Part shown: positions 1 to 64,000 of the stretch, one piece after another | How the letters are laid out: every line of letters begins with the position of its first letter | How positions within the stretch are numbered: position 1 is the stretch's first letter | DNA from: Mucilaginibacter saanensis | GTDB taxonomy: Bacteria; Bacteroidota; Bacteroidia; Sphingobacteriales; Sphingobacteriaceae | NCBI RefSeq assembly: GCF_014200575.1 | Contig: NZ_JACHBZ010000009.1 | Coordinates: 56,144 to 120,143 of the forward strand | Length of the DNA stretch: 64,000 nucleotides | Direction: 5' to 3' | Notes under the pieces: generated by a model | The model's input: only the letters and a program-made list of their open reading frames with translations | The model's database searches: none | What the model was told of the DNA's origin: nothing | Translations under genes and position numbers: made by a program

Positions 1-188
1 TCACCCTTAAACAAATTAAGGAAGAGAAACAAGCAGAACTTTAAGGGCGAATTTTTTGAAGGTAAAAGGATAAAGGTGAAGGGTAAAAGGTTTGCCTGGT
101 TTGGAGTTCGAAATTATTCAAATACAACATTGACTACCTGGTATTTAACACCTTTAGCCTTTTACCTTTCAGCTTTAGCCTTTTATTA
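1..188. other. Intergenic left edge, purine-rich, no gene seen
   Basis: Downstream of purS on the minus strand. It holds a purine-rich stretch (several AAAGG/AAAAGG words, about 55-92) and, about 60 bases on, a pyrimidine-rich counterpart (about 150-186) that could pair with it. Similar AAAGG-rich tracts occur near 10680-10770 and 54940-54970, so this looks like a genome-wide low-complexity intergenic type rather than a gene. Confidence 0.4.
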
Positions 189-443
189 TTATACTGCTTG
201 CACAGTAAAAGTATAGCTTTCCATAATCAGGTTAGCTAATAAGTTTTTGCAGGCTTGGTCTACTTTGGCGTTTGCGGTTTCAACACTGTCAGCCTCAATT
301 TCAAGCGTGATGTGCTTGCCAATGCGTACATTTTGTATTTCGGCTAAACCAAGGTTTTTCATGCTTCCGGTTACTGCTTTTCCTTGAGGATCAAGGATCT
401 CTTTTTTGGGCATTACGTCAATTTCAGCCTGGAACTTTGTCAT
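189..443 (-). CDS. purS: Phosphoribosylformylglycinamidine synthase subunit PurS
   Basis: An 84-residue protein of the PurS family, the small subunit of the three-part PurSQL enzyme that makes FGAM from FGAR, ATP and glutamine in the fourth step of purine synthesis. The length matches the family (about 80-85 residues). It begins with the usual beta-strand (residues 1-12) and has the conserved centre ending NVRIGKHITLEIE (about residues 38-51). The ATG at 443 lies inside the 3' end of pssA, with a 20-base overlap, so the two are probably translationally coupled. purL and purQ are not in the window. The family call is secure; membership in a PurSQL complex is known for the family. Confidence 0.92.
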   Translation of the reverse strand: MTKFQAEIDVMPKKEILDPQGKAVTGSMKNLGLAEIQNVRIGKHITLEIEADSVETANAKVDQACKNLLANLIMESYTFTVQAV

Positions 444-1146
444 TTGTGATTTTAAATTGAATTAAAGATAAGGTGATGTATATGAATATAACCACCGGAA
501 CTGCCACAAATTTAAAAAATAGAATCAGTATTGCCGAAAACAACAGCAGTAAATAGCGGAAAATGTTTTTATTAAAATCCCGGTTCTTAAATTTAAGTGA
601 CATGAGCGGTATTTCAGATACCAGTAAGGTGCACATTACCAGCACCAACACCGTAAGTACATAAGGGTTTAATATATATGACCCTAATGTTTGATACTGC
701 TGCATAATTAAAGGTAACGATGCAATAAGAATGGCATTGGCCGGTGTAGGCAAGCCTATAAAGCTATCAGACTGCCGGGTATCATTATTAAATTTGGCCA
801 GCCTCAATGCCGAGAATACCGGAATTAAGAAAACCACGAAATTTAAAAAATGACTTATCTTATCAATTTGAGGAGCTTGTAAAAACAGCTCGTACATAAT
901 AACCGATGGTAACACACCAAAGCTTACCATATCGGCCAGCGAGTCAAGATCTTTACCTATAAATGAGTAGGAGTTAAGCACCCTGGAGGCCAATCCATCA
1001 AAAAAATCAAATATGGAAGAAAGGAAAATGGCGTAGGCCGCCACTATCAAATTGTCCTGAAATGCAAATACTATCCCTATACAGCCACTAAACAGGTTAG
1101 CACAGGTAATGGCATTGGGGAGATGTTTCTTAACACGCTTCTTCAT
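424..1146 (-). CDS. pssA: CDP-diacylglycerol-serine O-phosphatidyltransferase
   Basis: A 240-residue polytopic membrane protein of the CDP-alcohol phosphatidyltransferase family. It makes phosphatidylserine from CDP-diacylglycerol and L-serine, the precursor of phosphatidylethanolamine. The signature D-x2-DG-x2-AR-x8-G-x3-D-x3-D is present near residues 46-70 as DFFDGLASR followed by GKDLDSLAD, with Ser replacing the usual Ala of the AR pair. Several hydrophobic segments follow. The stop codon lies inside purS. The gene is probably first of a two-gene unit with purS; rho ends about 190 bases upstream. Confidence 0.93.
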   Translation of the reverse strand: MKKRVKKHLPNAITCANLFSGCIGIVFAFQDNLIVAAYAIFLSSIFDFFDGLASRVLNSYSFIGKDLDSLADMVSFGVLPSVIMYELFLQAPQIDKISHFLNFVVFLIPVFSALRLAKFNNDTRQSDSFIGLPTPANAILIASLPLIMQQYQTLGSYILNPYVLTVLVLVMCTLLVSEIPLMSLKFKNRDFNKNIFRYLLLLFSAILILFFKFVAVPVVIFIYITLSLIQFKITNDKVPG

Positions 1147-1218
1147 CGGGCTATGAAGTTATCAGGATTTTATTAAGTATTTATGAAGTTACAGATAAAA
1201 ATTTATTTAAGAAGAACC

Positions 1219-1300
1219 AGGTAGTTAGTATCAGGTATCAGATTCTTTAAAGATGGTGTCGCTAACTGCGAAACTGTCCTGGTACCTGGTACTAACTACT
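1219..1300. repeat. Imperfect long inverted repeat between rho and pssA
   Basis: Arms at 1219-1237 and 1283-1300 pair with one mismatch and one bulge, separated by a 45-base loop. The repeat lies just downstream of rho and just upstream of pssA. It could fold in the rho transcript and act as a processing or termination site, but there is no clear U-tract; function is inference. Confidence 0.45.
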
Positions 1301-1339
1301 CGATACTTATATAGCTATAACTTCATAAACGCTAAAATA

Positions 1340-2977
1340 TTACGAATTCATCGAAATCAGAAATTCCTCGTTAGTTTTTGTGCCTTTTATTTGTGCCTGC
1401 AAAAACTCCATTGATTCCTGCGAATTCATATCGGCTAAGTGGTTACGCAAAATCCAGATGCGTTGTAAGGTGTCGCGGTCAAGCAACAAGTCATCACGAC
1501 GGGTGCTTGATGCGGTAATATCAATAGCCGGGAATATACGTTTGTTTGATAATTTACGATCCAGTTGTAACTCCATGTTACCTGTACCTTTAAACTCTTC
1601 AAAAATAACCTCATCCATTTTAGAACCGGTTTCAGTTAAGGCGGTAGCTATAATAGTTAATGAGCCACCGTCCTCAATGTTACGGGCTGCTCCAAAAAAG
1701 CGTTTTGGTTTGTGCAATGCGTTGGCATCAACACCACCTGATAATATTTTACCAGATGCAGGTGCAACAGTATTGTAAGCACGTGCCAGGCGGGTAATAG
1801 AATCTAAAAGGATAACCACATCATGACCGCACTCTACCATACGTTTAGCTTTCTCTAAAACGATATTGGCAATTTTTACGTGACGCTCTGCAGGCTCATC
1901 AAAGGTTGATGATACTACTTCGGCGCGTACACTGCGAGCCATATCGGTTACTTCTTCCGGGCGCTCATCAATTAATAATATGATCAGGTAAACCTCAGGG
2001 TGGTTTTTAGCTATGGCATTGGCCACATCCTTTAACAACATGGTTTTACCTGTTTTTGGCTGGGCCACAATTAAACCACGCTGCCCTTTACCAATTGGCG
2101 AAAAAAGATCCATGATGCGGGTTGAATAGTTGCCGGCATCAGTGAACAGACTTAATTTTTCCGACGGGAAAAGCGGTGTTAAGTGGTCAAAAGGAACACG
2201 GTCACGCACTTCGGCAGGTATGCGGCCATTAATAGCTTCTACACGTACCAGAGGGAAATATTTTTCGCCCTCTTTTGGCGGGCGTATGCTGCCGCGCACA
2301 GTATCGCCGGTTTTTAAACCAAATAATTTTATCTGTGATTGTGATACGTAAATATCATCAGGAGAGGTAAGGTAATTGTAATCTGATGAACGTAAAAAGC
2401 CGTAACCATCGGGCATAATTTCAAGTACACCTTCGTTTACAATTACGTTATCAAAATCAAGATTAATGGCCGGTTCCTGGTTTTTTTGCTGATTTGGATT
2501 CTGGCCATTTGTGCGCCTGTCAAATTTTTGAGCGCGGGTTTCTGTTGATGGCTCTTCGGCTCTGGGAGCTGTTTCACCTGCCTGTGCTGCAGGAGCTTCC
2601 GTAGTTTCTGCTGCAACAGCAGGTGTTTCGTTGTCACCATCCTCGGTCTGTGCTTCTTCGTCCTGCAGATCAAACAAGTTTGTATCATCTAAAGGTACTT
2701 CAACGCGGGGTTGGTTTTTGGGTTTTAATACACGGGTTCTTTTACGTGTTTTGTCACCTGCTTCGGCTGGTGCAGCCGCTTCGGCCGTAACCGGGGTATA
2801 GTTTGACTCAACAATATTTTGTTGAGCACGGGCAGCTTCAATAAGCTGTTGTTGTTCAATTATACGTGATATTAGCTGCGGCTTCCTGAGTTCGTCAGCT
2901 TCGGCAATACCTAAATTTTTTGCAATTTCGCGCAACTCAGAAACGAGTTTGTCGTTCAATTCTATTTTATCAGACAT
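1340..2977 (-). CDS. rho: Transcription termination factor Rho, with long N-terminal insert
   Basis: A 545-residue hexameric RNA helicase that ends transcription; E. coli Rho has 419 residues. Order: SAP-like Rho_N helical domain (about 1-45), a low-complexity insert rich in Ala, Glu, Thr and Pro (about 60-170), cold-shock-type primary RNA-binding domain (about 180-260), then the RecA-like motor. The Walker A is AQPKTGKT near residue 305, Walker B is VVILLDS, and the R-loop region [13 protein letters not shown] is intact. Insertions of this kind are known in Bacteroidota and Actinobacteria Rho. The 348-base leader region upstream could allow autoregulation by attenuation, as in E. coli; that is inference. 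Confidence 0.96.
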
Positions 2978-3325
2978 GATATGAATTATAGTTCAAAGGG
3001 ATTTTTAATATTGTAATTTGTTTTCTGACGGTAATAAGATCTCTATGCAAATATTAAGCTGTTAAGTGGTGCGCACGGAGTATTATTTTAAAGAAATTGA
3101 TCTTGAAACTTTGTTTAAGTAAACATCCAAATCCAGGTAAATATTAAAGTAATAAATAACGTGGGGTTTTAAATTGTTTCTTTAGTGCAAGAAAAATTCA
3201 AAGGAAAACGTTGCAATTGTAAACAAATATTTTTTAATTTCAAATTTATTAAATAAATATCTTGCAAAAGGCCGTATTTAAGCTAAATTTTTAGTTTTTT
3301 TGACATTCAAAATATTTAAGTATTA
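2978..3325. other. Divergent rho/pyrF intergenic region
   Basis: A very AT-rich 348-base region between divergently transcribed rho and pyrF, so it should hold both promoters. On the minus strand a TAnnTTTG -7 box (TAAATTTG, 3248-3241) has a TTTG upstream (3268-3265), but at 16 bases rather than the preferred 19. If used, rho would have an approximately 250-base leader. No open frame or RNA gene is evident. Confidence 0.4.
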
Positions 3326-4159
3326 ATGATTTCACGCGCCCAGCTAATTGAACAGATCAAACAAAAGAAATCCTTTTTATGTGTTGGTCTGGATCCGGAT
3401 ATTGATAAAATCCCTGAATTTTTAAAAAATTACCCAAACCCTATACTGGAGTTTAATAAAAGGATCATTGATGCCACTAAAGATTTGTGCGTATCCTACA
3501 AACCCAACGCCGCATTTTATGAAGCTTACGGCTTAAAAGGCCTCCAAAGCCTAATTGATACCTGGAAATATTTACCTGCCGAATGCCTTAACATTATTGA
3601 CGCTAAAAGAGGCGATATCGGCAACACATCTGACAAATACGCCAGGGCTTTTTTTGATGAAAACGCATCAGGGATGAGTTTTCATGCTATTACCATTACC
3701 CCATATATGGGGCAGGATAGCGTAACCCCTTACCTGGCTTATGAGGGTAAATGGATCATTTTACTTGCGCTTACCTCGTCAGTAGGTAGTAAGGATTTTC
3801 AATATCTGGAAACCGGCAATGGTTATTTATATGAAACAGTAATACAAAAAGCCAATACCTGGGCCGGTGCCGATAGGATTATGTATGTAGTAGGTGCAAC
3901 CAAAAGCACTGAATTTACCAACATCCGTAAATATGCTCCCGACAACTTTTTACTGGTGCCGGGTGTAGGTGCACAGGGTGGCAGTTTAGAAGAGGTGTGC
4001 CGCTATGGGATCACCAAAGATTGCGGCCTTATTGTAAATGCATCCCGCTCTATTATATATGCCGGCAGCGGAAAGGATTTTGCCGATGCTGCACGCGCCG
4101 AGGCCCAGAGCATGCAACAACAAATGCAGGCCGAACTGGAAAAGGCTGGGGTGATATAA
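3326..4159 (+). CDS. pyrF: Orotidine 5'-phosphate decarboxylase (type 2)
   Basis: A 277-residue TIM-barrel enzyme that decarboxylates OMP to UMP, the last step of de novo pyrimidine synthesis. The length and sequence fit the longer PyrF type 2 subfamily. The substrate-binding VGLDPD lies near residue 20, and the catalytic core [11 protein letters not shown] has Lys94 and Asp97 in the expected Asp-Lys-x-x-Asp arrangement. The phosphate-loop region [10 protein letters not shown] is near residue 211. It is transcribed alone, divergent from rho. Confidence 0.95.
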
Positions 4160-4359
4160 TAAGCACCCTGTCCCCAAAAATACACCTCATACGAGGTGCA
4201 AAACAAGAAGCCTTATTTAATTGCTTTTGAAAATATTTTAAAGCCCTCTCCTTTGGAGAGAGGGTTGGGTGAGGTCTTCATATCTCACAATCCCACGTTT
4301 TTTGTGTTCAAAAGTATTCTGCATAATTGTTAAATTACAGCGCAATATGCATTATACTT

Positions 4360-6333
4360 ATGAAAAAAATACTACTATCTGTTATTGCATCCTTCTTTGC
4401 CTGTTACGCATCGGCCCAACAGGGAATAAAGCCTCTGAAGCCAACTGATATTTACCGCATACCTACCGTGAGCGATCCGCAGTTATCGCCTGATGGTAAG
4501 TGGGTTGCGTATACAGTTTCTGTAGTGGATACCGCCAAAGACAAGCGCATAACACACCTGTGGATGCAAAGCTGGGACGGAAAAGAATCTATTGAACTTA
4601 CACATGGAGCCGAAACGGCATCGTTACCACGATGGAGCCCGGACGGAAAATATCTGGCATTTCTTTCTTCGCGCGATTCAAAAAATGGCACACAACTGTG
4701 GTTAATTGATCGCAGGGGAGGCGAAGGGGAACGGTTAACCGATGTAAAAGGCGACCTGAGCGAGTACGCATGGTCACCGGATAGTAAAAAAATTGTGATG
4801 GTGATAGGCGATCCTGTAAATAAAGGTAAGGAAGAACCTAAAACCCCCAGACCCATCGTAATTGACCGTTATCATTTTAAGCAGGACGTAGAAGGATATT
4901 TGCAGCAATTACGTGATCATTTATATTTAATTGATGTAAATACCAGAAAGCTGGATACGCTTACCAAAGGCGATAAGGATGAAAACTCGCCGGTATGGTC
5001 GCCCGATAGCAGAACAATTGCTTTTGTGAGCAACCGTACAGTTGAGCCCGATAAAAATCAGAACAAAGATATTTTTACGATTGATGCCCGCGCCAACGCT
5101 GCCATGCTGCAGTTAACTACCTGGAAAGGCCGGGATGCTAACCCTCAATGGAGCCCCGATGGCCGGTATATTTCATACCTGCGCAGCACCAGTGATGCTG
5201 CTTATATGATGTATGATCAAAGTGTACTTTGCATTATGGATGCCGTTGGTGCAAACAACAGGGTTTTAACACAACAGCTTGACCGCCCGGTTTCAAACCA
5301 GGTTTGGGCAAAGGATAATAAGAATATAGCCTTTTTAGTAACCGACGACCGCCAGCGTTATTTAGCAGGTATTAATATTAATAACGGGAAAATATCAACC
5401 ATAAATAAAGGAACGTACGGTATAACCGATATAAATACCAACTCATCGGGCAATTGGGTAGTTTTAAAAAGCGACCCTTACACGCCGGCAGAATTGTTTG
5501 CGCTTGATGGGGAGAAACTTCGTCGCTTAACGTTTCATCATCAGGCCTGGTTAAATACGGTAAACCTGTCGCACGTATCTGGTTTTGAATCCAGAAGCGC
5601 CGATGGTACACAGGTGTCGGGTATATTGTTTGTTCCTGATAGTACCTCCACTAAAAAATGGCCATTGATTTTGTTTATCCACGGCGGCCCAGTAGGGCAG
5701 GACGAGTATACGTTTGATGCAACCAGGCAAACACTGGCCGCTGCCGGTTTTGCGGTGGCTGCTGTAAATTATCGTGGCAGCAATGGTCGTGGATTGGACT
5801 ATTGCAAAGCAATTTATGCCGACTGGGGCAATAAAGAAGTGAAGGACCTCCTGGGCGCGATTGATCACCTGGAGCGCATGGGAGTTGCCGACCCTGATCA
5901 TTTGGGTATTGGTGGCTGGAGTTACGGCGGCATCCTTACCGATTATACCATAGCAACTGACACCCGCTTTAAAGCAGCTGCAAGCGGTGCAGGCAGCGCC
6001 CTGCAACTATCCGTTTATGGTACCGATCAATATGTGTTGCAATATGAAAACGAAATAGGCGAGCCATGGAAAACTGCCGATAAATGGATCCAGATATCGT
6101 ATCCGTTTTTTCATGCCGATAAAATAAAAACGCCGGTGCTTTTTATGTCGGGACTTAAAGATTTTAACGTGCCAACCATCGGGAGCGAGCAAATGTACCA
6201 GGCCCTCAGAACGCAGAATATCCCTACAGAGCTGATACTTTATCCTAACCAGTTTCATGGCATCAGCAAGCCAAGCTACCAGGTTGACAGGTTGCAGCGG
6301 TATGTGGAATGGTATAATAAATATTTAAAATAG
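4360..6333 (+). CDS. Secreted S9 family peptidase (prolyl oligopeptidase/acylaminoacyl-peptidase type), copy 1
   Basis: A 657-residue peptidase exported by a signal peptide (residues 1-20, cut after ASA). ATG 4360 is chosen over the in-frame TTG at 4327 because it puts the signal peptide at the N-terminus. Residues about 25-390 form a beta-propeller with WD40/TolB-like SPDGK repeats, which in this family restricts entry to short peptides. The C-terminal alpha/beta-hydrolase carries GGWSYGG with Ser521, then Asp601 (SGLKDFN) and His633 (NQFHG), a complete triad. The next gene is a close paralog 68 bases away, so this is a tandem duplication and probably one transcript. Likely role: periplasmic or secreted oligopeptide degradation. 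Confidence 0.9.
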   Translation: MKKILLSVIASFFACYASAQQGIKPLKPTDIYRIPTVSDPQLSPDGKWVAYTVSVVDTAKDKRITHLWMQSWDGKESIELTHGAETASLPRWSPDGKYLAFLSSRDSKNGTQLWLIDRRGGEGERLTDVKGDLSEYAWSPDSKKIVMVIGDPVNKGKEEPKTPRPIVIDRYHFKQDVEGYLQQLRDHLYLIDVNTRKLDTLTKGDKDENSPVWSPDSRTIAFVSNRTVEPDKNQNKDIFTIDARANAAMLQLTTWKGRDANPQWSPDGRYISYLRSTSDAAYMMYDQSVLCIMDAVGANNRVLTQQLDRPVSNQVWAKDNKNIAFLVTDDRQRYLAGININNGKISTINKGTYGITDINTNSSGNWVVLKSDPYTPAELFALDGEKLRRLTFHHQAWLNTVNLSHVSGFESRSADGTQVSGILFVPDSTSTKKWPLILFIHGGPVGQDEYTFDATRQTLAAAGFAVAAVNYRGSNGRGLDYCKAIYADWGNKEVKDLLGAIDHLERMGVADPDHLGIGGWSYGGILTDYTIATDTRFKAAASGAGSALQLSVYGTDQYVLQYENEIGEPWKTADKWIQISYPFFHADKIKTPVLFMSGLKDFNVPTIGSEQMYQALRTQNIPTELILYPNQFHGISKPSYQVDRLQRYVEWYNKYLK

Positions 6334-6401
6334 GCTTTGGTCAACCATTTAATTTCACTGAAAAGTTTAACTGATAAGGCCTCCGGTAAATAATAAGCAA
6401 C

Positions 6402-8393
6402 ATGAAAATTTATATATACATTGTAATTGTTTTTAACTTGTTTGTATTAAACAGCGTTATGGCGCAAGCGGTTAAAAAGCCGTTTAAACCAACCGATGTG
6501 CTTCATATCCCTACGCTTGAAGATCCGCAGCTGTCACCAGATGGTAAATGGCTTGCTTATAGTTTATCTGAGGTTGATTCGGCTAAGGATAACCGTGTAT
6601 CGCACCTGTGGATGCAGAGCTACGATGGTAAGCAATCTATTGAGCTTACGCAGGGCGCTGATGCAGCATCATCACCCAAATGGACGCCGGATGGTAAATA
6701 CCTCTCGTACGTTTCTGAACGCGACTCTAAAAATGCGCAGATTTGGTTAATGGACCGCAGGGGTGGTGAGGGCAAAAAGCTAACCGATGTGAAGGGCGAG
6801 CTGCAGGATTACGCCTGGTCGCCGGATAGTAAAAAACTGGCGCTTATTATTAAGGATCCGGAGAATGGCGGGAAGCCCGAACCGAAAACAACTCCTCCTA
6901 TAAAAATAGACCGTTATCATTTTAAACAGGATATTGAGGGTTATCTGCAGCATTTGCACACCCATTTGTATGTATACGATGTAGCCACTAAAAAGCTTGA
7001 TACCTTAACGGCTGGGGATATGGATGATTCTTCGCCGGCCTGGAGCCCCGATAGTAAAACAATTGCCTTTGTGAGTAACCATACCGATGATCCGGACAGG
7101 AACGAAAATTTGGATATTTTTACCATGGAAGCTCAAAAAGGAGCCCGGGTTAATCAGTTAACCACCTTTACGGGGCACGATATTAATCCCTTATGGAGCC
7201 CGGATGGTAAGCATATTGCCTATCTGCGGTCAACCAGCGATGCTGATTACTTTATTTACCAGCATGATGTTTTATGCCTGATGGATGCCGATGGGAAAAA
7301 TAACAAAGTGCTTACCGCCGCCCTTGACAGACCGGTGAGCAACCACGCCTGGAGTAGGGACGGTAAGAATATAGCCTATGTAGTGAGTAATGACCGTATC
7401 CGTTATATAGCACAGTATAACTTGCTGCTGCGCAAAACAACTGTAATTGATAAGGGTGTGCAATGCAGTTTTGAAAATCTTATTGCACAATCGCCGGGGA
7501 GCTGGATAGCCAAAATGACCACACCGTATTTGCCGCATGAGTTGGTGGCGATTGAGAACGGCAAGATCCGCAGGCTTACCTTTCATCAGGATCAATGGTT
7601 AAACGGGGTAAAGCTCGCTTACGTGAAAGGTTTCCAGTCGTTTAGTGCCGATGGCACGCTTGTTTCGGGTATATTATATACGCCCGATAGCGTAGTGACT
7701 AAGAAGTTACCCTTTGTTTTATTTATCCACGGTGGCCCAACTGATCAGGATGAGTTTGAATTTGATGTTACCAGGCAAATACTCGCAAGCGCCGGTTATG
7801 CAGTGGCGGCGGTTAATTATAGAGGCAGCACCGGTCGTGGAGTAGAATATACGAAAGCTATTTATGCCGACTGGGGTAATAAAGAAGTAAAAGATTTGCT
7901 TGGTGCCGTTGACGAACTGGTAAAGACGGGGGTAGCCGATCCGCAGCGTTTAGGTATTGGCGGCTGGAGTTATGGAGGTATATTAACCGACTATACCATA
8001 GCATCGGATACCCGCTTTAAAGCCGCCGCGAGCGGGGCAGGCAGCGCCTTGCAGCTATCTATGTACGGCAGCGACCAGTGGGTAGTTCAGTATGATAATG
8101 AGCTGGGCGTTCCCTGGAAAAATGCGGATAAGTATATTAAACTTTCCTACCCGTTTTTTCATGCAGATAAAATTAAAACACCAACCATGTTTATGTCGGG
8201 CTTAAAGGATTTTAATGTACCCACCGCGGGCGGCGAGCAAATGTACGAAGCGCTTAAATCGCAGGATATACCTACGCAATTAGTGCTTTATCCCGGTCAA
8301 TATCATGGCATAACCGTACCGAGTTACCAGGTTGACAGGTTGCAGCGTTATATTGACTGGTTCGGTAAGTATTTAAATCCTTCAATCTTTTAA
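6402..8393 (+). CDS. Secreted S9 family peptidase, copy 2
   Basis: A 663-residue paralog of the preceding gene, alike along its whole length. The signal peptide is residues 1-21 (ends VMA), followed by the same propeller motifs and a hydrolase domain with a complete triad: Ser523 (GGWSYGG), Asp603 and His635. The N-terminal KPFKPTDVLHIPTLEDPQLS matches copy 1 nearly residue for residue. Divergence is concentrated in the propeller between about residues 280 and 400, which may reflect different substrate preference (inference). Confidence 0.9.
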   Translation: MKIYIYIVIVFNLFVLNSVMAQAVKKPFKPTDVLHIPTLEDPQLSPDGKWLAYSLSEVDSAKDNRVSHLWMQSYDGKQSIELTQGADAASSPKWTPDGKYLSYVSERDSKNAQIWLMDRRGGEGKKLTDVKGELQDYAWSPDSKKLALIIKDPENGGKPEPKTTPPIKIDRYHFKQDIEGYLQHLHTHLYVYDVATKKLDTLTAGDMDDSSPAWSPDSKTIAFVSNHTDDPDRNENLDIFTMEAQKGARVNQLTTFTGHDINPLWSPDGKHIAYLRSTSDADYFIYQHDVLCLMDADGKNNKVLTAALDRPVSNHAWSRDGKNIAYVVSNDRIRYIAQYNLLLRKTTVIDKGVQCSFENLIAQSPGSWIAKMTTPYLPHELVAIENGKIRRLTFHQDQWLNGVKLAYVKGFQSFSADGTLVSGILYTPDSVVTKKLPFVLFIHGGPTDQDEFEFDVTRQILASAGYAVAAVNYRGSTGRGVEYTKAIYADWGNKEVKDLLGAVDELVKTGVADPQRLGIGGWSYGGILTDYTIASDTRFKAAASGAGSALQLSMYGSDQWVVQYDNELGVPWKNADKYIKLSYPFFHADKIKTPTMFMSGLKDFNVPTAGGEQMYEALKSQDIPTQLVLYPGQYHGITVPSYQVDRLQRYIDWFGKYLNPSIF

Positions 8394-8416
8394 AAGAGAG
8401 CGTTACGGTTAGTTTA

Positions 8417-8474
8417 CTTGTCATTCTGAAGGTAGCAGGTAATAATACTCCTTCTCTATATTCAGAATGACAAG
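8417..8474. repeat. GTCATTCTGA-type intergenic palindrome
   Basis: Perfect 14-base arms at 8417-8430 and 8461-8474 with a 30-base loop. It belongs to a family seen at about ten places in this window, always between genes. Placed between convergent genes, it may also serve as a bidirectional transcript end. Confidence 0.6.
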
Positions 8475-8489
8475 ATAGCGAGGCGGCCT

Positions 8490-9026
8490 TTATACTTTTA
8501 GTTTTCCTTCGATGGAATCGTCAAGTGTTTTGCCTATTGCTGCGCCAACCAGTTGTTTAACAAATGCAATGGCACTGCCATGTTTGTTATCCCAGTAGTA
8601 GCCTTCGGTAGGCTCAACTTTAATTACTGATATTCGCGGATCATCTTCACCCTCGGTAAACCATACTTTCAAAATAGGCTCCCAAAGTTCCTCGATCTTT
8701 TCCTTGTCATCAGTTATTTGGGCGATACCGTAAATATTCAGAAAATCTGAATGGGCCGATCCCTGAAATAACAAATGCACCATTGGATCATGGGCTATGT
8801 CGCTATTTTTATGGCTGTCTTTAGCACTCAGGAACCACAGATTACCTTCGTCGTCAATTTTTTGTACAGACATAGGGCGGATGGAAGCCGGGATGCCTGT
8901 TTTAATATTGCTTATGAAAAAACAGCTTTTGGCGCTATCAACCAATTCTTTAATCTTGGTAATAGCTTCAGGGCCGCCAAGGTCTTTGAAGTTATCCTCG
9001 GGTTGTTGTTTGTTAATACTATCCAT
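8490..9026 (-). CDS. Pyridoxamine 5'-phosphate oxidase-like flavin-binding protein (general stress protein 26 type)
   Basis: A 178-residue protein with the split-barrel fold of the PNPOx-like superfamily, in the group often called general stress protein 26. Residues about 20-160 hold the barrel: CFFISN, SIRPMSVQKIDDEGNLWFLS and LLFQG are the typical strands that bind FMN or related cofactors. Members bind flavin, but the substrate is generally unknown, so true PNPOx activity should not be assumed. It stands alone on the minus strand, followed by an intergenic palindrome. Confidence 0.82.
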   Translation of the reverse strand: MDSINKQQPEDNFKDLGGPEAITKIKELVDSAKSCFFISNIKTGIPASIRPMSVQKIDDEGNLWFLSAKDSHKNSDIAHDPMVHLLFQGSAHSDFLNIYGIAQITDDKEKIEELWEPILKVWFTEGEDDPRISVIKVEPTEGYYWDNKHGSAIAFVKQLVGAAIGKTLDDSIEGKLKV

Positions 9027-9156
9027 TTTATAATGTTTAATAGGTGTGTTGTAATAACCTCTGAAAACACTAATTGTGTGGATTTATTTAACTTTAGGGA
9101 TATTTATTTTATAAATGTGAAATATTGATAAGCCAAACTTGCCAAGTTCTCCCTTC

Positions 9157-9189
9157 AAACTTAAGAAGTTTTTAAAACTTCTTAAGTTT
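9157..9189. repeat. Palindrome, ACTTAAGAAG family, copy 1
   Basis: A 33-base near-perfect palindrome (arms AAACTTAAGAAGTTTT and complement around one T). A decayed second copy follows at about 9230-9262, and the two share a direct repeat running on into GTTACGscGCrAATrcCAAT (9178-9213 and 9250-9286). The second copy reaches into the 3' end of the exonuclease gene. Closely related palindromes occur at 32588-32619 and 49721-49753. Confidence 0.6.
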
Positions 9190-9263
9190 TGTTACGCCGC
9201 GAATGTCAATTGGTAGGGGATTAATTTAAGACTCGCGAAGTTTTAGAAACTTCTTAAGTTTTG

Positions 9264-10631
9264 TTACGGCGCAAATACCAATGTTCTTTCAGGATACCTG
9301 ATGGCATAGGTTGATACGATATTCTTTATATAATCATTACCCGGATACGGAGTAAGGTAGCTTTTTAGCTGCTGAACGTTATCGGCATCAAAATAATGAG
9401 AAATATAACCCATACCATAAAACTGACCTTTCTCAACCAGTATACAGCTATGTTCTTCGCCATTGCGGCCCTCATCGCGGATGGCATAGGTAGGTAATGC
9501 TTGCTTAAGCTCATCAATAGCCTTATTTACTTTCTGATTATAGTCATCAACAGATTCAACGCCCTCGCAGGCACAGGAAGAGCCCCCGGCCCCTGTACAC
9601 GGATCATTATTTTTCTGTATAAAACATAATTTGGGACAAAGACTAAAGGCCTCAATCAATTTATTTAGCAAATTATACCCATCCAATAAGGAATGGCAGG
9701 TGTATATAGGGTCGCTATACTTACGATGTTTGTCAACCGCCAGCCGTACGTAGCCACGCTGATCTTCAAAAGCGTAAAGGCAGTACGCGTTCTCAAACCG
9801 TTTCAGGGAGCGGTTATATTTGGGCCACAAACGTTTAATTTCAATAGCCTCCAGTACAAAGGCAATTAACTCGGTACCGCAAACCTGGAAGGTAACCTGG
9901 TGAATATTACGTAAAAACTCCTGTCGCTGTAAGCCGGGATTATTACCCGTAAAATGACTGCTTACCCTTTTTTTGATATTTTTTGCTTTGCCTACATATA
10001 TCACTTTACCTTTTTGATCATGAAAATAATATACGCCCGGAGTGTACGGTAGCTTGTCCACATCTTTTTTTGACAGGTTTGGCGGCAATACCTGCTCCTT
10101 AGAGTTTTGCTTTAAAGCCTGTTTAATATGTCCTTCGCCATCACTATTGATCAGCAGGGTGAACAGCTCGGCTGTAGCTTCAGCATCACCTGCGGCACGG
10201 TGGCGGCTTTCATTATCTATACCTAAATGCCTGCATAAGCGTCCAAGACTGTATGACGGTAGCCCGGGCAATATCTTACGACCCAAACGTACGGTACATA
10301 GCTTGTTGCATTGCAGATCGTAACCGGCTGCAGCCAAATGATAGCGTACAAAGGAGTAATCAAAATTTACATTATGTGCAACAAATATTTTGCCGTGTAT
10401 CAGGTGATAAATATCGGCAGCCACATCCTCAAAGGGAGGGGCCTGTTGTACCATCTCATTGGTGATGCCGGTTAAGGCACTTATATAAATCGGGATTTCG
10501 CGGTGTGGGTTTACCAGTGTTTCAAAGCGTTTAACCACTTTTTTGCCATCGTGTATGCATATAGCAATTTCTGTTATGCCATTAGCGCTGGCGTGTCCCC
10601 CGGTGGTCTCAATATCAACAATGGCATACAT
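9264..10631 (-). CDS. DnaQ-like 3'-5' exonuclease fused to GIY-YIG (UvrC/Cho-type) nuclease
   Basis: A 455-residue two-domain nuclease. Residues 1-170 are a DEDDh exonuclease like the DNA polymerase III epsilon subunit: IVDIETTG (motif I), AHNVNFDYSFV (motif II) and HRAAGDAEAT (motif III) are intact. Residues about 195-290 are a GIY-YIG domain: PGVYYFHD followed by IYVGKAKNIKKRV. The remaining 160 residues include a cysteine cluster near CLFIQ/CTGAGGSSCACE. Such fusions are known in Actinobacteria and Bacteroidota and suggest a repair nuclease; the biological role is inference. A minus-strand -7 box TACATTTG (10643-10636) ends four bases before the ATG, so the mRNA may be leaderless. Confidence 0.88.
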   Translation of the reverse strand: MYAIVDIETTGGHASANGITEIAICIHDGKKVVKRFETLVNPHREIPIYISALTGITNEMVQQAPPFEDVAADIYHLIHGKIFVAHNVNFDYSFVRYHLAAAGYDLQCNKLCTVRLGRKILPGLPSYSLGRLCRHLGIDNESRHRAAGDAEATAELFTLLINSDGEGHIKQALKQNSKEQVLPPNLSKKDVDKLPYTPGVYYFHDQKGKVIYVGKAKNIKKRVSSHFTGNNPGLQRQEFLRNIHQVTFQVCGTELIAFVLEAIEIKRLWPKYNRSLKRFENAYCLYAFEDQRGYVRLAVDKHRKYSDPIYTCHSLLDGYNLLNKLIEAFSLCPKLCFIQKNNDPCTGAGGSSCACEGVESVDDYNQKVNKAIDELKQALPTYAIRDEGRNGEEHSCILVEKGQFYGMGYISHYFDADNVQQLKSYLTPYPGNDYIKNIVSTYAIRYPERTLVFAP

Positions 10632-10874
10632 ATTTCAAATGTAAATATTTTGCTAAATATTTTAGTGTTTTTTTAAGATAAAAGATTAAGGGAGATCAAA
10701 GATAAAGGACTGTAGGATAAAAAATGGGAAGGGTGAAAGACAAAGGACATGAGGATTAAAGATAAAGAGATAAAAAAATGCGTCATTTTGAGGTATGAAG
10801 TAATCTCCAATAAAACAAACTTGTCATCCTGAGCGACAGCGAAGGATCTGTTCATGGATAGGCATATCGTACAC

Positions 10875-11130
10875 CCGCTCTTGGCCGCGGGAGGGCCAGT
10901 TACTTTTGTTGCCACAAAAGTAACCAAAAAGGCTGCCAGCAGATAGGCTTCTTTGCCGCACGAGGCCTTTACCCTGCAAACAGGGCAGAACCACGGACTG
11001 CTAAACCTTGCCTCCACTTTGTTCGCTCAACGTCTCCGCTTCGGCAAGGTTTGCTAATGCCGTTGCTTACACACCATTCCGCCATGTTCTGCCCCGTTTT
11101 CGCCCGAAGCTTTTCTGCTGACGGGAGTTT
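10875..11130. repeat. GC-rich dispersed intergenic element
   Basis: About 250 bases with clearly higher GC than its surroundings. It contains a perfect 11-base inverted repeat (GTTACTTTTGT, 10899-10909, with its complement at 10914-10924). It is bracketed by two GTCAT-type repeats in the same orientation. Similar blocks recur between genes in related Sphingobacteriaceae as I recall them; no transposase is present. It may be a non-autonomous mobile or REP-like element (inference). Confidence 0.45.
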
Positions 11131-11266
11131 GGTTGTATTTATTTGTCATCGTACAAGCAATAAAAATTAAACTTGTCATGCTGAAAGGAGTGAAGCATCT
11201 ATTCATCGGCTTGCACAACTCTATATCTCACTCACCACGCGTTATTGCAATGAAGCGCAGGAAAAA

Positions 11267-11302
11267 GAAAAGCCCTGAAAGATAATTCTTTCAGGGCTTT
11301 TC
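11267..11302 (-). terminator. Rho-independent terminator after yidC
   Basis: Perfect 15-base arms (GAAAAGCCCTGAAAG and complement) with a six-base loop, 27 bases past the yidC stop. Read on the minus strand it is followed by a T-rich run. Confidence 0.85.
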
Positions 11303-11328
11303 TGTATTGTCTTTTATCTGACAAAAAA

Positions 11329-13161
11329 CTATTTTTTCTTTGGCTGTACTTGTTGCTGACGCATCATTTCTTCCATGCGGGCGCCAAAGCCTGATTTTTT
11401 CTTTTTAGGATCATCAGGTTTCTTCTTGTTCTCCTGGATCTGTGCGTGTATCTTTTTATCATCAACCATGAATTTAATCAGGTATTGTTGTAAAAAGGTA
11501 AGCATGTTGGCCAGGAAGTAGTAGTAGTTCAATCCTGATGGATAGCTGTTCAGTGTAGCCAGGAATATGATTGGTGTGATGTAACCAATATACTTCATCT
11601 GTCCGGTTGCACCTGATATCTGGTTGTTGAAATAGGTGTAGATCAGCGTTGAAATGGTCATCAGTAAACACATTAAACTGATGTGATCGCCAATAAACGG
11701 TATAGTAGGGAATGTTAATACCGCATCATAGGTTGACAGGTCATGCATCCATAAAAAGCTTTCGCCACGGAGCTCAAATAAGCTTGGGAAAAAGCGGAAA
11801 AATGCAATTACAATAGGCATCTGTATCACCAATGGCAAACAACCACCTAATGGGTTTACTCCTGCTTTTTTGTATAGCTTTAAATATTCCTGTTGTAACA
11901 GGGTAGGGTTATCTTCGCCAACCTTAGTTTTAATTTCATCCATTTCAGGCTTCAGCACACGCATTTTAGCCATTGAAAGGTATGATTTGTAAGTAAGCGG
12001 CGATAATACCAGCTTAAGCACAACAGTTAACGCCAGGATAATTAATCCGTAGTTCCAGTTAAACTGTTTCAGGAAGTTAAATACCGGTAATACAGCAAAT
12101 TGGTTAATGTATTTTAAAGGTCCCCAACCTAAATCAACTAATTTTTGTAGATCATTACCCTGGTCTTTTAACGTAGAGTAACGGTTAGGACCGAAATAAA
12201 ACTCCAACGGTACACTGCCATCAGTTCCTCTGGCAATGGTCAGGTCGGCTTTCATTTGTTTCACATCAGCACTGTCGGCTACATCTGTTGATACAGACAG
12301 GTTTGATTTGCTGATTGGGTTTTTAGCGATCAGCACATTTGAAAAGAAGTGTTGTTTAAAGGCAACCCATGACATTTTTTTGTCGCTGATATCTTTTTGG
12401 TCGTCTTTAGATACGCTCAGGTAATCCACATGATCTTCCGTATTATAGTAATACACGGTAGAGTACTGGCGTTCCTGTTTCATATCTTTTTCCTGCTTGT
12501 GCAGGCTGGCTGCCCAGTTGATATTTACGCTGCTGCTGTTGTTGATAACGCCATCAAGCCCGGTTGGTTTAATAATTAAGCCTAATTTATAACCAGTGCC
12601 TTTTAAAGAGTATACATAATCAATATACTGGGTAGGGCTGTAAGTTAAACGTAAAGTAACTGATGCCGAATCATTTTCGGCAACTTTAAGCTCAGGTACA
12701 CTTGATGTAAAATAATAATCATCGGTTTTAATGTTCTTATCGCCGGTGTTAAAATTTAAACCAAAATGATTTTGTGCACCATCAAAAAGTACTAATGGTT
12801 TTTTGCTGTAAGTTTTAAAGTTTTTTAACTCAACAGATGCAACTTTACCGCCACGGGTGCTTAATTTAATAAGTAGGTCTTTGTTTTCAAGCGTGATAAA
12901 TTTTTCGCTGCCTACAGAGGCTGCGCCAAAAGGGCTTTTTAAGGTGGCTGAGTCTGCGACTGTTGATTTAGCCGCTTTACTGGTATCAAACTTTGCTGTA
13001 GCGGCCGTGTTTACTTTGGCCAGGCCAGCCTTTCTTAATGAGTCCTGGCGCTGCACCAGGCGCTCTTTTTTAAGTTCGGCATCAGATGGCTTTAAAAAGT
13101 AAATTGAGCCAGCTATAATAGCCATGATCAGGAATAGTCCTGTAAACGTATTTTTATCCAT
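11329..13161 (-). CDS. yidC: Membrane protein insertase YidC
   Basis: A 610-residue YidC/Oxa1 family insertase that places membrane proteins in the inner membrane alone or with SecYEG. An N-terminal membrane anchor (about 5-24) is followed by a large periplasmic beta-domain (about 80-350). The conserved five-helix insertase core lies at about 365-570 and includes KMRVLKPEMDEIK and NPLGGCLPLVIQMPI. The C-terminal tail is Lys/Pro-rich (ends QPKKK), typical for ribosome contact. pyrG ends 24 bases upstream, so the two form an operon; a terminator follows. Confidence 0.96.
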   Translation of the reverse strand: MDKNTFTGLFLIMAIIAGSIYFLKPSDAELKKERLVQRQDSLRKAGLAKVNTAATAKFDTSKAAKSTVADSATLKSPFGAASVGSEKFITLENKDLLIKLSTRGGKVASVELKNFKTYSKKPLVLFDGAQNHFGLNFNTGDKNIKTDDYYFTSSVPELKVAENDSASVTLRLTYSPTQYIDYVYSLKGTGYKLGLIIKPTGLDGVINNSSSVNINWAASLHKQEKDMKQERQYSTVYYYNTEDHVDYLSVSKDDQKDISDKKMSWVAFKQHFFSNVLIAKNPISKSNLSVSTDVADSADVKQMKADLTIARGTDGSVPLEFYFGPNRYSTLKDQGNDLQKLVDLGWGPLKYINQFAVLPVFNFLKQFNWNYGLIILALTVVLKLVLSPLTYKSYLSMAKMRVLKPEMDEIKTKVGEDNPTLLQQEYLKLYKKAGVNPLGGCLPLVIQMPIVIAFFRFFPSLFELRGESFLWMHDLSTYDAVLTFPTIPFIGDHISLMCLLMTISTLIYTYFNNQISGATGQMKYIGYITPIIFLATLNSYPSGLNYYYFLANMLTFLQQYLIKFMVDDKKIHAQIQENKKKPDDPKKKKSGFGARMEEMMRQQQVQPKKK

Positions 13162-13185
13162 TATCTATCGTATCGTACAATTTCT

Positions 13186-15257
<2,072 letters not shown>

Positions 15258-18200
15258 ATGCAGTATAATAAAATTAATAACCTGTTGGGCTGGCTATGCC
15301 TGTTAATAGCATTTACCACCTATGTGTTAACCCTGGAGCCATCTGTTAGTTTTTGGGATTGCGGCGAATTTATATCCTGTGCTTACCGGCTGCAGGTATC
15401 GCACCAACCCGGCTATCCTATGTTTGCCATGCTGGGTAAACTTTTTTCCCTGCTATCAATGGGCGATCATACCAAAGTATCGTATTTTACAAATTTAGGC
15501 TCGGCCCTGGCCAGCGGCGCAACGGTGATGTTTTTGTTCTGGACTATCACCGCGCTGGCCAAAAAACTACTCCTTGCCAAAAATCAGGAGGCAACCACAC
15601 CGCAACTCATATCAATCATGGGAGCTGGCCTGGTAGGGGCACTGGCTTTTGCGTATACCGATACTTTTTGGTTTTCGGCGGTAGAAACCATTGTTTTTGC
15701 GTTATCGTCATTATGTACCGCTGCGGTGTTTTGGGCCATATTAAAATGGGAGGCCCATGCTAATGAACCCGGAGCCGATAAATGGATTATATTTATTGCG
15801 TATGTAATGGGTTTATCTATCGGGATACACCTCTTAAACTTGCTAAGCATACCGGCAGTAACCATGGTTTATTACCTGCGCAGGTATAAAAAGCCAACAG
15901 TAAAAGGCGGTATTATGGTGTTTTTGATCAGTATAGGCATACTGGGCCTGGTACAATACGGCATCAGGGAATACACCATTAAGATAGCTGCTTATTTCGA
16001 CCTGTATTTTGTAAATTCATTAGGCTTAGGTTTTGGCAGCGGAGCCATATTCTTTTGCCTTATTATTGCAGGCCTGTTGGCAGGCGGTATCTTTTATAGC
16101 ATCCGCAGTAAAAAGCGGGTATTAAACCTGGTGCTTTTATGTCTGGCGTTTATTTATTTCGGTTACGGCTCATTTTTTTATATCCCCATCAGGGCAACCG
16201 CCAATACTAACCTTAATAATTCGCATCCTGATAATGTTTTCACACTTAACGGTTATCTCAATCGTATACAATACGGAGAAACGCCTTTGCTTTACGGGCC
16301 ATATTTTGATGCTAAGGTTATTGACCAAACCGATGGTAACACGCTATACCGCAAGGGGCAAAACAAGTATGAGGTAGCCGGTAAGAAACAAAATTATGTG
16401 TTTGATCATAATACCATAATGCCCCGTATGCAAAGTACCGAGGGCGATGCGGATTATGCTCAAAATGTGCAGTTCTACAAACAATGGCTGCAACTGCCCG
16501 ATGGTCAAAGTCCAACCTTTGCCGATAATGTGAAGTGGATGCTGAGCTGGCAAATGTATCAGATGTATTGGCGCTACTTTTTATGGAATTTTGTGGGCCG
16601 CTATAATGATGCCGACGGCCAAACCAGTACCCAGGCCATTGACGGCAACTGGACATCGGGCTTATTTGATGGGGGTAAGCACCTGCCAAAATCTGTTACA
16701 GATTCAAATACCTATACCCCATTATATGCCCTGCCGCTTATTATTGGTTTACTGGGGATGGTTTATCATTTCAGGCGCAGACGAGCCGATGCGATGATCA
16801 TAGGTCTGCTTTGGTTTTTTACAGGTTTGGCAATCGTACTGTATGTAAACCAGGCTAATTTACAACCCCGTGAGCGCGATTACTCTTACGTGGGTTCCTT
16901 TTATGCGTTTGCTATATGGATAGGGTTAGGTGTATTGGCTATAAATGATTTGGTACGTTGCAAAGTAAATGCGCAGGGTGCTGCACTGGCTTCTGTGGCT
17001 GTTTGTTTGCTGGTGGCACCGGTATTGCTGGCCCGGCAGGAGTGGGGCGGACATGACCGGTCGTCAAAAATGACGGCGCATGACATGGCTTACAATTTCT
17101 TGATATCGTGTCCTAAAAATGCTATTCTGTTTACCTATGGCGATAACGATACCTACTCCCTTTGGTATGATCAGGAGGTTGAAGGCGTAAGGCCCGATGT
17201 ACGGATTGTATGTAATAGTTTGCTGGGCATGGACTGGTATATACGCCAGATGCGGAAGCCCATGAACCAGTCGGCTCCTTTGCCTTTAACCATGTCTTTT
17301 GATAAATACAAACAGGGGATACGTGATATAATTGCTTACAATGACGCAAAAATTCCGGGCTATGTTGATGTAAAGGAGGTGTTTGACTTTATAACCTCTG
17401 ATGATAGCCGTACCAAAGTACAGTACCAAAACGGCGAAACGATGAACTATCTGCCCACCAAAAACTTTAAACTGGCTATTAACCCTGCCGAGGTGGTAAA
17501 ATACGGGGTTGTTGCCCCCGCGCAAAAAGATAAACTGACGAGTGAGATGGAGTGGCAATATCCTGGTAATTATATACTAAAAGACAACCTGGCCATTATG
17601 GATATTGTAGCTCATAACAACTGGAAAAGGCCCATTTGCTTTAGCATTGGCTTTGGTCAGGATAATATGGGGGGATTGAAGCCCTACATGTACAAAGAGG
17701 GCTTTGTTTATCACCTGATTCCTTTTAAGGCTGATACCGCTGTTCATGACCAACTGAGCAAGGTTAATAGCCTGGTGATGTATAATAACGTGATGAATAA
17801 ATTCAGGTACGGCAATTTTAAACATGCCCATTATCTGGATCCGGTTTCAAGAACGGAGTTTTATCCTTTTATGGAAACTACTTTTCATGACCTGGCCCAG
17901 GGACTGATCAAAGATGGCCGGAATGATCTGGCGCTGAATGTGGTGCATAAATTTGATCAGGAAATGCCCGATATTAATCCTAATATTGATACGGCTCACC
18001 GCAAACTGCTCCTGGCACAGGTGGCTTATAAACTGAATGATAAGGAACTGGCCAATCGCTATGTAAAAGGTATTGACAGCTATCTGACCGATCAACTGGC
18101 TTATAATTATACGCTATTGCAAAATAGGTCTGAAGCTTTGAATATAAACGAGGTGCAGTACCAGTTATATGTTTTGAACGGATTGGCCGATACTACAAAA

Positions 18201-18290
18201 AACTATAAAGAAACAGCCATGTATAACCAGTTTCAGGCACAGCTTGATGATTACGGGAACAAATTTGCTGCTTTACTGAACAGGCAATAG
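15258..18290 (+). CDS. DUF2723 polytopic membrane protein (GT-C type, TMEM260-like)
   Basis: A 1010-residue protein with about ten or more N-terminal membrane helices and a soluble C-terminal half. The N-terminal SVSFWDCGEFI motif (about residues 30-40), followed by HQPGYPMFAMLGK, is the hallmark of DUF2723; the acidic pair resembles the catalytic Asp/Glu of GT-C lipid-dependent glycosyltransferases. Human TMEM260 of this family is a protein O-mannosyltransferase (GT117). By analogy this could glycosylate exported proteins, but donor and acceptor are unknown. It is a single gene ended by a bidirectional terminator. Confidence 0.85.
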   Translation: MQYNKINNLLGWLCLLIAFTTYVLTLEPSVSFWDCGEFISCAYRLQVSHQPGYPMFAMLGKLFSLLSMGDHTKVSYFTNLGSALASGATVMFLFWTITALAKKLLLAKNQEATTPQLISIMGAGLVGALAFAYTDTFWFSAVETIVFALSSLCTAAVFWAILKWEAHANEPGADKWIIFIAYVMGLSIGIHLLNLLSIPAVTMVYYLRRYKKPTVKGGIMVFLISIGILGLVQYGIREYTIKIAAYFDLYFVNSLGLGFGSGAIFFCLIIAGLLAGGIFYSIRSKKRVLNLVLLCLAFIYFGYGSFFYIPIRATANTNLNNSHPDNVFTLNGYLNRIQYGETPLLYGPYFDAKVIDQTDGNTLYRKGQNKYEVAGKKQNYVFDHNTIMPRMQSTEGDADYAQNVQFYKQWLQLPDGQSPTFADNVKWMLSWQMYQMYWRYFLWNFVGRYNDADGQTSTQAIDGNWTSGLFDGGKHLPKSVTDSNTYTPLYALPLIIGLLGMVYHFRRRRADAMIIGLLWFFTGLAIVLYVNQANLQPRERDYSYVGSFYAFAIWIGLGVLAINDLVRCKVNAQGAALASVAVCLLVAPVLLARQEWGGHDRSSKMTAHDMAYNFLISCPKNAILFTYGDNDTYSLWYDQEVEGVRPDVRIVCNSLLGMDWYIRQMRKPMNQSAPLPLTMSFDKYKQGIRDIIAYNDAKIPGYVDVKEVFDFITSDDSRTKVQYQNGETMNYLPTKNFKLAINPAEVVKYGVVAPAQKDKLTSEMEWQYPGNYILKDNLAIMDIVAHNNWKRPICFSIGFGQDNMGGLKPYMYKEGFVYHLIPFKADTAVHDQLSKVNSLVMYNNVMNKFRYGNFKHAHYLDPVSRTEFYPFMETTFHDLAQGLIKDGRNDLALNVVHKFDQEMPDINPNIDTAHRKLLLAQVAYKLNDKELANRYVKGIDSYLTDQLAYNYTLLQNRSEALNINEVQYQLYVLNGLADTTKNYKETAMYNQFQAQLDDYGNKFAALLNRQ

Positions 18291-18300
18291 ACGATTAACA

Positions 18301-18327
18301 AAAAAGGTGAGCCATGCTCACCTTTTT
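18301..18327. terminator. Bidirectional terminator between convergent genes
   Basis: Arms AAAAAGGTGAGC and complement around a three-base loop, flanked by A-run and T-run. Lies between the DUF2723 gene (+) and the secreted protein gene (-). Confidence 0.85.
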
Positions 18328-18334
18328 TGTTAAA

Positions 18335-18907
18335 TCATCCGCCAATATTATATTGCTGAACAAGGTTTCTGATCTGTTTAAAGCTGAATTTGTTTTCGGC
18401 TGTGTATTGATCATAAACCACTTGATTATCGTTGATGAGGGCAGCAAATTCCATTTTACGCTGTTTTCTTGATTTAGAAATAATCAGATCTTCGGTTTTT
18501 AATTGTTTTACAGTGTCGGATCCTTTGGCAACAAACCATTTGGTGACATTGGTAGTGCTGTTATTGACATAAACTTCCGTAACTTCTTCATACAAACTTA
18601 TCTTTCCGGTTTCCAAAACGGTTAAAAAATCGGGTTTGGTTTTACCTTCTTTAATAACAGCTCTGTACAGAGTTTGCTTTTTGCTGATGTAGTATGCTTT
18701 GATATCTTCGGGCTTAATTTTTATAGCATGACTGTTAGGCGTTGTTTTGTAATTGCCATCGCCACAGGTTATTAAAGGTATTTTGATGGTGCAGGGAATG
18801 GAATCACCTTTGGTTGTAATCACATAATCCTGATTCTGGGCTTTTACACTTAAAGTGAATAAAATAGCAGCTGTGCAGATGGCTACTTTTTTAAATGTGA
18901 GTTTCAT
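18335..18907 (-). CDS. Secreted protein of unknown function, paralog A
   Basis: A 190-residue protein with a signal peptide (residues 1-23, cut after VKA). I do not recognise a named family. The mature start DYVITTKGDSIPCTI, a middle IKPEDIKAYYISKKQTLY and the C-terminal KFSFKQIRNLVQQYN are shared with the next gene upstream (19015-19593), so the pair are paralogs. The pattern of a short beta-rich chain beginning with a 'KGDTIxC' strand is common in Bacteroidota periplasmic proteins. No enzyme motif is visible. Confidence 0.75.
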   Translation of the reverse strand: MKLTFKKVAICTAAILFTLSVKAQNQDYVITTKGDSIPCTIKIPLITCGDGNYKTTPNSHAIKIKPEDIKAYYISKKQTLYRAVIKEGKTKPDFLTVLETGKISLYEEVTEVYVNNSTTNVTKWFVAKGSDTVKQLKTEDLIISKSRKQRKMEFAALINDNQVVYDQYTAENKFSFKQIRNLVQQYNIGG

Positions 18908-19014
18908 GGCAGTGTGAGGTTAATGTAAACACAAAGTTATTACATGTTTAACCGCACAGTGTTATACTAATGCCATAAATAACAATTAGTTGATAAGCGC
19001 TGTGGCTTTTTGCG

Positions 19015-19593
19015 TTATTTTTTAATGGGTTCGCCGGTGTTGTATAGGTGAACAAGGTTTGCTATCTGCTCAAAACTAAATTTATCTTCAGCAACATATT
19101 TGTCATAAATTTCTTTCTTGTCCTTAAGCATTTCAGAAAAGCTGTCTTTACGTTGCTGTCTTGATCTGGTGGCAAAAAGGCCATTAGTTTTTAATAAGGA
19201 AACCGTATCTGATCTTTTGCCTACAAACCAGTTGGTTGTTGTTGTGCTGCCATATTGTGAGTAAGAATAGTAAGTAACCTGATACAAGCTGATATTTCCT
19301 TTTTCTACCACCTCCATAAATTCTGGCTTATTTTTATCGTCACGGTGAACCAATGTGTAAAGTGTTTTCTTCTTGGCGATATCAAACTCTTTGATGTCAT
19401 CGATTTTTATACGCTTTGAGTCATCCATCCCGGGGGCCTTATAGCTAAACGCCCCGAATATAGATTTACTTACTTTACAATGTATGGTATCTCCTTTTAA
19501 GGTTATTACATAGTCCTGATCCTGTGCTCTCGCATTAAAAGTGATCAAAAGTATTACGCCGCATAACAGCACTTTAATAAATGATGATTTCAT
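19015..19593 (-). CDS. Secreted protein of unknown function, paralog B
   Basis: A 192-residue paralog of the preceding entry with a signal peptide (cut after ARA near residue 23), DYVITLKGDTIHCKV at the mature start and KFSFEQIANLVHLYN at the end. It starts 20 bases after kdsB and is probably co-transcribed with it; paralog A follows after 107 bases. The link with kdsB hints at an outer-membrane or periplasmic setting, but this is only context. Confidence 0.75.
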   Translation of the reverse strand: MKSSFIKVLLCGVILLITFNARAQDQDYVITLKGDTIHCKVSKSIFGAFSYKAPGMDDSKRIKIDDIKEFDIAKKKTLYTLVHRDDKNKPEFMEVVEKGNISLYQVTYYSYSQYGSTTTTNWFVGKRSDTVSLLKTNGLFATRSRQQRKDSFSEMLKDKKEIYDKYVAEDKFSFEQIANLVHLYNTGEPIKK

Positions 19594-19613
19594 GATAGGT
19601 TAGGTAATATTGG

Positions 19614-20342
19614 CTATAATTTTAGTTTTAACAAATCCTCTGGTACGTCAACCGCGTAGGTTTCCAGCTCGGTTTCGGCTGTTTTTATGCGGTATCCGTT
19701 CTCTATCCAGCGTAATTGTTCCAGGCTTTCGGCTTTTTCTAAGGAAGATACAGGTAGTTTGGTAATCTGCTGCAATATATCGGCGCGGTAACCGTATATG
19801 CCAATATGTTTAAAGTAAGTGTAAAATTCAAGCCAGTTCTGAGGTTCTTGTCCGCGGATGTGAGGCAGGGTGGAGCGCGAAAAATAAATAGCCTCTGACA
19901 GTTTATTGATCACCACTTTGGGCGAGTTGGTATTAAACAGTTCCTCTTCTGTTTTAATACGTTTAATGAGTGTGGCCAGTTGGGTATCCGGGTCACTGAA
20001 ACATGCTGCCAGTTTGGTGATCTGTTCTGGGTCAATATAAGGTTCATCGCCCTGTATGTTAATGATCACCTCATATTCGGGATGCAGCAGGGCCACTTCG
20101 GCACAGCGGTCGGTACCACTTTGGTGGGTATCGGCAGTCATTACCGCAACGCCGCCAAAGGCCTGCGTGTGGTTAAATATGCGTTCATCATCAGTAGCTA
20201 CAATAACCTCAGTAAGCCTATCGCATTTTTTTGCCTGCTCATATACCCGCTGAATCATGCTTTTACCTGCAATATCAACCAAAGGCTTGCCCGGGAAACG
20301 GGAAGATGCATAACGGGCGGGGATAATACCGAGAATTTTCAT
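19614..20342 (-). CDS. kdsB: 3-deoxy-manno-octulosonate cytidylyltransferase
   Basis: A 242-residue enzyme that activates KDO with CTP to CMP-KDO for lipopolysaccharide core synthesis, in the cytoplasm. The N-terminal nucleotide-binding IIPARYASSRFPGKPL and INIQGDEPYIDPEQI (about residues 95-110, with the metal-binding Asp) are diagnostic. Length is close to E. coli KdsB (248). It is followed at 20 bases by secreted paralog B and preceded by the deoxynucleoside kinase gene. Confidence 0.95.
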   Translation of the reverse strand: MKILGIIPARYASSRFPGKPLVDIAGKSMIQRVYEQAKKCDRLTEVIVATDDERIFNHTQAFGGVAVMTADTHQSGTDRCAEVALLHPEYEVIINIQGDEPYIDPEQITKLAACFSDPDTQLATLIKRIKTEEELFNTNSPKVVINKLSEAIYFSRSTLPHIRGQEPQNWLEFYTYFKHIGIYGYRADILQQITKLPVSSLEKAESLEQLRWIENGYRIKTAETELETYAVDVPEDLLKLKL

Positions 20343-20448
20343 TTGTTAAGTTATAGGTCTTACGTAATGTGTTGTACGTTCGGCATTATATATAAATGAC
20401 TGTTTTTAATACTTTTATCAACGTAAGACGTATGATTGTGCAATCTCA

Positions 20449-21063
20449 CTAAAACAATCCGTTTATTTCCCGCTCAATCAATTGTACAATGGTTCCCATA
20501 TCTTCGGTATTGTTGGCAAAGTCAAGGTTGTCTTTATCCAAGATCAGCAATTTGCCAAGCTTGTAGTTTTTGATCCATTTATCATACTTCTCGTTCAGTT
20601 TGGACAGGTAGTCTAAACGGATACCTATTTCGTACTCACGGCCCCGGCGCTGTATATTGCTAACCAGGGTAGGTACGGATGCCTTAAGATAAACCAGCAG
20701 ATCGGGTGGTTTAATATATTCGGTTATATTATCAAATATCGACTGATAGTTTTCGTAATCGCGGGTGGTCATGAGGCCCATATCATGCAGGTTTTCGGCA
20801 AAAATATAGGCATCCTCATAAATGGTCCTGTCTTGCAAAATATTGCGCCCGCTTTTCTGAATATCAAAAATCTGGCGGTAGCGGCTATTCAGGAAATATA
20901 TCTGCAGATTAAAGCTCCAACGCTTCATGTCGCTGTAAAAATCTTCCAGATATGGATTGTTATCAACAGCTTCAAATAATGGTTCCCATCCATAGTTCCG
21001 GGCCAGCATTTCGGTAAGGGTGGTTTTGCCGGCACCTATGTTTCCTACAATAGCTATGTGCAT
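20449..21063 (-). CDS. Deoxynucleoside kinase
   Basis: A 204-residue salvage kinase of the dNK/deoxyguanosine kinase family that phosphorylates deoxynucleosides. P-loop GNIGAGKTT is at residues 7-15, the ILQDRTIYEDAYIFAENL region carries the Asp-Arg catalytic pair, and RGREYEIGIRLDYL is the LID-region arginine cluster. Substrate range (deoxyadenosine/deoxyguanosine is common for bacterial members) cannot be told from sequence alone. Confidence 0.88.
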   Translation of the reverse strand: MHIAIVGNIGAGKTTLTEMLARNYGWEPLFEAVDNNPYLEDFYSDMKRWSFNLQIYFLNSRYRQIFDIQKSGRNILQDRTIYEDAYIFAENLHDMGLMTTRDYENYQSIFDNITEYIKPPDLLVYLKASVPTLVSNIQRRGREYEIGIRLDYLSKLNEKYDKWIKNYKLGKLLILDKDNLDFANNTEDMGTIVQLIEREINGLF

Positions 21064-21203
21064 GTGATATGAGTTGTTGTTAATTCAATAATAATGTAAA
21101 CAGTTGAAAGCTTTAACGAAAAATAGCCATTAAAGTTTAACCACTGCCCGCAGGTAATTCCTAAAAATACATTTTGAATGACGAACAATCAACAGTCAAC
21201 CAG

Positions 21204-22199
21204 TTAAAATTTTCTGAACCCGATAATTTCCCTTACCTCCCTGATGGTTTTTGACGCACTTTCACGGGCCTTATCAGCACCTAAAGCGGCTACTTTACTT
21301 AGGTATTCAGCATCGCCGGCAATGGCGTTAATACGGTCGCGGATAGGGGCGGTAGCAATGATCATATCCTCGGCCAGTTGTTTTTTCAAATCACCGTAAC
21401 GGATGCTGCAGGTATTATAAAGGTTATCAAAATGAGCCAAAGTATCTGCCGATGAAACCACTTTCATCAGGTCAAACAGGTTTTGGATCTCTGATGGTTT
21501 GGTCTGATTTTCGGTAATGGGGCCGCTGTCAGTTACCGCGCGCATTACCTTTTTGCGGATAGCTTCAGGAGTATCGCCCAGGAAAATAGCATTGCCTTCA
21601 CCTTCTGATTTACCCATTTTTCCTTTACCATCAAGCCCGGGTATTTTTACCAGGTTGCTGCTGTAATTAAAGGCGTAAGGTTCCGGAAAATAGTCATGAT
21701 TATACATCCTGTTAAAGCGGTTGCCAAAGGTGCGGGCCATTTCCAGGTGTTGTTCCTGATCTTTACCAACAGGTACTTTGGTAGCTTTATGAATAATAAT
21801 ATCTGCAGCCATTAATACCGGGTAGGTAAGCAGGCCCGCGTTCACGTTTTCGGGGTTGGCACGCACTTTATCCTTAAAGGAGGTACTGCGTTCCAGCTCG
21901 CCCAGGTAGGCGTTCATGTTCAGATAAAGATATAATTCAGCTATCTCCGGCACGTCAGACTGTACATAGATAGTTGCTTTTTCAGGGTCAATACCGGCAG
22001 CCAGGTACTCTACCAGCACCTGCTTTACATTGGTGTGCAGATTGGCAGGGGTTGGGTGCGTGGTTAACGAGTGCAGGTCGGCGATAAAGAAGAAGCAATT
22101 AAACTCCGACTGCATTTTTATAAAATTTTGCAGCGCTCCGTAGTAATTTCCTAAGTGCAGATTTCCGGTTGAACGGATGCCACTAACAACAGTTTCCAT
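21204..22199 (-). CDS. trpS: Tryptophan-tRNA ligase
   Basis: A 331-residue class I aminoacyl-tRNA synthetase charging tRNA-Trp. The HIGH-like motif is HLGNYYGAL (about residues 16-24), the KMSKS-like loop is GKMGKSEGEG (about 194-203) and the specificity segment AADIIIHKATKVPVGKDQEQHLE is intact. Length fits the bacterial TrpRS family. Divergent from the acyltransferase gene with only a short shared upstream region. Confidence 0.96.
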   Translation of the reverse strand: METVVSGIRSTGNLHLGNYYGALQNFIKMQSEFNCFFFIADLHSLTTHPTPANLHTNVKQVLVEYLAAGIDPEKATIYVQSDVPEIAELYLYLNMNAYLGELERSTSFKDKVRANPENVNAGLLTYPVLMAADIIIHKATKVPVGKDQEQHLEMARTFGNRFNRMYNHDYFPEPYAFNYSSNLVKIPGLDGKGKMGKSEGEGNAIFLGDTPEAIRKKVMRAVTDSGPITENQTKPSEIQNLFDLMKVVSSADTLAHFDNLYNTCSIRYGDLKKQLAEDMIIATAPIRDRINAIAGDAEYLSKVAALGADKARESASKTIREVREIIGFRKF

Positions 22200-22202
22200 A
22201 GG

Positions 22203-22232
22203 TTGCGAAAGTAAGTATTTTTTCTATTTTTG
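22203..22232 (+). promoter_or_regulatory. Bacteroidota promoter, near-leaderless
   Basis: TTG (22203-22205), exactly 19 bases, then TATTTTTG (22225-22232), matching the TTTG-N19-TAnnTTTG consensus of the Bacteroidota housekeeping sigma factor. Only six bases separate the -7 box from the ATG at 22239, so transcription would begin at or next to the start codon. Confidence 0.55.
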
Positions 22233-22238
22233 ATGATG

Positions 22239-22988
22239 ATGAAAATCATATTGAAAAAAGTACACATCTATTGTTATGTGCTTAGCGTAGCCTTATCATA
22301 CTTTATATTATGGCCCTTTTTTTATTATTGTTCCCGAAAACCCGAGCGTTATAAAACCATGAACCGTTTACGCCGGGCATGGGGCTTTTTCAGTTCGGCC
22401 GCGGTAGGTTTTTTTTACCGCTTTAAATATGAAGAACCTGTTGACTGGAGCAAAACCTATATTGTGTGCCCTAATCATACCTCTAATCTTGATATTGCCG
22501 CTATGTGCATCCTGGTTAATAATAACTGCAGTTTTTTGGGCAAGCAGGAGCTGGAAGATGGTTTGGTGACCGGCCTGTTTTTTCGCTCGGTTGATATTCC
22601 GGTAAACCGGGATAGTAAAATGTCATCGTTCCGGGCGTTTAAAAAGGCTGCGGAAAAACTGCACGATGGTATTTCAGTAATTATATTTCCGGAAGGGGGG
22701 ATCGCAGATCAGTACCCACCGCAATTATGTCCGTTTAAAAATGGCCCGTTCAGGCTGGCTATTGAACTAAAAATACCTATCCTGCCGGTAACATCAGCCA
22801 ATACCTGGCAAATGTTGTGGGATACCGGCACCAAACATGGCAGTAAGCCAGGTGTTTGTGATTTTTTTGTGCACAAACCAATTGATACTACTCATTTAAC
22901 TATTGATGATGCCGATGCCCTGCGCGACAAGGTATACGGCATTATGAAACAAAAGTTGGAAGCGCCCACACAGTTAGCCGCAGTTTAG
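22239..22988 (+). CDS. 1-acyl-sn-glycerol-3-phosphate acyltransferase family protein, copy 1
   Basis: A 249-residue membrane-associated PlsC-type acyltransferase that would add the second acyl chain in phosphatidic acid synthesis. Motif I NHTSNLD (HX4D) is near residue 80 and motif III FPEGG near residue 150; an N-terminal hydrophobic segment anchors it. Of the possible starts (TTG 22230, ATG 22233, 22236, 22239), ATG 22239 aligns with the paralog's MKLTLKRVHTY start. The paralog begins 39 bases after this gene ends. Confidence 0.88.
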   Translation: MKIILKKVHIYCYVLSVALSYFILWPFFYYCSRKPERYKTMNRLRRAWGFFSSAAVGFFYRFKYEEPVDWSKTYIVCPNHTSNLDIAAMCILVNNNCSFLGKQELEDGLVTGLFFRSVDIPVNRDSKMSSFRAFKKAAEKLHDGISVIIFPEGGIADQYPPQLCPFKNGPFRLAIELKIPILPVTSANTWQMLWDTGTKHGSKPGVCDFFVHKPIDTTHLTIDDADALRDKVYGIMKQKLEAPTQLAAV

Positions 22989-23013
22989 CTTGTGCTTAAG
23001 TGAGTATTTTTTC

Positions 23014-23021
23014 TAATTTTG
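23014..23021 (+). promoter_or_regulatory. Possible -7 box before second acyltransferase
   Basis: TAATTTTG fits TAnnTTTG and ends six bases before the ATG at 23028, the same geometry as in front of copy 1. A TTG at 22990-22992 gives 21 rather than 19 bases spacing, so the -33 element is weaker. Confidence 0.4.
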
Positions 23022-23027
23022 GTCGCG

Positions 23028-23759
23028 ATGAAATTGACGTTGAAAAGAGTACACACATATTTTTACAGGTATAGTGTCGCAATCTTTTTCATACTTTTTT
23101 GGCCTGTACTCTACCTGCTTAGCAAACGGCCGCGGCTTTACAAATACATCAATAAATTAAGGCAGAAAATCGCATTTATAAGTTCAGCATCAGCAGGTAT
23201 CTTTTACCGGGCACAATATGAGGCGCCGATTGACTGGAGCAAAACTTACGTGATATGTCCTAATCATACCTCAAATCTTGATGTATCGGCTATCAGCACC
23301 CACCTTAACAATTATCATTGTTTTATTGGTAAAGAGGAGTTACTGGATAATTATGTATTGAACTTTTTTTTTAAAACAATTGATATCACTGTTAACCGGG
23401 AAAGTAAAATGTCATCGTTCAGGGCATTTAAGATAGCTGGAGACAGGTTAAAGAATGGTGTAAGTGTAGTAATATTCCCGGAGGCTACCATTCCGGACGC
23501 TTATCCTCCTGCTTTACATGCCTTTAAAAATGGTCCGTTCAGACTGGCTATTGAAATGAAAGTGCCCATAATTCCCGTAACATCGCTGAACACCTGGAAA
23601 GTGCTTTGGGATACCGGAAAGGAATTTGGCAGCAGACCCGGAATTTGTGATATATTTGTACATAAACCCATTGAAACAGCTCATTTAACGTTAGGCGATG
23701 CAGATGCGCTGCGTAATGAGGTTCACGCTATTATTAAACAAAAACTGCAACAGGCATGA
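23028..23759 (+). CDS. 1-acyl-sn-glycerol-3-phosphate acyltransferase family protein, copy 2
   Basis: A 243-residue paralog of copy 1 (shared IDWSKTYVICPNHTSNLD, MSSFRAFK, FKNGPFRLAIE). The HX4D motif is intact, but motif III reads FPEAT instead of FPEGT/FPEGG: the glycine that helps bind the glycerol phosphate is Ala. This might change acceptor choice (inference). ATG 23028 is preferred to the upstream GTG/TTG candidates by alignment with copy 1. Its stop overlaps the gatC start by four bases (ATGA), so gatC is translationally coupled. Confidence 0.86.
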   Translation: MKLTLKRVHTYFYRYSVAIFFILFWPVLYLLSKRPRLYKYINKLRQKIAFISSASAGIFYRAQYEAPIDWSKTYVICPNHTSNLDVSAISTHLNNYHCFIGKEELLDNYVLNFFFKTIDITVNRESKMSSFRAFKIAGDRLKNGVSVVIFPEATIPDAYPPALHAFKNGPFRLAIEMKVPIIPVTSLNTWKVLWDTGKEFGSRPGICDIFVHKPIETAHLTLGDADALRNEVHAIIKQKLQQA

Positions 23760-24046
23760 CCATAGATAAAGAAACAGTTGAAAAAGTTGCCCACCTGGCC
23801 CGCTTGGAACTTAGCGAAACTGAAAAACAGGAAATGATTAAGGATATGAGTAAGATTCTTGATTTTATGGCTAAGCTTAATGAACTGGATACATCAGGTA
23901 TTGAACCACTGGTATATATGACCGAAGATGTAAATGTTTTACGTGACGACGTGGTGAAACAACAAATAACCCACGAGGAGGCATTGGAAAATGCACCTAA
24001 GCACGACGAGAATTACTTCCTGGTAGCCAAGGTGATTGAAAAGTAA
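23756..24046 (+). CDS. gatC: Asp-tRNA(Asn)/Glu-tRNA(Gln) amidotransferase subunit C
   Basis: A 96-residue GatC, the small subunit that wraps around GatA and stabilises the GatCAB amidotransferase used to make Gln-tRNA(Gln) or Asn-tRNA(Asn). It shows the family's VEKVAHLARLELSETE start and the C-terminal LREDxV-like LRDDVV and NAP segments. It overlaps the upstream acyltransferase by ATGA; gatA and gatB are not in the window. Confidence 0.93.
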   Translation: MTIDKETVEKVAHLARLELSETEKQEMIKDMSKILDFMAKLNELDTSGIEPLVYMTEDVNVLRDDVVKQQITHEEALENAPKHDENYFLVAKVIEK

Positions 24047-24188
24047 CCGGGATTTTAAATTATAAAGTGAAAAAGTTATTGATATTTAGATAGTTAAGTA
24101 TTAAGTATCTTTTGAGTTTTGAATTTTTAATTTTGAGTTTTCTGCTGTAACAATTGTACCGATACCTTAGTCCAAACGAAAAATATAT

Positions 24189-24929
24189 ATGGAGCCATTA
24201 GATACTGCCAAGCCATTAATAACCATTAAGGATATCGGACGTAAATACGTGATAGGGGCCGAAGTAATTCATGCTCTTAAATCGGTTTCGTTATCCATTA
24301 ATAAAGGTGAGTTTGTGGCATTGATGGGGCCATCGGGTTCGGGCAAGTCAACATTAATGAATATTTTAGGCTGCCTGGATACGCCAACCAAAGGCGAATA
24401 TATATTGAACGGCATTAACGTAAGTCATATGACCGATAATGAGCTGGCCGAGGTGCGCAACTCTGAAATTGGTTTTGTTTTTCAAACGTTTAACCTGCTG
24501 CCACGCAACACCGCCCTTGATAATGTTGCCCTGCCTTTAATTTACGCGGGCATCAGCAAAGAAAAACGTACCGAGAGGGCATCTAATGCGCTTAAAAATG
24601 TTGGATTAGGTAACCGTATTGATCACAAGCCAAATGAACTTTCAGGAGGGCAAAGGCAGCGTGTGGCCGTTGCCCGTGCGCTGATCAATGATCCATCCAT
24701 TATTTTGGCCGATGAGCCAACGGGTAACCTTGATACCAAAACCTCTATCGAGATCATGGGGTTAATTGAGGATATACATGCCAAAGGTAATACTATTATA
24801 CTGGTAACGCACGAAGAGGATATAGCCCTGCACGCCCACCGCATAGTACGTATGCGCGATGGCCTGATAGAAAAAGACTATCTCAATACCGAGATTCAAA
24901 CCGTGAACAGACGGGTAGAGGAGGTATAA
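24189..24929 (+). CDS. ABC transporter ATP-binding protein, LolD/MacB type
   Basis: A 246-residue ATPase of the LolD/MacB/FtsE group that powers mechanotransmission-type transporters (lipoprotein release, macrolide or peptide export). Walker [10 protein letters not shown] is near residue 46, the signature LSGGQRQR near 156, Walker B IILADEP and the H-loop VTHEED follow. No permease is adjacent; the MacB-like permease at 34067 is a plausible partner (inference). A weak GTAAC(24146)-N17-AGTC sequence upstream resembles the ECF-type motif in front of that permease. Confidence 0.9.
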
Positions 24930-24974
24930 GGGTGTGTTAAGTTATAAAGTCCATCTTCTCAACTTCCAACCCTT

Positions 24975-26027
24975 TTACTCTATTTCCTGCTGGTTTAATT
25001 TGCCAGCATTAACCCACCACCAGTACCATTTACCGCCTGTTGCTTTAGCCGGGTTAAAATGAGCAACGTCAAAGCTGCCATTGCCGGTTAACGAGCCCTG
25101 TATTTCATAAACCTTTACGGCCTGGTGGTTTCTGTCCCAGGTTAATGGTTTGCCGGGTTCGCATAGCTCAGGCATTTTCTTACGGTCGGTAAATAAAAAA
25201 TAGGCTTTACTGCTGCCAATAATTGTTGCCTTATCCTGTTCGTCAACACAAACAGCGGTGCGTTCATCTGCGGCAATACCTTTGGCAAATACATTCCAGT
25301 TTTTAATTATCCGGCTTAAAAATACCACGTGCCTGCCCGGCCTGCCACGGGTTAAATAATGCTGGTCTGTAATAACCTGTTTAAGATACGGGGCATGTAA
25401 AAAATCGTTATTATAAACTTTAACCAGGCTGTTGTAAGGGTTAGCGAGGGCTGTATCGGCTGTAAGGCTGCCGTCTTCGCCGCTGTAATAAAAGCCACCC
25501 AATATTGCGCAGCCCGCACTGGTGCCGCCAACCGGGGCGTGTTTAACGTTAAGCAGGTAGTTGATGGCATCCATGGTTTTGGTGCCGCGCCAAAACTTCA
25601 TGTAGTTTGACTGGTCGCCTCCGGCAATAAAAAGCATTTCGGCGTTACGTATAATTTGGGCAACAGTATCATTATTTGCTAGCTGTCGCGAGTCAATTTT
25701 AAGCGTTTCAACCGAGTTTACCTTACCCAGCTGGTTAATGTAGATATTATAAGCATCTGTGCCGGCTGCGCGTATAATTACCACATCACCGCCGCCACTG
25801 CGGTTAATGAGCCATTTGAAGGCCGCATCCACATCCTTACCGCCGCCTATCATGGCAATACCAGCTTTAACGGGCGTGTTCACGTTGGCCGTATCTCCAA
25901 TAATGCCAATGGAGGCCGGACGATGCGGAATATGCTGATCAATTTTAACAGTATCAGAAGCACCATTTGCCCAAGAGGTAAAACCAAGATTGAACAGCAT
26001 GCTTAGTAAAAATATATAATGCATCAT
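24975..26027 (-). CDS. Secreted cyanophycinase-like peptidase (S51 family)
   Basis: A 350-residue exported protein (signal peptide about 1-21, ending SWANG). It carries the class I glutamine amidotransferase-like fold of peptidase S51. Nucleophile-elbow GGTSAGCAILGG (Ser near residue 172) and the preceding AGGDQSNYMKFW match cyanophycinases, which cut beta-Asp-Arg dipeptides from cyanophycin; GIAADERTAVCVDE is the usual following block. The family also includes peptidase E with other substrates, so cyanophycin use is not proved. It is a single gene. Confidence 0.85.
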   Translation of the reverse strand: MMHYIFLLSMLFNLGFTSWANGASDTVKIDQHIPHRPASIGIIGDTANVNTPVKAGIAMIGGGKDVDAAFKWLINRSGGGDVVIIRAAGTDAYNIYINQLGKVNSVETLKIDSRQLANNDTVAQIIRNAEMLFIAGGDQSNYMKFWRGTKTMDAINYLLNVKHAPVGGTSAGCAILGGFYYSGEDGSLTADTALANPYNSLVKVYNNDFLHAPYLKQVITDQHYLTRGRPGRHVVFLSRIIKNWNVFAKGIAADERTAVCVDEQDKATIIGSSKAYFLFTDRKKMPELCEPGKPLTWDRNHQAVKVYEIQGSLTGNGSFDVAHFNPAKATGGKWYWWWVNAGKLNQQEIE

Positions 26028-26209
26028 GAAAAATTAACAGTCACAATTTACTAAGATGATTAATTTAAACGCGATATTTTCACCAGGATAAAAATCTAAC
26101 ATATTTGAAGCCTCGTATTTGGATACAATGAGTAACGTATTATATAATTAAAGTGTTTTTTGTGAACATTTTACTATATTAACGGTTATTCTTGTTTTAA
26201 GTAGAATTA

Positions 26210-27412
26210 ATGATCACACCTCCTGTTCCGGAAAATGAAAACGAGCGTATTGCTGCGTTGCATTCCTATAATATTCTGGATACCTTGCCCGAAATTGGGT
26301 TTGAAGAAATAACCCTTATTGCATCAGAAATTTGCCAAACGCCTATTTCGTTGGTGAGTCTTATTGATAGTGACCGGCAATGGTTTAAATCAAACCGGGG
26401 ACTTCAGGTTACCGAAACCCCAAAGGATTATGCTTTTTGTGCACATGCCATTTTGCAACCAGATAAGGTGATGGTAGTGAATAATGCCCTGGAGGATGAA
26501 CGGTTTGCTGATAATCCGCTGGTTATTAATAAGCCCGATGTTATATTTTATACCGGAGTGCCCCTGGTTACCCCTGACGGTTATGCTTTAGGCACGCTTT
26601 GTGTTATTGACAATAAACCTAAAGAGCTGTCAGAAACGCAGATAGCCGCTTTGAGAGCGTTGGCGGGACAGGTGGTGACGCAGCTGGAGTTGCGAAAGAA
26701 AAATAATGAGCTGCATGAGCTGAGTGCCGAGTTAAAACGATCAAACGAATACCTGGAGCGTTTTGCTGTGATGGCGGCCCATGATATACGCAACCCGCTC
26801 ACCAGTATTTTACTCACCAGTAAGATATTAAAAGATCGATTTAAAGATAAGCTTGACGAGAAGGGAAATAAATTTCTGGATATTATCAACAGTTCATCAC
26901 ACAAATTGCTGAGCTTGTTAGAGGATATGCTTGATTATTCAAAGTCAAACAAAATGTTGTCGCAAAATAAAGCTGAAGTCGATATTTTGCCGCTGTTTCA
27001 GGGAATAATAAAATTAACCGACGCCCCCGAGTGCTTTATTATAAGAATACCCGCTGCGCCTGTAAAAATAATAACCTCGGTTGTTGCTTTTGAACAGATC
27101 ATTATTAATCTTTTGAATAATGCTGTCAGATACAATAACAAGCCAACTGGTATCATAGAAATTGACTTTAGCGAAGATAGTCAGTTTTATATATTCAGCG
27201 TTACCGATAACGGGATTGGCATAGCTACCGAAGATTTTGAAAAAATATTTGAATCAATGGTTACGCTTGGTCAACGGGATCGTTTTGACAAGGATGGTTC
27301 AGGAATAGGCCTCTGCACAGTAAAAAGCCTGGTTGAGGCTCTTGGCGGCACTATATCCGTAAACTCGGTAGTTAACGAGTTTACTACATTTACTTTTACG
27401 CTTAAAAAGTAA
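26210..27412 (+). CDS. GAF-domain sensor histidine kinase
   Basis: A 400-residue cytoplasmic two-component kinase without membrane segments. The GAF domain spans about 25-160. A HisKA domain follows with the phospho-accepting His191 in MAAHDIRNPLTS, and a HATPase domain carries the N-box NLLNNAVRYN, G1 DNGIGI and G2 GSGIGLCTVKSL. No response regulator lies next to it, so it is an orphan kinase. It is convergent with the GH19 gene, 22 bases apart. Confidence 0.9.
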   Translation: MITPPVPENENERIAALHSYNILDTLPEIGFEEITLIASEICQTPISLVSLIDSDRQWFKSNRGLQVTETPKDYAFCAHAILQPDKVMVVNNALEDERFADNPLVINKPDVIFYTGVPLVTPDGYALGTLCVIDNKPKELSETQIAALRALAGQVVTQLELRKKNNELHELSAELKRSNEYLERFAVMAAHDIRNPLTSILLTSKILKDRFKDKLDEKGNKFLDIINSSSHKLLSLLEDMLDYSKSNKMLSQNKAEVDILPLFQGIIKLTDAPECFIIRIPAAPVKIITSVVAFEQIIINLLNNAVRYNNKPTGIIEIDFSEDSQFYIFSVTDNGIGIATEDFEKIFESMVTLGQRDRFDKDGSGIGLCTVKSLVEALGGTISVNSVVNEFTTFTFTLKK

Positions 27413-27434
27413 ATGCAGTAAACCTGTTGTTTGA

Positions 27435-28445
27435 TTAATATTTATATGGCTCAATTTTGCCGCATGAGCAGGCGCAATTGGCATCGGTAATACCAAGTTT
27501 CTTTAAAAAGAACTGATAAAAGCCAATACGGTCATTCATGCTGTACATGTTTTCACCTTTGTTACACTCCACGTCGCCGTTTACAATGTTGATGGTCATG
27601 CCAAACCCCGGGGTGCGCCCCTTGGCCTTATCAACGGCATTAGGCTGCCATTTACCAGTCATTACATCATGTGCCGATGGTTTGTGGCTTTCCGGTGTCA
27701 TCCAGAAATAGATAGCGGCTTTAAAGGCTACCACCGGGTCTGTTTCAACCAGGTCAGGGTTGTTCAGTAATATTTTAGGATCACCAAAAATACAGTTAGA
27801 TGCCAGGCCATAATTACCATTGTAACTTAGCTGCATAGGGCCGCGGCCATAATATTTCTTGCCTGCAACTGGCGGATATTCGTCACTTTCGGCAATGTAG
27901 GTTAAAGCGGTATTGCTCTCGTGTATCAGCATTAATCCATCGGTATAGGTGGCGTTTACACCGTGACGGGTTTCATGGGCAATGTTTGCAAAAAATGCGG
28001 CTAACTCTTTTTTATTAAGGGTTGGGTCAAACTGGGTGCAAAAGTTGCCGTAATCAACGCTGAAAGTACTGTCGGGTTTTTGTTTAGCCCAGGCTTCGTT
28101 CCAGTCGCCATCCTGACGTACGATTGCCGTTTTTCCTGTTTTTTTATCGGTACGAACATATTGATAAACGGAGAGTGCGCGCCTGGTTACCTTGATCTTG
28201 ATCTGTCCGAGCTCGTCTGCTGCCTTTATAAAAGCGGCATAAGTGTAAAATTTATCGCGTTGAGGAAAAAGATCATTAAATTGTTGCTCGCTTAACAGGC
28301 CCGATATGGATATCGCTTTGGCAGGCGGGGTATCCTTAGCCGCTGTTTGCGAACTGCCGCCGCTGTTACCGCAGCTAAGGGCCGAAACCGCCAGAACCGA
28401 GAATAGCACTATTATTAATTTAGATGATATGATGATTGATTTCAT
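27435..28445 (-). CDS. Glycoside hydrolase family 19 (chitinase-like) lipoprotein
   Basis: A 336-residue surface or periplasmic lipoprotein. ATG 28445 is preferred to an upstream in-frame start at 28553 because it gives a clean lipoprotein signal MKSIIISS...SALSC with lipid-bearing Cys near residue 25. The GH19 core has the catalytic Glu in AHETRHG, and YYGRGPMQLSYNGNYG is the family substrate-cleft signature. GH19 enzymes cut chitin or, in some bacterial members, peptidoglycan; Mucilaginibacter-type soil bacteria commonly degrade chitin. Substrate is not certain. Confidence 0.9.
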   Translation of the reverse strand: MKSIIISSKLIIVLFSVLAVSALSCGNSGGSSQTAAKDTPPAKAISISGLLSEQQFNDLFPQRDKFYTYAAFIKAADELGQIKIKVTRRALSVYQYVRTDKKTGKTAIVRQDGDWNEAWAKQKPDSTFSVDYGNFCTQFDPTLNKKELAAFFANIAHETRHGVNATYTDGLMLIHESNTALTYIAESDEYPPVAGKKYYGRGPMQLSYNGNYGLASNCIFGDPKILLNNPDLVETDPVVAFKAAIYFWMTPESHKPSAHDVMTGKWQPNAVDKAKGRTPGFGMTINIVNGDVECNKGENMYSMNDRIGFYQFFLKKLGITDANCACSCGKIEPYKY

Positions 28446-28571
28446 GATTTGTGATTTTATCTGAAGCAGACGACACTGCCCTTTATAGATATTTATAAAC
28501 ATCAATAACGTAATAAGCAATATTGAGTTTTCAAATATCCTAATAAATCTCATTTTCTTATACCACGATGC

Positions 28572-29639
28572 CTATTGTGGGAAAATTTGTTTCAAATCAT
28601 TTTTCAGATACGTATCTTCAATAAAATCGAGTAATTCTTCCAGCGTTTGGTTTTCGCCGGCATAAACGTCAATATCGCATTTTAATGCAAAGTCAAGCAG
28701 GTTGTTTTGGTCAAGGTTAAATCTTTCCTTTTTGAGTATTTTTTTAGAAACCTTTTTCAGGTAAAATTCTATACGATTGGCCTCCTCTGATTGTTTTTTG
28801 AATCTTATGCTTCTGGTATTAATATTTGTAAGGATTACCGCGGTAGTTTCCTTTTCAATATGAATGCGTGATAAATTTATCCTGAGGTCCCGGAGTGTTT
28901 TATCCCATAGTGTTTGATCACTGTTGTTCAGTTTTTTACCCAGGTTTGGTATCCCCAGTAGCCACATTTTTAATCGCTGATTACCTATAGGCAACATTAT
29001 ACTATGCAGGGTTACGCTTTCAATATGTTTGATGCTTTCAATTTCACTTAAAACCATTTTGGCATTGGCGGGTAGCTTTACAGATGTATTTTTATCATAA
29101 ACCACCAATGACAGAGGACTCCCTGAAACAAGATTGTTGTATATGTATTTGTTCCTGAGTTTTGCTGAAGTTGAAGCATCAGCATAACACGCTGCTATAT
29201 TTTTACCGCTTTCAAAAAGAGAAACCGGGACTGAATTATTTTTATTTTTAAAGTTTACCTTTAATTGCGATAAGTTTTTTAAAACTTCCTCCAGATCAAA
29301 AACAGTGGTATCTGTTAATACATTATAATATTCCTTATGTTCCAGGCCTATCTCTAATTTGTTCATAAATAAGCCATCGGAAAAAAACCTGCGGTAAATA
29401 GGTTTTGTACCACTTGAAAGCTTGGCAAATTGCATAACGCCTCTTGCATCGCAAAACTTATCCTCGCTGCCCCAAAACTCGCTGCCCCCTTTTAAGCGAT
29501 CCTTAACGCAGCCAAAGTTTCTGATAAACGGGCTTTTTACATCAAGTTTCAGAATAGGCCAGGAGGGTTTTTTTAGTTTATTTGTTTCCGGCAAAATTGG
29601 TCTTAGATCAACAATGGGAAATGTTATGGAATAATGCAT
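28572..29639 (-). CDS. Hypothetical protein, 355 residues
   Basis: A soluble protein with no signal peptide or membrane segment that I do not recognise. The N-terminal third is rich in aromatic and charged residues (WPILKLDVK, FIRNFGC, GSEFWGSEDKFCDARGVMQF). The C-terminal third is helical and Lys-rich, ending in an acidic/helical tail (LEELLDFIEDTYLKNDLKQIF). Base composition is clearly more AT-rich than the GH19 gene beside it. It is divergent from a small AT-rich membrane-protein gene 123 bases away, so the two may be one acquired module. No function is assigned. Confidence 0.7.
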   Translation of the reverse strand: MHYSITFPIVDLRPILPETNKLKKPSWPILKLDVKSPFIRNFGCVKDRLKGGSEFWGSEDKFCDARGVMQFAKLSSGTKPIYRRFFSDGLFMNKLEIGLEHKEYYNVLTDTTVFDLEEVLKNLSQLKVNFKNKNNSVPVSLFESGKNIAACYADASTSAKLRNKYIYNNLVSGSPLSLVVYDKNTSVKLPANAKMVLSEIESIKHIESVTLHSIMLPIGNQRLKMWLLGIPNLGKKLNNSDQTLWDKTLRDLRINLSRIHIEKETTAVILTNINTRSIRFKKQSEEANRIEFYLKKVSKKILKKERFNLDQNNLLDFALKCDIDVYAGENQTLEELLDFIEDTYLKNDLKQIFPQ

Positions 29640-29762
29640 AATTTATAGAAATTAAGCTTTTGAACTTTATAGTTTTAACTGATCAAGGCAGTATATAAAA
29701 ATAATGATTTATTAATAAACATATCTGTTAATTTTATACAACCTATATTTTCAATAATCAGA

Positions 29763-30374
29763 ATGAAAAATAAAAAAAACTGGATTTTTATTTCGGTAAT
29801 TGTAGTTGTTTTATTAACAAGCTGGGCTATTTATTGTCTGTATCTTAATGCAGGAGATAATCAGGATGATGTAAAATTAGAGCTAATTAAGATATTAGCG
29901 GAAGGTGTGATTTTAGGGATATTGGGATTCTGGCTTAAATACCTGGTTGATGAAGCTACAAAAAAGCGGGAACAATTAAGGCAGGATGCTGAATTGCGGG
30001 CGAGATCTGAAAGGGAAAAAAAGAAGAAGCTGCTTAAGATTATGATAGATCTGAGAAATACATGCAAAAAAATACTCAAAACACTTGTGGATGATACCAG
30101 TAACAAGGCAGAGGAGATAATTACGTTGGGTGATGACTCTTATCAGGAATTACTGGATAAATGGAAAATGCAGGATTTTGATGACGATATTGATAAGGCA
30201 ACTGCATTATATGACGATCTTTATAAACAGTTGAAGGAAAATAATAGCCGCATAGATGAGGATAAGAAAGATTTAATAAAGCAGGAAGTGGAAAAGTGGA
30301 ACGATTACTATGAAGGAAAGATAAGGGCGTTAAATACAAATAGCAATAACTATTACTCGGTTTTGTGGAAATAA
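29763..30374 (+). CDS. Hypothetical membrane protein with coiled-coil cytoplasmic domain
   Basis: A 203-residue protein with two predicted membrane helices (about residues 7-27 and 43-64), followed by a Lys/Arg/Glu-rich helical domain (about 65-203) likely to form coiled coil. No family recognised. Its composition is AT-rich like the divergent 355-residue gene. A hairpin at 30383-30410 follows. This architecture is common in small membrane effectors and signalling partners, but nothing here shows such a role. Confidence 0.65.
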   Translation: MKNKKNWIFISVIVVVLLTSWAIYCLYLNAGDNQDDVKLELIKILAEGVILGILGFWLKYLVDEATKKREQLRQDAELRARSEREKKKKLLKIMIDLRNTCKKILKTLVDDTSNKAEEIITLGDDSYQELLDKWKMQDFDDDIDKATALYDDLYKQLKENNSRIDEDKKDLIKQEVEKWNDYYEGKIRALNTNSNNYYSVLWK

Positions 30375-30382
30375 TAAAAGAT

Positions 30383-30410
30383 AAGGTCCTGGCATAAAAG
30401 CCAGAACCTT
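30383..30410 (+). terminator. Hairpin after the small membrane protein gene
   Basis: Arms AAGGTCCTGGC and GCCAGAACCTT pair with one mismatch, six-base loop, nine bases past the stop. The following sequence is only moderately T-rich. Confidence 0.5.
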
Positions 30411-30640
30411 ACACTCTTTCTTACTTGTTACTTTCAAAAAATTCTCATTCGCTTCACTCGAATACGCTTTAAATCTTTTTTACTGAAAATACAGTTAAAA
30501 GTAATGAATTTTAATAGCAAAAGAAAGTAAGTGTATGATTTTCAGTGGAATATTTATAAGGTTACAAATGGCTTAACCTGCGATATAGTGACTTTGATAG
30601 TTAATCAATATGTTATAAAATAGAATTTACAATAATCTAT

Positions 30641-31189
30641 ATGAAAATATATACTAAAACAGGAGATAAGGGGTTTACATCATTAATAGGGGGGACCCGC
30701 GTTGCCAAACATCACTTGCGAATTGAAAGTTATGGTACTGTTGATGAACTGAACTCCTATATCGGCCTCATTCGTGATCAGGATATCAGTGCTCATGATC
30801 AGGAAATATTGAAGCAGATACAGGACAGGTTGTTTACTATAGGCTCCTCATTGGCGGCCGATCCGGAAAAGTCAAAAATGGTGATTCCTGATCTGCACAT
30901 GGCCGATGTGGAGCTACTGGAACGGGAAATGGACGCCATGAATGAAAAATTGCCTGAATTGCGTCATTTTATTTTGCCGGGAGGAAGTAATGCCATTTCG
31001 TTTTGCCATATTGCAAGATGTATTTGCCGCCGTGCCGAAAGAATCACCGTTCACCTGGCCGAAGAAAGTACAGTTGACGAAAAAGTGAATATTTATCTGA
31101 ACAGGTTGAGCGATTACCTGTTCACATTGGCACGCAAAATTGGAAATGCGCATAAAATACCTGAAAATCAATGGATACCCCGCATTTGA
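30641..31189 (+). CDS. Cob(I)yrinic acid a,c-diamide adenosyltransferase (PduO/MMAB type)
   Basis: A 182-residue trimeric ATP:cob(I)alamin adenosyltransferase that makes adenosylcobalamin. The N-terminal KIYTKTGDKGFTSLIGG ATP-binding loop, GTVDELNSYIGL, and the C-terminal RCICRRAERI motif are the signature of the PduO/MMAB type. No cobalamin riboswitch features (such as a GCCACTG box) are visible upstream, and no B12 gene is adjacent, which fits a scavenging role. Confidence 0.93.
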   Translation: MKIYTKTGDKGFTSLIGGTRVAKHHLRIESYGTVDELNSYIGLIRDQDISAHDQEILKQIQDRLFTIGSSLAADPEKSKMVIPDLHMADVELLEREMDAMNEKLPELRHFILPGGSNAISFCHIARCICRRAERITVHLAEESTVDEKVNIYLNRLSDYLFTLARKIGNAHKIPENQWIPRI

Positions 31190-31279
31190 AAATTTGAAAA
31201 AAAATATTGATATTCCAATTGAAAATATTATACTTTTGCGAAAAAGTTAATTTACTGAAATAAATATAAATAGAGAAAC

Positions 31280-31501
31280 ATGTATTGGACACTTGAACTG
31301 GCATCTCACCTTGAAGATGCGCCCTGGCCCGCAACAAAAGATGAATTAATTGACTACGCTATTCGTTCAGGAGCTCCTGTGGAGGTTATTGAAAACCTGC
31401 AGGCACTGGAAGACGATGGTGAACCGTATGAAAATATTGAAGAAATATGGCCGGATTATCCGACTAAAGACGATTTCTTTTTTAACGAAGACGAATATTA
31501 A
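31280..31501 (+). CDS. DUF2795 domain-containing protein
   Basis: A 73-residue acidic protein of the DUF2795 family, strongly conserved in Bacteroidota: WTLELASHLEDAPWPATKDELIDYA is followed by GAPxEVIENLQALED and the C-terminal EEIWPDYP. Function unknown. A -7 box TACTTTTG lies at 31231-31238 with about 40 bases of leader. Confidence 0.88.
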   Translation: MYWTLELASHLEDAPWPATKDELIDYAIRSGAPVEVIENLQALEDDGEPYENIEEIWPDYPTKDDFFFNEDEY

Positions 31502-31605
31502 CAGCATTCAAAAACCCTTTTATAAAGAGTTTTTTTATAAGCACTACTTTTTGGAATGATTTTAGTAATAGGCTTAACACGATTATCACTTAAAAACATA
31601 TCAAC

Positions 31606-31755
31606 ATGAGAGGCTTATTGTACATTATCGCTGTGATCCTGGTAATAGGATGGTTATTCGGAGCATTTATTCACCCGTTTGGTGGTGGGTTAATCCACAT
31701 ACTTTTAGTTATAGCTATTATAGCTGTGCTTTTAGGGGTTATACGCCGGGCGTAA
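31606..31755 (+). CDS. Small lmo0937-type membrane protein
   Basis: A 49-residue hydrophobic protein starting MRGLLYIIAVILVIGWLFG and ending LLGVIRRA. Two membrane helices (about 4-20 and 28-45) are joined by a Gly-rich turn, the pattern of the short lmo0937 family found in many bacteria and often linked to stress. It lies 104 bases after the DUF2795 gene and is followed by a terminator hairpin. Confidence 0.75.
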   Translation: MRGLLYIIAVILVIGWLFGAFIHPFGGGLIHILLVIAIIAVLLGVIRRA

Positions 31756-31789
31756 ACCATCTATCTACTCCTTCAGGAATGGAAATTAT

Positions 31790-31818
31790 AAAGCCATTGG
31801 TCTTAGGCCAGTGGCTTT
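31790..31818. terminator. Terminator hairpin shared by convergent genes
   Basis: Arms AAAGCCATTGG and CCAGTGGCTTT (one mismatch) followed by a T-run on the plus strand. It ends the small membrane-protein unit and overlaps the last codons of ispD on the other strand. Confidence 0.7.
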
Positions 31819-32531
31819 TTGTTTAAAAGCAGTTCGGCAATTGCTATATCTTCGGCAAAAGTGATCTTGATATTTTGATGGTCGCCTTCGGTAAGCTGTA
31901 TATCGGTGCCGTATTGCTCCACCACACTGGCATCATCTGTAAAGTTTTCAGTATAGGGTTGCTGGTACGCTTTTTTTAGCAAACGGGCTTTAAACGTTTG
32001 CGGGGTTTGTATCAGGTAAATCTGATCACGCAACAAGCTTATTGATTTGCCATTCACCACCTGTCTTACCGAGTCGCGGCTTTTAACGGCCGTAACGGCA
32101 TTTCCATATTTTGCGGCATGTTGGTATGATGTTTCAATAATCTGCCGGCTGGTGAGCGGACGCACCGCATCATGAACAGCTATCAGGGCCTCGTCATTAT
32201 CTGGTATTTGATCCAATCCGTTTTTTACCGAATGGAAGCGGGTTTCGCCGCCGGTTACTAAAAGATGGGGTTGTGTAAAATGGTGTACGTCGCAAAGCTG
32301 TTGCCAGTAGGCATGGTAGCTCGCCGGTAAAACAAGTATAATATCCGGGGTTACGCATGTTTGCTGAAAAGCCTTGATGGTATGCATTAAAACAGGCAGG
32401 CCGTTAAGTAACAAAAACTGTTTTGGAACTGCCGATTGCATTCTGGTGCCTGAACCTCCGGCTACGATGATAGCATAGTTTTTTGCAGATGAGGAAGCTG
32501 AACTCTGAGATGCGGGACTTTGATCTGTCAT
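31803..32531 (-). CDS. ispD: 2-C-methyl-D-erythritol 4-phosphate cytidylyltransferase
   Basis: A 242-residue enzyme of the non-mevalonate isoprenoid pathway that couples MEP with CTP. The nucleotide-binding IIVAGGSGTRMQSAVPKQFL (about residues 22-41) and VHDAVRPLTS (about 120-129) are diagnostic. About 20 residues rich in Ser/Ala precede the core, slightly longer than usual. Its 3' end is overlapped by a terminator hairpin. Confidence 0.95.
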   Translation of the reverse strand: MTDQSPASQSSASSSAKNYAIIVAGGSGTRMQSAVPKQFLLLNGLPVLMHTIKAFQQTCVTPDIILVLPASYHAYWQQLCDVHHFTQPHLLVTGGETRFHSVKNGLDQIPDNDEALIAVHDAVRPLTSRQIIETSYQHAAKYGNAVTAVKSRDSVRQVVNGKSISLLRDQIYLIQTPQTFKARLLKKAYQQPYTENFTDDASVVEQYGTDIQLTEGDHQNIKITFAEDIAIAELLLNKKPLA

Positions 32532-32587
32532 TAGTGAATTCCTGGTATATAATATGTTACCATGACGTATTTGTTAAACCGTATGAA

Positions 32588-32619
32588 GACTTACGAAGTT
32601 TTTAAAAACTTCGTAAGTC
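32588..32619. repeat. Perfect 32-base palindrome, ACTTACGAAG family
   Basis: GACTTACGAAGTTTTT followed directly by its complement, no loop. Located between queA and ispD. Same family as 9157-9189 and 49721-49753. Confidence 0.7.
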
Positions 32620-32724
32620 TTTTATCAGCGCGGATGAGCCTTTTTTAATTTTAGAGTTCACCTGGTTTTAAATTATTCAGAGTAACAATTTCTATAAGTT
32701 TTGTCAAATCTAAAACAAAAAAAA

Positions 32725-32753
32725 TGAGATATGAGGTTTAATCTCATATCTCA
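32725..32753 (-). terminator. Rho-independent terminator after queA
   Basis: Perfect 11-base arms (TGAGATATGAG and complement), seven-base loop, followed on the minus strand by a run of eight T. Confidence 0.85.
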
Positions 32754-32776
32754 AGTTGTATATCTGGTAGTTGCTT

Positions 32777-33826
32777 TTAGATAATCAGCATGGCATCGCC
32801 ATAGCTGTAAAAGCGGTATTTTTCTTTTACTGCAACTTCGTAAGCGTTCATTACATGTTCGTAACCTCCAAAGGCACATACCATCATCAACAGGGTTGAC
32901 TCAGGTGTATGGAAGTTGGTGATCATGGTGTTTGCAATGCTAAAATCATACGGAGGGAAAATGAATTTGCTGGTCCAGTCGTTAGCGGCTTTTAGTGTTT
33001 TACCTGCAGATACGGCCGATTCAATGGTACGCATAGAAGTAGTACCCACAGCGCAAATGCGTTTTTTACGTTCAATGCCCCTGTTTACAATGTCAGCTTG
33101 TTTTTGTTCAATGATGAATTGCTCAGAGTCCATTTTATGCTTGGTTAAATCCTCTACCTCAACCGGGCGGAAAGTTCCTAACCCAACATGCAGGGTAACC
33201 TCTGCAAACTCAACACCTTTAAGTTCAAGGCGTTTCATTAGCTCGCGGCTAAAGTGTAAGCCTGCGGTAGGGGCAGCAACGGCACCTTCGTGTTTAGCAA
33301 AAATAGTTTGGTAACGTTCTTTATCTTCGGCAGTAGCTTTACGTTTAATGTATTTAGGTAGTGGTGTTTCGCCTAATATTTCAACGTTTCTGCGAAACTC
33401 TTCTTCGGTACCATCAAACAAAAAGCGGATGGTACGGCCACGTGAAGTAGTATTATCAACAACCTCGGCAATTAAAAGGTCATCATCGCCAAAGTATAAT
33501 TTATTACCCACACGTATTTTACGGGCCGGATCAACCAGTACATCCCATAAACGGAGTTCTTTGTTTAACTCGCGAAGTAAAAATACTTCAATGGTAGCTC
33601 CTGTTTTTTCTTTATTTCCATATAAACGCGCAGGGAATACTTTGGTGTTGTTCAGGATCATGACATCCTGGTCATCAAAATAATCTAAAACGTCTTTAAA
33701 TATTTTATGCTCAATTTTTCCTGAGTCCTTATGTAAAACCATTAAACGCGCTTCGTCGCGGGTTGCGGATGGGTTATGTGCTATTAATGACTCCGGTAAA
33801 TTGAATTTGAATTGAGATAATTTCAT
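32777..33826 (-). CDS. queA: S-adenosylmethionine:tRNA ribosyltransferase-isomerase
   Basis: A 349-residue enzyme that transfers the ribosyl moiety of SAM to preQ1 in tRNA, giving epoxyqueuosine. The start [27 protein letters not shown], the central [13 protein letters not shown] and [11 protein letters not shown], and [13 protein letters not shown] near the C-terminus are all family blocks. A -7 box TACATTTG (33860-33853) lies 27 bases upstream on the minus strand. No preQ1 riboswitch is apparent. Confidence 0.96.
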
Positions 33827-33939
33827 GCTTGTATTTATGAATTTTCAGGGCGCAAATGTATTGATTTTTTTTGTTACTTTCACGGATTTTTTTATGAACC
33901 ATTCATTTAGCAATTATTCAGTTAAATCAAAAAATAATG

Positions 33940-33964
33940 TAACTTAACAACTGTAACACCGTCT
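33940..33964 (+). promoter_or_regulatory. ECF-sigma-like promoter before ABC permease
   Basis: GTAAC (33940-33944), 16 bases, CGTC (33961-33964), about 100 bases before the permease ATG. The spacing and both boxes match those in front of the GIN-domain genes at 39563, 45581 and 46351. Confidence 0.5.
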
Positions 33965-34066
33965 AAAAAACAAAATATTCAGTACCGGTTCATTAAATCG
34001 ATCATATTGCTGAAGGCCATAGCCAATGCAACTGGATGATTAACCATTGAGATCAAAATAAGTTGT

Positions 34067-35314
34067 ATGCTATTTTTAAAACTTTTCGGAGAAAGCTTTC
34101 TGTTTGCTTATGATGCCTTAAGGCAAAACAAATTGCGAACCATGCTTTCCTTGCTTGGGGTAACTATTGGCATATTTACTATTATAGCTGTTTTTTCGGC
34201 CGTTGATACGCTGCGTAATAATCTTCAAAAGAGCGTTGATAAATTAGGTAACAACAGTGTTTATATTGAAAAATGGCCGTGGGTAGGCGGTAACGATTTT
34301 CCGTGGTGGAAATACCTGCAAAGACCAGTGTCAGACCTCAGAGATTTTAATGAACTTACCCGCCGCAGTCAAACTGCTGCAGCTTTATCATACGAGATAA
34401 ACATTGATAACCGCACCATTAAATATAAAAGCAATACGGTTGATGGCGCCCAGATAGATGCTTCATCAAAAGACCACGACAAAACCTGGAACTTTGACTT
34501 TGCCAGCGGCAGGTATTTTACCGAGATAGAATCAAAAAATGGCTCGCCGGTGGTTAATATTGGTTATGATATAGCACAAAACCTGTTTCCGGACGGCGAT
34601 GCCGTGGGCAAAAAAATTAAGGTAATGGGCCGTTATGTTACCGTGGTTGGGGTTTTTTCAAAACAGGGTAAGGATATGCTGAATATATCAACAGATAAGG
34701 AGGTTTTACTGCCGCTTAATTTTGCCCATAATTTGATTGATATACAGAATGAAAAATACAGGCCGTCTATCATTGTGCGCGGCAAAAAAGGTATCCCTGT
34801 TGATGATGTGGAGAGCGAATTGCAGGGGCTCATGCGCTCTATCAGGAGTTTAAGGCCCGGCCAGGAAGATAATTTTTCATTAAACAGAACCACTATGCTC
34901 ACCAATGCGCTTGACGATCTTTTCAGCATTGTAAATAAAGGAGGCTTTATCATTGGTTTGTTCTCAATGCTGGTTGGCGGTTTTGGTATCGCCAATATCA
35001 TGTTTGTATCGGTAAAGGAGCGTACCAATATTATAGGTATCCAAAAATCATTGGGCGCCAAAAATTATTTTATACTGCTGCAGTTTTTAATTGAATCTAT
35101 AGTGCTTTGTTTATTGGGTGGCCTGGTAGGCCTGGTGCTGGTGTACTTTTTAACCTTTGGTATTAAGGCCGCGTTGGATGTACAGGTGATACTGGATATT
35201 AAAAATATTGCAAAGGGCTTAGGGTTTTCATTAGGAATAGGTGTAATTTCGGGCATTATTCCGGCGTATTTTGCTTCACGGCTTGATCCTGTTGAGGCTA
35301 TACGTACAAACTAA
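34067..35314 (+). CDS. ABC transporter permease, MacB/LolC type
   Basis: A 415-residue permease with an N-terminal helix (about 20-42), a MacB-type periplasmic domain (about 45-275) and three C-terminal helices of the FtsX domain (about 288-400) with GIANIMFVSVKERTNIIGIQKSLGA, the coupling-helix signature. It lacks a fused ATPase and so needs a partner such as the ATPase at 24189 (inference). An ECF-like promoter precedes it. A DUF3347 lipoprotein follows after 12 bases, probably in the same operon. Confidence 0.9.
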   Translation: MLFLKLFGESFLFAYDALRQNKLRTMLSLLGVTIGIFTIIAVFSAVDTLRNNLQKSVDKLGNNSVYIEKWPWVGGNDFPWWKYLQRPVSDLRDFNELTRRSQTAAALSYEINIDNRTIKYKSNTVDGAQIDASSKDHDKTWNFDFASGRYFTEIESKNGSPVVNIGYDIAQNLFPDGDAVGKKIKVMGRYVTVVGVFSKQGKDMLNISTDKEVLLPLNFAHNLIDIQNEKYRPSIIVRGKKGIPVDDVESELQGLMRSIRSLRPGQEDNFSLNRTTMLTNALDDLFSIVNKGGFIIGLFSMLVGGFGIANIMFVSVKERTNIIGIQKSLGAKNYFILLQFLIESIVLCLLGGLVGLVLVYFLTFGIKAALDVQVILDIKNIAKGLGFSLGIGVISGIIPAYFASRLDPVEAIRTN

Positions 35315-35326
35315 TGCCCAAAAAGA

Positions 35327-35854
35327 ATGAAGATTATTAACAGCGTACTTATTTTTAGTTTCATAATTGCCGTATCGGCATGTAAACAAGCCGGTAAACC
35401 ATCAGCTGATGCCGCAGCAAAAACCGATAGCAGTAAAACTATAATTGCTCAGGTAGCCGATACCGCCAACACTGCTGAAGTATTTAATACCTACATCGGG
35501 TTAAAAAATCAGTTTATCAAATCGAGTGTTACGGGTATTAAAAGTACAGCAGCCCTGCTTGAAGATAAGCTTGCAGGTATTAAAGGTTGTACAGAAACGG
35601 CCACGCTTGCCCACCAGATAGCAACATCAACCGATATAAAAGCGCAGCGCAGTGCTTTTATAATATTGAGTAAAGATGTAATTACCTTAATAAAGGGTGC
35701 CAAATTTAAAACGGCTCCTATTTATGTTGATTACTGCCCTATGGCCGATGAGGGTAAAGGCGCTTACTGGCTGTCAGTAAACAAGGCAATTGAAAATCCA
35801 TACTTTCCGGAACACATGAAAGAATGTGGCCAGGTTAAAGAACAGATCAATTAA
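35327..35854 (+). CDS. DUF3347 domain-containing lipoprotein
   Basis: A 175-residue lipoprotein (signal ends AVSAC, lipid Cys about residue 19). The DUF3347 domain runs from about 47 to 172 and ends in the invariant YCPMADEGKGAYWLS and NPYFPEHMKECGQV block with two Cys. In Bacteroidota this domain often occurs with copper or heavy-metal efflux parts, where the Cys/Met residues may bind metal (known association; role here is inference). It follows the permease by 12 bases. Confidence 0.88.
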   Translation: MKIINSVLIFSFIIAVSACKQAGKPSADAAAKTDSSKTIIAQVADTANTAEVFNTYIGLKNQFIKSSVTGIKSTAALLEDKLAGIKGCTETATLAHQIATSTDIKAQRSAFIILSKDVITLIKGAKFKTAPIYVDYCPMADEGKGAYWLSVNKAIENPYFPEHMKECGQVKEQIN

Positions 35855-35935
35855 TTGATTTTTATTATTTTTTCTGCAGGCTTAGCAATGCATTAAGCGT
35901 TAATGTTTATTTAATGAATAATTGATGCATTAGGA

Positions 35936-35966
35936 TTAGCAAAACTGTGGTAAATTAATAGATTTG
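35936..35966 (+). promoter_or_regulatory. Candidate promoter upstream of citrate synthase
   Basis: TTAG (35936-35939), 19 bases, TAGATTTG (35959-35966), one mismatch from the -33 consensus. A second -7 box TACATTTG (36024-36031) lies nearer the gene with a poorer -33. Two start sites are possible. Confidence 0.4.
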
Positions 35967-36051
35967 CACATAAAATTTACAAACAGTAAATGATCTTAAC
36001 GGTTATTAGTACTTAAGATTAATTACATTTGTTGCAGATACAAATATTTCT

Positions 36052-37338
36052 ATGGCGGAAACAGCACAACTAAAAATTGGTGATAAAACATTTGACCTCC
36101 CGGTAATAGAGGGCACAGAAGGTGAAAAGGCTATTGATATTTCTAAACTCCGGGACCTGAGCGGTTACGTAACTCTTGATATCGGTTATAAAAATACGGG
36201 AGCAACAAAAAGCGCTATTACTTTTTTAGATGGCGAAAAAGGAATATTAAAATACCGCGGTTATCCGATTGAAGAACTGGCTGAAAATTCGAGCTTTATT
36301 GAAGTTGCCTATCTGCTGATTTATGGCGAATTGCCTACAGCCGAACAGTTAACCGCTTTTCAGTATGAGCTAAGCCGCCATACACTGGTACATGAGGATA
36401 TGAAGAAGTTTTTTGATGGTTTCCCATCAAAATCACATCCAATGGGGCAGTTGTCGTCATTGGTATCGGCCTTATCAGCCTTTTATCCTGAATCCTTAAA
36501 ACCTGCCCAAACTACTGAAGAGCTTAACCTGAGCATTATTAAAATGCTGGCAAAAATGGCTACCGTAGTATCATGGATCTATAAGAAATCATTAGGTCAT
36601 CCGGTTATCTATCCTAAAAATAAATACGATTACGTTACCAACTTTATGTATATGACCTTTGGGCAGCGTACAGAAGATATTGTGATTGATCCGGTTGTGG
36701 TAAGCGCCATGAACAAGCTGCTGATATTACATGCAGATCATGAGCAAAACTGTTCAACCTCAACAGTGCGTATTGTAGGTTCGTCAGAGTCAAATATTTA
36801 TGCTTCTGTATCAGCCGGTATATCCGCTTTGTGGGGCCCGCTGCATGGTGGTGCAAACCAGGCAGTAATTGAAATGTTGGAGAAGATTAAAGATGATGGC
36901 GGCGATACGGATAAATGGATAGCCAAAGCAAAAGATAAAAATGATCCGTTCCGTTTAATGGGATTTGGTCACCGCGTATATAAAAACTTTGATCCGCGTG
37001 CTAAGATCATTAAAAAGGCATGTGATGATATATTAGAAAAATTAGGTATTAATGACGAAGTGCTGGAGATAGCTAAAAAGCTGGAAGAAGTAGCGTTAAA
37101 AGATCCTTATTTTGTTGAGCGCAAGCTGTATCCGAATGTTGACTTTTATTCGGGCATTATTTATCGCGCTTTAGGTTTCCCTACAGATATGTTTACCGTA
37201 TTATTTGCTTTGGGCCGCTTACCGGGCTGGATTGCACAGTGGAAAGAGATGAAAGAAAATAAAGAACCTATTGGTCGCCCGCGTCAGATTTATACCGGCG
37301 CAACCGATAAGGAATATGTTGATATAGAAAAAAGATAA
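36052..37338 (+). CDS. gltA: Citrate synthase
   Basis: A 428-residue type II (hexameric, Gram-negative-type) citrate synthase condensing acetyl-CoA with oxaloacetate. It shows the N-terminal beta-strand domain (about 1-55), GILKYRGYPIEELAE, the catalytic-His block ALWGPLHGGANQAV and the FGHRVYKNFDPRAK active-site segment. The length equals E. coli GltA. The type II form is usually NADH-inhibited in proteobacteria; not shown here. A terminator follows. Confidence 0.96.
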   Translation: MAETAQLKIGDKTFDLPVIEGTEGEKAIDISKLRDLSGYVTLDIGYKNTGATKSAITFLDGEKGILKYRGYPIEELAENSSFIEVAYLLIYGELPTAEQLTAFQYELSRHTLVHEDMKKFFDGFPSKSHPMGQLSSLVSALSAFYPESLKPAQTTEELNLSIIKMLAKMATVVSWIYKKSLGHPVIYPKNKYDYVTNFMYMTFGQRTEDIVIDPVVVSAMNKLLILHADHEQNCSTSTVRIVGSSESNIYASVSAGISALWGPLHGGANQAVIEMLEKIKDDGGDTDKWIAKAKDKNDPFRLMGFGHRVYKNFDPRAKIIKKACDDILEKLGINDEVLEIAKKLEEVALKDPYFVERKLYPNVDFYSGIIYRALGFPTDMFTVLFALGRLPGWIAQWKEMKENKEPIGRPRQIYTGATDKEYVDIEKR

Positions 37339-37379
37339 TTTTAAATCCATAGTTAACGGGCGCAAGCTACGTTGATAAG

Positions 37380-37416
37380 AAAAACAGCGGTGATCAAATC
37401 ATCGCTGTTTTTTTTA
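37380..37416 (+). terminator. Terminator after citrate synthase
   Basis: Stem AAACAGCGGTGAT with ATCATCGCTGTTT (one wobble pair), short loop, then a run of T. Confidence 0.8.
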
Positions 37417-37475
37417 TAAAATGCTTTTAAAATCACTTCCTGAGGCAAAATTTAACCTTTTTGCTTTTCTTGGTT

Positions 37476-37483
37476 TATATTTG
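37476..37483 (+). promoter_or_regulatory. -7 box immediately upstream of recQ
   Basis: TATATTTG fits TAnnTTTG and ends ten bases before the recQ ATG, so the leader would be only a few bases. The -33 region has TTTA at 37451 but spacing 21. Confidence 0.4.
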
Positions 37484-37493
37484 AATCTGCCGC

Positions 37494-39389
37494 ATGACTA
37501 TAGAGGAAATATTAAAACAGTATTGGAACCATGATAGCTTTCGCCCTATGCAGGCCGAGATCATCAAGTCTGTTTTATTGGGGCGCGATACTTTGGCTCT
37601 GTTACCAACCGGGGGCGGTAAATCTGTTTGTTTCCAGGTACCTGCTTTAGCCAAAGAGGGTTTATGTGTGGTGGTATCGCCATTGATAGCCCTGATGAAG
37701 GATCAGGTAGAAAACCTAAAGGCAAAGGGCATCAACGCGGTAGCAATTGTTTCGGGGATGGGTCTGCGTGAAATTGACCTGGCACTTGATAACTGCATTT
37801 ACGGTTCGGTAAAGTTTTTATACCTGTCGCCAGAGCGTTTGTTGTCTGAACTGGTACGTGAGCGTATTAAATACATGAAGGTAAATCTGATTGCTATTGA
37901 CGAGGCGCACTGTATATCGCAATGGGGGTATGATTTCAGACCGCCATACCTGCACATTGCCGATTTGCGCTTGCTGCATCCCGATGTACCTGTATTGGCC
38001 CTTACAGCCACAGCCACATCAGAAGTTAAGGAGGATATCCAGCAAAAGTTATTATTTAAGGATCAGGTTGTTTACCAGCAGAGTTTTGAGCGCCGCAACA
38101 TCAGCTACGTGGTGCAAAATGCCGAAAACAAGCTACAAAAAATGTTGGATATAGCCCGCGGGGTTAAAGGCAGCGGCATTGTTTATGTACGGAGCCGCAA
38201 GGACGCTGCTGACATAGCGCGGTACTATAATGATAATGGTATTAAAGCCGATTATTACCATGCCGGCCTTTCTATGGATCAGCGTTCGGAGAAACAGGAA
38301 AGCTGGAAAAATAACCGTACCCGGATCATCGTAGCTACCAATGCCTTTGGGATGGGGATTGATAAACCGGACGTTCGGTTTGTGATACATAAGGATATGC
38401 CCGAAAGCCTGGAGGCCTACTACCAGGAAGGTGGCAGGGGAGGGCGCGATGAGCAAAAGGCTTACGCCATTTTACTATACACCCATGCCGACCGGCTGAA
38501 GCAGGAAAAGATGTTCCTGCTCAACTTTCCGTCGGTTGATGAAATAAAGCACGTTTACCATTGCCTGGCCAATTACTATCAGCTGGCTTATGGTGCGGGC
38601 GATGGCTTGAGCTTTGGGCTTGACCTGGGCGATTTTTGCAGCCGCTTTAAGCTCGACGCTATAAAGACACTCAATGCGCTTAAATTTTTAGAGAAGGATG
38701 AGTACCTGGCATTCAATGAGAGTGTGTTTTTACCGTCACGGTTCAGGTTTGAGGTGGTGAACGAGCAATTGTATAATTTTCAGATACAAAATGCCGGCTG
38801 GGATCCTTTTATTAAAACCCTGCTGCGCTCATACGGCGGTGCATTTGAAAACTATGTGCGCTTAAAGGAGTATGACCTGTCGCGGCGTACGCATCTGAAC
38901 GTACAGCAGGTTATTGATGGCTTGTTGCAATTGCAGGAATTTGGACTTATCAGTTATCTGCAGCAAACAGATCAGCCGCAGGTTACCTACCTCAAGTCAC
39001 GGCAACATGCCGACCGGCTTTTTATCAATAAAAAGTATATTGAGGAGCGCAAGGAAACCTACCGTATTAAAATGGAAGCGGTTTTTGCTTACGCCATACA
39101 TAAAAAGTGCCGCAGCCAAATGCTGCTGGCCTACTTTGATGAACCAAATGCCCGCAAATGCGGCGTTTGCGATGTTTGTTTAGAAGAAAAACGACAAAAG
39201 AATGCCGATGAAATATTTGATAACATCACTCATGAAATTGTGCAGCTGCTCAGCATATCTGTGCCTGACATTGGTACACTGATCAACACCATTAATATCG
39301 GTACCGAAAAGGAAAAGATGGAAACCATACGCCTGCTGCTTGATGCCGGTAAAATTAAAACCGACGGCGAGAAGTATTACCTCGCCTGA
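37494..39389 (+). CDS. recQ: RecQ-family ATP-dependent DNA helicase
   Basis: A 631-residue 3'-5' superfamily 2 helicase for recombination and replication-fork repair. Motif I LLPTGGGKSVCFQVPAL (about 37-53), DEAH box IDEAHCISQWGYDFRP, and motif VI QEGGRGGRDEQ are intact. The zinc-binding cysteines appear in CRSQMLLAYF followed by CGVCDVC (about 540-565). Unlike E. coli RecQ there is no clear HRDC domain in the approximately 60 residues after the zinc region. It is a single gene. Confidence 0.93.
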   Translation: MTIEEILKQYWNHDSFRPMQAEIIKSVLLGRDTLALLPTGGGKSVCFQVPALAKEGLCVVVSPLIALMKDQVENLKAKGINAVAIVSGMGLREIDLALDNCIYGSVKFLYLSPERLLSELVRERIKYMKVNLIAIDEAHCISQWGYDFRPPYLHIADLRLLHPDVPVLALTATATSEVKEDIQQKLLFKDQVVYQQSFERRNISYVVQNAENKLQKMLDIARGVKGSGIVYVRSRKDAADIARYYNDNGIKADYYHAGLSMDQRSEKQESWKNNRTRIIVATNAFGMGIDKPDVRFVIHKDMPESLEAYYQEGGRGGRDEQKAYAILLYTHADRLKQEKMFLLNFPSVDEIKHVYHCLANYYQLAYGAGDGLSFGLDLGDFCSRFKLDAIKTLNALKFLEKDEYLAFNESVFLPSRFRFEVVNEQLYNFQIQNAGWDPFIKTLLRSYGGAFENYVRLKEYDLSRRTHLNVQQVIDGLLQLQEFGLISYLQQTDQPQVTYLKSRQHADRLFINKKYIEERKETYRIKMEAVFAYAIHKKCRSQMLLAYFDEPNARKCGVCDVCLEEKRQKNADEIFDNITHEIVQLLSISVPDIGTLINTINIGTEKEKMETIRLLLDAGKIKTDGEKYYLA

Positions 39390-39562
39390 TCAACGGGCCA
39401 GGGGTGTGGTCTGGTTCGTATTGTAAATTTTATTTCATCGCATGGTACAAACGTACCCGAATCTACCCACCCGCAACCTCTTTCGCCTCCCAAATTTCAC
39501 CGGAACAATCCTGTCATTTACCGACAAAAAGCCTGCTTACAACTATTACAGGGCACTTTGCT

Positions 39563-39587
39563 GTAACGTTTTTTAATGGAGATCGTC
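39563..39587 (+). promoter_or_regulatory. ECF-sigma-like promoter before GIN pseudogene
   Basis: GTAAC (39563-39567), 16 bases, CGTC (39584-39587). The following GTGTATTTAAAA and AACTGACAATCAAAATATTAA are also nearly the same as in front of 45665, so the whole 5' region is conserved between the paralogs. Confidence 0.6.
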
Positions 39588-39644
39588 ATATCTGTGTATT
39601 TAAAATAACAATAATAATTAACTGACAATCAAAATATTAAGATC

Positions 39645-40243
39645 ATGAAAACTCAAGCAATCGCCATTTTTACTGTACTTGTTATAGTATTTGGATTAGG
39701 AAACAAAACACAAGCAGCCGTTAACAATAACAACAATGCAGGCATCGTTTTAACGACATCAGCCATATCAACAAAATTGAAGTTTATGGCAATGTTCAAC
39801 TATACGTATCAAGCGGTACCGAAGACCAGGTGAAGGTTTATAACCGCTATTATGCCGAAAGTGCATTGGTGCAGTCACAAAAAGGCGTACTACGCATATC
39901 ATCATATAAAGCCGAAAAATTAGAAGTTTGGGTAACCGTTAAAGAACTTGCTTCTATTACTGCTTATGATAATGCAGATGTTAAATCATTCGGTAAATTA
40001 TCAGCCATTGAGCTTGACGTAAAATTATACAACAACGCATCAGCCAATTTAAATCTGGATGCCTGCAACGCACGTGTTACCATGAATGATAAAACCAGGG
40101 CTAACCTGAGCGGCAGTGTTACCGATTACAATGTGACCCGCAGCGTAGCGTCAAGTGTAAACAGAACAGACCTGATTGCCGAACACTCTACCGAATTATT
40201 AAACGGCGCAAAACCTAAAACAGATGAATATGCAGGTTTATAA
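39645..40243 (+). pseudogene. GIN-domain (DUF2807) secreted protein, frameshifted
   Basis: Signal peptide and first 37 codons are in one frame; the rest (through the stop at 40243) is in another. Aligning with the intact paralog at 45665 shows that one base is missing at 39754/39755, in the codon following ...GIVL. Restoring it gives a continuous protein of about 199 residues: LT-DISHINKIEVYGNVQLYV then QVKVYNRYYAESALVQ. The rest of the gene is well preserved, so either the lesion is recent or it is a sequence error. The promoter region and terminator are intact. Confidence 0.8.
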
Positions 40244-40277
40244 AAGCAAACTAACACAAGTCAATTATATATATTCC

Positions 40278-40301
40278 AAGCCACCTTTAGCCGGGTGGCT
40301 T
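40278..40301 (+). terminator. Terminator after GIN pseudogene
   Basis: Stem AAGCCACC/GGTGGCTT with an eight-base loop, followed by a T-run. Confidence 0.75.
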
Positions 40302-40334
40302 TTTTGTTGTTAAGAGTTCAACTGCATTACAATT

Positions 40335-41420
40335 CTATTTTTTGGGATACAGGATCAGATAAGTACTTCCGTAGAATGATGAATAAACACCTTCTTTTTC
40401 GCTCCTTATCCTAAGTCCTATATTGATTGTTTTAGCGGGGATCATTTTATATAAGTTCTTCGATATAGCATAGTTTGCCTGTTCAAGAGGTAGATTACTT
40501 GTTAACCTGCTATCGTCCCAAACTACATTATCTGTTAAGTTGATTAAATCAGCAATGGTGTGGCTATTCGTACTTCCTGAAAATAATTTTGCTGTAAAAA
40601 CAACGGAATCAAGCCCGGTGTAATTATTTTTATTAAAATTGACTACGGCTAAACCGGATACGCCTTCAACGCTCGTTGTGCTTCCTGAAAAATCTAATGG
40701 TATTCTAACCTCATTTAATGGTGCATTATTACAAATGTATTCTGTAGCGGTTATCTCACTGTCATCAAGAATGCCATTTTTATTAATATCAATACCTGTA
40801 TTGAAATTATAGCCCCCATAAACACAGTTAGGACCTGCGGGTTCAGTTTTAACAGCTATTAAATAATTAAGACCGTTGTTCCCATTACATATATAAGTAG
40901 TGTTTTGTACTTCATCGGTATCTAAAATGCCGTTTTTGTTTTTGTCGGTACCGGTATTAACCTTATATCCACCGTTTGCGCAATGAGTTCCTGCGGGTTC
41001 AGCAACCAGAGCTACTAATGAATTACTACCGGTTAATCCGTTACACACAAATTGTGTGTTTTGAATTTCATTGGCATCAAGTACATTATTATTATTTATA
41101 TCAATACCGGTATTGATCTTATAGCCCCCTGTAGCACAATTTGGTCCTGCGGGCTCGGGAACAAGTGCGGCAAGCGAATTATTGCCGTTTATACCGTTAC
41201 AAATATATTTTGTGGTTTGAATTTCGGTTGATTCAAGAATGTTATTGTTGTTCATGTCAATACCACTAACAATCTTATACCCACCTGCCGGACAATTAGT
41301 TCCTGCTGATTCACTTATTAAATCTATTAGTGATTTCTTGCCTTCCGGCCCTTCTTTTTTGCCACATTTTAACAAGAAAATAGAAAGTATCAATATACCT
41401 ATGAGATGGGATTTTTTCAT
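40335..41420 (-). CDS. Lipoprotein with four DUF7151-like calcium-loop repeats
   Basis: A 361-residue lipoprotein (signal ends FLLKC, lipid Cys about residue 19). Residues about 35-230 hold four repeats of about 46 residues, each with GGYK..GxDxNxNxxLDxxEI and a closing CNG; each repeat has two Cys and an EF-hand-like acidic loop (for example DINNNNVLDANE). This fits the repeats known as DUF7151. The last 130 residues form a separate beta-rich domain. Calcium binding is inferred from the loops; the surface location follows from the lipobox. It is a single gene with no linked transporter. Confidence 0.8.
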   Translation of the reverse strand: MKKSHLIGILILSIFLLKCGKKEGPEGKKSLIDLISESAGTNCPAGGYKIVSGIDMNNNNILESTEIQTTKYICNGINGNNSLAALVPEPAGPNCATGGYKINTGIDINNNNVLDANEIQNTQFVCNGLTGSNSLVALVAEPAGTHCANGGYKVNTGTDKNKNGILDTDEVQNTTYICNGNNGLNYLIAVKTEPAGPNCVYGGYNFNTGIDINKNGILDDSEITATEYICNNAPLNEVRIPLDFSGSTTSVEGVSGLAVVNFNKNNYTGLDSVVFTAKLFSGSTNSHTIADLINLTDNVVWDDSRLTSNLPLEQANYAISKNLYKMIPAKTINIGLRIRSEKEGVYSSFYGSTYLILYPKK

Positions 41421-41502
41421 GAATAAGCTTTAGGTGCCTTAAATTAAATGCGGCTGCAAGTTATAAAAAGTAATTCATAGCCATAAGAAGAACTTGCGAT
41501 TT

Positions 41503-42354
41503 TTACCTTCTTGTTATCCATTGTTTTTTAAAATCTGATGGGTTTTTACCTACCAGCTTATTAAACAGCTTGTTAAAGTAGCTCAGAGTTTCAAAGCCAA
41601 CGGCATAACAGGTTTCGGTAACGTTTTTGTCCTGCATTAACAGGTTTTTGGCGCGCTCAATACGGTATTGATTTACAAATTCGGTAAATGTTATATTAGT
41701 TTGCCGCTTAAAGTATCTGCAAAATGCGGCCGTGGTTAAGTTTACTTTACCGGCCACTACATTAACATCGGGCTTTTGAGCGTAGTGAGCATCAATGTAT
41801 TCATAAATGGCGCCCATCCTGATCTTGTCCTTTAAAATAAAGTCTTTACTGGTTTCATCATTGTTGAGCAGTGTGTATTCATTGGAGCCTGCCAATAGCT
41901 GAAAAATATTCATCAACTCCAGTAGCTGATCAAAATTGTCTATATCATGGAGTTGTTTGAGTTTTTGCGCTACCAGCGTGCGGGTATCGCCATAAAAAGC
42001 CACACCATAAGCCGCGTTTTTAAATAATTTATTCACCAATGAAAGTTCGGGGGCATAGCTGATGGCATCGCCCATAAAATTGGTTCTTAACTGTACCACT
42101 ATCTGGTGATAATCGTTACGCAGCCGGTAATCAAAATTTAAGTGCGGCAGGTTACTGCCTATCAATACCAGGTCGCTTTGGGTATACCCCGAAATATGGG
42201 TGCCTACGTGACGTATGCCTGCATCGGCTTCTACATAAACCAATTCATATTCGGGGTGATAATGCCACAAAAAAGTGTTGCGTAAACGCGGCGAGAAAAG
42301 TTTAAACGATTTGCCCGGTTCAAAGTCCACACGTTCCAGTTGTATCTGATTCAC
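41503..42354 (-). CDS. AraC family transcriptional regulator (next to phytanoyl-CoA dioxygenase gene)
   Basis: A 283-residue regulator with an N-terminal cupin sensor domain (about 20-140; FLWHYHPEYELVYVEADAG is the cupin start) and a C-terminal double helix-turn-helix (about 180-280; AAFCRYFKRQTNITFTEFVNQYRIERAKNLL). It is divergent from the PhyH gene with a 128-base shared upstream region, an arrangement that suggests it controls that gene, perhaps in response to a sugar-like ligand (inference). Confidence 0.88.
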   Translation of the reverse strand: MNQIQLERVDFEPGKSFKLFSPRLRNTFLWHYHPEYELVYVEADAGIRHVGTHISGYTQSDLVLIGSNLPHLNFDYRLRNDYHQIVVQLRTNFMGDAISYAPELSLVNKLFKNAAYGVAFYGDTRTLVAQKLKQLHDIDNFDQLLELMNIFQLLAGSNEYTLLNNDETSKDFILKDKIRMGAIYEYIDAHYAQKPDVNVVAGKVNLTTAAFCRYFKRQTNITFTEFVNQYRIERAKNLLMQDKNVTETCYAVGFETLSYFNKLFNKLVGKNPSDFKKQWITRR

Positions 42355-42482
42355 TTTGCATTGTATTAATTGTTACTATAAATATAATAAATAAGTCAAT
42401 GTAGAGCAAATATTGGTCATTGTAACGGATAAGACAGTTTTAATAGCTCGGTACTTTTGAGTTATTAAACCAATACAAAATT

Positions 42483-43466
42483 ATGGAAGCTACAAACCAA
42501 ACAATGGCAGGCATGGCCCCGGCAATGAGCCCCGAAGAGGCACATAAAGATATTCCGGGAAACCCCTCGGCTGCAAAATCAAGCCAGGTAAAATTAAATG
42601 ACCGCAGTAACGGCAAGCCGCTACAGGTACTAAGTGAAGAAGACTGGGACTTTTGGATCACCAATGGTTATGTAGTTGTTAAAAACGCCATACCAAAGGC
42701 AATGGCACAAAAAACTGCCGACTACTTATGGCAATATGAGGATAAAGACCCTGACGATATAGAAAGCTGGTACAAAAAGCCGAATGCCCAAATGCAGATG
42801 AAAGAATTAAATAATACCGGCATGGTTGAAATTTATAACCAACAGTATTTATGGGATAACAGGCAATACCCTAAGCTACACCAGGCTTTTGCCGATATAT
42901 GGGGCACCGAAAAACTCTGGGCCAATATTGACCGCGCCAACCTTAACTTTCCGGTGCGGCCTGGTTTTGAGTATAAAGGTTTTATACACTGGGATTATGA
43001 CCCGGAAACAAAGCCGCAAAATGTTCAGGGCGTGCTGGCCCTGGCCGATCAGACAGATGAAAATATGGGTGGCTTTCAATGTATACCTGAGCTATACCGC
43101 AGCTATGATACCTGGAAACTTACCCAGCCGGCTAACCGTGACCATTACAAGCCTGATACCACGGGGTTTGATATTGTTAAGGTAAAGCTGGAGGCTGGCG
43201 ATCTGTTGATATTTAACAGTACACAGCCACACGGTATAAGGCCCAACACAAGCGGTAACAAGGTGCGTATTGCACAATATGTAGCCATGATGCCAGCACA
43301 GGAAGATAATGACGAGCTCAAAAACTGGCGCATTAACAGCTGGAAAAACAGGGAGGCCATGCAAGGTTATGCTTTCCCCGGCGATCCGCTTGAAAGGGAA
43401 AAGAAAAATCCGGTTGCTGAGCTTACGCCATTGGGTAAAAAGCTGTTAGGATTGGATAAATGGTAG
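42483..43466 (+). CDS. Phytanoyl-CoA dioxygenase (PhyH) family protein
   Basis: A 327-residue Fe(II)/2-oxoglutarate-dependent oxygenase. The iron ligands are His169 and Asp171 (IHWDYD) and the distal His250 (QPHGIRP), with Arg253 placed to hold 2-oxoglutarate. The first 45 residues are a polar extension. Bacterial PhyH proteins hydroxylate many small molecules, so phytanoyl-CoA is unlikely as a substrate. The divergent AraC regulator suggests induction by a specific compound (inference). Confidence 0.87.
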   Translation: MEATNQTMAGMAPAMSPEEAHKDIPGNPSAAKSSQVKLNDRSNGKPLQVLSEEDWDFWITNGYVVVKNAIPKAMAQKTADYLWQYEDKDPDDIESWYKKPNAQMQMKELNNTGMVEIYNQQYLWDNRQYPKLHQAFADIWGTEKLWANIDRANLNFPVRPGFEYKGFIHWDYDPETKPQNVQGVLALADQTDENMGGFQCIPELYRSYDTWKLTQPANRDHYKPDTTGFDIVKVKLEAGDLLIFNSTQPHGIRPNTSGNKVRIAQYVAMMPAQEDNDELKNWRINSWKNREAMQGYAFPGDPLEREKKNPVAELTPLGKKLLGLDKW

Positions 43467-43512
43467 TGTCTTATTCTAAATGCCTCTCTAAAATAGGGGA
43501 CTTAAAGCAGAA

Positions 43513-43577
43513 ATGTCATTCTGAGCATAGCGAAGAGTTGAATCGCAGAATAGATCCTTGGTTTCTCTGAATGACAA
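43513..43577. repeat. GTCATTCTGAGC-type intergenic repeat
   Basis: Inverted TGTCATTCTGAG ... CTCTGAATGACA with the usual AGCGAAGAGTTGAATCGCAGAA interior. Lies between convergent genes. Confidence 0.6.
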
Positions 43578-43600
43578 AAAAGAGGATGTCCCTTGATTAA

Positions 43601-44143
43601 CTAACCCAATTCTTGGGTCTTCTGCAAAATAATACCCATTCGTTCGGCAACCGTTGTATCTCCATTTATCTCTAAAATGGGACAACTTAATTTCCCTAAC
43701 CAGGTTTTATGGGCTTGCAGGTTTCGGCCGTTGGTGGTATTATCGTCATAGCCTGATGCCCATTGCGTAAAAGCCTGGTATTTATTGGCCATATCGGCAT
43801 CGGTAAAAATGCCGGTGCCATAACGTTCAATTTCCCTGGCTTTGAGGCGCTGCATCCTAAGATTATGCGGAATGTATAAAAATACAACAAGGTTAAACGT
43901 GGTAAGCCATAAGGGGGCCCAGTTAATTACTGAGCCGCTCAATATCCAGTTTTCATGCGGGGCAATGTCGTGGGCTATCATCAGATTTCTTACTTCGGGC
44001 TCGCGCCTTAACATGAAGGGCGGATTGGTCTTTTCCCAAAAGTAATCGTCGCTATCAAAAAGCGGATACTTAAAGTGTTGTGATAATGAAGTGCCTAAGG
44101 TTGTTGAGCCGGCGCAAGAAGCTCCCATGACAAGAATTTTCAT
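43601..44143 (-). CDS. P-loop nucleoside/nucleotide kinase-like protein without the Walker A lysine
   Basis: A 180-residue adenylate-kinase-like protein. The P-loop reads GASCAGSTTLG (residues 7-17): the lysine of GxxxxGK[ST] is Ser. Related bacterial proteins with GSGTTTLG-type loops exist, so this is a known subfamily rather than a decayed gene. The following FDSDDYFW and the closing helices fit the kinase fold. Substrate unknown; nucleotide binding is inferred. Confidence 0.75.
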   Translation of the reverse strand: MKILVMGASCAGSTTLGTSLSQHFKYPLFDSDDYFWEKTNPPFMLRREPEVRNLMIAHDIAPHENWILSGSVINWAPLWLTTFNLVVFLYIPHNLRMQRLKAREIERYGTGIFTDADMANKYQAFTQWASGYDDNTTNGRNLQAHKTWLGKLSCPILEINGDTTVAERMGIILQKTQELG

Positions 44144-44198
44144 GTGTTAAGTATTGATTGCGCTAATTTATTGATGCAACGCTAATTTATATGGCAGT

Positions 44199-45035
44199 TT
44201 AAATTAACTTTCTGTAGCTGCTTGCGGTAGTGTTGGTTTTCTTTTTAAAATAATTTGACAGGTGGCTCACATCGGTAAAGCCAAATTCATCTGCAATTTG
44301 CCTGAGGGTTAGTCGGTCGGTACCTACGCGTAATTCAATTAGTTTTGTTCGATAAGCATTTACATAATCGCGGTAACTAATATCAAAGTTTCTCTTAAAC
44401 CACGAACTAAAGTAGTTGGGCGCTATATTAAAATATGCTGCAACGTTTTTGATCAGTATTTTTTCGGGCTCATAAATATGCTGATGCAGGTATGATATCA
44501 ACTCTTCTTTCCTGGGCGGGTAGTGGCAATTACCCAGGTTAGCATCCAGTTTATTGATAGCCTGCTTTATCAATCCAAAGATTGACAATATCTGGTAAAA
44601 CATAAATGGCGAAGTAGCCACTTCCGCTGGATTAACGGCAACAATATTTTCAACCGTGTTTTTTAAAATGAGGCTACTGGGTTCATCAAAAACAATTTTT
44701 ACCTCCTTGAGTAATTTATTCCGCATCATATCCTCTGGGTTAGGGATTAAAGGGAGCTGAGAAGTAAGCTGACTGCCTGAGTTGAAAAATTGATCGGTAA
44801 ATTTAATCAGGGTAAAATGGGTTTGCTTTTTTATGTCAAAATTATGCTCATCTTCCGGAGAGATTAAAAAAAGATCACCTGCTTTATAACTCAATTGGTT
44901 TTTATTGAGGATGTGTATGCCAGAACCTTTGTGTATATAAATTATTTCGTAATAGGTATGGCTATGCTGCGGCAAATGGAATACCGACTCTTCAAATGAG
45001 CGTATTGCCAATGGTTCAAATTGCCTTTTTTTCAT
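44199..45035 (-). CDS. AraC family transcriptional regulator
   Basis: A 278-residue regulator with an N-terminal cupin (about 15-130; PQHSHTYYEIIYIHKGSGIHIL) and C-terminal HTH pair (about 180-278; FNIAPNYFSSWFKRNFDISYRDYV followed by IADEFGFTDVSHLSNYFKKKTN). No obvious target is adjacent; the winged-helix gene upstream is divergent. Effector unknown. Confidence 0.87.
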   Translation of the reverse strand: MKKRQFEPLAIRSFEESVFHLPQHSHTYYEIIYIHKGSGIHILNKNQLSYKAGDLFLISPEDEHNFDIKKQTHFTLIKFTDQFFNSGSQLTSQLPLIPNPEDMMRNKLLKEVKIVFDEPSSLILKNTVENIVAVNPAEVATSPFMFYQILSIFGLIKQAINKLDANLGNCHYPPRKEELISYLHQHIYEPEKILIKNVAAYFNIAPNYFSSWFKRNFDISYRDYVNAYRTKLIELRVGTDRLTLRQIADEFGFTDVSHLSNYFKKKTNTTASSYRKLI

Positions 45036-45135
45036 GTCATAAACTTACAACTATATCACTTAAATATACAACAATGACCAGCGTGGAGATAATTTTCTTT
45101 GAGTAAAAAAACTGATACTCTTTTGATCAAGCCCT

Positions 45136-45441
45136 ATGATGACCTACTACAATATATCCGTACCCGAACTCCCACCCGAATTTATACAATACTGTGATAG
45201 CAGTAACTACAATTTATCAGGAAAAAAGAAACAAATAGTAGGCTATATCATGCAATCTACACAGGAAACGGATATTGACACCCTACAGCGAAATATTCGT
45301 ATGGATGGTGTTAAGGTTAGTTTGAGCAGTATTTACCTGGTACTGCAATGGCTTACAAACCATGGCTTTGTAACCAAAACAATAAATAATTATAACAAGG
45401 TTGTTTATAAGCCGGGCAAGCCGGTAGTTAATTTTGAGTAA
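45136..45441 (+). CDS. Fur-like winged-helix protein lacking the C-terminal domain
   Basis: A 101-residue protein resembling the DNA-binding domain of Fur family regulators: KKKQIVGYIMQSTQETDIDTLQRNI, then VSLSSIYLVLQWLTNHGFV, as in the Fur recognition helix (SLATVYRTLxxLxxAGLV). It stops where the metal-binding dimerisation domain would begin, and no His/Cys metal sites remain. It may be a stand-alone HTH protein; target unknown. Two GIN-domain genes follow downstream after 223 bases. Confidence 0.6.
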   Translation: MMTYYNISVPELPPEFIQYCDSSNYNLSGKKKQIVGYIMQSTQETDIDTLQRNIRMDGVKVSLSSIYLVLQWLTNHGFVTKTINNYNKVVYKPGKPVVNFE

Positions 45442-45580
45442 TGATGGTTAAAATTGGTTGTCAATTCAATAAATAATTGTTTTCCCCCGGTAGCCTTTAA
45501 AATATTTAAGCTTTTCACCGATGTAAATACCCTGTTGGCCGACAAAATACTGGTGTACATCTAATTTGCCCGAAACTGCT

Positions 45581-45605
45581 GTAACGTTTTAAAAATGGCG
45601 ACGTC
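45581..45605 (+). promoter_or_regulatory. ECF-sigma-like promoter before intact GIN gene
   Basis: GTAAC (45581-45585), 16 bases, CGTC (45602-45605). Same boxes, spacing and flanks as at 39563. Confidence 0.6.
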
Positions 45606-45664
45606 ATATAAGTGTATTTAAAAAATAGGGAATACAATTAATTGACAATCAAAATATTAATATC

Positions 45665-46276
45665 ATGAAAACAAAATTATTTGCCATCGTTACTATGTTA
45701 GTTTTAGTAGGTGGAATAACCAGCACAACTTATGCAACTACTTATAATAACACCAATGTGGCTACCGTTTTAACAGACGTAAGCAAGATCAATAAGATCG
45801 AGATACGGGGTAATGTTGAGTTGTATGTATCTGCCGGTGCTGCCAATCAGGTAAAGGTTTATAACCGTTATTATGGCGAGAGTGCACTGGTGCAAAACGA
45901 AAACGGTGTGTTACGTATTACTTCATACAAAGCTGAAAAACTGGTAGTTTGGGTAACAGCTAATGAGCTGCGCGCTATAACCGCTTATGACAATGCCCAG
46001 GTAAAATCATTTGGTAAGCTATCTACTATTGATCTGGATGTTAACCTGTACAACAATGCAACAGCCAACTTAAATTTAGACACCTACAGCGCCAATGTAA
46101 ATGTAAACGACCGCGCAAAAATTGATTTATCAGGTATCACAACGGTATACAACCTGAACCATGCAGCAGCAACCAGCGTTAATAATAACAATTTTGCCGC
46201 TGCCACTTACACTGATAAGCTTAACAATGCAGCTCCTGCTAAAAAGTTAATCACCAATGAATTAGCCGTGCTTTAA
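45665..46276 (+). CDS. Secreted GIN-domain (DUF2807) protein
   Basis: A 203-residue exported protein with a signal peptide (about 1-24, ending TYA) and one GIN/DUF2807 domain, a right-handed beta-helix-like fold: IEIRGNVELYVSAG begins it and repeated strands such as ITAYDNAQVKSFGKL and VNLYNNATANLNLD follow. Function unknown. It is the intact version of the frameshifted copy at 39645, with the same promoter region. A terminator follows. Confidence 0.85.
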   Translation: MKTKLFAIVTMLVLVGGITSTTYATTYNNTNVATVLTDVSKINKIEIRGNVELYVSAGAANQVKVYNRYYGESALVQNENGVLRITSYKAEKLVVWVTANELRAITAYDNAQVKSFGKLSTIDLDVNLYNNATANLNLDTYSANVNVNDRAKIDLSGITTVYNLNHAAATSVNNNNFAAATYTDKLNNAAPAKKLITNELAVL

Positions 46277-46309
46277 TCCAACTTTTGCAAAAGTTCATCA
46301 TATATTCTG

Positions 46310-46338
46310 AAAAGCTACCACAATGTGTGGTAGCTTTT
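46310..46338 (+). terminator. Terminator between the two GIN genes
   Basis: Perfect 13-base arms (AAAAGCTACCACA and complement), three-base loop, then a T-run. Confidence 0.85.
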
Positions 46339-46350
46339 TTTATTTTTGAT

Positions 46351-46376
46351 GTAACATCACATCTATAAACGTCGTC
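46351..46376 (+). promoter_or_regulatory. ECF-sigma-like promoter before GIN lipoprotein
   Basis: GTAAC (46351-46355), 17 bases, CGTC (46373-46376); 12 bases from the ATG. An overlapping CGTC at 46370 gives spacing 14. Confidence 0.5.
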
Positions 46377-46387
46377 AAAAAAGCATT

Positions 46388-47110
46388 ATGAAAAAGTCGG
46401 GTTTAATTATAGCAGCAATATTTGCATGCGCTTCAGTAAGTATATTATCATCATGCAGGTTTTCCTGTGTACATGGGTCCGGGAAAATAGTCACAGAACA
46501 GCGCAAAGCCAATAATTTTAAAAAGATTTCGATAGAGGGCGCCTTTAAGATTCATTTAAAGCAGGACAGCTCGCTGGCTATTACAATTACAGGTGATGAC
46601 AATTTGCTTAAGTACGTAACGACATCGGTTGATGGCGATAAGCTGCTTGTTAAATCAAAAAGAAGTATGTGCTTTGATGATAGTTTGGTTGTAAACATAG
46701 GTATCCGCAACCTGAACGAGATTAAGTCGTCCGGGGCTGTCGAGGTTTCATCAACAGGTAAAATAAACACTGGTGATCTTAAAATAGATTTATCAGGAGC
46801 GTCAAAGGTAAATCTGGACATAAATGCTGCCAACCTGGTTACCGAAGGCAGTGGAGTAAGCGAGCTTAATTTAACAGGACAGGCTGCGTTGCATCACCTC
46901 GAGTCGAGCGGTGTGGCTAAGTTAAACGCCTTTGATTTTGTTGTGGGCGAATATGATATCAGCACATCGGGGGCAAGCCATTGCTACATTAATGTTTTAA
47001 AAACACTTAACGTGCACTCAAGCGGTGCTTCAGAAATACAGTACAAAGGGTCGCCATCAACGGTTAACAATGATAAATCGGGAGCGTCAAAAATTACCAA
47101 GGTAGATTAA
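46388..47110 (+). CDS. Head GIN-domain (DUF2807) lipoprotein
   Basis: A 240-residue lipoprotein (lipobox ILSSC, lipid Cys about residue 22) with a DUF2807 domain of the 'head GIN' type: GSGKIVTEQRKANNFKKISIEGAF (about 31-55) is the conserved entry, followed by repeated SSGAVEVSS, LSGASKVNLD and SGVSELNL turns typical of a beta-helix. Function unknown. It sits directly behind the secreted GIN gene, with a terminator and its own ECF-like promoter between them. Confidence 0.87.
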   Translation: MKKSGLIIAAIFACASVSILSSCRFSCVHGSGKIVTEQRKANNFKKISIEGAFKIHLKQDSSLAITITGDDNLLKYVTTSVDGDKLLVKSKRSMCFDDSLVVNIGIRNLNEIKSSGAVEVSSTGKINTGDLKIDLSGASKVNLDINAANLVTEGSGVSELNLTGQAALHHLESSGVAKLNAFDFVVGEYDISTSGASHCYINVLKTLNVHSSGASEIQYKGSPSTVNNDKSGASKITKVD

Positions 47111-47130
47111 GTTTAGTTGGTTTACCGGTT

Positions 47131-47159
47131 AAAAAGCAGGATGTACATCCTGCTTTTTT
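47131..47159 (+). terminator. Terminator after GIN lipoprotein gene
   Basis: Arms AAAAAGCAGGATG and complement around a short loop, then a T-run. Confidence 0.85.
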
Positions 47160-47267
47160 TGTTTTCAACTACGTAGTTCTACGCATAATAACATGGTATT
47201 TGGAAAAGAGGGGATAAGTTTATTAGCTTCATGATAATTTATACCTAACGTCTTATCCCCCTTATTC

Positions 47268-48254
47268 ATGAAAAAGTTCTTAAAGTATACAGCATACACC
47301 GTTATTGCTGTGGTTTTAATAATAATTGCCGGTGTATCCTATATTACACTGGCGCTGCCTAACGTGGGTGAACCTGAAACTATCAAAGTAGAAAGCACCC
47401 CTCAGCGTATTGAACGGGGTAAGTATCTTGCCAATAACATTACGCTTTGTATGGATTGCCACTCTGCCCGCGATTGGAGTAAGTTTGCCGCGCCGATGAA
47501 AGAGGGTTCATTAGGTGTGGGTGGCGAAAAATTTGATGCCAATGTTGGTTTTCCTGGCGATGTTAACGTGCCTAATATTACTCCATATCATTTAAGCAGC
47601 TGGACTGATGGCGAATTGTTTAGAGCCATTACCACCGGCGTTAAAAAGGACGGTTCCGCAATTTTTCCGCTGATGCCCTGGGAGTCATATTCAAAAATGA
47701 GCCGGGAAGACGTATATGCCATCATTGCTTATCTGCGTACAATTAAGCCACAAAAAACAGATTATCCTCAGCGTAAGCTCAATTTTCCTTTAAATATTCT
47801 GGTACACACCATGCCGCAAAAGGCTACATTAGGTACTATACCCAATGAGCACGATACGCTTAAATATGGAGAGTACCTGGTTACCATTGCCGCCTGTAAA
47901 GATTGCCATAGCCAGGTTAACCAGGGTAAAATAATTGCCGGCTTATCGTATGCCGGCGGTCGCGAGTTTAAGGTGCCTGGTGCTGGTATAGTACGATCGG
48001 CCAATATTACTGCTGATAAGGTAACAGGTTTAGGTAATTGGTCAAAGGAGCAGTTTATTTCAAAGTTTAAACAATATTCAGATACCAGTAAACGGGTTGA
48101 TGTAAAGCCCGGTGAATTTCAATCTATTATGCCATGGTACCGATATGCCGGTATGAAAACCAGTGATCTGGAAGCGATTTATTCGTATATCAAAACTATT
48201 AAACCTGTAAAAAATCAGGTTGTTAAATTTAGTGCTGCAGAAATGCGTGATTAA
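47268..48254 (+). CDS. Membrane-anchored diheme cytochrome c
   Basis: A 328-residue protein with one N-terminal membrane helix (about 8-28) and two cytochrome c domains. The heme-binding CxxCH motifs are CMDCH (about residue 63) and CKDCH (about 209). MPWESYSKMSREDVYAIIAYLRTIKP and MPWYRYAGMKTSDLEAIYSYIKTIKP carry the likely axial Met. Likely an electron carrier in the periplasm, as in class I multi-domain cytochromes linked to dehydrogenases; no such partner is adjacent. Confidence 0.9.
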   Translation: MKKFLKYTAYTVIAVVLIIIAGVSYITLALPNVGEPETIKVESTPQRIERGKYLANNITLCMDCHSARDWSKFAAPMKEGSLGVGGEKFDANVGFPGDVNVPNITPYHLSSWTDGELFRAITTGVKKDGSAIFPLMPWESYSKMSREDVYAIIAYLRTIKPQKTDYPQRKLNFPLNILVHTMPQKATLGTIPNEHDTLKYGEYLVTIAACKDCHSQVNQGKIIAGLSYAGGREFKVPGAGIVRSANITADKVTGLGNWSKEQFISKFKQYSDTSKRVDVKPGEFQSIMPWYRYAGMKTSDLEAIYSYIKTIKPVKNQVVKFSAAEMRD

Positions 48255-48265
48255 AATAAAATTCG

Positions 48266-48273
48266 TATTTTTG
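48266..48273 (+). promoter_or_regulatory. -7 box upstream of trigger factor
   Basis: TATTTTTG fits TAnnTTTG, 77 bases before the tig ATG. The -33 element is not clear. Confidence 0.35.
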
Positions 48274-48350
48274 CGCCTCGAAATTTGTATAGCCCAGATT
48301 GATTTTCGGGTTACTTTTCAAAGGACTAAATTAAAATACCCGGTAAAAAG

Positions 48351-49706
48351 ATGAATATTACACAGGAAAAAGTAGATGCCCTGAACGCAGTTGTTAAAAT
48401 CAACATTGACCCTGAAGATTACCAGCCACGTGTTGATAAAGCCATAAAAGAAAACGCTAAAAAAGCTAAATTGCCAGGCTTTCGTGCTGGAATGGTGCCT
48501 GCATCACATATAAAAAAAATGTACGGTAAAAGTATTTTGGTTGATGAGATCAATAACTTGTTATCAGATACTTTAAATAAATACATTGACGAGCAAAAGC
48601 TGGAAGTTTTAGGACAACCATTGCCAAAAGTTGATGACGAAAAACAATACAACTGGGATTTTAACGATAATTTTGAATTCAACTACGAATTAGGTTTAGC
48701 GCCTGAGTTCAGCATTGATTTTTCATCAAAAGATAAAGCAACCCAATATGTGATCAAGGTTGATGACGAAACGCTTGCTTCACGTACCAAAAATATTCGT
48801 CGTAGCTATGGCAAAATGACAAATCCTGACGTATCGGCAGATGATGACGTTCTTTACGCGGATTTAGCTCAACTTTCTCCGGATGGTTCTGTTTTTGAGG
48901 ATGGCATTAGCAATACAGCATCAGTTAGATTAGACCAGATCAAGGATGAAGCCATCAAAGCTTCGTTGATTGGCCTTAAAAAAGATGATGTATTAACATT
49001 TGATATTCAGAAAGCTTTTGATAACGATGCACCTAAAGTTGCAGCTTTATTAAAAATTGAGGAAGCTGAAGCAGCTGATTTAAAATCAAACTTCCAGTTA
49101 ACCGTTAAAAACGTTAACCGTTTAGAAGAGAGTGATTTAAACCAGGAGTTCTTTGACAAATTATTTGGTGAAGGTACAGTAACTACCGAGGCAGAATTTA
49201 CAGCTAAAATTACAGAAGAGCTGGAAAGCATGATGGTTCAGGATTCAGACCGCAAATTGCAGGATGATATTTATAAACTAAGTGTTGCCAAGGTTGAATT
49301 TAATTTACCTGATGAGTTTTTAAAACGTTGGTTAAAAGCTACTAACGAAAAACTTACAGACGAAGAGTTGGAAGTCGGTTATAATGATTTCGCTACAAAC
49401 CTTAAATGGACATTGATCGAAAACAAAATAATCCGTGAAAACGAAATCGAAATTAAATACGAAGAAGTTTTTGCATTAGCTAAAGTTCGTTTAGATCAGC
49501 AATTCAGAATGTATAGCCCACAGCCTATCCCTGATGAGCAATTAGGCCAGTACACTGTGCAATACCTGCAAAACAAAGAGAATGCTAACAAGATATTTGA
49601 AGAAGTAAAAGCATTAAGGGTATTTGATTTTATTAAGAGTGTAATAACCTTAGAGAGACAAGATATCCTGTTTACTGATTTCAATAAATTAGTTTCGGAG
49701 AAATAA
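48351..49706 (+). CDS. tig: Trigger factor
   Basis: A 451-residue ribosome-bound chaperone. The ribosome-binding tail loop (GFRAGMVPASHIKKMYG, about residues 43-60, a variant of the GFRxGKxP signature) is followed by a divergent prolyl-isomerase domain (about 150-235) and the helical C-terminal chaperone domain. Followed by clpP and clpX, the usual order in many bacteria; the 269-base gap before clpP contains hairpins, so the genes may be separately transcribed. Confidence 0.95.
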   Translation: MNITQEKVDALNAVVKINIDPEDYQPRVDKAIKENAKKAKLPGFRAGMVPASHIKKMYGKSILVDEINNLLSDTLNKYIDEQKLEVLGQPLPKVDDEKQYNWDFNDNFEFNYELGLAPEFSIDFSSKDKATQYVIKVDDETLASRTKNIRRSYGKMTNPDVSADDDVLYADLAQLSPDGSVFEDGISNTASVRLDQIKDEAIKASLIGLKKDDVLTFDIQKAFDNDAPKVAALLKIEEAEAADLKSNFQLTVKNVNRLEESDLNQEFFDKLFGEGTVTTEAEFTAKITEELESMMVQDSDRKLQDDIYKLSVAKVEFNLPDEFLKRWLKATNEKLTDEELEVGYNDFATNLKWTLIENKIIRENEIEIKYEEVFALAKVRLDQQFRMYSPQPIPDEQLGQYTVQYLQNKENANKIFEEVKALRVFDFIKSVITLERQDILFTDFNKLVSEK

Positions 49707-49720
49707 AGATACCCGGTATC

Positions 49721-49753
49721 AGACTTACGAAGTTTTTAAAACTTCGTAAGTCT
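49721..49753. repeat. 33-base palindrome, ACTTACGAAG family
   Basis: Arms AGACTTACGAAGTTTT and complement around one T, 15 bases after tig. Shares its core with 32588-32619 and more distantly with 9157-9189. Confidence 0.65.
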
Positions 49754-49772
49754 ATGATCTAAAGTATAATTT

Positions 49773-49803
49773 ACCAAAAGCAACTCACAAGGTTGCTTTT
49801 GGT
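49773..49803 (+). terminator. Hairpin after tig
   Basis: Perfect 12-base arms (ACCAAAAGCAAC and complement) with a seven-base loop; T-rich 3' arm but no long T-run after it. A GTCATTGC/GCAATGAC hairpin follows at 49831-49858. Confidence 0.6.
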
Positions 49804-49975
49804 GTATAAAATGAAAGCTGTTAAATCATACGTCATTGCTTCGTGCCTCGCAATGACGTCGCAATAAACCTTCACCGCTAAAATAATTTTTACTTAATAC
49901 AAACTATCTTTCTACAATTGTATTCAACTAAAAACTATATTTAACGAAAGTCTAAAAAATAACATAACAAAAACC

Positions 49976-50701
49976 ATGAGTAGTAACATCGATAAGAACG
50001 AATTCAGAAAATATGCTGTTAAGCATCACCGTTTAAACAGCTTACACGTTGATAAATATATTGCAGGCATTGACAGAACCAACATGCCTACCGGTATTTA
50101 CACGCCAACTGGTATGACACCTTATATCATTGAGGAACGTCAATTGAACATTTCGCAGTTAGACGTTTTTTCACGTTTGATGATGGACCGCATCATTTTC
50201 CTGGGCGATGCCATTTATGAAAATATTGCAAACATTATTCAGGCTCAATTGCTTTTCCTGCAGTCGGCTGATAGCAAACGCGATATCCAGATTTACATCA
50301 ATTCACCAGGTGGATCTGTTTATGCAGGTTTAGGTATCTATGATACCATGCAGTTTATTACAAACGATGTAGCAACCATTTGTACAGGTATGGCAGCATC
50401 AATGGCGGCTGTATTATTATGTGCAGGAGCCGAAGGAAAAAGGGCAATACTGCCACATGCAAGGGTGATGATTCACCAGCCATCAGGTGGTGCTCAGGGT
50501 CAGCAATCGGATATTGAGATTTCTTACCATGAGATCACCAAACTGAAAAAGGAATTATACCAGATCATAGCTGATCATAGCGGTGCGCCGTTCCAGAAAG
50601 TTTGGGATGCATCAGACCGTGATTACTGGATGATTGCCGAAGAAGCTAAAGAATTTGGTATGGTTGATGAAATTTTAAAAGGTAACAAAGGAAAAAACTA
50701 A
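49976..50701 (+). CDS. clpP: ATP-dependent Clp protease proteolytic subunit
   Basis: A 241-residue serine protease barrel subunit. Catalytic Ser142 is in GMAASMAA and His167 in VMIHQPSGG. About 40 residues longer at the N-terminus than E. coli ClpP (207), likely a propeptide plus extension, usual for Bacteroidota. clpX follows after 137 bases. Confidence 0.96.
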   Translation: MSSNIDKNEFRKYAVKHHRLNSLHVDKYIAGIDRTNMPTGIYTPTGMTPYIIEERQLNISQLDVFSRLMMDRIIFLGDAIYENIANIIQAQLLFLQSADSKRDIQIYINSPGGSVYAGLGIYDTMQFITNDVATICTGMAASMAAVLLCAGAEGKRAILPHARVMIHQPSGGAQGQQSDIEISYHEITKLKKELYQIIADHSGAPFQKVWDASDRDYWMIAEEAKEFGMVDEILKGNKGKN

Positions 50702-50813
50702 GTTACAGGTAATGGGCTGTGAGTTTTGGAGTTGAATAAGGTTTAGTGCCCGCTGTTCAACCCCGGAACTCATTACTCAAAACCCGGAACTTTTTTTTAT
50801 CGTACTAATTAGT

Positions 50814-50821
50814 TAATTTTG
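50814..50821 (+). promoter_or_regulatory. -7 box before clpX
   Basis: TAATTTTG with TTTT at 50791-50794 placed 19 bases upstream (one mismatch from TTTG). Leader would be about 12-14 bases, so clpX may be transcribed on its own as well as with clpP. Confidence 0.4.
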
Positions 50822-50838
50822 GATAACAAACAAATCAG

Positions 50839-52077
50839 ATGAATAAGAACAGTAAGGAGATCAGGTGTTCATTTTGCGGTGCAGGTAAACAGGATTCCCT
50901 GATGTTGATTGCGGGGCTTGACGCTCACATTTGTGATAAATGCGTTAACCAGGCTAATGAAATATTGGCTGAGGAGTTGAAGGTGCGTAAAGTAAAAGCC
51001 TCGCCTTCAGCGCCGGCATTGCTTAAACCTGCCGAAATTAAAAGTCACCTTGACCAGTACGTTATAGGTCAGGATGATGCCAAAAAGATACTTTCAGTAG
51101 CCGTATACAACCACTACAAGCGCTTAAACCAGCGTATTGATAAAGATGAGGTAGAGATTGAAAAATCAAACATCATTATGGTGGGCGAAACAGGGACTGG
51201 TAAAACTTTACTTGCCAAAACCATGGCCAAAATACTGAACGTTCCGTTTTGTATTTGTGATGCGACCGTACTAACCGAAGCTGGTTATGTAGGGGAGGAT
51301 GTGGAAAGTATACTTACCCGTTTACTGCAATCGGCAGATTATGATGTAACATTGGCCGAAAAGGGTATTGTTTACATTGATGAGGTTGATAAAATTGCCC
51401 GTAAGAGTGATAATGCATCCATCACACGCGACGTATCCGGCGAGGGTGTACAACAGGCCTTATTAAAAATACTGGAAGGCACCATGGTTAACGTACCACC
51501 ACAAGGTGGCCGTAAACACCCTGATCAAAAAATGATCACTGTAAATACCAGCAATATTCTGTTTATATGCGGTGGTGCTTTTGACGGTATTGACCGTAAA
51601 ATTGCTAATCGTTTACGTACACAAACCGTTGGTTACAAGTTAAAACGTGATGACAGCGAGGTTGACATGAAAAACCTCTATAAGTATATTACCCCGCAGG
51701 ACCTTAAATCATTTGGGTTAATACCCGAACTGATTGGCAGGTTACCGGTACTTACTTATTTAAACCCGCTTGATAGGGCTGCACTGCGTAATATATTAAC
51801 CGAGCCTAAAAATTCATTACTAAAACAGTACAAGAAATTGTTTGAGTATGAAGGGGTAAAGCTTGATTTTGAAGACGAAGTATTAGAGTTTATTGTTGAC
51901 AAGGCAATGGAGTTTAAACTGGGAGCAAGGGGCTTACGTTCAATATGCGAAGCCATTATGATTGATGCTATGTTTGAGTTTCCGTCAAAAAAAGATGTGA
52001 AGCGCTTACAGGTAACGTTGGACTATGCTCATGAAAAATTTGAAAAGTCGGATCTGAAAAAATTAAAAGTAGCGTAA
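50839..52077 (+). CDS. clpX: ATP-dependent Clp protease ATP-binding subunit ClpX
   Basis: A 412-residue AAA+ unfoldase. The N-terminal zinc-binding domain has CSFCGA and CDKC (about residues 10-37), then Walker A GETGTGKT (about 117-124), Walker [12 protein letters not shown], and sensor [12 protein letters not shown]-loop region (usually IGF) reads [10 protein letters not shown] followed by IGY-like VGYK. Works with ClpP just upstream. Confidence 0.96.
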
Positions 52078-52282
52078 CAATTTGATATAGTTAAACCGCT
52101 ATCTTTATTAAAATAAATGCAGACCCTGGTGCAACGCCGGGGTTTGTTGTATAATCAGTTTGCAGTTTCCGGTGAGCGGTTTGCAGCTTATTTATCACTT
52201 AAAAACTGGTAACGCTGCAAATTATTAATCAGAATAGGACTGCAGGCTGTACACTGCTCACCGTACACTAAATATTAAAGTT

Positions 52283-53137
52283 ATGAACGAAGAATTGAAT
52301 GTAAAAAAAGACGGAAACACCGCACCCGTGGTAAAAGAGGTACACACTCCCATAAAATCCGGACTGAAAACCAAGGAGGCTATTGTTGCTAACTGGTTAC
52401 CACGCTACACCGGTCGCCCGCTGGAAGCTTTTGGTGAATATATTATCCTCACCAATTTTTCAAAGTACATCCAGCTGTTTTCGCAGTGGCATGATGATGC
52501 ACCCATCATGGGGCTCGAGAAACCAATGCAAAGTGTAACTGCCAATGGTATTACCATTATTAATTTTGGTATGGGAAGCTCTGTGGCGGCTACGGTAATG
52601 GATCTGCTTACTGCCATACACCCTAAAGCAGTTATATTTTTGGGTAAATGCGGCGGCTTAAAAAAGAAAAATAATGTAGGCGATCTGATACTCCCTATTG
52701 CTGCTATCAGGGGCGAGGGTACCTCCAATGATTACTTACCGCCAGAAGTGCCGGCACTGCCTTCATTTGCTTTACAAAAGGCTATATCAACTACCATACG
52801 TGATTACTCCCGTGATTACTGGACCGGAACCTGTTACACCACCAACCGCCGGGTTTGGGAGCATGATAAGGCATTTAAAAAGTACCTGAAAGATTTGCGT
52901 GCTATGGCCGTTGATATGGAAACTGCTACCATTTTTACAACCGGCTTTGCCAACAAGATACCTACAGGAGCGTTGCTGCTGGTGTCTGATCAGCCAATGA
53001 TTCCGGAAGGTGTAAAAACCGCCGAGAGCGACTCAACCGTAACTGAACAATTTGTAGAAACACATCTGCATATCGGTATCGAATCATTAAAACAGCTGAT
53101 CAATAACGGCTTGACCGTAAAGCACCTAAAGTTTTAA
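52283..53137 (+). CDS. amn: AMP nucleosidase (purine phosphorylase-like)
   Basis: A 284-residue protein of the nucleoside phosphorylase superfamily that in Bacteroidota is annotated as AMP nucleosidase (AMP to adenine and ribose 5-phosphate). ITIINFGMGSSVAATVMDLL and AVIFLGKCGGLKKKNNVGDLILP form the base- and phosphate-binding region; RAMAVDMETATIF carries the ribose-binding Met-Glu; VSDQPMIPEG carries the catalytic Asp. It is much shorter than E. coli Amn (484), lacking that enzyme's N-terminal domain. A low-confidence CTGG/CCGG hairpin at about 52125-52145 ends the clpX unit upstream. Confidence 0.85.
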   Translation: MNEELNVKKDGNTAPVVKEVHTPIKSGLKTKEAIVANWLPRYTGRPLEAFGEYIILTNFSKYIQLFSQWHDDAPIMGLEKPMQSVTANGITIINFGMGSSVAATVMDLLTAIHPKAVIFLGKCGGLKKKNNVGDLILPIAAIRGEGTSNDYLPPEVPALPSFALQKAISTTIRDYSRDYWTGTCYTTNRRVWEHDKAFKKYLKDLRAMAVDMETATIFTTGFANKIPTGALLLVSDQPMIPEGVKTAESDSTVTEQFVETHLHIGIESLKQLINNGLTVKHLKF

Positions 53138-53577
53138 GCTGCTTGCCGATCTAAAAACTGTCATACTGAACGCAGTGAAGCGTCTATTCGCAGATGGATA
53201 TGTTCCCGGATAGATCCTTCGCTTTGCTCAGGATGACAACTGTTTTTCCCTCACTCTATAAGCCAGGTGAGCCATAATCACCTGTGTCATCCCTCTACGG
53301 CCGTAAATACCGGAAAACACATTTTTCTGTTTCTCTGGAATTACATCTTGTATCTGCTATCAATTGCGGTACATTGCTGAGTGCTATTCATTAAATATCA
53401 GCTTTTGCGGATATCCTTAATGAATGTGGGTTTGATCTATCCTATAAAAAGCATAATTTGTGAAATCTTTTTTAGGCGGGTATATCTATTTGCTATTCAG
53501 TAAAAAAATATCGCTTAAGAAAGTTAATTTTGGAGCATTATCCGGCTAAGTATACCGGATTAGTAGATATTTAAATT
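53138..53577. other. 440-base intergenic region with repeat and promoter box
   Basis: Contains a GTCATACTGA-type repeat (53158-53240) and, close to the next gene, a -7 box TAATTTTG at 53526-53533 without a good -33 element. No open frame worth calling. Confidence 0.5.
53158..53240. repeat. GTCATACTGAACG-type inverted intergenic repeat
   Basis: TGTCATACTGAACGCAGTGAAGCG at the left and CTTCGCTTTGCTCAGGATGACA at the right form a long imperfect inverted repeat around a TCTATTCGCAGA core. Confidence 0.6.
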
Positions 53578-54936
53578 ATGTGGTATAACAATATATTAGA
53601 AACCATTGGTCAAACACCGTTGGTTAAATTAAACAAGGTCACCAAAGATATTCCGGCAACGGTTTTGGCCAAGATAGAAACTACCAACCCCGGTAACTCT
53701 ATTAAGGATCGTATGGCCCTTAAAATGATTGAGGATGCTGAAAAAAGCGGTAAATTAAAGCCAGGTGGTACCATCATTGAAGGTACATCAGGTAACACCG
53801 GTATGGGCCTGGCTATTGCTGCGGTAATAAAGGGCTATAAATGTATTTTTACCAGTACTGATAAACAATCAAAAGAAAAGTTTGATGCCCTGCGCGCATT
53901 TGGTGCCGAGGTAATTGTTTGCCCTACCAACGTGGAGCCCGAAGATCCGCGTTCATATTACTCTGTTTCTTCGCGTTTGGAGCGTGAGGTGTCTAATTCA
54001 TGGAAACCTAATCAATATGATAACCTGAGCAATTCGCAGGCGCATTACGAGCAAACCGGCCCCGAGATATGGGAACAAACCGAAGGTAAGATCACCCACC
54101 TGGTAGTAGGAGTAGGCACCGGCGGCACTATATCAGGTACCGCACGTTACCTGAAAGAGCAAAATCCCAACATAGAGGTGCTTGGAATTGATACCTATGG
54201 TTCGGTATTCAAAAAATACAAGGAAACCGGTATTATGGATAAGAACGAGATCTACCCGTATATTACTGAAGGAATTGGCGAAGACTTTTTACCGCAAAAC
54301 GTTGATTTTACCCTTATAGATCATTTTGAGAAGGTAACCGATAAAGATGCAGCCCTCATGACGCGTGAAATTGCGCGCAAAGAGGGGATTTTTGCCGGTA
54401 ACTCCACAGGCTCGGCCGTGGCCGGGGCTATCCAAATGAAAGACAGGTTTAAAGAAGGCGATGTGGTAGTGATCATTTTCCCTGACCATGGTACACGCTA
54501 CCTGGGCAAAATGTATAACGACGATTGGCTGCGCGACCGCGGATTTTTAAAGGATGGCAAAATGACCGCCCGCGATATCATCAGTAAAAAAGATTACCAG
54601 GAGATCATCACCATTGATTGCGAGAAAACTGTACTGGAAGCTATTAATACCATTAAATCGCTCAATATATCTCAAATTCCGGTTACCCAAAAAGGTATGG
54701 TAATAGGGAAAATCACGGAAAGTGATATTCTTGATTCGCTGATTGAAAACCCTTCTATCAAATCGCAGCCTATCAAAAATATTACTACGGCACCGTTCCC
54801 TTTTGTTGATCTCAACACTTCTATCGACAAAATTTCGGGCATGATCAATAAAGACAATATTGCAGTGCTGGTGGAAGACGAAGGTAAAATAGAGATCATT
54901 ACCCAATACGATATAATAAACGCCATTTCAGCCTGA
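53578..54936 (+). CDS. Cystathionine beta-synthase (PLP enzyme with CBS domain pair)
   Basis: A 452-residue fold-type II PLP enzyme condensing serine with homocysteine, or a related cysteine-synthase-type reaction. Lys43 in NPGNSIKDRMA is the PLP Schiff-base residue; EGTSGNTGMGLA binds the substrate carboxylate; VGVGTGGTISGT is the phosphate loop. Residues about 335-452 form two CBS motifs, which in eukaryotic CBS bind S-adenosylmethionine. No heme-binding extension is present. Single gene with terminator. Confidence 0.9.
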   Translation: MWYNNILETIGQTPLVKLNKVTKDIPATVLAKIETTNPGNSIKDRMALKMIEDAEKSGKLKPGGTIIEGTSGNTGMGLAIAAVIKGYKCIFTSTDKQSKEKFDALRAFGAEVIVCPTNVEPEDPRSYYSVSSRLEREVSNSWKPNQYDNLSNSQAHYEQTGPEIWEQTEGKITHLVVGVGTGGTISGTARYLKEQNPNIEVLGIDTYGSVFKKYKETGIMDKNEIYPYITEGIGEDFLPQNVDFTLIDHFEKVTDKDAALMTREIARKEGIFAGNSTGSAVAGAIQMKDRFKEGDVVVIIFPDHGTRYLGKMYNDDWLRDRGFLKDGKMTARDIISKKDYQEIITIDCEKTVLEAINTIKSLNISQIPVTQKGMVIGKITESDILDSLIENPSIKSQPIKNITTAPFPFVDLNTSIDKISGMINKDNIAVLVEDEGKIEIITQYDIINAISA

Positions 54937-54956
54937 TTTTAGGTTAAAAGACAAAG

Positions 54957-54992
54957 GTAAAAGGTGTTGTGCTGATGCATGACACCTTTTTG
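54957..54992 (+). terminator. Terminator after cystathionine beta-synthase
   Basis: AAAAGGTGT and ACACCTTTT arms around a GC-poor loop, then T-rich. Overlaps an AAAGG-type tract. Confidence 0.65.
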
Positions 54993-55275
54993 CTTATAAA
55001 TCAACATCGTTGAAAGTGAAAAAACAGAGGCCGTGCGATTCCTTCCCTTGGGGAAGGGGGAGGAAGGGGTTTAGTGAACATTGGTTTGAAAAGATTTAAC
55101 TATCAACGGTAAACGCTAATCTAATATGGCGAATTTGCAAGTAGTTTTGCGGTACATACGCGGCACGTGCGCGCAAGGATAAAGAAATAAACAAAGCGGT
55201 CATCCTGAACTTGTTTCAGGATATCTCAAGATTAGTTACCGGTATTCTCAATGTTAATTGTAAACAGCACAAGTC
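54993..55275. other. Intergenic region with GTCATCCTGA hairpin
   Basis: Holds a C-rich/G-rich stretch (about 55040-55070) and a TCCTGAA/TTCAGGA hairpin at 55203-55221 within a GGTCATCCTGAAC repeat. No gene seen. Confidence 0.45.
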
Positions 55276-56847
55276 TTAAAATTTCTCCAGCCTTTTCTTA
55301 ACCAGTTCTTTCATATATCTTTCCTGTAATGGGGCTTTGATATCAGTGATAAGATATATTCCTGTGCCTTTTTCACGGGCGAGGTAGTATTCAATTTCGC
55401 CTATTTTCTTGTAGGAGCCTATCATATTGCCAGCCACAAACTGTTTGATGTTGCCGCCTTTATCAGCATCTACATAAATCAAGTACTTACAATCAAGGCT
55501 ATCAGGGGCCCACAGGGTAAAACTGCTATTGAGGGATATCACATCGGGGTAATTAAATTGTTTACGATAGTGATGCAGTGCTCCCGCTTCGCCATAGTTG
55601 TCGGCATATACCAGGGTTTGTTTTTGCTGTTCTGGGGTTAAGCTATGATAAGCTTCGCCTACTTTTTTGGCCAGTTCGTCCCATCCCAGCATGTCGGCAT
55701 AATCCTGGGTGGTGGGGTGTTGTTTCAGGTCCTCCCAGGTAGTAATAAACTGAAACGGCGGAATATTTTTATTAGTGAACCGGAAAAAGCCAAGTGTTTG
55801 GTTAAGCGATAAAACGGGCAATACCATGGGGAACAACAACAGGTTGGGGAGCACAAATAAGGCAATGGTAGCCGTGCGTAACGCATAGCCGCTTGTTTTT
55901 AACCAGCGTTCAAAGCCAAAGCCGCCGGCTGCAAAAAGCATAGGGTAGGCGCCAAACAGGTAATAGTTTTTACCGTCCATCAATAGCAAAAAAATAAATA
56001 TCAACGCGTAGGCTATAGCCAGGAACTGAAAATTGCGTAACCTGAACGAGAATATTAAAAACAATAACCCGGTAAACCATACAAATAAGGCTACGCCATG
56101 TACGGTTAATTGTTGCTCAATAAACTCGGTAGGGGTAATGTAGTCCAGCTGTTCACTGCGAAGAGCCTTCATGTGGCTTACCAGGGGCCAATGGTGATGT
56201 ATTTGCCAAAGCAGATTCGGCAGGCAGATTAAAAAGGCTAAGGCTACGGCACCCAAAATATGAATGTTAAATAATAGTTTGCGTTGCTTGCTGATCAGTA
56301 TACCAATAACGAGGGCAAAAGAAAAAAATGCCATGGTGTACTTGGTAAGCATACCCAAACCTACAACCAGCCCCAGCCAGTACAGGTACTTCACATCGGT
56401 AGTGTTGAGGTATTTAATGAGGAGCCATACCGTTAGCACCCACCAAAACTGGTCAAATACTACCGGCTGAAAAAGATAACCACTGGCGGCAAATGCAGGC
56501 GAAAATATAAGCGCCAGGCAAGCCAGCGTTATGGCAAACTTACGGCCACCAAACTCAATGGTGATAAGTCCGGTAAACCAGATGATAAACCCGCTACAGA
56601 TGGTTGGAAAAATACGCGCTGCAAAAACAGAGTCGCCGAAAAGAGTAATGGATAGTTTGGCGAGTATGGCAATAATGGGCGGCACCTCTTTATAACCCCA
56701 ATCCAGGTGATCAGCTAAAGCCAGGTGCAAAAATTCATCGCGGTGAAAGCCAAAGTGACTTATGGCAAACAGGTTTAAAATTACTTTTACAAATACAAAA
56801 ATCAGTATGAAATAAGCATAGGTCGACTTTCGGTTTTTGTATGACAT
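55276..56847 (-). CDS. Glycosyltransferase family 39 (ArnT/PMT-like) membrane protein
   Basis: A 523-residue polytopic protein with about 10-12 hydrophobic segments in the first 370 residues and a soluble C-terminal domain. FHRDEFLHLALADHLDWGYKEVPP (about 32-55) is the GT-C catalytic loop with the Asp-Glu pair, as in ArnT and protein mannosyltransferases that use lipid-linked sugars. Acceptor (lipid A, protein or glycan) is unknown. A terminator-like hairpin belongs to the murA side, not this gene. Confidence 0.85.
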   Translation of the reverse strand: MSYKNRKSTYAYFILIFVFVKVILNLFAISHFGFHRDEFLHLALADHLDWGYKEVPPIIAILAKLSITLFGDSVFAARIFPTICSGFIIWFTGLITIEFGGRKFAITLACLALIFSPAFAASGYLFQPVVFDQFWWVLTVWLLIKYLNTTDVKYLYWLGLVVGLGMLTKYTMAFFSFALVIGILISKQRKLLFNIHILGAVALAFLICLPNLLWQIHHHWPLVSHMKALRSEQLDYITPTEFIEQQLTVHGVALFVWFTGLLFLIFSFRLRNFQFLAIAYALIFIFLLLMDGKNYYLFGAYPMLFAAGGFGFERWLKTSGYALRTATIALFVLPNLLLFPMVLPVLSLNQTLGFFRFTNKNIPPFQFITTWEDLKQHPTTQDYADMLGWDELAKKVGEAYHSLTPEQQKQTLVYADNYGEAGALHHYRKQFNYPDVISLNSSFTLWAPDSLDCKYLIYVDADKGGNIKQFVAGNMIGSYKKIGEIEYYLAREKGTGIYLITDIKAPLQERYMKELVKKRLEKF

Positions 56848-56961
56848 CGTTTTATTAAAGCTTATGGCTTAAAGCAACAAGCTTTAAGCTACTCATTTGA
56901 ATAGAAAGCCCTGTGCCGAGAGCCTAAAGCTATAAAAAATATTTAATAAGCAAAAGCCAAC

Positions 56962-57000
56962 GGCTCAAAGCAAAAAGTTTTGGTCTTTCTGCTTTGAGCC
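56962..57000 (-). terminator. Hairpin downstream of murA
   Basis: Perfect 11-base arms (GGCTCAAAGCA and complement), 17-base loop, seven bases past the murA stop. Similar GCTTTAAGC-type words occur in the whole 56850-57000 gap. Confidence 0.55.
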
Positions 57001-57006
57001 ATTTAA

Positions 57007-58314
57007 TTAAATTCGGGTAATATCCGCACCCAGTGCTTTCAGGCGGTCGTCAATATGCTGGTAGCCGCGTTCAATTTGCTCAATGTTATAAATGGTTGAC
57101 TGGCCCTGGGCCGATAATGCAGCAATTAGCAAGGAAACCCCGGCGCGAATATCAGGCGATGTCATGGAGATACCGCGCAACTGCACCTGTTTATCCAGCC
57201 CGATCACGGTAGCGCGGTGCGGGTCGCACAGAATAATCTGGGCACCCATATCCAGCAGCTTATCCACAAAGAACAAACGGCTCTCAAACATTTTTTGGTG
57301 AATAAGTACCGATCCTTTTGCCTGTATAGCCACTACCAGTACAATGCTCAGCAAATCAGGGGTAAAGCCTGGCCATGGGGCGTCGGCAATGGTCATGATA
57401 GAGCCATCAATAAAAGTTTCAATTTCGTAATGATCCTGTGCCGGAATATAAATATCATCGCCACGCAGCTCAAGCTTTATACCCAGGCGTTTAAATACGT
57501 CAGGTATCATGCCCAGCTCCGGGTATTTTACATCTTTAATGGTAATTTCAGAACCGGTCATGGCTGCAAGACCAATAAATGAGCCAATCTCAATCATATC
57601 AGGCAGTAAACGGTGCTCTGTACCACCAAGTGCTGTTACACCCTCAATAGTTAACAGGTTTGAGCCTATTCCGCTTATTTTGGCGCCCATGCGGTTCAGC
57701 ATTTTGCACAGTTGCTGTAAATAAGGTTCGCAGGCGGCATTGTAAATAGTGGTTACACCTTTGGCCAGCACTGCAGCCATTACAATATTGGCTGTACCGG
57801 TTACAGATGCCTCGTCAAGCAGGATATAGGTGCCTCTGAGGTTTGATGCGTCTACATTAAAAAAGCCATCGGCAGGGTTATAGTTAAACTGGGCGCCCAA
57901 TTTCTCAAAACCTAAAAAGTGCGTATCCAAGCGTCTGCGGCCAATTTTGTCGCCACCCGGTTTAGGTATTGATGCCTTGCCAAAGCGGGCCAGCAATGGG
58001 CCTACAATCATGATAGAGCCACGCAGGCCGCCACCTTTTGCTTTAAACGTTTCTGACTGGAAAAAATCCTGGTCAATATCTTTGGCTATAAATGTATAGG
58101 TATCGGCTACAGTTTTTTCTACAATAACGCCCATGTCACCTAACAATTCAATTAGTTTATTTACATCTTTTATATCAGGAATATTGCTGATAGTGATTTT
58201 TTGATCAGTAAGCAATACAGCCGAAATTACCTGTAATGCTTCGTTTTTTGCTCCCTGCGGAGTAATCTCGCCCTTTAGCGGTTTCCCGCCGTTTATCACA
58301 AATGCGTTAGTCAT
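57007..58314 (-). CDS. murA: UDP-N-acetylglucosamine 1-carboxyvinyltransferase with Asp in place of the catalytic Cys
   Basis: A 435-residue MurA, which transfers enolpyruvate from PEP to UDP-GlcNAc in the first step of peptidoglycan synthesis. Lys23 (QGAKNEAL) is the conserved substrate residue. The loop that normally reads PGGCTIG reads PGGDKIG, with Asp122 where E. coli has Cys115; this swap is known from Mycobacterium, Chlamydia and some Bacteroidota and goes with natural fosfomycin resistance. Length is near the family norm (419-430). Confidence 0.96.
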   Translation of the reverse strand: MTNAFVINGGKPLKGEITPQGAKNEALQVISAVLLTDQKITISNIPDIKDVNKLIELLGDMGVIVEKTVADTYTFIAKDIDQDFFQSETFKAKGGGLRGSIMIVGPLLARFGKASIPKPGGDKIGRRRLDTHFLGFEKLGAQFNYNPADGFFNVDASNLRGTYILLDEASVTGTANIVMAAVLAKGVTTIYNAACEPYLQQLCKMLNRMGAKISGIGSNLLTIEGVTALGGTEHRLLPDMIEIGSFIGLAAMTGSEITIKDVKYPELGMIPDVFKRLGIKLELRGDDIYIPAQDHYEIETFIDGSIMTIADAPWPGFTPDLLSIVLVVAIQAKGSVLIHQKMFESRLFFVDKLLDMGAQIILCDPHRATVIGLDKQVQLRGISMTSPDIRAGVSLLIAALSAQGQSTIYNIEQIERGYQHIDDRLKALGADITRI

Positions 58315-58471
58315 AGGAGTTTTATAATTGATAGATCATTATTCTGTTCATGTATCCGGCAAACGGGGTTTACGGGATGATAATTATCCGGCAAAGATTA
58401 TAAAATAAATGGACATTATATGAATAAGCCGCTTTATTAGGTAGCCTTTTTGGATAAGATATTTTAACTAA

Positions 58472-58504
58472 ATAGCCCGGCCATCCTGAAGGACAGCCGG
58501 GCTA
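58472..58504 (-). terminator. Hairpin between DUF4290 gene and murA
   Basis: Arms ATAGCCCGGC and complement with a 13-base loop, 45 bases past the DUF4290 stop; suggests murA has its own promoter. Confidence 0.65.
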
Positions 58505-58548
58505 TAAATGAGTATAAGTTATTGAATATTAACTTGTTTATTAATAGC

Positions 58549-59295
58549 TTAATATTTCTTGGCGCCGCCATTATTACGGTTGCGGTTGTTTTGATTGTTG
58601 TTGCGCGGATTGTTGTTATTAGTACGGCTACCACCGCCTCCGCCGCCGCCACGGTTATTTTGATTGTTATTGGTACGGCCGCGGTTGTTGTTATTGTTAT
58701 TTTGATTAGGGAAGTTATTAGGGCGGAACTCAACGCGGTTAAGATTAACGTTTTCTTCCAGTTTTAACGTACCGCCTGATAAGGCAAATAAATCTGCCAG
58801 GATGCTCTCGTCTGTAACGGAATCTTTGTTCCATTGCACATAGGCCATTTTCATGAAGTTGGCAACTGCCTGTACCATATGGCGCTTACGATCAGGATCT
58901 TCAATGCTTTTTGCCTTCTCAATCATCAGCTCAATGGTTTTGCCATAATGCTTGTATTTAATACGCTGATGAGGGTATCTTAAAGGTGCGGGTTTAAGGT
59001 GTATAGACTCAGGCGATGGTTTTGGATACGGTGAATCTACATCAATCTGGTAATCAGATATAATGTGCAGGTGATCCCAAAGTTTGTGCTTAAAGTCGGC
59101 AACATCGCGCAGGTGTGGATTTAAAAAACCCATCAGGTCAATTACCACTTGTGCGTAGCGGTTACGTTCTTCTTTGGTAGGCAGGGCAACAATATATTTT
59201 ACCATATTTTGTACGTTGCGGCCATATTCAGACAGGATAAGTTTGTTCCTGGTTGAGTTATAATCAAATTGTGCAGGCGTGTTTTGCGGAGCCAT
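58549..59295 (-). CDS. DUF4290 domain-containing protein
   Basis: A 248-residue protein of the Bacteroidota-specific DUF4290 family. Residues 1-175 are the conserved helical domain (FDYNSTRNKLILSEYGRNVQNMVKYI, then LRDVADFKHKLWDHLHIIS). The C-terminal 60 residues are a low-complexity Asn/Gly/Arg tail with a seven-glycine run. Function unknown; the tail resembles RNA-binding or phase-separating segments (inference). It has the best promoter in the window. Confidence 0.9.
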   Translation of the reverse strand: MAPQNTPAQFDYNSTRNKLILSEYGRNVQNMVKYIVALPTKEERNRYAQVVIDLMGFLNPHLRDVADFKHKLWDHLHIISDYQIDVDSPYPKPSPESIHLKPAPLRYPHQRIKYKHYGKTIELMIEKAKSIEDPDRKRHMVQAVANFMKMAYVQWNKDSVTDESILADLFALSGGTLKLEENVNLNRVEFRPNNFPNQNNNNNNRGRTNNNQNNRGGGGGGGSRTNNNNPRNNNQNNRNRNNGGAKKY

Positions 59296-59406
59296 ATTAT
59301 TTGCTATTGTAGTGTTATTATTAAGGAAGTTTAAAGTTAGCCTGACAAGTCCCTGTGAATAGGGTAAAAGAGGCTAAAATTGAATTATTACTGTATTGTA
59401 GTAACG

Positions 59407-59437
59407 CAAATATAATGTAATAGTATTAATGTACAAA
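59407..59437 (-). promoter_or_regulatory. Consensus Bacteroidota promoter for DUF4290 gene
   Basis: Read on the minus strand: TTTG (59437-59434), exactly 19 bases, TATATTTG (59414-59407). A perfect match to TTTG-N19-TAnnTTTG; leader about 105 bases. Confidence 0.65.
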
Positions 59438-59892
59438 TTATTGGCCTAATAAATGTTACAAAAATCCAACCAGTGCTCTCTCTCGAGAGTAATAGCCATA
59501 AAAGCTGAGTGATAAAATGGAAGACCCTAAAGGAAAATACTAATCTCCATCGCGCTCCGTAGGAGCATCGTGTTTACAGCAGTCATGTGGTAAACGATTA
59601 GCTTCATAGGAGCTTCCTAACAAATATTTGTTTACGATCAGGGAGCTCCTATGGAGCTAAGATCCGGTCTGTGATACTATAAACAGGATACCCCGATGGG
59701 GTTTATGAGGGCTTTAAAATAACATCATTGCGAACGCAAGTAATACACACATTGGTGTTGACTCTTTATCTTTTGTCTTTGTTCTTTTATCCATTTTTCG
59801 GGATGGCAAGCGAAGTGCAGGCTGTGGAGCAACCTTGTTTGATAAAACATAAACCATGTATATTAGTTGTTCCATTGTAAACAGATCATACC
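59438..59892. other. Intergenic region with GGAGCTCC-type short repeats
   Basis: Between divergent DUF4290 and epimerase genes (gap 59296-59892). It has several short inverted words: GCTCCGTAGGAGC (about 59554), TTCATAGGAGCT (about 59604), GAGCTCCTATGGAGCT (about 59643) and CCCCGATGGGG (about 59691). The pattern resembles dispersed intergenic repeats of Bacteroidota. No gene seen. Confidence 0.45.
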
Positions 59893-61002
59893 TTGACAGA
59901 TAAAGTAATTATTACCCACGTTGATATATACCGCTTTAGTATACCCATGGAGCCGTTTACCATTGCTACGGGGACTATGGATCATGCGCAGAATGTTTTT
60001 ATCAGAATACATACCGATGCCGGTTTTTATGGTGTTGGCGAATGTTCTGCCTTTCCCGTAATTACTGGCGAAACCCAGGATACCTGTTTAATAATGGCCC
60101 GGGAGTTTGCCAGGCTTTTGAGAGGGCAGGATGCATTAGATATTCCTGCACGCATGCAGCAGCTGCATAGTTTTACCGCGGGGAACACTACTATTAAAAG
60201 TGCCTTTGATATTGCATTGTTTGATATTGCCGCCAAAAATGCCGATCTGCCGTTATACCGGTTTTTAGGCGGCGAAAAGCGCGAGGTTGAATCTGATATT
60301 ACTATAGGTATAGCCGGGCCTCATACCATGGCGTTAAAGGCGCTTGATTTTAAGGCCTCGGGGGCAAATATGCTAAAGGTAAAATTAGGTAAAAATGCCA
60401 TTGAAGATGTGGAATGTATTAAACAGATCAGAGAAGCCGTTGGCGGTGGCTTAAAGATCAGGATTGATGCTAACCAGGGCTGGAGCTTTGGAGATGCCGT
60501 TTTTGCCTTGCAGGCATTAGATCAGTACGATATTGAGTTTTGTGAACAACCGATGCGTACCTGGTATGATGACCGCCTGCCGCGGCTGATGGAGCTTTCG
60601 CCGGTAAAAATTATGGCCGACGAAAGCGTGTATAATCATCATGATGCCCGTAAGCAGATCAATAGCGGCTCATGTCATTACATCAATATCAAAATGGCTA
60701 AATCCGGCGGAATACTGGAAGCCAAAAGGATACATGACGAAGCTGCCGCCAAAGGCATAGCCTGTATGATGGGTGGCATGCTGGAAAGCCGTATAGCCCT
60801 GAGTGCCAAATTGCATTTCGTGTATGCCAGCCCCAATATAAAGTTTTATGATATGGACACCTGCATGTTAGGCCATTTGCAGGACCCATGCACAGGAGGT
60901 GTAACTTATGACGGTTACAAACTGAATATCGCTGATGAGCCAGGCATAGGCGCTGATGCCGATGAGACTTTTTTAGCTAATTGTGAACATTATACAGTTT
61001 AA
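59893..61002 (+). CDS. Dipeptide epimerase (L-Ala-D/L-Glu epimerase type), enolase superfamily
   Basis: A 369-residue enzyme of the muconate-lactonizing subgroup. Lys162 and Lys164 in LKVKLG form the K-x-K base, IDANQGW and EFCEQPM supply metal-binding Asp and Glu, and KIMADESV follows with the third ligand. The final DMD(T) motif is typical of dipeptide epimerases, which recycle peptidoglycan peptides. The start is TTG 59893: there is no in-frame ATG before residue 19, and the predicted N-terminus aligns with the family's usual start. Exact dipeptide is not certain. Confidence 0.88.
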   Translation: MTDKVIITHVDIYRFSIPMEPFTIATGTMDHAQNVFIRIHTDAGFYGVGECSAFPVITGETQDTCLIMAREFARLLRGQDALDIPARMQQLHSFTAGNTTIKSAFDIALFDIAAKNADLPLYRFLGGEKREVESDITIGIAGPHTMALKALDFKASGANMLKVKLGKNAIEDVECIKQIREAVGGGLKIRIDANQGWSFGDAVFALQALDQYDIEFCEQPMRTWYDDRLPRLMELSPVKIMADESVYNHHDARKQINSGSCHYINIKMAKSGGILEAKRIHDEAAAKGIACMMGGMLESRIALSAKLHFVYASPNIKFYDMDTCMLGHLQDPCTGGVTYDGYKLNIADEPGIGADADETFLANCEHYTV

Positions 61003-61051
61003 AGGCAAGCAAGCTGGCAAACTTAAACCAGCCGGCGGCGGATATCTGTAT

Positions 61052-61177
61052 CTATAAAAGTGGTTTTCGTTTAAATCTGCTTGCGGCTTTTGTGGCTGTG
61101 CTTTTTTCCTGTTTTGCTGCTTTTGAGTCGCGCACTTCTTTTGCGGGTTCGCCTTTTGCTTTTTCCTTGGTTTCCAT
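61052..61177 (-). CDS. Possible small Lys/Ala/Glu-rich protein, 41 residues
   Basis: Starts METKEKAKGEPAKEV and ends SRFKRKPLL; highly charged with no hydrophobic core. It lies in a different frame from a longer AT-rich open frame at 61071-61304. Charged mini-proteins of this kind are common beside Bacteroidota terminators. The preceding DNA is AT-rich without a clear ribosome-binding site. Reading-frame evidence only. Confidence 0.35.
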   Translation of the reverse strand: METKEKAKGEPAKEVRDSKAAKQEKSTATKAASRFKRKPLL

Positions 61178-61352
61178 AATAGTATGTTTTAATATATATA
61201 TTATAATACTTTCTACCAGGTTGATTTGTTTTAAGTAAATATAAAAAAAAGACGAATATTATGCTGTTTTTTTCTAAAAAAGAAATATTGTCATATTTAA
61301 GCAACGATACTTGCTAACCCAAAACATTATTATGGTATTTGCGTATAAAATT

Positions 61353-61396
61353 GGCAATAAAAAAGGGCTTCCAATCAGAAGCCCTTTTTTATTGCC
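61353..61396. terminator. Strong bidirectional terminator
   Basis: Perfect 19-base arms (GGCAATAAAAAAGGGCTTC and complement), six-base loop, 18 bases past the M20 dipeptidase stop. Confidence 0.85.
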
Positions 61397-61413
61397 TAAG
61401 ATATAGTGCGTTT

Positions 61414-62784
61414 TTAAACGCTCAGTTCTGCAAAATATTTATGGAACAAGGGGATAGTTTCAATGCCTTTGTAGTAATTGAATATATCATATTTTTCATT
61501 AGGCGAGTGTAGCGCATCGCTGTCCAGGCCAAAACCCATTAGTACAGTTTTAAGGCCAAGCTCGGCTTCAAACAGCGCAACTATCGGTATGCTGCCACCG
61601 CCACGCGTAGGTATAGGTTCTTTGCCAAATGATTCGGCAATAGCTTTTTGTGCTGCGCGGTAGGCTACGCTATCGGTCGGGGTTACTGCCGGCTCGCCGC
61701 CATGGTGCGGGGTTACCTTTACTTTAACATTAGCGGGTGCTATACTTAAAAAGTGATTGGTAAACAACTCTGTTATTTTATCAGATGTTTGGTTAGGCAC
61801 CAGGCGCATGGATATTTTAGCATGAGCCTTTGATGGCAATACGGTTTTGGCGCCTTCGCCGGTATAACCGCCCCAAATGCCGTTTACCTCAAGGGTAGGG
61901 CGGGTTCCGGTACGTTCAAAGGTGGTATAACCCTTTTCGCCCCACAGTTCGGCAACATCAAGGTCTTTTTTATATTCATCCTCATTATAAGGAGCGTTGT
62001 TAAGTGCAGTGCGCTCGGCAGGTGTTAGCTCAATAACATCGTTATAAAAACCGGGGATAGCAATATGATTATTTTCGTCATGCAGTGATGCTATCATTTT
62101 GGCCAGTATGGTAGCCGGGTTAGCAACTGCGCCACCGTAAACGCCAGAGTGCAGGTCGCGGTTAGGGCCGGTCACTTCAACCTCCAGGTAGGATAATCCG
62201 CGCAAGCCGGTTTCTAATGACGGGTGTTCCATGCTGATCATGGAGGTGTCTGATATCAGCACAACATCAGCCTTTAGTCTTTCTTTATTTTGCTTTACAA
62301 AAATACCCAGGTTTGATGATCCTACCTCTTCCTCGCCTTCAATCATAAATTTAATATTGCAAGGCAGGGTGCCGGTTTGCATCATCAGCTCAAATGCTTT
62401 TACATGCATATAAAACTGACCCTTGTCATCGCAAGCTCCGCGGGCATAAATTTTACCGTCGCGTATAGTTGGTTCAAAAGGAGGGGTTTTCCATAACTCC
62501 AGCGGGTCTGCCGGTTGTACATCATAATGGCCGTAAACAAGTACGGTTGGTTTTGAAGCGTCGATGATCTTTTCGCCGTAAACTATAGGATAGCCGGCAG
62601 TGGGGCAAACTTCAACTTTATCAGCGCCTGCCTCACGTAATTTTTGGGCTACGTAATCGGCAGTTTTTAATACCTCGGGTTTGTATTTAGGGTCGGCGCT
62701 AACTGAAGGGAAACGCAAAAGTTCAAACAATTCATCAAGTAAACGTTGTTTGTTGTCGTTTACATACTGTTTTATGTGCTGCAT
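61414..62784 (-). CDS. M20 family dipeptidase
   Basis: A 456-residue zinc peptidase of the M20A/CNDP type that splits dipeptides. Metal-binding YGHYDVQPAD, the bridging Asp in ACDDKGQF, and the general-base pair in EGEEEVGS are intact, and the lid domain spans about 200-370. ATG 62784 is preferred to a TTG at 62796. A -7 box TATATTTG (62811-62804) lies 20 bases upstream on the minus strand. Confidence 0.93.
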   Translation of the reverse strand: MQHIKQYVNDNKQRLLDELFELLRFPSVSADPKYKPEVLKTADYVAQKLREAGADKVEVCPTAGYPIVYGEKIIDASKPTVLVYGHYDVQPADPLELWKTPPFEPTIRDGKIYARGACDDKGQFYMHVKAFELMMQTGTLPCNIKFMIEGEEEVGSSNLGIFVKQNKERLKADVVLISDTSMISMEHPSLETGLRGLSYLEVEVTGPNRDLHSGVYGGAVANPATILAKMIASLHDENNHIAIPGFYNDVIELTPAERTALNNAPYNEDEYKKDLDVAELWGEKGYTTFERTGTRPTLEVNGIWGGYTGEGAKTVLPSKAHAKISMRLVPNQTSDKITELFTNHFLSIAPANVKVKVTPHHGGEPAVTPTDSVAYRAAQKAIAESFGKEPIPTRGGGSIPIVALFEAELGLKTVLMGFGLDSDALHSPNEKYDIFNYYKGIETIPLFHKYFAELSV

Positions 62785-62803
62785 AGTTATTATCAATTTG
62801 CAG

Positions 62804-62811
62804 CAAATATA
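62804..62811 (-). promoter_or_regulatory. -7 box before M20 dipeptidase
   Basis: TATATTTG fits TAnnTTTG; the -33 position has no good TTTG. Leader about 14-18 bases. Confidence 0.35.
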
Positions 62812-62911
62812 TTGATGTTTATTGATTTAGATGGCAGGAACGGTTATGCTTAAATAATGGCGGCCGTAAAATTGCGGTTTAGTTTTGCACTATAATATAT
62901 AGTAATGAGTA

Positions 62912-62955
62912 AGGCCCGGGTAAAATAAAGCATTTGCTTCATTTTACCCGGGCCT
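62912..62955 (-). terminator. Large hairpin downstream of the repeat gene
   Basis: Perfect 15-base arms (AGGCCCGGGTAAAAT and complement) with an inner AAGC/GCTT stem in the 14-base loop. It stands about 90 bases beyond the stop of the repeat gene and upstream of the M20 dipeptidase; likely separates their transcripts. No long T-run, so termination is inference. Confidence 0.6.
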
Positions 62956-63043
62956 ATTGTTGGTAATCAGCTCATCCCCATGGCCAATTTTAAAACAATC
63001 ATGTTGTTGTATTCTGTTGATACGCTTGGTATCGATATTTTAA

Positions 63044-63955
63044 TTATGCTGTAAAGTCAGCAGTAGCTAAATCTCTTTTCGGACCAGATATTGTTGCATA
63101 ATCAGCAGTAGCTAAATCTCTTTTCGGGCCAGATACTGTTGCGTAATCAGCAGTGGCTAAATCTCTTTTCGGACCAGATACTGTTGCATAATCAGCAGTA
63201 GCTAAATCTCTTTTCGGGCCAGATACTGTTGCATAATCAGCAGTGGCTAAATCTCTTTTCGGACCAGATACTGTTGCATAATCAGCAGTAGCTAAATCTC
63301 TTTTTGGACCAGATACTGAGGCGTAGTCAGCAGTAGCTAAATCTCTTTTTGGGCCAGATACTGTTGCATAATCAGCAGTAGCTAAATCTCTTTTTGGGCC
63401 AGATACTGTTGCGTAATCAGCAGTAGCTAAATCTCTTTTCGGGCCAGATACTGTTGCATAATCGGCAGTAGCCAAATCTCTTTTGGGGCCAGATACTGTT
63501 GCATAATCAGCAGTAGCTAAATCTCTTTTCGGGCCAGATATTGTTGCATAATCAGCAGTAGCTAAATCTCTTTTCGGGCCAGATGCTGTTGCATAATCAG
63601 CAGTGGCTAAATCTCTTTTAGGACCAGATACTGTCGCGTAGTCAGCAGTAGCTAAATCTCTTTTAGGACCAGATACTGTCGCGTAGTCAGCAGTAGCTAA
63701 ATCTCTTTTTGGGCCAGATACTGTTGCATAATCGGCAGTAGCTAAATCTCTTTTCGGGCCAGATACTGTTGCATAATCAGCAGTAGCTAAATCTCTTTTC
63801 GGACCAGATACTGTTGCATAATCAGCAGTAGCTAAATCTCTTTTCGGGCCAGATACTGTTGCATAATCAGCAGTAGCTAAATCTCTTTTCGGGCCAGATA
63901 TTGTTGCATAATCAGCAGTAGCTAAATCTCTTTTCGGGCCAGATACTTGTTGCAT
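63044..63955 (-). CDS. Tandem 15-residue repeat protein, 3' part (20 units)
   Basis: Twenty copies of VSGPKRDLATADYAT (first residue V, I or once A; one unit ends YAS; the last reads DFTA and stop). Of the six frames only this one stays open through the array: every other frame meets a stop in each 45-base unit. Variation between units is nearly all in third codon positions. The open frame begins at ATG 63955, but the repeats continue upstream in another frame owing to one extra base at 63947-63948, so the native start is probably beyond the window. No family recognised; no signal peptide visible. Net charge per unit is about zero. Confidence 0.6.
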   Translation of the reverse strand: MQQVSGPKRDLATADYATISGPKRDLATADYATVSGPKRDLATADYATVSGPKRDLATADYATVSGPKRDLATADYATVSGPKRDLATADYATVSGPKRDLATADYATVSGPKRDLATADYATASGPKRDLATADYATISGPKRDLATADYATVSGPKRDLATADYATVSGPKRDLATADYATVSGPKRDLATADYATVSGPKRDLATADYASVSGPKRDLATADYATVSGPKRDLATADYATVSGPKRDLATADYATVSGPKRDLATADYATVSGPKRDLATADYATISGPKRDLATADFTA

Positions 63956-64000
63956 AATCAGCAGTAGCTAAATCTCTTTTCGGGCCAGATACTGTTGCAT
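63044..64000. repeat. 45-bp tandem repeat array, at least 21 units
   Basis: Period 45 without interruption from about 63050 to the window end. Unit sequences differ at a few positions, mainly the CGGGCC/CGGACC/TGGGCC/AGGACC site and GTAGC/GTGGC. One copy (about 63941-63950) has an extra T, and this shifts the frame. The right end of the array is not in the window. Confidence 0.9.

Follow-up and report, generated by a model that had tools for sequence, protein, structure and literature searches.

The window, a stretch of 64,000 nucleotides of the Mucilaginibacter saanensis genome, ends inside a tandem repeat. A single 45-bp array occupies positions 63057-64000, with 21.0 copies and 93% matches by TRF on the window. 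The motif KRDLATAD occurs 21 times in the window, and 20 of these copies share one frame on the minus strand, where they form 20 consecutive in-frame 15-residue units (VSGPKRDLATADYAT). The final unit reads ...ADFTA, followed by a stop at 63044. The original prediction of at least 20 near-identical 15-residue repeats on the minus strand is thereby confirmed, with one further, frame-shifted copy. The principal features of the locus are listed here; L009 denotes the stretch G000:C9:116000-135000 of the same genome.

63044..64000, minus strand: C-terminal part of a precursor with many copies, comprising 20 units of 15 residues in frame, built around KRDLATAD, and one more copy out of frame at the edge of the window
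61414..62796, minus strand: gene for an M20-family dipeptidase, flanking the peptide cluster at its distal end
L009:5759-7201, divergent to the peptide ORFs: TPR-membrane-HisKA protein of 480 aa (479 from its ATG)

The 21st copy, at the window edge, lies in a different frame, with an extra T at about 63947 where the copy spacing is 46 instead of the usual 45. This extra T is found about 54 bp from an assembly gap and could reflect either misassembly or a genuine frameshift; we left it unaltered in the sequence used. The gap itself, 98 N at L009:4145-4242, falls inside the array and begins directly past the window end. The ORF called from 63955 does not include the true start, and the gene runs on through the gap. 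Beyond it are five further KRDLATAD copies and then a signal-like N-terminus (MKKSSILAALALSTFLSSFANTSGVV...). Extension to the right, as the original prediction had proposed, thus located the start of the array gene at L009:4572, which encodes MKKSSILAALALSTFLSSFANTSGVVKSNPKTDKTTAK and then the repeats. Across the whole genome, the pattern K-R-D-L-A-x-A-D occurs 28 times, all confined to this locus: 21 to the left of the gap, 5 to the right and 2 in upstream single-copy ORFs. With 21 copies on one side of the gap and 5 on the other, the array has at least 26 copies. Elsewhere in the window, at 41020-41306, a 156-bp repeat occurs in two imperfect copies.

Codon changes among the 24 complete units (20 left and 4 right of the gap, which cuts the fifth right-hand unit) were synonymous in 36 of 45 cases, against 28% expected (p = 9e-13). 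Within KRDLATAD itself, 12 of 12 codon changes were synonymous, with amino-acid changes confined to the spacer. Synonymous and non-synonymous changes in the cores of three named relatives numbered 28 and 0, 44 and 0, and 17 and 0, counted with unit-picking patterns that fixed several residues; in a check for omitted units, each GPK in four arrays preceded a picked unit and none was missed. These substitution patterns indicate that the array is real and coding. A non-coding minisatellite, the alternative that had been kept in view, is ruled out by the synonymous bias, the signal-like N-terminus and the relatives described below.

Upstream of the array, on the same strand, are three single-copy ORFs of 51, 48 and 52 aa with signal-like starts, ending in ...GFKKDLGSAD, ...TAKRDLASAD and ...GLKRDLASAD, respectively. 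We used a hydropathy rule to call signal peptides, supplemented in this locus by inspection; we found no lipobox in any own-locus precursor. About 590 bp separate the peptide genes from the divergent sensor gene. This interval contains a promoter-like TTTG-N17-21-TAnnTTTG site (L009:5629-5661), which we take to be of the Bacteroidota promoter consensus type; the first peptide ORF starts about 460 bases further on. Among 73 loci, the pattern was found facing the peptides in 22, against 1.25 expected, and facing the sensor in 1, against 2.3 expected. The stretch between the site and the first peptide ORF (L009:5168-5628) is long and has no assigned ORF. A structured RNA leader was considered and set aside, since Rfam gave a single match, at chance level and on other sequence. 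At the other end of the cluster, a mandelate-racemase-family (dipeptide-epimerase-like) gene at 59893-61002 of the window and the M20 gene adjoin the peptides in many species, other genera included. The single-copy peptides share the core of the 15-residue unit, which is also linked to the gene of a TPR sensor; neither relation is visible in the window alone.

The sensor has a signal-like N-terminus, a TPR region (TPR_12, E 2.1e-22 by Pfam), a hydrophobic segment near residues 341-366 between the TPRs and HisKA, and a HisKA domain that is marginal by Pfam (27.0 bits against a cut-off of 26.9). Pfam matched no ATPase domain in the protein and no domain C-terminal of HisKA. All 45 orthologues compared have histidine at the phosphoacceptor position, His422. 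Sensor lengths are alike across all 70 loci read (67 distinct genomes), the relatives spanning 475-517 aa with the furthest start. From this layout, the TPR domain is predicted to lie outside the inner membrane, in the periplasm. By sequence, the sensor profile matched RapI, RapJ, RapF, NprR and HOP TPR2A among many TPR proteins, with the best scores going to engineered TPR proteins and LGN; such matches are generic.

Among 15 window and flank proteins, Pfam recognised no RiPP-modifying enzyme, peptide exporter, sorting domain or immunity gene. The array had been proposed to encode either a multi-core precursor or a repetitive exported protein. What survives of this is a precursor carrying many copies of one peptide, whose signal-like N-terminus lies to the right of the window; a modified RiPP with an adjacent modifying enzyme or exporter, and a surface protein with a sorting domain, are unsupported because no such domains occur among the 15 neighbours scanned. 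A multi-core RiPP whose modifying enzymes are encoded elsewhere in the genome would share the repeated cores, and two short relatives weakly match an MNIO-RiPP family. However, these sub-threshold matches fall chiefly in the signal/lipobox region (residues 2-35), with NCBIfam scores of about half the curated cut-off or less, and the core has no Cys; with no linked modifying enzyme among the proteins scanned, as a RiPP precursor would be expected to have, we regard this explanation as highly improbable.

A scan of named genomes with the TPR-HisKA protein as query gave five loci, all in Mucilaginibacter. In four of them, an array is accompanied by three or four single-copy peptides; in the fifth there are two peptides ending in LATAD. 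Of the 149 genomes in the genus, 138 have a TPR-HisKA orthologue, as do 116 of the 117 good ones; the TPR protein occurs in 60 of 121 genomes of the family, representing 11 of its 22 genera. Upstream DNA was taken from 60 Mucilaginibacter genomes, which with our own locus makes 61 loci. A motif regex found at least one precursor in 57 of these and 279 precursors in total, 117 of them multi-copy, 94 with a lipobox-like pattern and 193 ending exactly at the motif, whose position is thus not always C-terminal. Arrays of 20-30 copies are present in many species, and the single-copy peptides of relatives that carry the core at their end measure about 45-60 aa. The four loci without a regex match are L102, which reaches a contig end, L124, where peptides with another ending are visible, and L126 and L127, in which no peptide ORFs were found upstream of the sensor despite full upstream sequence. 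The TPR-HisKA gene is diverged in L126 and L127, and the L127 genome has three matches to it.

Twenty loci were read in other genera, 16 of which match the regex. Two of the remainder are cut by contig ends (L208, L210) and two have peptides with other endings (L214, L217). Endings typical of these genera are KKDMGGWD, KGNLGTWD and KKDTTQWD, and a lipobox-like pattern, often followed by KKE, is found in 46 of 53 precursors. In five loci (L116, L123, L209, L216, L218), the stretch selected by the regex was not the ending recognised by eye. Peptide and sensor genes are divergent neighbours in our own genome and in most loci fetched. Second TPR proteins in another genus (L261-L265) appear by eye to end like complete kinases and have no recognisable peptide neighbours, with a LytTR-like regulator near two of them (L264, L265); they were not counted as the same system. 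Searched against 5.8 billion proteins, an own-locus single-copy peptide had one match, 100% identical and nameless, and every match of a Pedobacter-type peptide in the protein database was nameless or called 'hypothetical protein'. The peptides thus look largely unannotated.

Dominant cores occur in 28 versions across 49 Mucilaginibacter loci, with K at position 1 in 47 of the 49; the motif table is partly shaped by the regex at positions 4, 5, 7 and 8, position 1 being unaffected. We also assembled a motif-blind set, comprising signal-like ORFs of 40-100 aa starting MK or MR within 3 kb, whatever their ends. On the peptide strand, this gave 253 ORFs in 53 of 61 loci, 188 of which end in Asp, and on the opposite strand 6 ORFs with none ending in Asp (whole stretches, slightly looser start rule). 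Over the last 8 residues, ORF pairs whose bodies are dissimilar differed by 2.78 mismatches within loci (471 pairs) versus 5.21 between loci (29,656 pairs), the lowest of 300 shuffles being 4.58. Control stretches gave 6.90 within versus 7.12 between loci for the preceding 8 residues and 7.33 versus 7.09 for residues 21-28. Each species therefore keeps one similar core across otherwise different precursors. These figures supersede a motif-filtered comparison (1.89 versus 3.48), which was biased in that the motifs had been pre-filtered towards the locus consensus. In several loci (L089, L092, L101, L128, L070, L071, among which the pattern is frequent), the precursor furthest from the sensor has a variant core, such as APKSDIATAD versus KKDVGTAD in the others, or GPKADLGTAD versus KRDLGNAD in the array. 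Such a distal variant is possibly a second signal or an antagonist.

A peptide-profile search of the 121 family genomes returned, among the matches listed, at least 84 full-length rows in 35 genomes, and all 35 also have the TPR gene. Of those full-length rows, again among the matches listed, 75 of 84 lie at most 4 kb from the TPR gene and nine elsewhere. Eight of the nine are beside M20 near a contig end, and the TPR gene of the same genomes is near a contig end too, so the locus was probably broken by assembly; the ninth is on G124:C1. Shorter matches, mostly to the signal region and occurring with and without the TPR gene, were left uncounted. In 20 stretches from genomes lacking the TPR gene (one of 2.4 kb), no peptide cluster was found beside uvrD, a weak comparison given that the place is not syntenic.

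Three neighbouring gene types were considered as parts of the system and rejected. M20 was matched beside most clusters, but the stretch read had no match for 12 peptide-bearing loci (one cut by a contig end), and the start of the protein has no signal peptide by inspection. A role as processing enzyme is thus unsupported, and the M20 dipeptidase probably owes its place to synteny and does not belong to the system. The XRE and DUF neighbours are located elsewhere in the genome G101, and searches of other genera gave no match to them next to the TPR gene, so these too were set aside; the peptides still lie beside the TPR gene in G101 and in those other genera. This bears on the reading of the array as a repetitive structural or adhesive exported protein, with the linkage to the TPR gene a relic of old synteny. 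Such a protein could equally have a signal-like N-terminus and a long regular array, and XRE, UvrD and M20 are likewise syntenic in most loci of the genus. It accounts poorly for single-copy peptides of about 45-60 aa ending in the same core, and for a peptide-TPR link that persists without M20 at one side and where XRE and DUF are elsewhere (G101). We judge this reading improbable.

To relate core to sensor, we compared their divergence by partial Mantel tests with neighbouring genes as controls. Core and TPR-domain divergence correlated (Pearson) at 0.587 with DUF+XRE as control (41 loci), 0.604 with M20 (35 loci) and 0.575 with DUF+XRE+UvrD (24 loci), each with p 0.002, the floor of 499 permutations; by ranks (Spearman), the values were 0.487, 0.557 and 0.513. 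For HisKA and the same controls in the same order, Pearson correlations were 0.255, 0.285 and 0.051 (p 0.004, 0.014 and 0.346), and rank correlations 0.139, 0.331 and 0.057 (p 0.048, 0.010 and 0.370). With UvrD alone as control (26 loci), the correlations were 0.585 for TPR and 0.056 for HisKA. Permutation inside 12 distance clusters gave p 0.0005 for TPR and 0.22 for HisKA; inside 4 to 10 clusters, HisKA remains significant as well. Core divergence thus appears to track the TPR domain beyond the control genes, and HisKA less, by a class of test that handles phylogeny poorly. A scan of columns favoured inner helix positions (p 0.0055). Because we assigned the helix registers by eye, and some of the top-ranking columns belong to HisKA and the membrane segment, we claim no single residue.

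Our preferred explanation, held with modest confidence, is that the neighbouring TPR sensor, predicted to be periplasmic, has a peptide ligand whose precursors are encoded by the array and the single-copy ORFs. A ligand and its receptor would fit the secreted-type precursors, the single core of each species, the way this core moves with the TPR domain, and the constant neighbourhood. The array would supply many copies of a secreted signalling peptide whose core is K-R-D-L-A-T-A-D, and the three single-copy precursors beside it would contribute the close variants at their ends; some of the relatives' precursors look like lipoproteins. The peptide genes would be read from the promoter-like site, which faces away from the divergent TPR-membrane-HisKA gene. 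The precursors would be exported by Sec, and octapeptides released by proteolysis would be bound in the periplasmic TPR domain. The signal may then pass via the paired HisKA helices, which carry the conserved histidine. Because this HisKA has no ATPase, a partner kinase or a protein contact would be needed; the output could involve a partner kinase, a phosphate store or a protein contact.

The same parts could instead serve as sentinels, with periplasmic or lipid-anchored precursors reporting the cell's own export, lipoprotein sorting or proteolysis and the TPR domain sensing their build-up, analogous to NlpE-Cpx and RcsF-Rcs. The lipobox-like patterns (94 of 279 Mucilaginibacter precursors, 46 of 53 in other genera) and a TPR domain predicted outside the inner membrane are consistent with this. 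A sentinel, however, has no obvious need for arrays of 20-30 copies, as many species have, nor for a core that varies from species to species yet matches among the precursors of a locus, and our own locus lacks a lipobox; we consider it unlikely. Multi-copy precursors and species-specific cores would also suit antimicrobial or interference peptides of a bacteriocin-like kind, with the TPR protein as regulator or immunity partner. Against this stand the 15 neighbours scanned, among which no exporter or immunity gene was recognised, the short and (by inspection) charged cores, the near-universal occurrence of the TPR gene among good genomes of the genus, and the peptides in most loci read, which leave it very improbable. 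Self or kin sensing, as by a pheromone, is the likeliest use of a ligand-receptor pair, given the species-specific core and the high copy number. We favour it over the envelope sentinel, though sequence alone does not separate the two. In its full form, the proposal of a secreted pheromone native to Bacteroidota is tentative: octapeptides specific to each species would be released from precursors of three kinds (single-copy, lipidated and multi-copy) and sensed in the periplasm by a TPR receptor whose HisKA output lacks a kinase, with ligand and receptor co-evolving.

The arrangement recalls the RRNPP quorum-sensing systems of Firmicutes (Rap-Phr, NprR, PlcR-PapR, PrgX), where small Sec-type propeptides are likewise encoded beside the gene of a 250-500 aa TPR receptor. 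According to the portion of the source available, a survey of Firmicutes and viruses defined such peptide-receptor pairs by five criteria (PMC10075063). The 48-, 51- and 52-aa ORFs fall within the 10-100 aa of an RRNPP propeptide, whereas the array precursor exceeds 100 aa. The signal-like N-termini, called by hydropathy and inspection, would correspond to Sec secretion, which in RRNPP systems is followed by exopeptidase maturation. At 480 aa as called, the sensor has the size of a TPR-bearing RRNPP receptor, and the genes are direct, divergent neighbours, their spacing of about 590 bp lying above the 400 bp given as default in the part of that source available. The RRNPP receptor, however, is intracellular and binds imported peptide, while here it is predicted to be periplasmic. 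The HisKA domain, the hydrophobic segment after the TPRs, the occurrence in Bacteroidota, the array precursors and the several precursors per receptor are further differences. On these predictions, the locus largely agrees with the RRNPP criteria; a receptor predicted outside the cytoplasm breaks membership, and we do not claim it.

The available part of one source describes FimS of Porphyromonas gingivalis as a sensor histidine kinase whose signal is stated to be unknown (PMC11053733). FimS likewise joins a periplasmic TPR domain to a histidine-kinase output, and NCBIfam FimS is the best match of our sensor, though weak (62 bits against a cut-off of 600); a sensor histidine kinase of the FimS type would have HisKA plus HATPase, and in our sensor Pfam matched HisKA only. 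The precursor layout resembles that of systems of the yeast alpha-factor type, in which one secreted precursor carries many identical copies of a species-specific peptide with spacers. Here, the setting is bacterial, the receptor is unrelated and no processing enzyme was identified.

In the parts of the literature available, Gram-positive bacteria account for most of the peptide signalling described (PMC10075063), and one paper names Mucilaginibacter once, for a different radical-SAM cluster (PMC9062424). The titles and abstract openings listed from the open-licence literature yielded no earlier description of such a peptide/TPR-sensor system. That related bacteria have versions of the peptide of their own beside a probable receptor gene suggests an undescribed peptide-signalling system, with RRNPP-like logic in Bacteroidota and a membrane receptor. 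The locus supplies a candidate ligand, a candidate receptor and natural specificity variants in more than 70 loci, and the question is thus testable with short synthetic peptides. If the proposal is true, a peptide language similar to that of RRNPP systems would exist in Gram-negative bacteria, operating outside the inner membrane, and FimS and other TPR sensors in the phylum would become candidate peptide receptors.
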